23,919 nt of DNA from a virus, in IMG/VR virus record IMGVR_UViG_3300010392_001157, positions 1 to 23,919 of that record; one strand, given 5' to 3'. Shown here piece by piece: positions 1-23,919 of the stretch. Each line of letters starts with the position of its first letter. Positions within the stretch are counted from its first letter, which is position 1. A model generated the notes under the pieces. It did no database searches. It was given only the letters and a program-made list of their open reading frames with translations, and was not told where the DNA came from. The position numbers were made by a program, and so were the translations under genes.

Positions 1-368
1 CGGTTTGTTTCGCCTGCCGGTCTCCAGATAAAGACGTGCCCCTCAGCGCCAACATAGGACTGTGTTAGAGCTGTCGAATCCCAGGTCGGACCACCTGTTA
101 GTGCGCCCTCAGTATCCGCCGTACGGACCCGCATCGTGTCACTGGTGCCTAGATTGGTTGCCAGCAAGGCTATCAAATTAAAATCCGATACTGCGCCCAG
201 GTCGATAACAAGGTAAGGAGTGCCACCAGTGCCTTCCCATACGTCTGTGGGTTGCATGGTCTGTAAGTTGCTTGCCGGGCCTGCTGCTGTCTCTGGTGTA
301 CCCGTTATCGCAGTAGCAGCGTCTGACAGTATCGGCGTGGCGATTATAATATTAGTTGTTTCGTCCAT
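1..368 (-). CDS. Putative tail accessory or receptor-binding protein with galactose-binding-like fold (partial, N-terminal 122 aa)
   Basis: The reading frame starts at an ATG (366-368), three bases past the tailspike stop, and runs off the left edge, so only the N-terminus is visible. No strong Shine-Dalgarno is seen, which suggests coupling to the tailspike gene. The visible protein is rich in Ala, Thr and Gly. Around residues 47-75 it has a stretch beginning VWEGTGGTPYLVIDLGAVSD, which resembles the start of discoidin / F5-8C-like carbohydrate-binding domains seen in phage tail proteins. This position, last in the tail module, is where host-recognition proteins usually sit. Family assignment rests on pattern recognition of a fragment. 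A tail-fibre protein or a generic virion protein are alternatives. Confidence 0.6.
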   Translation of the reverse strand, partial: MDETTNIIIATPILSDAATAITGTPETAAGPASNLQTMQPTDVWEGTGGTPYLVIDLGAVSDFNLIALLATNLGTSDTMRVRTADTEGALTGGPTWDSTALTQSYVGAEGHVFIWRPAGETN

Positions 369-371
369 AAC

Positions 372-1736
372 TTAACTTGACGCAATGCCGCTTGTGAATA
401 GGATAAGCTCACTTGCATATAATGCGCCTGGAGCCGTACTGTCCTGAGCCTCTATCGCTAAATAATTGCCTAGCGTGGCTGTGGAGTTATGCTTAATACC
501 AATAACAGATAGCCTCCCAACGCCTTCGATTCCATCCCATATCCATTCGCATGTGCCGTCTGTTATGGTTGCACTTGCAGGGTCGATTACCTCTCCTGTT
601 GGTCCGCCGGACCCTGCCGATGTCCCCGCATCTGTGCATATATACCGATTCGTTCCATCATTTTCGACCAGATCACCGACAGAATAAGCAGTGGTTGCAG
701 CCCATGCCGCAGTATCGTCTTCACAACAGCGGCAAAGGGTTGTATGTGTTACGCCATCCCGTGTTGTAGTCGCGTACACATTTGATGCCCCGCTGTGCCC
801 GTTTATAACCAGAGTCCCCTTGTCACTGATGCACAGCCTCTCGACGTTTGCCCCAGCACTTACAGAATGATATATATCTGTGAACGTGTTAACGGCAACT
901 AGTGCCCCGTCATCATTCTGGCCATAGATGTGACACTTGCACGGACCCTCCACCCAGAGACCATGAAATGAGTTACCGCTTGCCCCAGCACCTAAAAATA
1001 TATTCCATCCGATATGAGACCCCGCACCATTAAATGCAGCGTAACTATTCTGGATATATCCACCGAACCACGTATTCCCCCCGGCAGATGTCAGATGCAG
1101 CCCCGCCGCGTCATTACCGTCTGCAGTACATGAATGGAAAGCGCAGGCATTCGTTGGGAGACTATTAGGTGTCCGAGCAGTCCAGTTATTAAACCCCTGA
1201 GCAAGCACCCAGCCGCTTCCGGCATTATCATGCGAATATGTCGATTGGAAGAATGTACCAATACACTCCTGCAGAACGACACCATGTCTGCCACACTCTG
1301 ACACTTCGACGCCTTGAATGTATGACGGCGTAGAAAAGCGTAGCAAGGACAAGCCATCTTGTGATGTTTCCGCTAGATCACCAACAATAGAAAAATCTCT
1401 CAGGAATGTTCCCCTGTTATTGTATGGCGCACCGGCATAGGCATTGCGTATGATTTCACCGTCGTAGTCAGATGTAAATATAGTCCCCAGCGTACTCTCA
1501 CCCATCAACGACGCGCCCTGAGTTATCTCCAGAGTGCTGGCTAAATAGTATTCCCCTGAAGGAACGAATACCACTCCACTCACTGCTGCAGCATCATCCA
1601 GCGCATCTTGTATGGCCGATGTATCGTCTGTTGGATAGCCAGTTCCTGCCGCACCATAATAGCTGGCATTGAATAGTCCGCCTATCGCAGCAATTTCGGC
1701 CTTTGTCGTATCGTTAGCATTTGCTATTGTTGGCAT
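372..1736 (-). CDS. Tailspike / receptor-binding protein with pectate-lyase-like beta-helix (454 aa)
   Basis: Residues about 22-80 carry the classic pectate-lyase-3 entry motif: a YYGAAGTG..TDDTSAIQDAL stretch, then GVVFVPSGEYYLAST and a GASLMGES turn. This motif begins the right-handed parallel beta-helix of many phage tailspikes and depolymerases. Residues about 345-405 hold a separate small domain (TAYSVGDLVEN, ICTDAGTSAGSGGPTG, ITDGTCEWIWDG) of the repeat type common in phage tail proteins and reminiscent of short carbohydrate-binding modules. Probable role: binding and perhaps cleavage of a surface polysaccharide on the host. The start ATG lies 4 nt beyond the upstream stop, so translation is likely coupled. 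Catalytic residues cannot be assigned by eye, so enzymatic activity is inferred only from the fold. Confidence 0.85.
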   Translation of the reverse strand: MPTIANANDTTKAEIAAIGGLFNASYYGAAGTGYPTDDTSAIQDALDDAAAVSGVVFVPSGEYYLASTLEITQGASLMGESTLGTIFTSDYDGEIIRNAYAGAPYNNRGTFLRDFSIVGDLAETSQDGLSLLRFSTPSYIQGVEVSECGRHGVVLQECIGTFFQSTYSHDNAGSGWVLAQGFNNWTARTPNSLPTNACAFHSCTADGNDAAGLHLTSAGGNTWFGGYIQNSYAAFNGAGSHIGWNIFLGAGASGNSFHGLWVEGPCKCHIYGQNDDGALVAVNTFTDIYHSVSAGANVERLCISDKGTLVINGHSGASNVYATTTRDGVTHTTLCRCCEDDTAAWAATTAYSVGDLVENDGTNRYICTDAGTSAGSGGPTGEVIDPASATITDGTCEWIWDGIEGVGRLSVIGIKHNSTATLGNYLAIEAQDSTAPGALYASELILFTSGIASS

Positions 1737-1740
1737 TTAC

Positions 1741-3093
1741 TTATCCCAAGTCCAAACTTTCACCGGATAGTGTCTCGACAAGCGTGGCGGATGATGCTGT
1801 CTCAAACAATTCGGTAAATTCATTGTCCGTCATCAAGAGCCGGAAAGTCGTTCTGCCTGACGTAGTATTTTCCCGAATACCTAAAATTATCATATCTGCA
1901 TCAATGCCGAATCGATCATAGTCAAGAGTGATGGTCTGACCTATCTGGTATCTGAATTGCTGTCGCCTGGTAGTGATATCAATCCGGTCAAACGTCGCTC
2001 CGTATAGTGCTTGTTGCCTCGCATTCTCTGTGTCTGCATCGGCGGACGTTGAAAGTAGCGTGTCTTTAACGACAACCCGCGCCCCGAGATGCCTTTCCTT
2101 TATCGATGCCGTTTCATTCGTCGAATACTGGTATTCCCGAGATGTCAGAGTGCGCCGAGCTGATGTAGCTGCACCAACAAACTGGCTTTCGTTGTGGACT
2201 GTCCATGATTTAGTGCTACCGATACGTCGTCGCCATGATGGCGGAACAGTGCGCACACGCTTAAACGACCCTTTGACTATATCGTCCTCCGTGATGGTCC
2301 CGGAACGGAAACGTTTGCGGAGGACAGCTATAGTCAACAATCCAACTCGGTTAAACGTCCAGGCCCCGCCGATGCTGTGCATCAGATCTTTAACCACCGA
2401 GGCAATAGTCCCGCCGGTTATGTATACACCCGAGACCGACCGGCTGCTGTCCAGGTGCGCAGTGTAAAACGAAGGCAGGTTTAAATCGCTTGCAGTCAGG
2501 TCGGATCTGTCAATAACAATACGCTTTATAATATGGGCAGCGTTACTAACATACCCATCTCCAGAGTTATCCCCTTGTACGTCTAGAGTTAGTAGCTTAG
2601 AAGGTGGTGCACCTAGTTTGATATAACCACTATCCAGTTGAGTTTTGTAGTATCCAGGCTCAACACTGGCCGCTGTTATATCCGCCACGTCACCAGCCGA
2701 ATCCAAGGCGAGTCCACCATCAAAAGCAACCGCAGACTCCGCCGAACCATCGTGGAACTGATACACCAGATTTGTAGAATCGACTTGTATCGGCGTAATG
2801 TTCGTGACCGCGCCATAAACTAATGGCTTCTCGTTGCCTTCCAGTGTCGCATCACCTTCGAGCCCACCTACTCCGGTGTAGGTCGTCTCCTGGATGTCCT
2901 TATCCAATAAGGTTTCCTTACCTCTGAAGACAATACCTAGCCGTCTGCGGTCATAGGTGATACCTTCCGCTGTACCCTTGAGGACAGTGATATATTCATC
3001 AATAGCAAACCCCTCAGCGCCCAGCTTTACATCAACGTCGCGCCCATCCCACGCATATGCGGCGAGGTCATCGCGAGCACCATCCCCAATCAA
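1741..3093 (-). CDS. Tail-tip / baseplate protein, C-terminal part (450 aa), continues the frame of the upstream ORF after an in-frame TGA
   Basis: This is the larger part of a phage tail-tip protein of the kind encoded right after the tape measure. The N-terminal DGxxDDLAAYAWDGRDVDVKLG pattern and the TYTGVGGLEGDATLEGNEKPLVYG pattern (about residues 70-93) match a widespread siphovirus family in which they follow an FGxIEL motif. Here that motif ends the preceding ORF, in the same frame, separated only by TGA at 3094-3096. The nominal start is a TTG directly after the stop, with GGAG only 3 nt before it, too close for a good ribosome-binding site. This piece is therefore more likely made as part of a 553-554 aa protein by readthrough, or the gene is broken, than independently translated. 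The C-terminus (about 260-440) contains long beta-strand-rich segments compatible with hub-domain structure. Confidence 0.8.
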   Translation of the reverse strand: MIGDGARDDLAAYAWDGRDVDVKLGAEGFAIDEYITVLKGTAEGITYDRRRLGIVFRGKETLLDKDIQETTYTGVGGLEGDATLEGNEKPLVYGAVTNITPIQVDSTNLVYQFHDGSAESAVAFDGGLALDSAGDVADITAASVEPGYYKTQLDSGYIKLGAPPSKLLTLDVQGDNSGDGYVSNAAHIIKRIVIDRSDLTASDLNLPSFYTAHLDSSRSVSGVYITGGTIASVVKDLMHSIGGAWTFNRVGLLTIAVLRKRFRSGTITEDDIVKGSFKRVRTVPPSWRRRIGSTKSWTVHNESQFVGAATSARRTLTSREYQYSTNETASIKERHLGARVVVKDTLLSTSADADTENARQQALYGATFDRIDITTRRQQFRYQIGQTITLDYDRFGIDADMIILGIRENTTSGRTTFRLLMTDNEFTELFETASSATLVETLSGESLDLG

Positions 3094-3096
3094 TCA
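3094..3096 (-). other. In-frame TGA interrupting the tail-tip gene
   Basis: The ORFs at 3094-3405 and 1741-3093 are in the same frame and are separated by this single TGA (context CTGGAG TGA TTGATT on the minus strand). The conserved family motif FGxIEL-x-N-x-DG spans the stop: FGNLE precedes it and LIGDGARDDL follows. The alignment spacing is kept if TGA occupies one residue position. Other genes here end normally in TGA (for example at 7054, 9360, 9923 and 15352), so a global code change is not the explanation. Confidence 0.85.
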
Positions 3097-3405
3097 CTCC
3101 AGATTGCCGAATGATGTGCGACCCTGTGCGGATTCATCATCACCAAACAAGTCCACATTACTGTCGCAGGCATTTTTTAAGTATGCAGGCCAGTGCTCAT
3201 CGTCAACAATTGGATGTGCTAATCCAATGGAGGCACGGACATCTGTTTCAGATGCAGTAGATGTATCATATGGTGTCGCATGGAATAGAAACGACCTTGC
3301 GGCTTCCTGATCGGCTATGAGATCTACAGTAGTGGATGCTACTGACTCATCGATAGTGGAGCTGGCAAACCCTATAGACGCGAATGGATTAAGCCCAAAT
3401 AGCAT
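3094..3405 (-). CDS. Tail-tip / baseplate protein, N-terminal part (103 aa before in-frame TGA)
   Basis: The ATG overlaps the tape-measure stop (TAATG arrangement at 3403-3407), so this is the true N-terminus of the tail-tip gene. The protein has Ser/Thr-rich beta-type sequence, then HPIVDDEHWPAYLKNA and a terminal GRTSFGNLE. The last motif is the first half of the conserved FGxIELxNxDG segment of this family, so the fragment ends in the middle of a domain. Taken alone, the 103-aa product would be a truncated protein. Either a small fraction of ribosomes reads through, or the gene is a recent nonsense mutant, or the base is a sequence error. Confidence 0.75.
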   Translation of the reverse strand: MLFGLNPFASIGFASSTIDESVASTTVDLIADQEAARSFLFHATPYDTSTASETDVRASIGLAHPIVDDEHWPAYLKNACDSNVDLFGDDESAQGRTSFGNLE

Positions 3406-6400
3406 TAGGCAGCAGCCGGTGCATTAAGTAGTAGTTTAATGTCTGCATTCATTTCTACGATTTCTTGTTTCAGACTTCCTATTTCTTCTTGGAGTGCAGT
3501 TACTATCGCGTTGTCTCCAGTCGTGATAGCAGCACCAACATCTTGCAGAGTAGACACAGTGTCTCTCTGATCGACCAAGCCACGGACAGTCGAATCCAAG
3601 AAGTTGGTAAACTCAAAGAACTCCGCCGAACTCCCAAGCTGTTCACGCTTGAGATCTATGAATCCTGGTAGGAAGGAAGCCAGCGACGACCGTGCTGATG
3701 GGTCACTGCGAGCATCGGACAGCAGTTGATTGAATACACTTTCGGAATTGTTTATCTGTGACCCCAGTGACAGGCCGCCTGCGCTGGTAGTCTTGAGGGA
3801 TGTCAGAACAGATAGCAGACTAGCATTGGCCGACATAAAATCAGCGGCGAATCTATCTAGCACCTGCTGACGTTCTAATGCGTTCAGTCTTTCGACATCG
3901 ACCAGATCAGCACCGAGGGTTACAGCATTAGCTAAACGATCTTTAGCAACCCGCTCGACCGATTCTAAGGCAAAGATTAATGGTTCTTCTATAGCCAGTA
4001 TCTGGTCTGTAATCGATGTATTGAAATCAGTCGTTAATTTTTGAGTGGCTTTGGCTAAGCGTTCGTTGACTTCCTCGACCGAAAAGCCCAGGTCTACAGC
4101 GACATCAGACAGCTCCCGGAACTGTTCAGTGATCGCCTGCAACGCCACTTCAGCATCATTCAGCGGTTCGCCCTGTTCGCCAAACATATTGATCAACTCG
4201 ATGATTCTGCCAGCCTCACCTACCAACTGATCGATGTTTCCAGGATCTCGGCCAATCTGGTTTAGCAGCCCAGATGCAACAGTGTTTTCAGAAACAGCAT
4301 CGATGATCCTGACAAGTCTGGTTTTGACAACATCGAAGCTTTCGTTATCGAATGAGTGCGCACTGAAGAACTGTCCAGTTCCAGAAAGCGCACCACGCAC
4401 ACGGGCTATCTGGTCAGGATCAAGAAGTTTAGCGATTGACTTATCAATGCCCGCTAGGCTGCGTACAATGGCGTCTGCATCGATATTCTTGGAGGTTGAT
4501 ACACTTAGGCCACCGAATGGTGTTTGGACGCCACCGGCCCCTGTGTTGAATCCGAACTTCTGCTTGTCGTTTCCACCGCCAAATAGGCTGCCGATTCCAC
4601 CACCCAGAAGCCCGCCGCCGAACCCGCCCAAGGCCGACCCGAGGGCCATTGTACCAAGTGACCCCAAAGGCCCACCCAAAGCGAAACCTAGATAAGCTCC
4701 TGCTCCTGCACCCAGCAAGCCACCGGCCAATCCGCCTGCTGTACCGGCTGTACTACCGAACCCGCCGCTGAGATATGTCCCGCCCAGAGCGCCCCCAACA
4801 CCAAGCAGTGCGGGATGAGCCAACAGTCCCGAGAGTGCTCCACCACCAGCGAGTGCCCCACCCGCAGTACCACCCGCAGCACCCGCAGCACTACTACCGA
4901 ACAACCCTAGCCCGCCGAGCAGTTGAGGTCTGAACACTAACAAAGCAGCCATTTCACCAGCAAGCCGGGCCATAATATCTTTTACCAAATCTGCAAACGA
5001 CTCGAATTCCAGCTTGCCGTGGCGAAAAGCTTCGGTAAAAGCATTACCGAATCCACGTTGGATATTCTCTGCAGCTCGATCAAACGGTTCTTGAATTTCG
5101 CTTGCCGCTTCCTTTGCAGCCTCTGCCGCTTCCTCTGCCGCTTCAGCTGCTTTGCGCCTGGCGTCTTTCGTCTCATTTATGGCTTTAGTTTCAGCCTGCG
5201 TTGCCATAACTATACGGACAATTGCCGCTTCTTGATCAAGTGTTGCAGTCGTCCCGGCACCACGAAGCGCATTCTCTATTTCTAATTCATCATTCAGCGC
5301 GGCAACAGCTATTTCACCTTGCCCAACCGCTTCGGCCATGCGCTCTTGTTCGTCTCTAGCAATACTTAATTTCTCAATATATTGTTCTAGTGTTTTTTGG
5401 CCTTGTGATCCTTTGCCGCCTAGTAGGTGATCTAATGCACCGGCTAAATCTTCAGGCTTCTTTTTACCTGCTTCATCTATTGCCTTAGTAACCTTCTCTA
5501 TCGCTAATTGCCATTCTTCCAATGATTTACGTTCTGCATCCAATTCTTCTTGTAAGCGCGTCTTTACTGCCTTTTGATGTGCCGCAGGCCCACGAATGTT
5601 TCTGTTACGCCTACGCTCAAGATCACGGATTTTCCGCTCTGCTTCCTTCGCTTCTATCCTTGCTGCAGCTCTTTCTTGCTCCAGCATTGTCTTTGTCACT
5701 AACGCAATGTCTTTAGCCAATTCAACCTGACTCTTACCAAGATTAAGCAATTTTTCTTTTAGTTTTTCCGCACGTTCTTCTGCGTCTTTAGTCCGTTGAT
5801 TCCACACCCATAGGGCCCCAGCAGCCGCTGCAATAACACCAGGCAAACCACCAAAGATTCCTAATAGCCTTGATGCCCTACCTAAAAAGGTTAAAGGGAT
5901 TGCTGCTTTTAATGCCTTATTATATTTTGTTGTTGCTCGTTCCAGTCTACCCGTTGACCTTACAAGCTCGTTCTGTTTCTTCCCCCATTTACCTATGACT
6001 CCGATATGCCCAGTTGCAATGACTAATTCTGCCTGTCTTGCCCGAACATGGGCCAGCGTTGCGGCTGTGGCTGCTATCCTTGCGGTTACTTCGGCTTTTA
6101 ATGCAATTGTTCCTTTTACAGTCGCAACTGTTGCCCCAATTATTGCTTGCACTAAACGCACCCCAAGATACCCTGCAAGCACCAATACAATATCCGCCAC
6201 TGTCTCCAAATTGCCAGCCAATGATCTTATTCCGGCTGCTAATCTTCCAGTGACATTAAATTCCTTATTTATTTCACCAGTCAAAGCCTGAAACTCATTT
6301 CTCAAGTTCATAAAAGCGCGGCCGACAGTATCAGGCATCTTTGCAGCTTCTTGCGCAACCCTAACGGAGGCATTGTTGATGGCCGTTACCATTACATCTG

Positions 6401-7061
6401 CAGTTATTTCTCCTTGTTCAGCTAACTTTCTGAATTGCGCCAATGTAATGTCATACTCATCTGTAATCGTCTTAACGATCACGGGTACTTGTTCCATTAC
6501 AGATCTTAGTTCTTCACCACTCAGCCTCGATGAAGCAATTGCCTGAGATAACTGAATCATTGCCGCTGTTGATTCTTGCGCGGATGCACCACTAATCAGG
6601 GTTAATCGCTGGATGGTTTGGACAAACTTGAGAACATCCTGCGTTGTAGCGCCGATGTCTTTTCTAACTCGTTGTGTCCGAATAAATAACTTGGCCGCCG
6701 ATTCCATGGACACGCCAACTTCATTGGCTGAATCCCTTAACGACTGCATAACGAATTTCTGTTCTTCGAGACTATCAGTTACAGTTTTTACCCTGGCATT
6801 GATCAGCACAAATTGATCAGCAACATGGACAAGCCCTTTTGCTGTTTGAGTTATACCTACACCGATCAACAGATTGCGCATCTGCCTCAATGGACCCAAT
6901 GTTTTAGCAAGCTGTTTTTCTAATCGCTTTGAAGCCGATTCAAACTGCTTTGTACCACGGGTAGCACGGACACTGCCTTTAGTAAAGGCGTCAAGATCCT
7001 TGTTGGCTTTCCTTACCTCCTTGGAGTCAACCTTGATACCTAATAAAGCAAAGTCAGTCAT
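3405..7061 (-). CDS. Tail tape measure protein (1218 aa)
   Basis: This is the longest gene of the window and sits after the tail chaperones, as expected. Residues about 60-205 match the tape-measure N-terminal domain (SANEVGVSMESAAKLF, GASAQESTAAMIQLSQAIA, LSGEELRSVMEQVP). Hydrophobic segments lie near residues 285-310 and 400-418, an Ala/Lys/Glu-rich coiled-coil region near 420-680, and a long Gly/Ala-rich membrane-active-looking tract near 710-830 (about 4570-4920). The C-terminus is again helical. The role is to set tail length as a scaffold inside the tube and then help DNA entry across the host envelope. At 1218 aa it predicts a tail of roughly 180 nm by the usual 0.15 nm per residue rule. 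The start overlaps the upstream chaperone frame by 8 nt. Confidence 0.96.
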   Translation of the reverse strand: MTDFALLGIKVDSKEVRKANKDLDAFTKGSVRATRGTKQFESASKRLEKQLAKTLGPLRQMRNLLIGVGITQTAKGLVHVADQFVLINARVKTVTDSLEEQKFVMQSLRDSANEVGVSMESAAKLFIRTQRVRKDIGATTQDVLKFVQTIQRLTLISGASAQESTAAMIQLSQAIASSRLSGEELRSVMEQVPVIVKTITDEYDITLAQFRKLAEQGEITADVMVTAINNASVRVAQEAAKMPDTVGRAFMNLRNEFQALTGEINKEFNVTGRLAAGIRSLAGNLETVADIVLVLAGYLGVRLVQAIIGATVATVKGTIALKAEVTARIAATAATLAHVRARQAELVIATGHIGVIGKWGKKQNELVRSTGRLERATTKYNKALKAAIPLTFLGRASRLLGIFGGLPGVIAAAAGALWVWNQRTKDAEERAEKLKEKLLNLGKSQVELAKDIALVTKTMLEQERAAARIEAKEAERKIRDLERRRNRNIRGPAAHQKAVKTRLQEELDAERKSLEEWQLAIEKVTKAIDEAGKKKPEDLAGALDHLLGGKGSQGQKTLEQYIEKLSIARDEQERMAEAVGQGEIAVAALNDELEIENALRGAGTTATLDQEAAIVRIVMATQAETKAINETKDARRKAAEAAEEAAEAAKEAASEIQEPFDRAAENIQRGFGNAFTEAFRHGKLEFESFADLVKDIMARLAGEMAALLVFRPQLLGGLGLFGSSAAGAAGGTAGGALAGGGALSGLLAHPALLGVGGALGGTYLSGGFGSTAGTAGGLAGGLLGAGAGAYLGFALGGPLGSLGTMALGSALGGFGGGLLGGGIGSLFGGGNDKQKFGFNTGAGGVQTPFGGLSVSTSKNIDADAIVRSLAGIDKSIAKLLDPDQIARVRGALSGTGQFFSAHSFDNESFDVVKTRLVRIIDAVSENTVASGLLNQIGRDPGNIDQLVGEAGRIIELINMFGEQGEPLNDAEVALQAITEQFRELSDVAVDLGFSVEEVNERLAKATQKLTTDFNTSITDQILAIEEPLIFALESVERVAKDRLANAVTLGADLVDVERLNALERQQVLDRFAADFMSANASLLSVLTSLKTTSAGGLSLGSQINNSESVFNQLLSDARSDPSARSSLASFLPGFIDLKREQLGSSAEFFEFTNFLDSTVRGLVDQRDTVSTLQDVGAAITTGDNAIVTALQEEIGSLKQEIVEMNADIKLLLNAPAAA

Positions 7062-7404
7062 TGCTTTTTGCCATCACCGATATATATATCCGATCCAACC
7101 TTTTTAAGATGCCAACCTCAAATGATGTTGGTGTTTGCCGTGTCAATCTTGCCCATGCATCTATTTCAGAATAGGCAATTGGGTTCATGCCAAAACCTGC
7201 ACTGGTTCTCGATCCTGCCAAGTCTAAAAACCATACCCAGATATGGATCAATGCTTGCGGACATTCTTTGTCCGGCATTAATTCAATACCCTTATGCTTC
7301 TCGACTTGTCGATAATGGGCACCTTTATTGGACTTGCCCATAGGCCGTGCCATTTCAAATTCTGATTCCGCATACTCTTCCAATGACAGAATCAGTTCCT
7401 CAAA
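7054..7404 (-). CDS. Tail assembly chaperone, -1 frameshift extension (T-like domain, 116 aa after the slip)
   Basis: This frame stays open from the slippery site at 7404-7410 to a TGA at 7054-7056, and it is the -1 frame relative to the gene ending at 7392. After the slip the sequence begins FEELILSLEEYAES. It contains QALIHIWVWFLDLAGSRT and GFGMNPIAYSEIDAWARLT, typical of the second half of tail-assembly chaperone fusions (lambda gpG-gpT arrangement). A stand-alone start would have to be the TTG at 7383, which lacks a good Shine-Dalgarno, so the fusion is favoured: 127 aa of the upstream protein plus 116 aa, 243 aa in total. The fused form would bind the tape measure and recruit major tail protein. 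It is not expected in virions. Confidence 0.88.
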   Translation of the reverse strand, partial: FEELILSLEEYAESEFEMARPMGKSNKGAHYRQVEKHKGIELMPDKECPQALIHIWVWFLDLAGSRTSAGFGMNPIAYSEIDAWARLTRQTPTSFEVGILKRLDRIYISVMAKSND

Positions 7405-7784
7405 AAATTTGCCCTTTCTCCTATGAAGTCATCCACCTGTTCTCTAACCCAAGGGAAGCGTTCATAAAGTGCTTTGGCATTGTCGTTTGAAAATGGGTAG
7501 GCAGATCCACCCACCTCGAAATTATCAGACCAGTTCACCGTACAGGCGGACAACACTTCAAGCGCCTCCAATTCAAGCTGTTCAGCCGTTATCTTGAACT
7601 TGTTTTTCCGTGACAGTCTTTTGTTGGTAACAACCCTTTGTGCAGCACGATATTCATCGCTATCGAGGCCCAATAGTGAGAATGTCACTGGCTCGCCATC
7701 ACCACCCAGCAAAGGAATGTCCTCTACTGGATGCATGACAGTCATAGTTGATCCTGCTTGAGTTTCGAGATTGGATAAATCCAT
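7392..7784 (-). CDS. Tail assembly chaperone (G-like, 130 aa)
   Basis: This is a small, acidic, single-domain protein between major tail protein and tape measure, the classic position of the G-like tail chaperone. The ATG (7782-7784) follows the major tail protein stop by one base, and a GGAG about 15 nt upstream lies within the preceding coding end. The final codons GCA AAT TTT TTG AGG AAC TGA contain an A-AAT-TTT slippery heptamer four codons before the stop. Most ribosomes would make this 130-aa form, while a minority would shift to the -1 frame and make the longer fusion. Sequence similarity to named families is weak by eye. The call rests on position, size and the frameshift arrangement. 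Confidence 0.88.
   Translation of the reverse strand: MDLSNLETQAGSTMTVMHPVEDIPLLGGDGEPVTFSLLGLDSDEYRAAQRVVTNKRLSRKNKFKITAEQLELEALEVLSACTVNWSDNFEVGGSAYPFSNDNAKALYERFPWVREQVDDFIGERANFLRN
7404..7410 (-). promoter_or_regulatory. Programmed -1 ribosomal frameshift site (A AAT TTT)
   Basis: On the minus strand the heptamer is A AAT TTT in the reading frame of the upstream chaperone, which obeys X XXY YYZ, and it sits inside a run of six T. The -1 frame is open across it into the T-like domain. No clear downstream pseudoknot or long stem was found by eye, so the stimulatory signal, if any, is not identified. The T run could also allow transcriptional slippage. Confidence 0.82.
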
Positions 7785-7785
7785 A

Positions 7786-8955
7786 TCAGACGTTGCTCCG
7801 CTGGATCATCAGTGAATTACTGGTATCGGTATCCACCAGAGACTGGAAAGGCATGGAGACAGTAATCGGACCCTGTTGAGGCGGATCTATATCACCACCC
7901 ATATATTTCACATTGCCGAAATGAAAGCGCATGAAGTTTGTTCCATCAAGATCATCCAACCTCAGATCAATACTCGATGCAGTCTCATTCACGAATTTGT
8001 TAATGAGTGTGGCGTCTTCAAAAAATACCGTGAGTGTACCCGTAATCACCGAGTCACCTTCAAACACGGCTGGAGAAGTATCCGCACCAACAACACCTTC
8101 AAGCGTTCTGTTGTTCGCTATCTGGAAATCAATACCCGTAACCACGGCTATTTCAGTTCCACCTTCATACAATGTGCCTTCAAAGGCTGAGAGGGGTTCA
8201 GCCGTTGCTGCTGCTTCAGGAGTATCATCAAGGCTCGAACCAGCAATGGCTGGGGCAGACATGCCGACGATATCTAATGTCCCGCCAACAATCGCTTCAG
8301 GCTGGATACTTAGCGACATCTGGTTGATCGCACAACCCTTAAAGTTTTGGTATTGAGTAATGTCGGTAAACTGACGCTCAAAGGTATAGGTGTAAAGCTC
8401 TGTACCTATCTTTAGCTGCTTACCTGTCAAGGCGAAGACTTCATCACCACCACCCGCTTCATCGGCAACAGTTGTTGCTGCGGTCCCATCCACATTGGTA
8501 ACAGTGATTTTGTCATTAACAATAGTGGCAATCCTGAACTGGGCATTATTGCCGCCATCGGCATACCCTGAAACATCGATAATGTCACCGATCTGATAAC
8601 CCAATGTATACCAATCACTCGTCGACAATGTAAATGAGTCATCTGAGGCAGCAGCAGTTGCGTTAACAGTATTAGTAAGAACTGCCCATTCCCCACCTGT
8701 AGCCCCCTCCAGCATGTCATCATAGGCTTCCACAGACAATTCAAACCCCAGACTACCGCTGACCTGATTAAACCCATGCCTGACTGTTGCAATCTGTCTG
8801 TCAGACCTGCGCTCATTACTCTGTAGCGTGTTTTTCGTAAGATTAATGTTACGATTTGTAGTCCGCAAGGTATAATAAGTCGAACCAGGAGTTTCGCCTT
8901 GAGTGGTTTCCTCGACGTATACAATGCCGACCGTTGCGCCGGATGCTAATGTCAT
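7786..8955 (-). CDS. Major tail (tube) protein (389 aa)
   Basis: This protein forms the stacked rings of the tail tube. The N-terminus (GIVYVEETTQGETPG, then LRTTNRNINLTKNTL and ERRSDRQIATVRHG) is typical of a large siphovirus tail-tube family. A beta-rich insertion near residues 100-170 (DSFTLSTSDW, GYQIGDIIDVSGY) resembles an added surface domain and makes the protein longer than the minimal 200-250 aa tube proteins. It has a strong Shine-Dalgarno, AAGAGGTC, 7-8 nt before the ATG, that overlaps the stop of the preceding gene. It is followed after one base by the tail chaperone gene. Confidence 0.93.
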   Translation of the reverse strand: MTLASGATVGIVYVEETTQGETPGSTYYTLRTTNRNINLTKNTLQSNERRSDRQIATVRHGFNQVSGSLGFELSVEAYDDMLEGATGGEWAVLTNTVNATAAASDDSFTLSTSDWYTLGYQIGDIIDVSGYADGGNNAQFRIATIVNDKITVTNVDGTAATTVADEAGGGDEVFALTGKQLKIGTELYTYTFERQFTDITQYQNFKGCAINQMSLSIQPEAIVGGTLDIVGMSAPAIAGSSLDDTPEAAATAEPLSAFEGTLYEGGTEIAVVTGIDFQIANNRTLEGVVGADTSPAVFEGDSVITGTLTVFFEDATLINKFVNETASSIDLRLDDLDGTNFMRFHFGNVKYMGGDIDPPQQGPITVSMPFQSLVDTDTSNSLMIQRSNV

Positions 8956-8967
8956 AATAAAGACCTC

Positions 8968-9363
8968 TTAAATAAATGAATGCGCCCGCCATTGAATGCG
9001 GACTGGAACGTAATACCAAGGATGTTCTGAAAACCCTGGATCTCTTACGGAAGAGATGATTGATAGATTGTTTGCTAAACTACCTGGAGGTTCATAGATC
9101 GCCTTGATATCGTCAGCTAGACCTTCAGCATCTTCTGTACCTGAGTTGACTGGATACACCACATCGTAAGAAACGAATCCTGTACCCTCTATTAAATCTT
9201 GAGCCACTAACCGCTCAGGATCTGGATAGTAATATTCTCGAATCCACGGCGAATTGTTTGTTGGTTCGAAATGCCTATTCTCCCAAGCAATGGCAGTAGG
9301 TAAGCCTGAAACTGTTAATAATCTTGTTCTCAATGCTTGACGAACAGCTACATGATCAATCAT
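8968..9363 (-). CDS. Tail terminator protein (DUF4128-like, 131 aa)
   Basis: The start MIDHVAVRQALRTRLL, the central WIREYYYPDPE and the C-terminal YYVPVRIQWRAHSF fit the small tail-terminator / tail-completion family (DUF4128, gpU-like function). Such proteins cap the growing tube and bind the head-neck assembly. The gene sits directly before major tail protein, which is the canonical order. Its ATG overlaps the preceding stop (ATGA, 9360-9363), so translation is coupled. Its last codons contain the Shine-Dalgarno for the next gene. Confidence 0.85.
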   Translation of the reverse strand: MIDHVAVRQALRTRLLTVSGLPTAIAWENRHFEPTNNSPWIREYYYPDPERLVAQDLIEGTGFVSYDVVYPVNSGTEDAEGLADDIKAIYEPPGSLANNLSIISSVRDPGFSEHPWYYVPVRIQWRAHSFI

Positions 9364-9926
9364 GAATCAGTGTGCTCGTACCAGACCAAATCAAAGTCCA
9401 TCTGAATACCTGCCGCTTTTGATGTAAGCGCAAATAGATAGCCAGTATTAGGCGCTAGAATACGCTCACCCAGTCCTCGACTTTGAGAACCAGATGACCT
9501 GCCAGCCCCTTTCCACTTGTCATAGATTACCGAGCCCCCAGAGACAACAATCTTATTTGAACCTTTATCGCTACCAGAATAAGCACTTTGCGCAGAGGTC
9601 GTATTCGCATGTCCGTAGAATCGATTGCGTGGCGTATAAGCCGCGCCCCCAGATGAATAAGTACAACCTTCAGTTATTGTGAATTGGTGCTCACCACTGC
9701 CCTCATACTCAAGTAAGAGATGCATACGCTTTTGTGGTGCTGCGGTTGCAGGGGTTAGTATGAAGATATGACTGATATGGCCACTCGCCGCATCTTCATC
9801 GTAGATAGACGCTTCAAACATATCACCCTCATGCACTTCATGATGGGCAACATCAATCCATATTCCATAAGGGAATAGCGGATCTGTATAATCGCTTAAC
9901 GAACTTGTTCGTCTTCGGGTACTCAA
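9360..9926 (-). CDS. Conserved phage structural-region protein, unknown function (188 aa)
   Basis: The protein has a HHEVHEGDMFEASIYDED segment near residue 28, an EGCTYSSGG segment and the phrase RNRFYGHANTTSAQSA in the middle, and a C-terminus with beta-strand character (FDLVWYEH). It resembles an uncharacterised family that many siphoviruses carry in the head-tail module, probably a virion or decoration component. The start is TTG at 9924-9926, overlapping the stop of the gp10-like gene as TTGA. An in-frame stop lies just upstream, and the next Met is far inside the conserved part, so TTG is the best start. No enzymatic motif is visible. Confidence 0.75.
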   Translation of the reverse strand: MSTRRRTSSLSDYTDPLFPYGIWIDVAHHEVHEGDMFEASIYDEDAASGHISHIFILTPATAAPQKRMHLLLEYEGSGEHQFTITEGCTYSSGGAAYTPRNRFYGHANTTSAQSAYSGSDKGSNKIVVSGGSVIYDKWKGAGRSSGSQSRGLGERILAPNTGYLFALTSKAAGIQMDFDLVWYEHTDS

Positions 9927-10330
9927 ATTTCACCTCGTCTAACTTTCCTGATAGCCCTCGCTGCAATAGCTGGTGCGCGGCTTAACGTCCTTTCCACCAT
10001 TCTGACCGGTCTCCAGCCACGGGGATTAGTATTTATGACACTAGCGACAAACCAATTATTAGTAATATAAACAGACTCGCCCTCTTTCACTTTTGCAATG
10101 ACTCGCTTTGCAGAAGCAATAGTTGCCAAGCCTGTCTTATCCTTTCTTTTGACTTTGCCCCTGGCCGGTCTGTTTCGACGTGCCCGCCAGCTACCTTTTG
10201 TCCTGCCTGTATCTGCCGGGGTTAAATCAACAAGTGTTTTAAACAACTCGTTAGAGGCAACTTTGACAAAATCAGCTTCTTGGCCTATGACCTTTACCGT
10301 CCATTTATGTACGTCATCTTCGAAGCTCAT
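9923..10330 (-). CDS. HK97 gp10-like head-tail joining / tail completion protein (135 aa)
   Basis: Residues 33-50 carry LVDLTPADTGRTKGSWRA, the hallmark of the HK97-gp10 family. YITNNWFVASVIN and the basic C-terminal helix complete the pattern. The family acts at the head-tail interface. The protein is very basic. It lies between the head-closure and tail genes and overlaps both neighbours by 4 nt (ATGA-type junctions), which indicates tight translational coupling. Confidence 0.9.
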   Translation of the reverse strand: MSFEDDVHKWTVKVIGQEADFVKVASNELFKTLVDLTPADTGRTKGSWRARRNRPARGKVKRKDKTGLATIASAKRVIAKVKEGESVYITNNWFVASVINTNPRGWRPVRMVERTLSRAPAIAARAIRKVRRGEI

Positions 10331-10692
10331 TGTTTCACGTGGAATATGTACGAGAGGATAGTTTCACCAATCCGCTTAGTCTTTATCCCCTGAGCGAACC
10401 AGACTTCACTATCAATAATAATTGTATCCGTTTCAATATCAGGCGTAATCGGCAAGCCTTGGGCTGGAACACCCAACACCCTATCGTCTGCCTCGATCAA
10501 GTCAGGGTTAAAGTCTGTCTTCTGAAGTTTGATATCTTTGACCGTAACAGAATAGTCTGTCACCGTGTTAGCAGCCTGCGTCCCCAGTTCAGGGTCATAG
10601 GCACCCTTCACTGTTCGTCTTAACGTTGCTGGCTCACCGATTCTGTTACCGAGACATTGCCCTGTCTGTGCAACAAACGTCCAGTCGGTCAT
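10327..10692 (-). CDS. Putative head-closure / head-tail adaptor protein (121 aa)
   Basis: This is a small beta-rich protein (LRRTVKGAYDPELGT, VKDIKLQKTDFN, ADDRVLGVP, IIIDSEVWFAQGIK) of the kind encoded between the gp6-like connector and the gp10-like protein. The pattern of a modified base sequence, a middle VLxVPAQGLP and an ending on a beta strand before IFHVKQ fits neck proteins that seal the portal after packaging. The assignment is mainly from gene order. It overlaps both neighbours by 4 nt. Confidence 0.75.
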   Translation of the reverse strand: MTDWTFVAQTGQCLGNRIGEPATLRRTVKGAYDPELGTQAANTVTDYSVTVKDIKLQKTDFNPDLIEADDRVLGVPAQGLPITPDIETDTIIIDSEVWFAQGIKTKRIGETILSYIFHVKQ

Positions 10693-11303
10693 GCCCCGAG
10701 GACTCTCCAGGGGTTCAATAACTGCTTAGCAGCCATCGGGATAGCTTGCCCTGAATAAGTGCCCTGCCAAACATCCACAACTTCTTCAGTCCTCAAGGTG
10801 CCGTCGCGGCATCTCGCGTAATACCAAGCCTTGATTACCTCAATGGCCCCTTGTTCTACATCATAGGGCAGATCTCTAGTGCCGGAATGATTGGGCAAGA
10901 CATAACCCGCTGTATACGTAATCTCCCAGTCGGGCTTACCTATGTCATCACCTAACGTATTCAACGTCCATTTGTTCTCGCGCAGAATAGTCCCTGTGCC
11001 GTGTCGTTCGATTTCATATTCAGACGCATCAATCGTATCGCCTTCATAATCTACCTGGTCAATCGTTACCAAGGGTGTTCGCTCAAGCATTAATCGTGCA
11101 GTGCCGGACCCTGGAATCGTCTCCAGTACCTGTTCCTTAGCAAACACCCGCCGACAGTATTGATTGCAAGCGTAACTCGCTCTCAATATCAGGGTGTTTA
11201 ATAAGGCATCCTGGACTGGCTCAGTAATATTCAGCAGCGTTTTGACAGCCTGTAATGTCGTCAGGAGGTAGTCGTCTGCTGGTGCTTCAACCGAAATTGT
11301 CAT
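10689..11303 (-). CDS. Head-tail connector, gp6-like (204 aa)
   Basis: The N-terminal helical part, LLTTLQAVKTLLNITEPVQD followed by LLNTLILRASYACNQYCRR, is characteristic of gp6-like connectors that ring the portal. A beta-rich middle (RTPLVTIDQVDYEGD, ASEYEI) and a C-terminal helix (IEVIKAWYYAR) follow. At 204 aa it is longer than the minimal ~100-aa family because of the middle insertion, a common variant. The ATG overlaps the stop of the upstream small gene by 4 nt. Confidence 0.88.
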   Translation of the reverse strand: MTISVEAPADDYLLTTLQAVKTLLNITEPVQDALLNTLILRASYACNQYCRRVFAKEQVLETIPGSGTARLMLERTPLVTIDQVDYEGDTIDASEYEIERHGTGTILRENKWTLNTLGDDIGKPDWEITYTAGYVLPNHSGTRDLPYDVEQGAIEVIKAWYYARCRDGTLRTEEVVDVWQGTYSGQAIPMAAKQLLNPWRVLGA

Positions 11304-11575
11304 TCTTCAGGATTCTTCCTTGGCCGACCGCGTGGCCTCTTAACTGGTTCTTCCTCTTTTTCTTCCGGGGTATCCTCCCACGGGGGTACGTCCGTATCGA
11401 CCGGCTCAGCCAACTCGACAACATCCTGTTTCAATAGCATATCCGCGACATTAGGTGCCGGTTGAATCACCGCACCGATGGCGTAATAACCATACCGACG
11501 TTTCAGCCGATAAAACTTCTGATTTAGATTCCCCGCACGCTGACTCAGAGTCGCCCTGCTTGTTGATTTACTCAT
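11300..11575 (-). CDS. Small protein with AT-hook-like C-terminus, unknown function (91 aa)
   Basis: The N-terminal half is basic with a YRLKRRYGYYAIG segment. The middle is acidic (PEEKEEEP), and the C-terminus reads KRPRGRPRKNPEE, which contains the RGRP core of AT-hook DNA-binding motifs. Similar small proteins occur in phage head modules, but the role is not known. Binding of packaged DNA or internal capsid DNA is one possibility, and a simple basic tail is another. It overlaps the genes on both sides by 4 nt, so it belongs to the late operon. Confidence 0.7.
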   Translation of the reverse strand: MSKSTSRATLSQRAGNLNQKFYRLKRRYGYYAIGAVIQPAPNVADMLLKQDVVELAEPVDTDVPPWEDTPEEKEEEPVKRPRGRPRKNPEE

Positions 11576-12753
11576 CTGTTTACCTCGCTAGGTTTACCAG
11601 ATACATCATAATCCATTAATGTTTGATAATGCGGCTTTAAATCCTTACATGGCCATGCGATTAATTCCTGCAAATGCCCAACTATGACTTTAGGCGCTAG
11701 ATGTAAAGTATATCCAGCCTTACGCCACCTTAACCAGAATTCAATATCTGCATCTATCTTGCCATCGGTATAACGACCATCTTCATTGGGTATGCTTTCC
11801 ATCCATGGCCGCTTATGGTTTCTCAAGCTATCGGCACGAAATATAGTCAGACCGAAATGACCTGTGGTAATCGGGATAAGGTGTCGCGCCAAATTGTAAT
11901 CGGGAATCGATGTTATATGATTGCCGTTATCATCCCTCATGCCAAACAGCGCCGAATCACATCCCCGTTTACTCTGCAGCGAACAAATAGCATCGGCTTC
12001 AGGAACCGCTTCCATCAGTCGATACAGTTCCAATACATCCTGGTAGTCAAATAACGTATCGTAATCGCACGTCAAAACGTATCTGACTGTATCAACAGAA
12101 ATCTGATCTTCTAATATCTCGCTGGCTATCTGGTGCCAATACGCACCACCAGCAATCTGATAAGCAACACCAGCCCGACTAAACGCATTCATGGCGCACC
12201 GGAAATGGGCCACAGGACCGAACCGCGGGGCTGATAGGACTGCAGTTAACCCTTCGCACCGGGTAGCGTCTCCAGACGGCTTATACCCGCTCAGATTCAA
12301 CGACACGGGCAGTGCAGCACAGTCCTGTATCTCTGACTCCCATCGGTGTATGCGTTCAAGCCCTGCCTCTAGAAATACCTCTTCTAAGACCTCAGCATCA
12401 AACGCAGATTTATGATAATCATTCTCATCTGTCTGGCCACCCATCAGATAGCCTTGAACATTGATTGCCTTACCACTTAAATATTCACGGGCAATATATT
12501 CCAGATCTGGAACCGCTACCCGCAATCGACCACCAGGCTCTAGCTTATCAACCCAATGGCGAATGACATTCATTACCTCTGTGTGTGAGAAATGCTCAAG
12601 CACATGGCTTGCACGGATCTCATTGATTGAATTATCCGGATAGTCCAGAGGATAGACTTCCTGACAACTAAGACGGTCAACTGAAAGGAATCCGGGGATC
12701 TCATGACCCCCGGACCCTAAGTCCAGCTTTAGTTCAGCCGGCGCTTTTGTCAT
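11572..12753 (-). CDS. Two-domain SAM-methyltransferase-like / glycosyltransferase-like protein (393 aa)
   Basis: Residues 8-22 contain the Rossmann motif I, LKLDLGSGGHEIPGF, followed by an acidic residue at D26, ASHVLEHF (48-55) and LEPGGRLRVAVPDL (71-84). This is the order of class I SAM-dependent methyltransferases. The second domain starts near residue 170 and has VLTCDYDTLF, giving a DYD at 230-232 (DxD metal-binding pattern of GT-A glycosyltransferases), and DADIEFWLRWRKAGY near 335-349, typical of glycosyltransferase acceptor regions. Likely role: transfer of a sugar and a methyl group to a virion or cell-surface acceptor. Substrate is unknown. Placement between capsid accessory and connector genes is unusual. 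The start overlaps the previous stop by 4 nt. Confidence 0.82.
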   Translation of the reverse strand: MTKAPAELKLDLGSGGHEIPGFLSVDRLSCQEVYPLDYPDNSINEIRASHVLEHFSHTEVMNVIRHWVDKLEPGGRLRVAVPDLEYIAREYLSGKAINVQGYLMGGQTDENDYHKSAFDAEVLEEVFLEAGLERIHRWESEIQDCAALPVSLNLSGYKPSGDATRCEGLTAVLSAPRFGPVAHFRCAMNAFSRAGVAYQIAGGAYWHQIASEILEDQISVDTVRYVLTCDYDTLFDYQDVLELYRLMEAVPEADAICSLQSKRGCDSALFGMRDDNGNHITSIPDYNLARHLIPITTGHFGLTIFRADSLRNHKRPWMESIPNEDGRYTDGKIDADIEFWLRWRKAGYTLHLAPKVIVGHLQELIAWPCKDLKPHYQTLMDYDVSGKPSEVNR

Positions 12754-13187
12754 GCGTCAGCAACAAGGTCCATACTTGCTCGGGCTACAGTACTATCTTT
12801 AGCTTTACCGCAAACAGCGGTTCCGCCAACAATCTGAGTAGCGCCAGCAGGCGTAATCAGAAGTTTCAAGTACCGCATGCGGGCGCGTGCGTCCACATTA
12901 AGGCGTAGCATCTGAGCATTGTCGGTGTCAGCAGCTGGAATAGTGAATCCATCAGTAGCATCACCCACTAAACCGGTGATGTTGGCATAAGTGCCATCTG
13001 ATGTGTCGCATTCCTGCAGTTTCAGCGTTGCCGGATTCGAGGACGTTGCCGCCTGTGAATCCAGCATCACATCAACACCAATTGAATCGAACCCAAGGGT
13101 ATCAACCAGGCCGGTAGTTGTCGCATTTGTTGCGGTTGAAGTGTTGGCAACGATCAATTTCGTTACCGTGTTTTGGATTGGGAACAT
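12750..13187 (-). CDS. Probable capsid accessory / decoration protein (145 aa)
   Basis: This is a Thr/Ala/Gly-rich beta protein (LIVANTSTATNATTTG, LKLQECDTSDGTYANI, DGFTIPAADT, RYLKLLITPAG) directly after the major capsid gene. It resembles a family often found next to HK97-fold capsid genes. Its own Shine-Dalgarno (AAAGGAG, about 9 nt from the ATG) implies high expression, which fits a stoichiometric capsid component. Whether it decorates the capsid is inferred from position and expression signal. Confidence 0.75.
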   Translation of the reverse strand: MFPIQNTVTKLIVANTSTATNATTTGLVDTLGFDSIGVDVMLDSQAATSSNPATLKLQECDTSDGTYANITGLVGDATDGFTIPAADTDNAQMLRLNVDARARMRYLKLLITPAGATQIVGGTAVCGKAKDSTVARASMDLVADA

Positions 13188-13200
13188 AGTATTTTCTCCT

Positions 13201-14544
13201 TTAAGCTACGTTGCCGATCAGAACAGCAAACGGTGATTTCACGGTCGTAGACCCTAAGTCATGGACATTAATATCATGACGCATGGTTCCTTTGACACCG
13301 ATCTGATCCTCTTCCCAATACTGCTCGCTGGAAAGTGCAACACGGATACCGCGACGGTCGCCCAATGAACAAGCCATGCCCAGATTACCGAACCCAATCA
13401 TCACTGCAGCGTCGTAACTTGTATCGACAGCATCAGGATAGATATCTGTCACGGCAATGGGATAACCCAGGAAACGAGGCTGATCAAGATCACCCAACAT
13501 ATCCCGCGTATTACCGCCACCAGCAACCTTAATCGCATTGAACACAACATCCAATGCAGTCGGGCTACATATCCAACTCGACCCATTACGGGCATACATC
13601 GGAATGACAGACATCAGGTTAATCAGATCGGCATCAGTGATTTCTTCCAGTTTGTCATGCGTAGCAACAGCTTCTACTACTGCCTTACTATGATTGCCGT
13701 CAATCGCCTTTACGTTAACACCGGTAATACCGCCATCAGTTGAAATACCTGTGCCTGTGAAACCCACCGTGTCTTCCTTCAGTGCAAAGGCATACGCGAT
13801 TTCAGAGGCCATGGCATCAGCAAGATCAATAATAGCATCTTCGCTGACTTCACTCGACATGCGAGTAAGCACCATCAGTTTCTTCGCAACCAGCTGAACA
13901 TTATCCCATGAAGCGTCTGACTCAGTACCGGCAGTATTCTCACCAGTATAGTAAGCAGTCAGGCCGCCTGTCCGACGCGGGATGTTTGTGGTGTCCGAAC
14001 CCATTGGACGTACACGAACCAGACGACGAAAAACGCCATACTGTTCACGTAGATCAATAATGGCACGTTCCAGCTCTTCAGGTACAAGCACGCCACCAGC
14101 AGTATTGATACCACCGGCCAGGGCAGAACGAATATTCATACCATTCTGACGGCACCAATCAGCAGCCTTTGTACTCCCATAAAGAGTAGCCATGATGAAC
14201 TGACCGGCCTTGAATGCCCGCATCTCGCCTTCCGGCGTCTTCGGAAACGCTACCATCTTTCCATAAGAACGAGGGATCGAGACAGACTCAGGCTTATGCT
14301 GTTCCATAGGTTCAGCAGGCTTGTGAGCAGGAGTGATCTTAATCGATGCCTTCTGCTTCTCTTCCAGTTCCATCTTCAACGCAATATCTGCGTCAAGTTG
14401 TTCGACCTTGGCAAGACAAAGATTAAACCGCTCTTTCTCTGCAACATCAGGCGAACGCCCATTTTCTTCTGCAGTCTCAAGGATCTCTTCGGCTTCCGCC
14501 ATGATCTGAGTCCTCTCATTCTGCATTTCAGATACACTTTTCAT
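13201..14544 (-). CDS. Major capsid protein, HK97 fold (447 aa)
   Basis: Residues 1-70 form a charged coiled-coil delta/scaffold domain (MKSVSEMQNERTQIMAEAEE and further). The core begins near residue 120 with the hallmark ALAGGINTAGGVLVPEELE stretch. IPRRTGGLTAYYTGENTAG, a long spine helix (ASEIAYAFALKEDTVGFTG) and the C-terminal HDINVHDLGSTTVKSPFAVL complete the HK97-type pattern. Cleavage of the delta domain by the upstream ClpP-like protease is expected, with the cut probably in residues about 85-115. A strong Shine-Dalgarno (TAGGAG) lies 8 nt upstream of the ATG. Confidence 0.96.
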   Translation of the reverse strand: MKSVSEMQNERTQIMAEAEEILETAEENGRSPDVAEKERFNLCLAKVEQLDADIALKMELEEKQKASIKITPAHKPAEPMEQHKPESVSIPRSYGKMVAFPKTPEGEMRAFKAGQFIMATLYGSTKAADWCRQNGMNIRSALAGGINTAGGVLVPEELERAIIDLREQYGVFRRLVRVRPMGSDTTNIPRRTGGLTAYYTGENTAGTESDASWDNVQLVAKKLMVLTRMSSEVSEDAIIDLADAMASEIAYAFALKEDTVGFTGTGISTDGGITGVNVKAIDGNHSKAVVEAVATHDKLEEITDADLINLMSVIPMYARNGSSWICSPTALDVVFNAIKVAGGGNTRDMLGDLDQPRFLGYPIAVTDIYPDAVDTSYDAAVMIGFGNLGMACSLGDRRGIRVALSSEQYWEEDQIGVKGTMRHDINVHDLGSTTVKSPFAVLIGNVA

Positions 14545-14561
14545 GTTAACTCCTAATAAAT

Positions 14562-14632
14562 AAAACCCTTTCGGGCACGGTTTTGCATAATCAAGGACTC
14601 GGCTTGACTACTATCTGCTACCTTCGGGCAGC
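14562..14632 (-). other. Two short hairpins in the protease-capsid intergenic leader
   Basis: On the minus strand, GCTGCC-CGAA-GGTAGC (14617-14632) covers the end of the protease gene with one G-U pair. AAAACC and GGTTTT (14562-14567 and 14579-14584) can pair around an 11-nt loop just before the capsid Shine-Dalgarno. No T run follows either, so they are not clear intrinsic terminators. They could be processing or mRNA-stability elements. Confidence 0.3.
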
Positions 14633-15355
14633 GGAATTCATTCTCGACCACTCTTCACGCATTTCATTCATTTCTTGTCTGTCTTTGCGCTCTTGTTCAG
14701 TCAAGGCTTCAGGCGTATGGAAACCATACGACTCATAATCGAATTTTAACATTGCTGCGACTTGTACAGCATCTGTCACTTCATCGGCAAATCCCATCTC
14801 AACAGCCTGATTTGCACCAATCCAGGTTTCTTCATCCAGCATCTGGATTAACTCTTCACGGGGGAGATTAGTCCGGCTTGCGTAAGTGCTCACCGCACCT
14901 TCTCGCACTCGATCCAAGTCATCGGCTACTTTTCGGAAAGTGTTGGCATCCCCTGCCGCAAACATCCAGGGGTTATGAATCATCAGAAAACTATTCTCTG
15001 GCATCGATACCGTATCACCCGCCATGGCAACAATTGACGCTGCAGAGGCGGCAACACCATCGATGTGCATATTGACGTTGAAAGGCTGTGATCTGAGATA
15101 GTTATATATCGTGTTTCCATCCCAAAGATCTCCACCCGGAGAATTCAGTCGGACACGCAAGGAATCACCGGATGAAAGGTTCAAGCCTTGCACTTCCTCA
15201 ACAAAATCTTCTGCAGAGACACCACCACCAAAGAATCCACGTCCGATCTCATCATAGATCAGGATTTCCTGTGAATCCTTCTTCAACGAGAACCATTCCC
15301 GCTTACCTGGATCGACCCGACCGTTATGAAAGTGCGGTTTCGATGATAGTTTCAT
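14618..15355 (-). CDS. ClpP-like prohead (head maturation) protease, S14 type (245 aa)
   Basis: The LNSPGGDLWDGNTIYNYL stretch (70-87), VAASAASIVAMAG (101-113) and LMIHNPW (124-130) match phage ClpP-like proteases. The nucleophile is most likely S104 and the histidine H127. The enzyme removes the capsid delta domain and often itself during head maturation. The start overlaps the portal stop by 4 nt (ATGA), so expression is coupled. It lies in the canonical portal, protease, capsid order. Confidence 0.95.
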   Translation of the reverse strand: MKLSSKPHFHNGRVDPGKREWFSLKKDSQEILIYDEIGRGFFGGGVSAEDFVEEVQGLNLSSGDSLRVRLNSPGGDLWDGNTIYNYLRSQPFNVNMHIDGVAASAASIVAMAGDTVSMPENSFLMIHNPWMFAAGDANTFRKVADDLDRVREGAVSTYASRTNLPREELIQMLDEETWIGANQAVEMGFADEVTDAVQVAAMLKFDYESYGFHTPEALTEQERKDRQEMNEMREEWSRMNSAARR

Positions 15356-16908
15356 TTAGTGCAGCCTCTTTCAAATAGTTTAAAAAGTACTTCAACTTCT
15401 TCATCATTTACCAGTTTGACCAGCAACTTGATTTTGCTTTCCTGTAATTGATCATCACCGATATCAAAGTCATGTGCCAAACCATTCAACTGACCAGACA
15501 CTCGAATATACTTATCACAGACATCATCACTTGCGCCAACCCATTCCTTCATTCGCTCAGTCAGATCGCCGTTGCTATAAATGTCCTGATCCTTACCAAT
15601 TCGAGCGGCTTCATAACGAATCAGCCGACTCGCTGCCGCCTGCACTACCCGCCTGGAGGAATCATCACCCTCTTCACTCGGATTCTGGCCAGCCTGATCG
15701 GCAGGGACCATGTTTAGCGGTACAAGATATTGATCACCCGTATCACCGGGTAAGCGATTCATTTCTTCCCGTTCACGAACCTCATTAACCGATAACCAGC
15801 CCCAGTTCCGCCCTATCGCATAAGATTCCGACCTGGACCTCAAATCACCCCTTAACAGACCTTCTAGCACATGCTTGGTGTAAAAGGTATTCCGCTGGAA
15901 GAATAACTTTCTATCAAATTCCTGTTCCCAACGAACAGCCCATGGCCGTATGGCATCAGAAACAAACTCGATATTTTGGTGCTCGATATTCGTAAAATGC
16001 GCGTTCTGCAAATCCTTCAGTTTATGCGGCGGGAGATTGAACCACCTGGCCCATTCTTCAACGGAAAACCTCATGGACTCGATTAACTGGGAGTCCTCAT
16101 GGCTGAGGTTTGTTGCGCGAAGCTTTACCCCGTGCTCAAGCAGCGCAATTCGGTGAGCGTTCGTCAATCCGCCATAAGTCGCCTGCAGTTCCTTCTTGAA
16201 CCTTTCCCGACCATCCGGCTCTAGCTGACCGTCCGTTTCAGCAACCATCGAAACATGACCGCCATTCCTGAAGTATTTGGATGAATAGCTATGCTGAGCC
16301 ACGTTAAGTCCGATACTTTCCGCAGCTACCTGGATTAACGGATATCCCTTGCGGCCATCATAGCCCAGACCTGGCACATGCAAGACATTCTCTGCATTCA
16401 GAATAAACCGCTTACCGTCTATCCAAGTTTCATACCAAAGCTTTCCATCATCTGAGCGTGCTGGCCAGGTATCCCTTGGCAATAACGGCCATAGATTAAG
16501 CGGACTACCATCTCTACCACGCTCGATCTCAACATAGGCATTACCCCAGTCGATCACATGCGCCATTAGCGTCTCACGAAACACCATGGCCGACATTTCG
16601 GGATTTGGTTGTCGGTGTAAGAGGTTTTGAACAGGATGATTTGTTGCTACTTCACGCCCTGCATCTGTTCTGCGATAGACATTCAGTGGTAGAGAACCAA
16701 GCGTTTCGGAAATAATCCGAACACCGTTATAATACCCGCTAAGGCTATATGCCTTGTCCTGAGAAGCCCGAACACCCGATGATGTCTCACTGGTTCCCAA
16801 ATAGTCTAATAGCCATGTGGCGGGATTACGTAACGTCGTCGTTGCCGATTGAATATCCAGCCGCTTCAGAATGAATGATCGCAGACCATTTTTAATGGAT
16901 TCAAGCAT
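15352..16908 (-). CDS. Portal protein, HK97 family (518 aa)
   Basis: This forms the dodecameric ring at the DNA entry vertex. Characteristic segments are YNGVRIISETLGSLPLNVYR (57-76), HPVQNLLHRQPNPEMSA (90-106), the FSVEEWARWFNLPPHKLKDL block in the clip/stem region, and FVSDAIRPWAVRWEQEFDRK. The length is slightly above the usual ~400-470 aa because of a charged C-terminal tail (from about residue 410). The ATG overlaps the TerL stop by one base (TAATG). Confidence 0.96.
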   Translation of the reverse strand: MLESIKNGLRSFILKRLDIQSATTTLRNPATWLLDYLGTSETSSGVRASQDKAYSLSGYYNGVRIISETLGSLPLNVYRRTDAGREVATNHPVQNLLHRQPNPEMSAMVFRETLMAHVIDWGNAYVEIERGRDGSPLNLWPLLPRDTWPARSDDGKLWYETWIDGKRFILNAENVLHVPGLGYDGRKGYPLIQVAAESIGLNVAQHSYSSKYFRNGGHVSMVAETDGQLEPDGRERFKKELQATYGGLTNAHRIALLEHGVKLRATNLSHEDSQLIESMRFSVEEWARWFNLPPHKLKDLQNAHFTNIEHQNIEFVSDAIRPWAVRWEQEFDRKLFFQRNTFYTKHVLEGLLRGDLRSRSESYAIGRNWGWLSVNEVREREEMNRLPGDTGDQYLVPLNMVPADQAGQNPSEEGDDSSRRVVQAAASRLIRYEAARIGKDQDIYSNGDLTERMKEWVGASDDVCDKYIRVSGQLNGLAHDFDIGDDQLQESKIKLLVKLVNDEEVEVLFKLFERGCTK

Positions 16909-18578
16909 TATAGGTCCACAACATATAAATCATGATCTTCATAAGGTGTAGTCTCGCGCTCATGGAATAAGGCGCGGGCCATCGCCATAATAGTCGCCAC
17001 AATTGGATCGATCTTTGCAGAGGAGTCCTTTTGGACTTTATTTGGAAAGATATTATCTTTCAGATCCAACCGTGCGCACACATTACCAGCTGCCCAAAAC
17101 AGTACCGGGTCCATATCGAATTGAATTGACCTAGATAGAACTTTTGATTCCAGTTCCTTCATCGGCTCGGAGAAGTTTTTGACCGTCGCGCCATATTCCA
17201 CCATCGGCAACCCTTCCTTCAACATACGCTGGGAGAATTGAGTAGCCTGGAAAGGGTCGTAAGGAACCTCTACCACCTGATGGTGTTTGGCAATAGATTT
17301 CAAATCTTCCTCGATATACTCATAATCGATCACATTGCCCGGCGTCGTAGTCATCCAGCCGTCAGCGTGCCATGCTGCATACCTATCTGACCGTTCGTCA
17401 AAGATAGCCTCTTCAGGCAGATAGTGTTTACAGAATACAGTCCATACATCCCCCGAACTCTCACCAGGGAATAAAATAGCCATGGCCGCTAAATCAATCT
17501 TGCTGGCAAGGTCTAATGCCACAAAGCATTTGCGGCCTCTGAAGTTGTCGATATTCAGATGCTTTCGGCACGCTTGGAACGCAAGCATGTTCATCCAGGC
17601 CGCTTTGGCTCCGACCCAAACATTAAGATGCTTCGTCTTATAGGCCGCCTGGCGGATCGCGCTACGTCGCGCCTGCTTTAACTGGCCTTTCAAGAAGTCT
17701 TCAGAAACACTAATCCCATAATTAGGATTGGCTTTTCTCAAAACATCTTCCGAAGCCCATTCGTCGTCTGTGTCTATCGTGTAGATAACCCCGAATATGG
17801 AATCATCTTCCACCGTCCCCTTTAATATCTTTGTGACATCTTCGCGCTTGCTGAAACAAGGACCACCCACATCCTGACCGGCAGTCGTGATATAAATCAT
17901 TAGCGGAGAATTTCTGGAACCCATTCCGGTGACTAATGTATCAACTAGATTGGAATTCGGGTGTTCATGAAATTCGTCAGCAATCCCACAGCTACAGTTC
18001 GCGCCATCACCGGGATCACCAACCAATGGCTGGAACTTACCACCATCAGCTTCGGTATAAAGACTCTTTGCCGCAACGCTGATTTTGTACTTTGCCGCCA
18101 AGTCCGGGACCATCCTGCACATAGCCCTGGCAGGACCAAAAACATGCATGGCCTGAGACTCAGTGGCAGCACCACACAAGACCTCTGCAGAGAACTCACC
18201 ATCCAGTACCAGCATACCTAGGCCAATACCGGCAACCAAAAGACTCTTCCCGTTCTTCCGAGGCACCTCTACGTAGACTTCCCGGAATCGCCTATTCCCT
18301 GACTCATCCAGCCACCCAAAGATATTAACGACAAGGAAAACCTGCCAGGGCTGTAACTTTAACCGCTCAGACTTTGCCGCCCATCTGCCTTTGGTATGAG
18401 GAAGCCTTTCAAGAAAAGAACACCATCGGTCAACTGTAGGAATGTCCAAGTGATAATCAAAATCACGGGTAAGATCATCAACAAACCGCTGGCAAGCAGA
18501 CTTAACATAGGCGCACGCCGGTATCTCTCCCGATATGACCTGATCAGCATAATCTGCGGCAACCTTGACATAACTCAT
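16908..18578 (-). CDS. terL: Terminase large subunit (556 aa)
   Basis: This is the ATP-driven packaging motor and nuclease. Residues 106-112 are PRKNGKS, a Walker-A variant of HK97-type TerL, and the acidic Walker-B pair DE lies at 201-202 in CGIADEFHEH. A nuclease-domain acidic motif begins CFVALDLASKIDLAAM, and further conserved acidic positions follow in the C-terminal half. The length is typical. It is separated from the upstream DNA methyltransferase by only 3 nt and overlaps the portal start. HNH and P27-type TerS partners nearby suggest a cos-type packaging strategy, which is inferred. Confidence 0.97.
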   Translation of the reverse strand: MSYVKVAADYADQVISGEIPACAYVKSACQRFVDDLTRDFDYHLDIPTVDRWCSFLERLPHTKGRWAAKSERLKLQPWQVFLVVNIFGWLDESGNRRFREVYVEVPRKNGKSLLVAGIGLGMLVLDGEFSAEVLCGAATESQAMHVFGPARAMCRMVPDLAAKYKISVAAKSLYTEADGGKFQPLVGDPGDGANCSCGIADEFHEHPNSNLVDTLVTGMGSRNSPLMIYITTAGQDVGGPCFSKREDVTKILKGTVEDDSIFGVIYTIDTDDEWASEDVLRKANPNYGISVSEDFLKGQLKQARRSAIRQAAYKTKHLNVWVGAKAAWMNMLAFQACRKHLNIDNFRGRKCFVALDLASKIDLAAMAILFPGESSGDVWTVFCKHYLPEEAIFDERSDRYAAWHADGWMTTTPGNVIDYEYIEEDLKSIAKHHQVVEVPYDPFQATQFSQRMLKEGLPMVEYGATVKNFSEPMKELESKVLSRSIQFDMDPVLFWAAGNVCARLDLKDNIFPNKVQKDSSAKIDPIVATIMAMARALFHERETTPYEDHDLYVVDL

Positions 18579-18581
18579 TCA

Positions 18582-19280
18582 CTACAACACCATTGCTATC
18601 TGACTTGTTTCTTGTAAGAACCTGTCTTCAGCAGCGTCAAAATAATCCTTGTCTATCTCACAGCCGACAAACTCACAGCCGAAATAGTGCGCGGCTATTG
18701 CACTCGAACCACTGCCTAGATGTGTGTCTAGGATTCTCATATCTGGACTGGCATAATTTTCCAGTATCCACTGATACAACCTCATAGGTTTCTGTGTCGG
18801 ATGAATTCTTATCTCTTTGTTTTTCATATCCTGTTGAAGCATACCATTCCACCGAAAAGCAAACTTTCTAACTGCTGTCTTAAAACTTGAAAATGCAAGC
18901 TCACAATCAGCAAAATCACCGCTGTTTTGTTTATCCCAAACCAACCAACACGGGGATGAACAATTGAAACGATTCGCAAAATGATTTGCCCCCCATATTA
19001 TCTGGTTTTTACTCACACGAAATAGTTCACTAAAATAAAACTGTGATGGTGGTTCCTTGTCCCTTCCGTGAAATGGTTTATACGATACGGCTTGTATCTC
19101 AGTGCCCCTTGTGTTTTTTCTATCTATTCGACTACCGAAAGGTTTTGTCCTAGAAGCATTTTGTTCACCGCTTTCACCTATCCCATACGGCGGGTCAACA
19201 ATAGCCAAGTCAAACGCCTTATCTTCAAGCGTCTTCATGTACTCCATACAGTCAATGTTCAACAATGTTACGTTATTCAA
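18582..19280 (-). CDS. DNA methyltransferase, beta-type N6-adenine/N4-cytosine (232 aa)
   Basis: The catalytic motif DPPY is at residues 29-32, HPTQKP at 160-165, and the SAM-binding motif THLGSGSS at 186-193. The order (catalytic first, then target recognition region, then SAM motif) is that of the beta class. The protein modifies DNA, probably to protect phage DNA from host restriction or to mark it. No restriction partner is seen nearby, so it looks like an orphan methylase. The start is TTG at 19278-19280, overlapping the TerS stop as TTGA. The nearest internal Met would remove the N-terminal strand. It splits the small and large terminase genes. Confidence 0.92.
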   Translation of the reverse strand: MNNVTLLNIDCMEYMKTLEDKAFDLAIVDPPYGIGESGEQNASRTKPFGSRIDRKNTRGTEIQAVSYKPFHGRDKEPPSQFYFSELFRVSKNQIIWGANHFANRFNCSSPCWLVWDKQNSGDFADCELAFSSFKTAVRKFAFRWNGMLQQDMKNKEIRIHPTQKPMRLYQWILENYASPDMRILDTHLGSGSSAIAAHYFGCEFVGCEIDKDYFDAAEDRFLQETSQIAMVL

Positions 19281-19660
19281 AGATCATCAAACTCGTTTAC
19301 TTTCGGCTTATCAACCTGGAGCTTGGTCCGGTCACTCGGCGTCATTCCCAAAAACCCAAAATTCGTCACCATCCGATTCATCCTGGCAACGGCCATTTCA
19401 TGCTTCTCACGCCGGAATTGCGCCCATAACACGGCGGTCATCTCAACAAGGTTTCGGTCACTTCCTGTCAAAACTAGCTTGGGTACCTGACTTATTACCT
19501 CTTTCCAGGCCGCTATCTCATCTTTCTCAAGACCTTTCGGCGGTTTCGGATCGAACGCATCCGCTTCCGGTTCCTTTAATCTGCGCCTTTCAGGGTTTGT
19601 CTTATATGCACCCTTTAACTCTAATATTGCACTGGCTGTTGCTGGTCTGCCCATGCCCAT
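19277..19660 (-). CDS. terS: Terminase small subunit, P27 family (127 aa)
   Basis: The protein starts MGMGRPATASAILELKGAYK and contains NPERRR and GLEKDEIAAWKEVI, then GFLGMTPSDRTKL near the end, a P27-type TerS pattern. The start at 19660 is chosen over the more upstream in-frame Met at 19810 because the extra 50 residues are unlike the family and an AAGGA Shine-Dalgarno lies about 8 nt before this ATG. The subunit recognises phage DNA and loads the large subunit. The leader region to its right (19661-19858) holds a good -10 element. Confidence 0.9.
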   Translation of the reverse strand: MGMGRPATASAILELKGAYKTNPERRRLKEPEADAFDPKPPKGLEKDEIAAWKEVISQVPKLVLTGSDRNLVEMTAVLWAQFRREKHEMAVARMNRMVTNFGFLGMTPSDRTKLQVDKPKVNEFDDL

Positions 19661-19767
19661 TTTGTAAGTCCTTGAAATAGATACTATTGCAGTTTCGAAA
19701 GAGCGACTCCCCACTGCCGCGGCCTCTCCCCTAAGCGTCAGAAATCCGACCCCCCCTCCCATAGTCG

Positions 19768-19815
19768 ACTCCAAACTCATAGCCAACCCCAGGATTATAC
19801 ACAACTCCAAACTTA
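19768..19815 (-). promoter_or_regulatory. Candidate leftward late promoter with flanking direct repeats
   Basis: A consensus TATAAT on the minus strand occupies 19794-19799 upstream of the small-terminase gene. No good TTGACA-like -35 is seen at 16-18 bp (closest TTAGGG), so an activator may be required. A 12-bp direct repeat (minus TRAGTTTGGAGT) is present at 19804-19815 and 19768-19779, one on each side of the -10, with a 36-bp period. A run of seven C on the plus strand lies at 19750-19756. Confidence 0.4.
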
Positions 19816-19858
19816 CCCCTAACTATGACATTAGAGCCGAGTCTAAGCTAAGTCATTG

Positions 19859-20212
19859 TTATTGATACTGATCTATCGTCGCGGTTTTTCTGTTATGGCA
19901 ACGGATGCACGAAGCAACCCAATTATCTGAATTCCAAAACAATTCTTTGTCACCCCTATGTGGTATCCGATGGTCTACCACTTGACTAGAAGCTTTCCCG
20001 CAGTACTGGCAAACTGGATGCAATTGTCTGAATTCTTTAGCTAACTTGTACCATTGTTTTGTATATCCACGCTGATATGCATTAGGTCTCGAGCCTTCGT
20101 AGCCCTTCGGTATGCGTTTCTTCCGTGGTTTTGTGTGGCGCTTGCAATAAGTTGAGTTAGTCAATTGACCACATCCAGCATGTGCACATAGTGATGGGGC
20201 TTTGTGTGGCAC
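19859..20212 (-). CDS. HNH homing-type endonuclease (packaging-associated, 117 aa)
   Basis: VVDHRIPHRGDKELFWNSDN (78-97) gives the His-rich beta-beta-alpha core (D80, H81, N97). SCIRCHNRKT (101-110) completes the HNH motif, with zinc-type pairs at C68/C71 and C102/C105. A second Cys/His group (C9, C14, C23, H26) lies at the N-terminus. HNH proteins at this position near the terminase genes assist cos-type genome cleavage in HK97-like phages. The start is GTG at 20210-20212 with AAGGG 8-9 nt upstream. A longer start is excluded by the noncoding control region to the right. Confidence 0.93.
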   Translation of the reverse strand: MPHKAPSLCAHAGCGQLTNSTYCKRHTKPRKKRIPKGYEGSRPNAYQRGYTKQWYKLAKEFRQLHPVCQYCGKASSQVVDHRIPHRGDKELFWNSDNWVASCIRCHNRKTATIDQYQ

Positions 20213-20410
20213 GATCTAAGCCCTTATCTCCATATACCCTTTACCCTTGCATACCCTAGATAGATAACGCCTCTCACAGCCTCTCACAGCTGCTCAGCAC
20301 TATGTCGGATCACCTTACAATTAACTCATTGATATTGTTGTAAGTTATATATCTGTCGAAAAACTTAATTAACTAAGTCATTGATATATAAGGATGTGCT
20401 GTCGGGATTC

Positions 20411-20439
20411 TTTACACTTTCACCCTACTCATATATATA
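20411..20439 (+). promoter_or_regulatory. Rightward early promoter (sigma70-like)
   Basis: TTTACA at 20411-20416 and TATATA at 20434-20439 are separated by 17 bp, a good match to the sigma70 consensus with ideal spacing. Transcription would run toward the small rightward genes with a leader of roughly 240 nt. A TATATATA stretch gives some freedom in the exact -10. Confidence 0.6.
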
Positions 20440-20498
20440 GTTAACTCTAATATCTATGGTTATCAACAGCTTGCACACATGGCATTAATTATGCTTGG

Positions 20499-20519
20499 TT
20501 ATGGGTGTAACACCTATAA
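20499..20519. promoter_or_regulatory. 21-bp near-perfect palindrome (operator-like)
   Basis: Arms TTATGGGTGT and ACACCTATAA are complementary in 9 of 10 positions around one central A. It lies about 60 bp downstream of the early promoter -10. It suits a dimeric repressor or other regulator, or an RNA stem in the leader. Confidence 0.5.
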
Positions 20520-20625
20520 GCGAACCGACACAAGGACGTGTGAAGCCGCTATATGCCGGGAGCTGGTGCGAATGCAAAGCAGGTTACGAAAGAACCCTGC
20601 ACTCGAAAGAGTCAATCCAGATCAG

Positions 20626-20659
20626 AATGTAAAGATAAGCTTATGTTTATCTGTACATT
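20626..20659 (+). other. Strong RNA hairpin in the early leader
   Basis: AATGTA (20626-20631) pairs with TACATT (20654-20659). After one A/G mismatch, AGATAA pairs with TTATCT, then G-U and C-G close a TTAT loop. This gives a 14-pair stem with one mismatch, ending about 15 nt before the Shine-Dalgarno of the first early gene. It is followed by TT then GCC, so it is not a standard terminator. RNase III processing or translational control are possible roles. Confidence 0.5.
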
Positions 20660-20688
20660 TTGCCAACACAACAATGGAGATTAAGACA

Positions 20689-20949
20689 ATGAGTTACGCA
20701 AATCAGACACGCTACCATGTTGAATGGCTAGCATATCAGCACATACCCGATGGTGAAGACTATAACCCTGATGTACACGACCATTACGATTCAGTGAATT
20801 TAGCCAGCAAAACCTCAGCATTACGACTTGCTGAAGCTAAAGAAGCAATTACCGGATGGGCCAAAGTAACTAAAGAAGCTAAGTATTTTGACCACTATAA
20901 CCGGATTGATTATTGGGACGAAATAGAAACAATCCGAGATCCGCAATAG
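20689..20949 (+). CDS. Early small protein, unknown function (86 aa)
   Basis: The protein has Tyr/Trp/His-rich sequence: YHVEWLAYQHIPDGEDYNPD, an SALRLAEAKEAITGWA helix and a C-terminus rich in Tyr/Asp/Glu. No known fold or motif is recognised, and it is probably soluble. The start ATG is preceded by TGGAG and AAGACA, the signature start region shared by its neighbours. A longer in-frame reading from 20479 has no ribosome-binding site and covers the leader palindrome and hairpin, so the short form is preferred. It is the first gene after the early promoter. Confidence 0.75.
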   Translation: MSYANQTRYHVEWLAYQHIPDGEDYNPDVHDHYDSVNLASKTSALRLAEAKEAITGWAKVTKEAKYFDHYNRIDYWDEIETIRDPQ

Positions 20950-21008
20950 CCAAATCCATTCAACCATACGGGCTTATCAGTGTACTTTAACTAATAGAGG
21001 GTAAAGCC

Positions 21009-21170
21009 ATGCTGCACTACATCACACCACAGTACCTTGATCCTTTCCACGGACAGACACTCATAGAATTCTGCCCGACAAGTGAGCGGATCATAACTTA
21101 CATCATTGGCGCAATTATTATTTTAGGCGCGCTGATTTCAATAATGACGCTGATAAGCGTTTATTTTTAA
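21009..21170 (+). CDS. Small single-span membrane protein, unknown function (53 aa)
   Basis: Residues 1-27 are polar (MLHYITPQYL, then DPFHGQTLIE). Residues about 28-53 form one hydrophobic segment (IITYIIGAIIILGALISIMT) ending at VYF-stop. The ATG has GAGGG 6 nt upstream and AAAGCC before it. It could be an inner-membrane anchored early protein, an exclusion or holin-like accessory. No other evidence for a role is present. It starts 59 nt past the first early gene and ends 13 nt before the next start. Confidence 0.7.
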   Translation: MLHYITPQYLDPFHGQTLIEFCPTSERIITYIIGAIIILGALISIMTLISVYF

Positions 21171-21183
21171 TGGAGAAAAGACA

Positions 21184-21441
21184 ATGAGAACCGAAACACA
21201 GTTAATGAAAGAAGCATATCAAGTACAAGATGCATGCAACCTTTCCGGCGTCGTGCATTCATTTTCACGTGCCATGACTGATCTACGGGAAGCGTGCCCA
21301 AATCAAGGTACAGAATTCTACAATACCCATCCTGTAACGATTATGTATGCCAGTAAAATCTACAGTTTAAGCATTCTGGCCACTTCAGGATTTGATGCTG
21401 AGTCAGAAGCTTTTAGACTTGGGAGGGAGGCAGCAGCCTAG
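21184..21441 (+). CDS. Conserved small phage protein (85 aa), unknown function
   Basis: The protein carries QDACNLSGVVHSFSRAMTDL (15-34) and NTHPVTIMYASKIYSLSIL (47-65), a helical pattern seen in an uncharacterised family of small phage and mobile-element proteins. No catalytic motif is visible. The start has GGAG 9-10 nt upstream, followed by AAAAGACA. It lies in the rightward early group and its stop is followed at once by the first structured leader repeat. Confidence 0.75.
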   Translation: MRTETQLMKEAYQVQDACNLSGVVHSFSRAMTDLREACPNQGTEFYNTHPVTIMYASKIYSLSILATSGFDAESEAFRLGREAAA

Positions 21442-21443
21442 CC

Positions 21444-21503
21444 AAATCGCTTCAACCCATTGTGGCAGCAGTGGGTTTTAGGATAACAGCTGATTGTTAT
21501 CAA
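21444..21503 (+). repeat. Structured leader repeat, copy 1 (two tandem hairpins)
   Basis: Hairpin I: AACCCA (21454-21459) with TGGGTT (21472-21477). Hairpin II: GATAACA (21482-21488) with TGTTATC (21495-21501) around GCTGAT. The same arrangement recurs at 21933-21990. It lies between the preceding stop and the Shine-Dalgarno (GGAG) of the 67-aa gene. Confidence 0.7.
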
Positions 21504-21521
21504 TACCTTGGAGTAAAGACA

Positions 21522-21725
21522 ATGATTCACAACAGAACAATCTGTAAACAAGTTGATATGACCGACAACGACCTATTAATACTTCTTAACATCAATATTC
21601 CTTGCGAACCTCGCAAAGAAGATAGGCTAAGCGCAGAGATTATGCTTGCTAGAACTAAAGCACATCTGCGCGGCGCTACACCCGCAGAGATTCAGCGCAA
21701 TGTCGCTAGACTCGAAACAAGTTAA
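21522..21725 (+). CDS. Early small protein, unknown function (67 aa)
   Basis: MIHNRTICKQVDMTDNDLLI starts a helical, charged sequence ending RGATPAEIQRNVARLETS. The start at 21522 is preferred over the GTG at 21462 because the upstream part lies in the repeated two-hairpin leader and a GGAG with the AAAGACAATG signature precedes the ATG. The C-terminal ATPAEIQRNVAR segment has helix-turn-helix-like polarity but is not enough to call DNA binding. Function unknown. Confidence 0.7.
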   Translation: MIHNRTICKQVDMTDNDLLILLNINIPCEPRKEDRLSAEIMLARTKAHLRGATPAEIQRNVARLETS

Positions 21726-21753
21726 CCCAACGTATTAAATTGAGGTAAAGACG

Positions 21754-21930
21754 ATGAAACTTACAAAAGCACAACGTAAAGCCGTAAAACGTAAATTTGA
21801 TATTAACCCGGACGGAGCAAAATCATACAGCGAATTCCGGCGCCGCGTCGTTCAAGGTTATGGCTACATTATGCTGCCATGGTGCCATATGTGGCTTGGT
21901 ATCGAAACCGATGGTTATACACACAGTTAA
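21754..21930 (+). CDS. Conserved small phage protein (58 aa), unknown function
   Basis: The protein begins MKLTKAQRKAVKRKFD and ends MLPWCHMWLGIETDGYTHS. This N-terminal basic helix plus C-terminal PWCxMWLGIExDGYTHS combination marks an uncharacterised family of tiny phage proteins. The start has GAGG followed by the AAAGACG signature. It sits 28 nt past the previous stop without a structured leader. Charge and size suggest a nucleic-acid or host-protein binder, but no direct evidence is present. Confidence 0.8.
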   Translation: MKLTKAQRKAVKRKFDINPDGAKSYSEFRRRVVQGYGYIMLPWCHMWLGIETDGYTHS

Positions 21931-21932
21931 CT

Positions 21933-21990
21933 AAATCACTTCAGCCCATTCTCCAGAGTGGGCTTTAGGATAACAGCTGATTGTTATCAA
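21933..21990 (+). repeat. Structured leader repeat, copy 2 (two tandem hairpins)
   Basis: Hairpin I: AGCCCA (21943-21948) with TGGGCT (21959-21964). Compared with copy 1 the A-T pair is replaced by G-C at the equivalent position, with different loops. Hairpin II is identical to copy 1: GATAACA (21969-21975) with TGTTATC (21982-21988). It sits just before the 277-aa gene start. A more degenerate relative of the 5' part (AAATCCATTCAACC) follows the 86-aa gene near 20952-20965. Confidence 0.7.
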
Positions 21991-22007
21991 CAAAATGGAG
22001 TAAGACA

Positions 22008-22841
22008 ATGCAAACAATACTACATAAATTTTGTGTCGAACGTGGCTCAAAAGAAGCCGCTGAAATCGACAAAATACGCGAACAAACGCAAGGCGCTGGC
22101 GCTGGCAATTCGCATATCTGTGTTTCAGGTATCGGCTATAAAGCGCATTTCGGCCATAAAACCGAGACCGTAACCATTGATACTTCCTTTCTGTTTAACA
22201 ACCAGTGGAATGAAGCAGGTGACGGCGGCCGCAGACTTTTTGACTATTATGAAGAAAGCACACATGCCCGATCATTCAGGCTTACTCGATACGGTCACTG
22301 GTTAGAAATAACGCCAGAAATGGCTGCTATTCGTGAGTCCGTGCACGTTTGCGGATTTTGCGGCAAACATTATAGCCATTCAGGATTCTGCGATTCCTGC
22401 TTAGGCTCAGAATACCTGTGCGAAAGCGACCTTTACTTACTTCGTTTACTCCCGGCTAGCCAATCTTTTGGCGCTAAGCGGCCTAAACTAATAGGTCAAG
22501 AATCTGCCAAGTTACTTCCGGCCTACCGGGAGGCACAAGGCATGGGCAAAGCAGCTAGACAGTCAGCTAAGCTTAAAGGCTTAAGGCTTAAGGTGTCTAA
22601 AATTGTCACAGATGCCGAAGCAAAAGCAAAAGCCGACATTGCAGCCGCTACAGTTGAACAAGACGGTAAAAACTGGTTGTTAGATCATAACTACCGAGAC
22701 ATCGGAAATGTCATCTACTATCAACATTCACATACATGGGATTTCGGCTGGAGAGATAAGCTATCCGCCGCTGACAAATCCCTGCTTACCGATCTTTTAA
22801 CGGAATTCCCTTATGAATATGACTTCAAGGCAGATATCTAA
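22008..22841 (+). CDS. Zinc-ribbon-containing phage protein, unknown function (277 aa)
   Basis: It is the largest gene of the early block. Residues 115-131 hold C-x2-C-x9-C-x2-C (CGFCGKHYSHSGFCDSC), a treble-clef or ribbon-type zinc site. It is followed by an Ala/Lys-rich helical stretch near 175-215 (QSAKLKGLRLKVSKIVTDAE and beyond). The C-terminus is aromatic and acidic. Similar Cys-motif proteins occur in phages without a defined role. The ATG at 22008 is chosen over 21981 because the GGAG and AAGACA signature sits directly upstream. Candidate roles are a nucleic-acid-binding adaptor or host-takeover factor, which is an inference. Confidence 0.8.
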   Translation: MQTILHKFCVERGSKEAAEIDKIREQTQGAGAGNSHICVSGIGYKAHFGHKTETVTIDTSFLFNNQWNEAGDGGRRLFDYYEESTHARSFRLTRYGHWLEITPEMAAIRESVHVCGFCGKHYSHSGFCDSCLGSEYLCESDLYLLRLLPASQSFGAKRPKLIGQESAKLLPAYREAQGMGKAARQSAKLKGLRLKVSKIVTDAEAKAKADIAAATVEQDGKNWLLDHNYRDIGNVIYYQHSHTWDFGWRDKLSAADKSLLTDLLTEFPYEYDFKADI

Positions 22842-22856
22842 CAATCGAGGCACCCC

Positions 22857-23045
22857 ATGAAAATTGATCTTACGCAACACTGGGAACTCTGCGACGCGCT
22901 GCGAAAATACGCCGTAGATACCCGCACACCTAGCGGCTATCAAGTAACGCCAGAACAAGCCGCCATTGAAATCTTAAACTTTTATCTATCTACGCACGAT
23001 GAAGTGATTACGGTTAGGCGCCACACTGGCAACGGATACCTATAA
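22857..23045 (+). CDS. Early small protein, unknown function (62 aa)
   Basis: MKIDLTQHWELCDALRKYAV is followed by TPEQAAIEILNFYLS and the C-terminus RRHTGNGYL. The sequence is predicted to be helical and soluble. A GAGG lies about 7 nt before the ATG, and the gene follows the 277-aa gene by 15 nt, so it is co-transcribed. It ends just before a strong intrinsic terminator, so the early transcription unit probably stops here. No family is recognised. Confidence 0.75.
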   Translation: MKIDLTQHWELCDALRKYAVDTRTPSGYQVTPEQAAIEILNFYLSTHDEVITVRRHTGNGYL

Positions 23046-23060
23046 TCACATAATACATTG

Positions 23061-23083
23061 CCCCGCCTGGCGGGGTTTTTTTT
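23061..23083 (+). terminator. Intrinsic terminator 1
   Basis: CCCCGC-CTG-GCGGGG hairpin followed by eight T. It ends the early operon 15 nt after the stop of the 62-aa gene. Confidence 0.93.
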
Positions 23084-23095
23084 GGAGATAATATT

Positions 23096-23362
23096 ATGAA
23101 ACCAATTGACTGGAAACCCGATTATATAGAATTCAATATTGCCGGATGTTATCTATCTGGCCTTATCAATGGAGACGTTTCTGGATTGAATGATGAAGAC
23201 ATCAAACTATTGGATGAATTCGAAGGAAATCTACAACATCCTGGATACTGGTATGTCATCAGCGAAGAATCCAATTTTTCCCGCGATGAAGTTTCCTACT
23301 TAATGGCCGATTGCTATGAATGTCGTTATTACATCCAATCCAGGCCAGGAATAACCCGATGA
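23096..23362 (+). CDS. Small acidic protein between two terminators, moron-like (88 aa)
   Basis: The protein has YIEFNIAGCYLSGLINGDVS and LNDEDIKLLDEF, then YWYVISEESNFSRDEVSYLM and a Tyr/Cys-rich end. The INGDxSGLxDEDI pattern is shared by many small phage and plasmid proteins of unknown function. Composition is acidic. The start has GGAG directly after the T tract of the upstream terminator, and a nearly identical terminator follows 9 nt past the stop. No promoter was found between the terminator and the start, so readthrough or an overlooked promoter must drive it. Confidence 0.78.
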   Translation: MKPIDWKPDYIEFNIAGCYLSGLINGDVSGLNDEDIKLLDEFEGNLQHPGYWYVISEESNFSRDEVSYLMADCYECRYYIQSRPGITR

Positions 23363-23371
23363 AATACATCA

Positions 23372-23395
23372 CCCCGCTACGGCGGGGTTTTTTTT
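23372..23395 (+). terminator. Intrinsic terminator 2
   Basis: CCCCGC-TACG-GCGGGG hairpin followed by eight T. The sequence before it (AATACAT) is the same as before terminator 1, so the two terminators appear duplicated or recombined. Confidence 0.93.
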
Positions 23396-23599
23396 CGCCT
23401 AAAATAAACCCGCCCCTTGATATCCTTATCAATTCCACCCCACTGCTTAACCTAAGCCCTTCTAACCCGTTAAAACCTTCACCCAACCCAACCATATACC
23501 CCAAAATATCGCCGCTAACACACGCTGTAAACCGCCTTAAAATCGATGTCGGAATACTTGACACCGAGGGGCATTGCGTGTAAAGATAATCGACAGAAA

Positions 23600-23644
23600 T
23601 CGGATTTTCTGTAAGCTTTTCCGAATGTTAGTAAGAAAATCCGA
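23600..23644. repeat. 11-bp inverted repeat
   Basis: Arms TCGGATTTTCT and AGAAAATCCGA match perfectly over 11 bp with a 23-nt loop. A smaller CAGAAA/TTTCTG hairpin (23594-23611) overlaps the left arm. Located just before the iteron-like array. Confidence 0.65.
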
Positions 23645-23677
23645 CAGTAGTTTTGGAATTGCAGACCATATAAAAAA

Positions 23678-23765
23678 TGCTTTTCCCATCTATAAAAAAG
23701 TGCATTTTGCATCTGTAAAAAAATGCTTTTCCCATCTGTAAAAATGCAATTCCGATCTGTAAAAA
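23678..23765. repeat. Four tandem 21-bp iteron-like repeats
   Basis: Units begin at 23678, 23701, 23724 and 23745, periods 23, 23 and 21 bp (about two helical turns). The consensus is TGCWTTTCC followed by CATCTGTAAAAA. Units 3 and 4 abut directly. A degenerate unit (TGGAATTGCAGACC, then ATATAAAAAA) appears at 23654-23677. Confidence 0.75.
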
Positions 23766-23774
23766 TTTCCCGAG

Positions 23775-23919
23775 TCAGTGAGCCGTTGTCTCGTCTAGCT
23801 GGTGGAGTATAGCTAGATAGTCACCGTCTAGCGTATCCAGTGATACCACATACCCGCAGTCCTGCAGTAGTTCCATTAAGTGATCTGATTCGTCGTCCAA
23901 TAGATCCTGCTCTAGTGCC
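23775..23919 (-). CDS. C-terminal fragment of an unidentified leftward gene (at least 47 aa, partial)
   Basis: An open frame enters from the right edge and stops at 23775-23777 (TGA). The visible end is acidic and Leu-rich: ALEQDLLDDESDHLMELLQD, then CGYVVSLDTLDGDYLAILHQ and LDETTAH. It looks like a genuine coding end because of its amphipathic composition and lack of stops, but no family can be named. It runs toward the iteron-like repeats, so these lie at its 3' side. Confidence 0.55.
   Translation of the reverse strand, partial: ALEQDLLDDESDHLMELLQDCGYVVSLDTLDGDYLAILHQLDETTAH

Follow-up and report, generated by a model that had tools for sequence, protein, structure and literature searches.

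The in-frame TGA that interrupts a putative baseplate hub gene in the virus record analyzed here (the window, 23,919 bases) is private to this contig; it does not characterize the gene family, and it is ordinary. It is almost certainly a single-base change, found in this contig only, of a codon for an aliphatic residue, and represents either a base or assembly error or a real nonsense allele. Comparison with a nearly identical sister contig and with more distant homologs carries this conclusion.

The interrupted gene and its surroundings

On the minus strand, the frame running from 3405 to 1741 comprises 554 codons and a final TAA, and reading it through reveals one internal stop (n=1), a TGA at 3096..3094 that occupies codon 104. 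The original prediction described a gene split by a single in-frame TGA with both halves in one frame, and this description holds; its coordinates for the gene are also correct, to which we add the strand, which was not stated. The gene sits between a tape measure gene and a tail-spike-like gene, and the features of this region are as follows.

1741..3405, minus strand: putative baseplate hub (tail-tip) gene of family phrog_8917, 554 codons with one TGA interruption; profile match across the stop (E=4e-81) and AlphaFold model of the intact sister protein
3094..3096, minus strand: in-frame TGA, codon 104, within predicted beta strand 99-105; from the frame, the alignment of relatives and the model
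3097..3405, minus strand: N-terminal 103 codons, whose last residues are FGNLE; from reading the frame
1741..3093, minus strand: remaining 450 codons in the same frame, with TTG as first codon and GGAG 3 nt upstream; from reading the frame
3405..7061, minus strand: intact upstream gene for the tape measure protein, whose stop overlaps the ATG of the hub gene; TMP_3, E=4e-53
372..1736, minus strand: intact downstream tail-spike-like gene with a pectate-lyase-like region; profile matches

Because the phrog_8917 match in the PHROG profile search (residues 3-525) runs across the stop, the interrupted frame is, judged from its sequence, one gene and not two. The N-terminal 103-codon part alone gave no match to any PHROG or Pfam family. 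The peptide around the TGA reads FGNLE-stop-LIGDGARDD. An alignment of homologous loci defines the motif G-x-[ILVM]-x-[LIV]-x-N-x-x-G-x-x-D at this place, with G109 and D112 invariant and G100 and N106 nearly so, and the position of the TGA falls inside it. The earlier suggestion that a family motif continues across the TGA is thus confirmed by the same motif in the relatives.

Two other minus-strand genes of the window were noted in passing. A 393-amino acid protein encoded at 11572-12753, inside the head and tail gene cluster, matches methyltransferase family phrog_6636 over its first 85 residues (E=1.6e-8), and the rest of it looks glycosyltransferase-like by eye. A DNA methyltransferase (phrog_67) with a TTG start is encoded at 18582-19280, directly upstream of the terminase large subunit.

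Codon 104 in the sister contig and in wider relatives

Relatives of the hub gene were gathered from viral contigs, bacterial genomes and named phages and then aligned. A single very close relative turned up, the sister contig IMGVR_UViG_3300027845_000119 (7,542 bases; entries L002/L005/L008), so a TGA common to the immediate lineage of the window is possible. It was the sole match in three DNA-pattern scans around the stop, for which a three-member alignment was used in place of a five-member one that was too diverse for such scans, and a DNA similarity search in named phage records found nothing. The hub genes of the sister and the window are 99.5% identical, with 8 differences in 1,665 nt, made up of five synonymous changes, two missense changes and the change at codon 104, which in the sister is a leucine codon one base from TGA. 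The sister hub ORF is intact and encodes 554 amino acids.

The wider relatives tell the same story. The original prediction had proposed a search of related phages for a sense codon, and that search, now run, yields leucine in the sister and L, I or V at the aligned column in 22/22 further homologous loci; these 22 include likely duplicates (L009/L018, L010/L019 and L014-L016), leaving about 18 independent loci. A stop at codon 104 is found in 0 of 23 homologous loci, the sister included. The column is aliphatic because it lies in a predicted core beta strand, residues 99-105 of the model described below.

Relatives thus have a sense codon, and apart from this site the frame is conserved and unbroken, the pattern that marks a nonsense mutation or a base error. 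A base error, one of the explanations put forward originally, fits the sense codon of the sister and the otherwise intact frame. Dividing the two sources by inference, we consider that the TGA probably stems from an error in the consensus or assembly, or from a consensus drawn from a minor variant; a true nonsense mutation in the sampled phage population is a substantial possibility that falls short of being probable. In the hub gene, a stop results from about 3.5% of all possible single-base substitutions. Since 0.28 stops would be expected among the 8 sister differences if these were random, one stop is unremarkable as an error or as an unselected mutation.

Normally the gene, free of any stop, would yield one full-length protein of 554 amino acids; this protein presumably closes the tail tube at its tip and links the tube to spike and fiber proteins. 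Were the TGA real, the ribosome would stop at residue 103, partway through a core beta strand, and this copy of the phage would probably be tail-defective, with a truncated product that we infer to be non-functional.

The original prediction also raised the possibility that a decaying prophage had recently acquired an inactivating mutation. The first half of this proposal, a recent nonsense mutation, fits the data; the second half, general decay, is not supported because the neighboring genes are intact. The stop itself is what speaks for decay. Against it, the other minus-strand genes, including those for terminase, portal, protease, major head, tape measure and tail spike proteins, are open and of normal size, and in the downstream spike gene the window departs from the sister at only five scattered sites, most of them synonymous. 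Nor was an integrase seen among the genes examined, the record being a fragment. We therefore regard a real nonsense mutation within general prophage decay as very unlikely. The private single-base change offers a practical lesson: when a phage contig assembled from a metagenome shows a single in-frame stop, close relatives should be consulted before anyone proposes recoding.

The relation between the window and the sister contig is mosaic. Positions 1-4581 of the window align to 2627-7198 of L005. From position 1 to about 3500 the two are nearly identical, with 17 differences; from 3500 to 4581 identity is lower, about 72-89% per 250-base bin, and beyond 4581 there is no DNA match to L005, the N-terminal parts of the tape measure proteins (1218 vs 998 amino acids) being different. 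This looks like recent recombination near the border of the tape measure and tail-tip genes, or chimeric assembly of one of the contigs.

Translation through or after the stop

Programmed readthrough of the TGA would give two versions of the tail-tip protein, one short and one long, as the original prediction envisaged. The stop is single, the frame is conserved on both sides of it, and TGA is in general the leakiest stop codon (PMC5289835). However, the stop is not conserved in relatives, and readthrough is not supported because a sense codon stands at this position in the sister and in each of the 22 further loci. The stop also lies inside a core strand, so that the short version would not correspond to a domain. 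The 3' context is likewise not permissive: a T follows the TGA, and +4U goes with low read-through (PMC5289835; tetranucleotide data largely from yeast, with supporting work in E. coli). No stimulatory element was detected. The 100 nt downstream of the TGA form no stable fold, folding more weakly than most shuffles (z=+1.45); an Rfam scan of 2700-3500 at E<=1 gave no match; and a search for tRNA genes across the window found none, hence no suppressor tRNA. Taken together, programmed readthrough appears highly improbable. We give equally little credence to a related scenario, in which the TGA has become fixed in the window's own narrow lineage and recently evolved readthrough by the host is enough for working tails.

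The frame would be formally open if TGA were read as an amino acid, whether through reassignment (code 4/25) or as selenocysteine. As originally proposed, however, TGA is a working terminator elsewhere in the window: of the 21 minus-strand genes counted, 12 terminate in TGA, in many cases where the stop closely overlaps the following start, and TGA therefore has not been reassigned. The relatives have L, I or V at the site, not W, G or C, and the tRNA and Rfam searches provide no support. The chance that TGA is decoded in this way is negligible.

Phages commonly restart translation where stop and start signals overlap, and an in-frame TTG directly follows the stop, so that the locus might be thought to encode two proteins, the second restarting at that TTG. 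Here, however, GGAG ends directly before the TGA, too close to the TTG at 3 nt, and the next in-frame starts after the TTG, at codons 167 and 214, lie at least 62 codons further in and lack a clear ribosome site. The spacing and the later starts agree with the earlier view that restart at the TTG is unlikely. Moreover, no relative has the gene split at codon 104, and the break cuts a strand and a conserved motif. A split gene with stop and restart is thus extremely unlikely.

The modeled hub fold and comparison with known systems

The full protein has no match in Pfam, and a profile search of PDB sequences gave chance-level matches only. We therefore relied on a confident AlphaFold model, built from the intact sister protein rather than the window copy, together with 15 relatives (mean pLDDT 80.9, pTM 0.80). 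Foldseek matched this model to the T5 tail-tip protein 7zqp_b (E=1.3e-19), Mu gp44 (1wru, E=6.5e-11) and T4 gp27 (1k28_D, E=1.6e-7), and it also matches phage tail proteins in a viral structure library. Because of these matches to hub proteins, the gene product is most likely a baseplate hub protein, a prediction based on the modeled hub fold and on a gene that adjoins the tape measure gene in the tail module. The label "tail-tip gene" applied originally is upheld by the same two observations. As a useful by-product, phrog_8917, listed as of unknown function, may now be assigned to the baseplate hub fold on the strength of the model.

The window gene resembles phrog_8917 in sequence over the whole protein, including the position of the stop, but the homologs that were read have an uninterrupted frame. 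Homologs identified by tblastn include those of EBPR siphovirus 2 (gp72), Caulobacter phage Sansa and Microcystis phage Me-ZS1. With the T5, Mu and T4 hubs it shares the fold, as modeled for the intact sister protein, and the gene's place beside the tape measure gene, although sequence identity is only about 10% and the window copy would end after residue 103. The coat protein of coliphage Q-beta exemplifies programmed stop-codon readthrough in a phage. The hub gene is like it in that a long open frame continues beyond an in-frame TGA; in Q-beta, however, the stop marks a domain boundary and is conserved, whereas here it occurs in one contig only and falls inside a strand.
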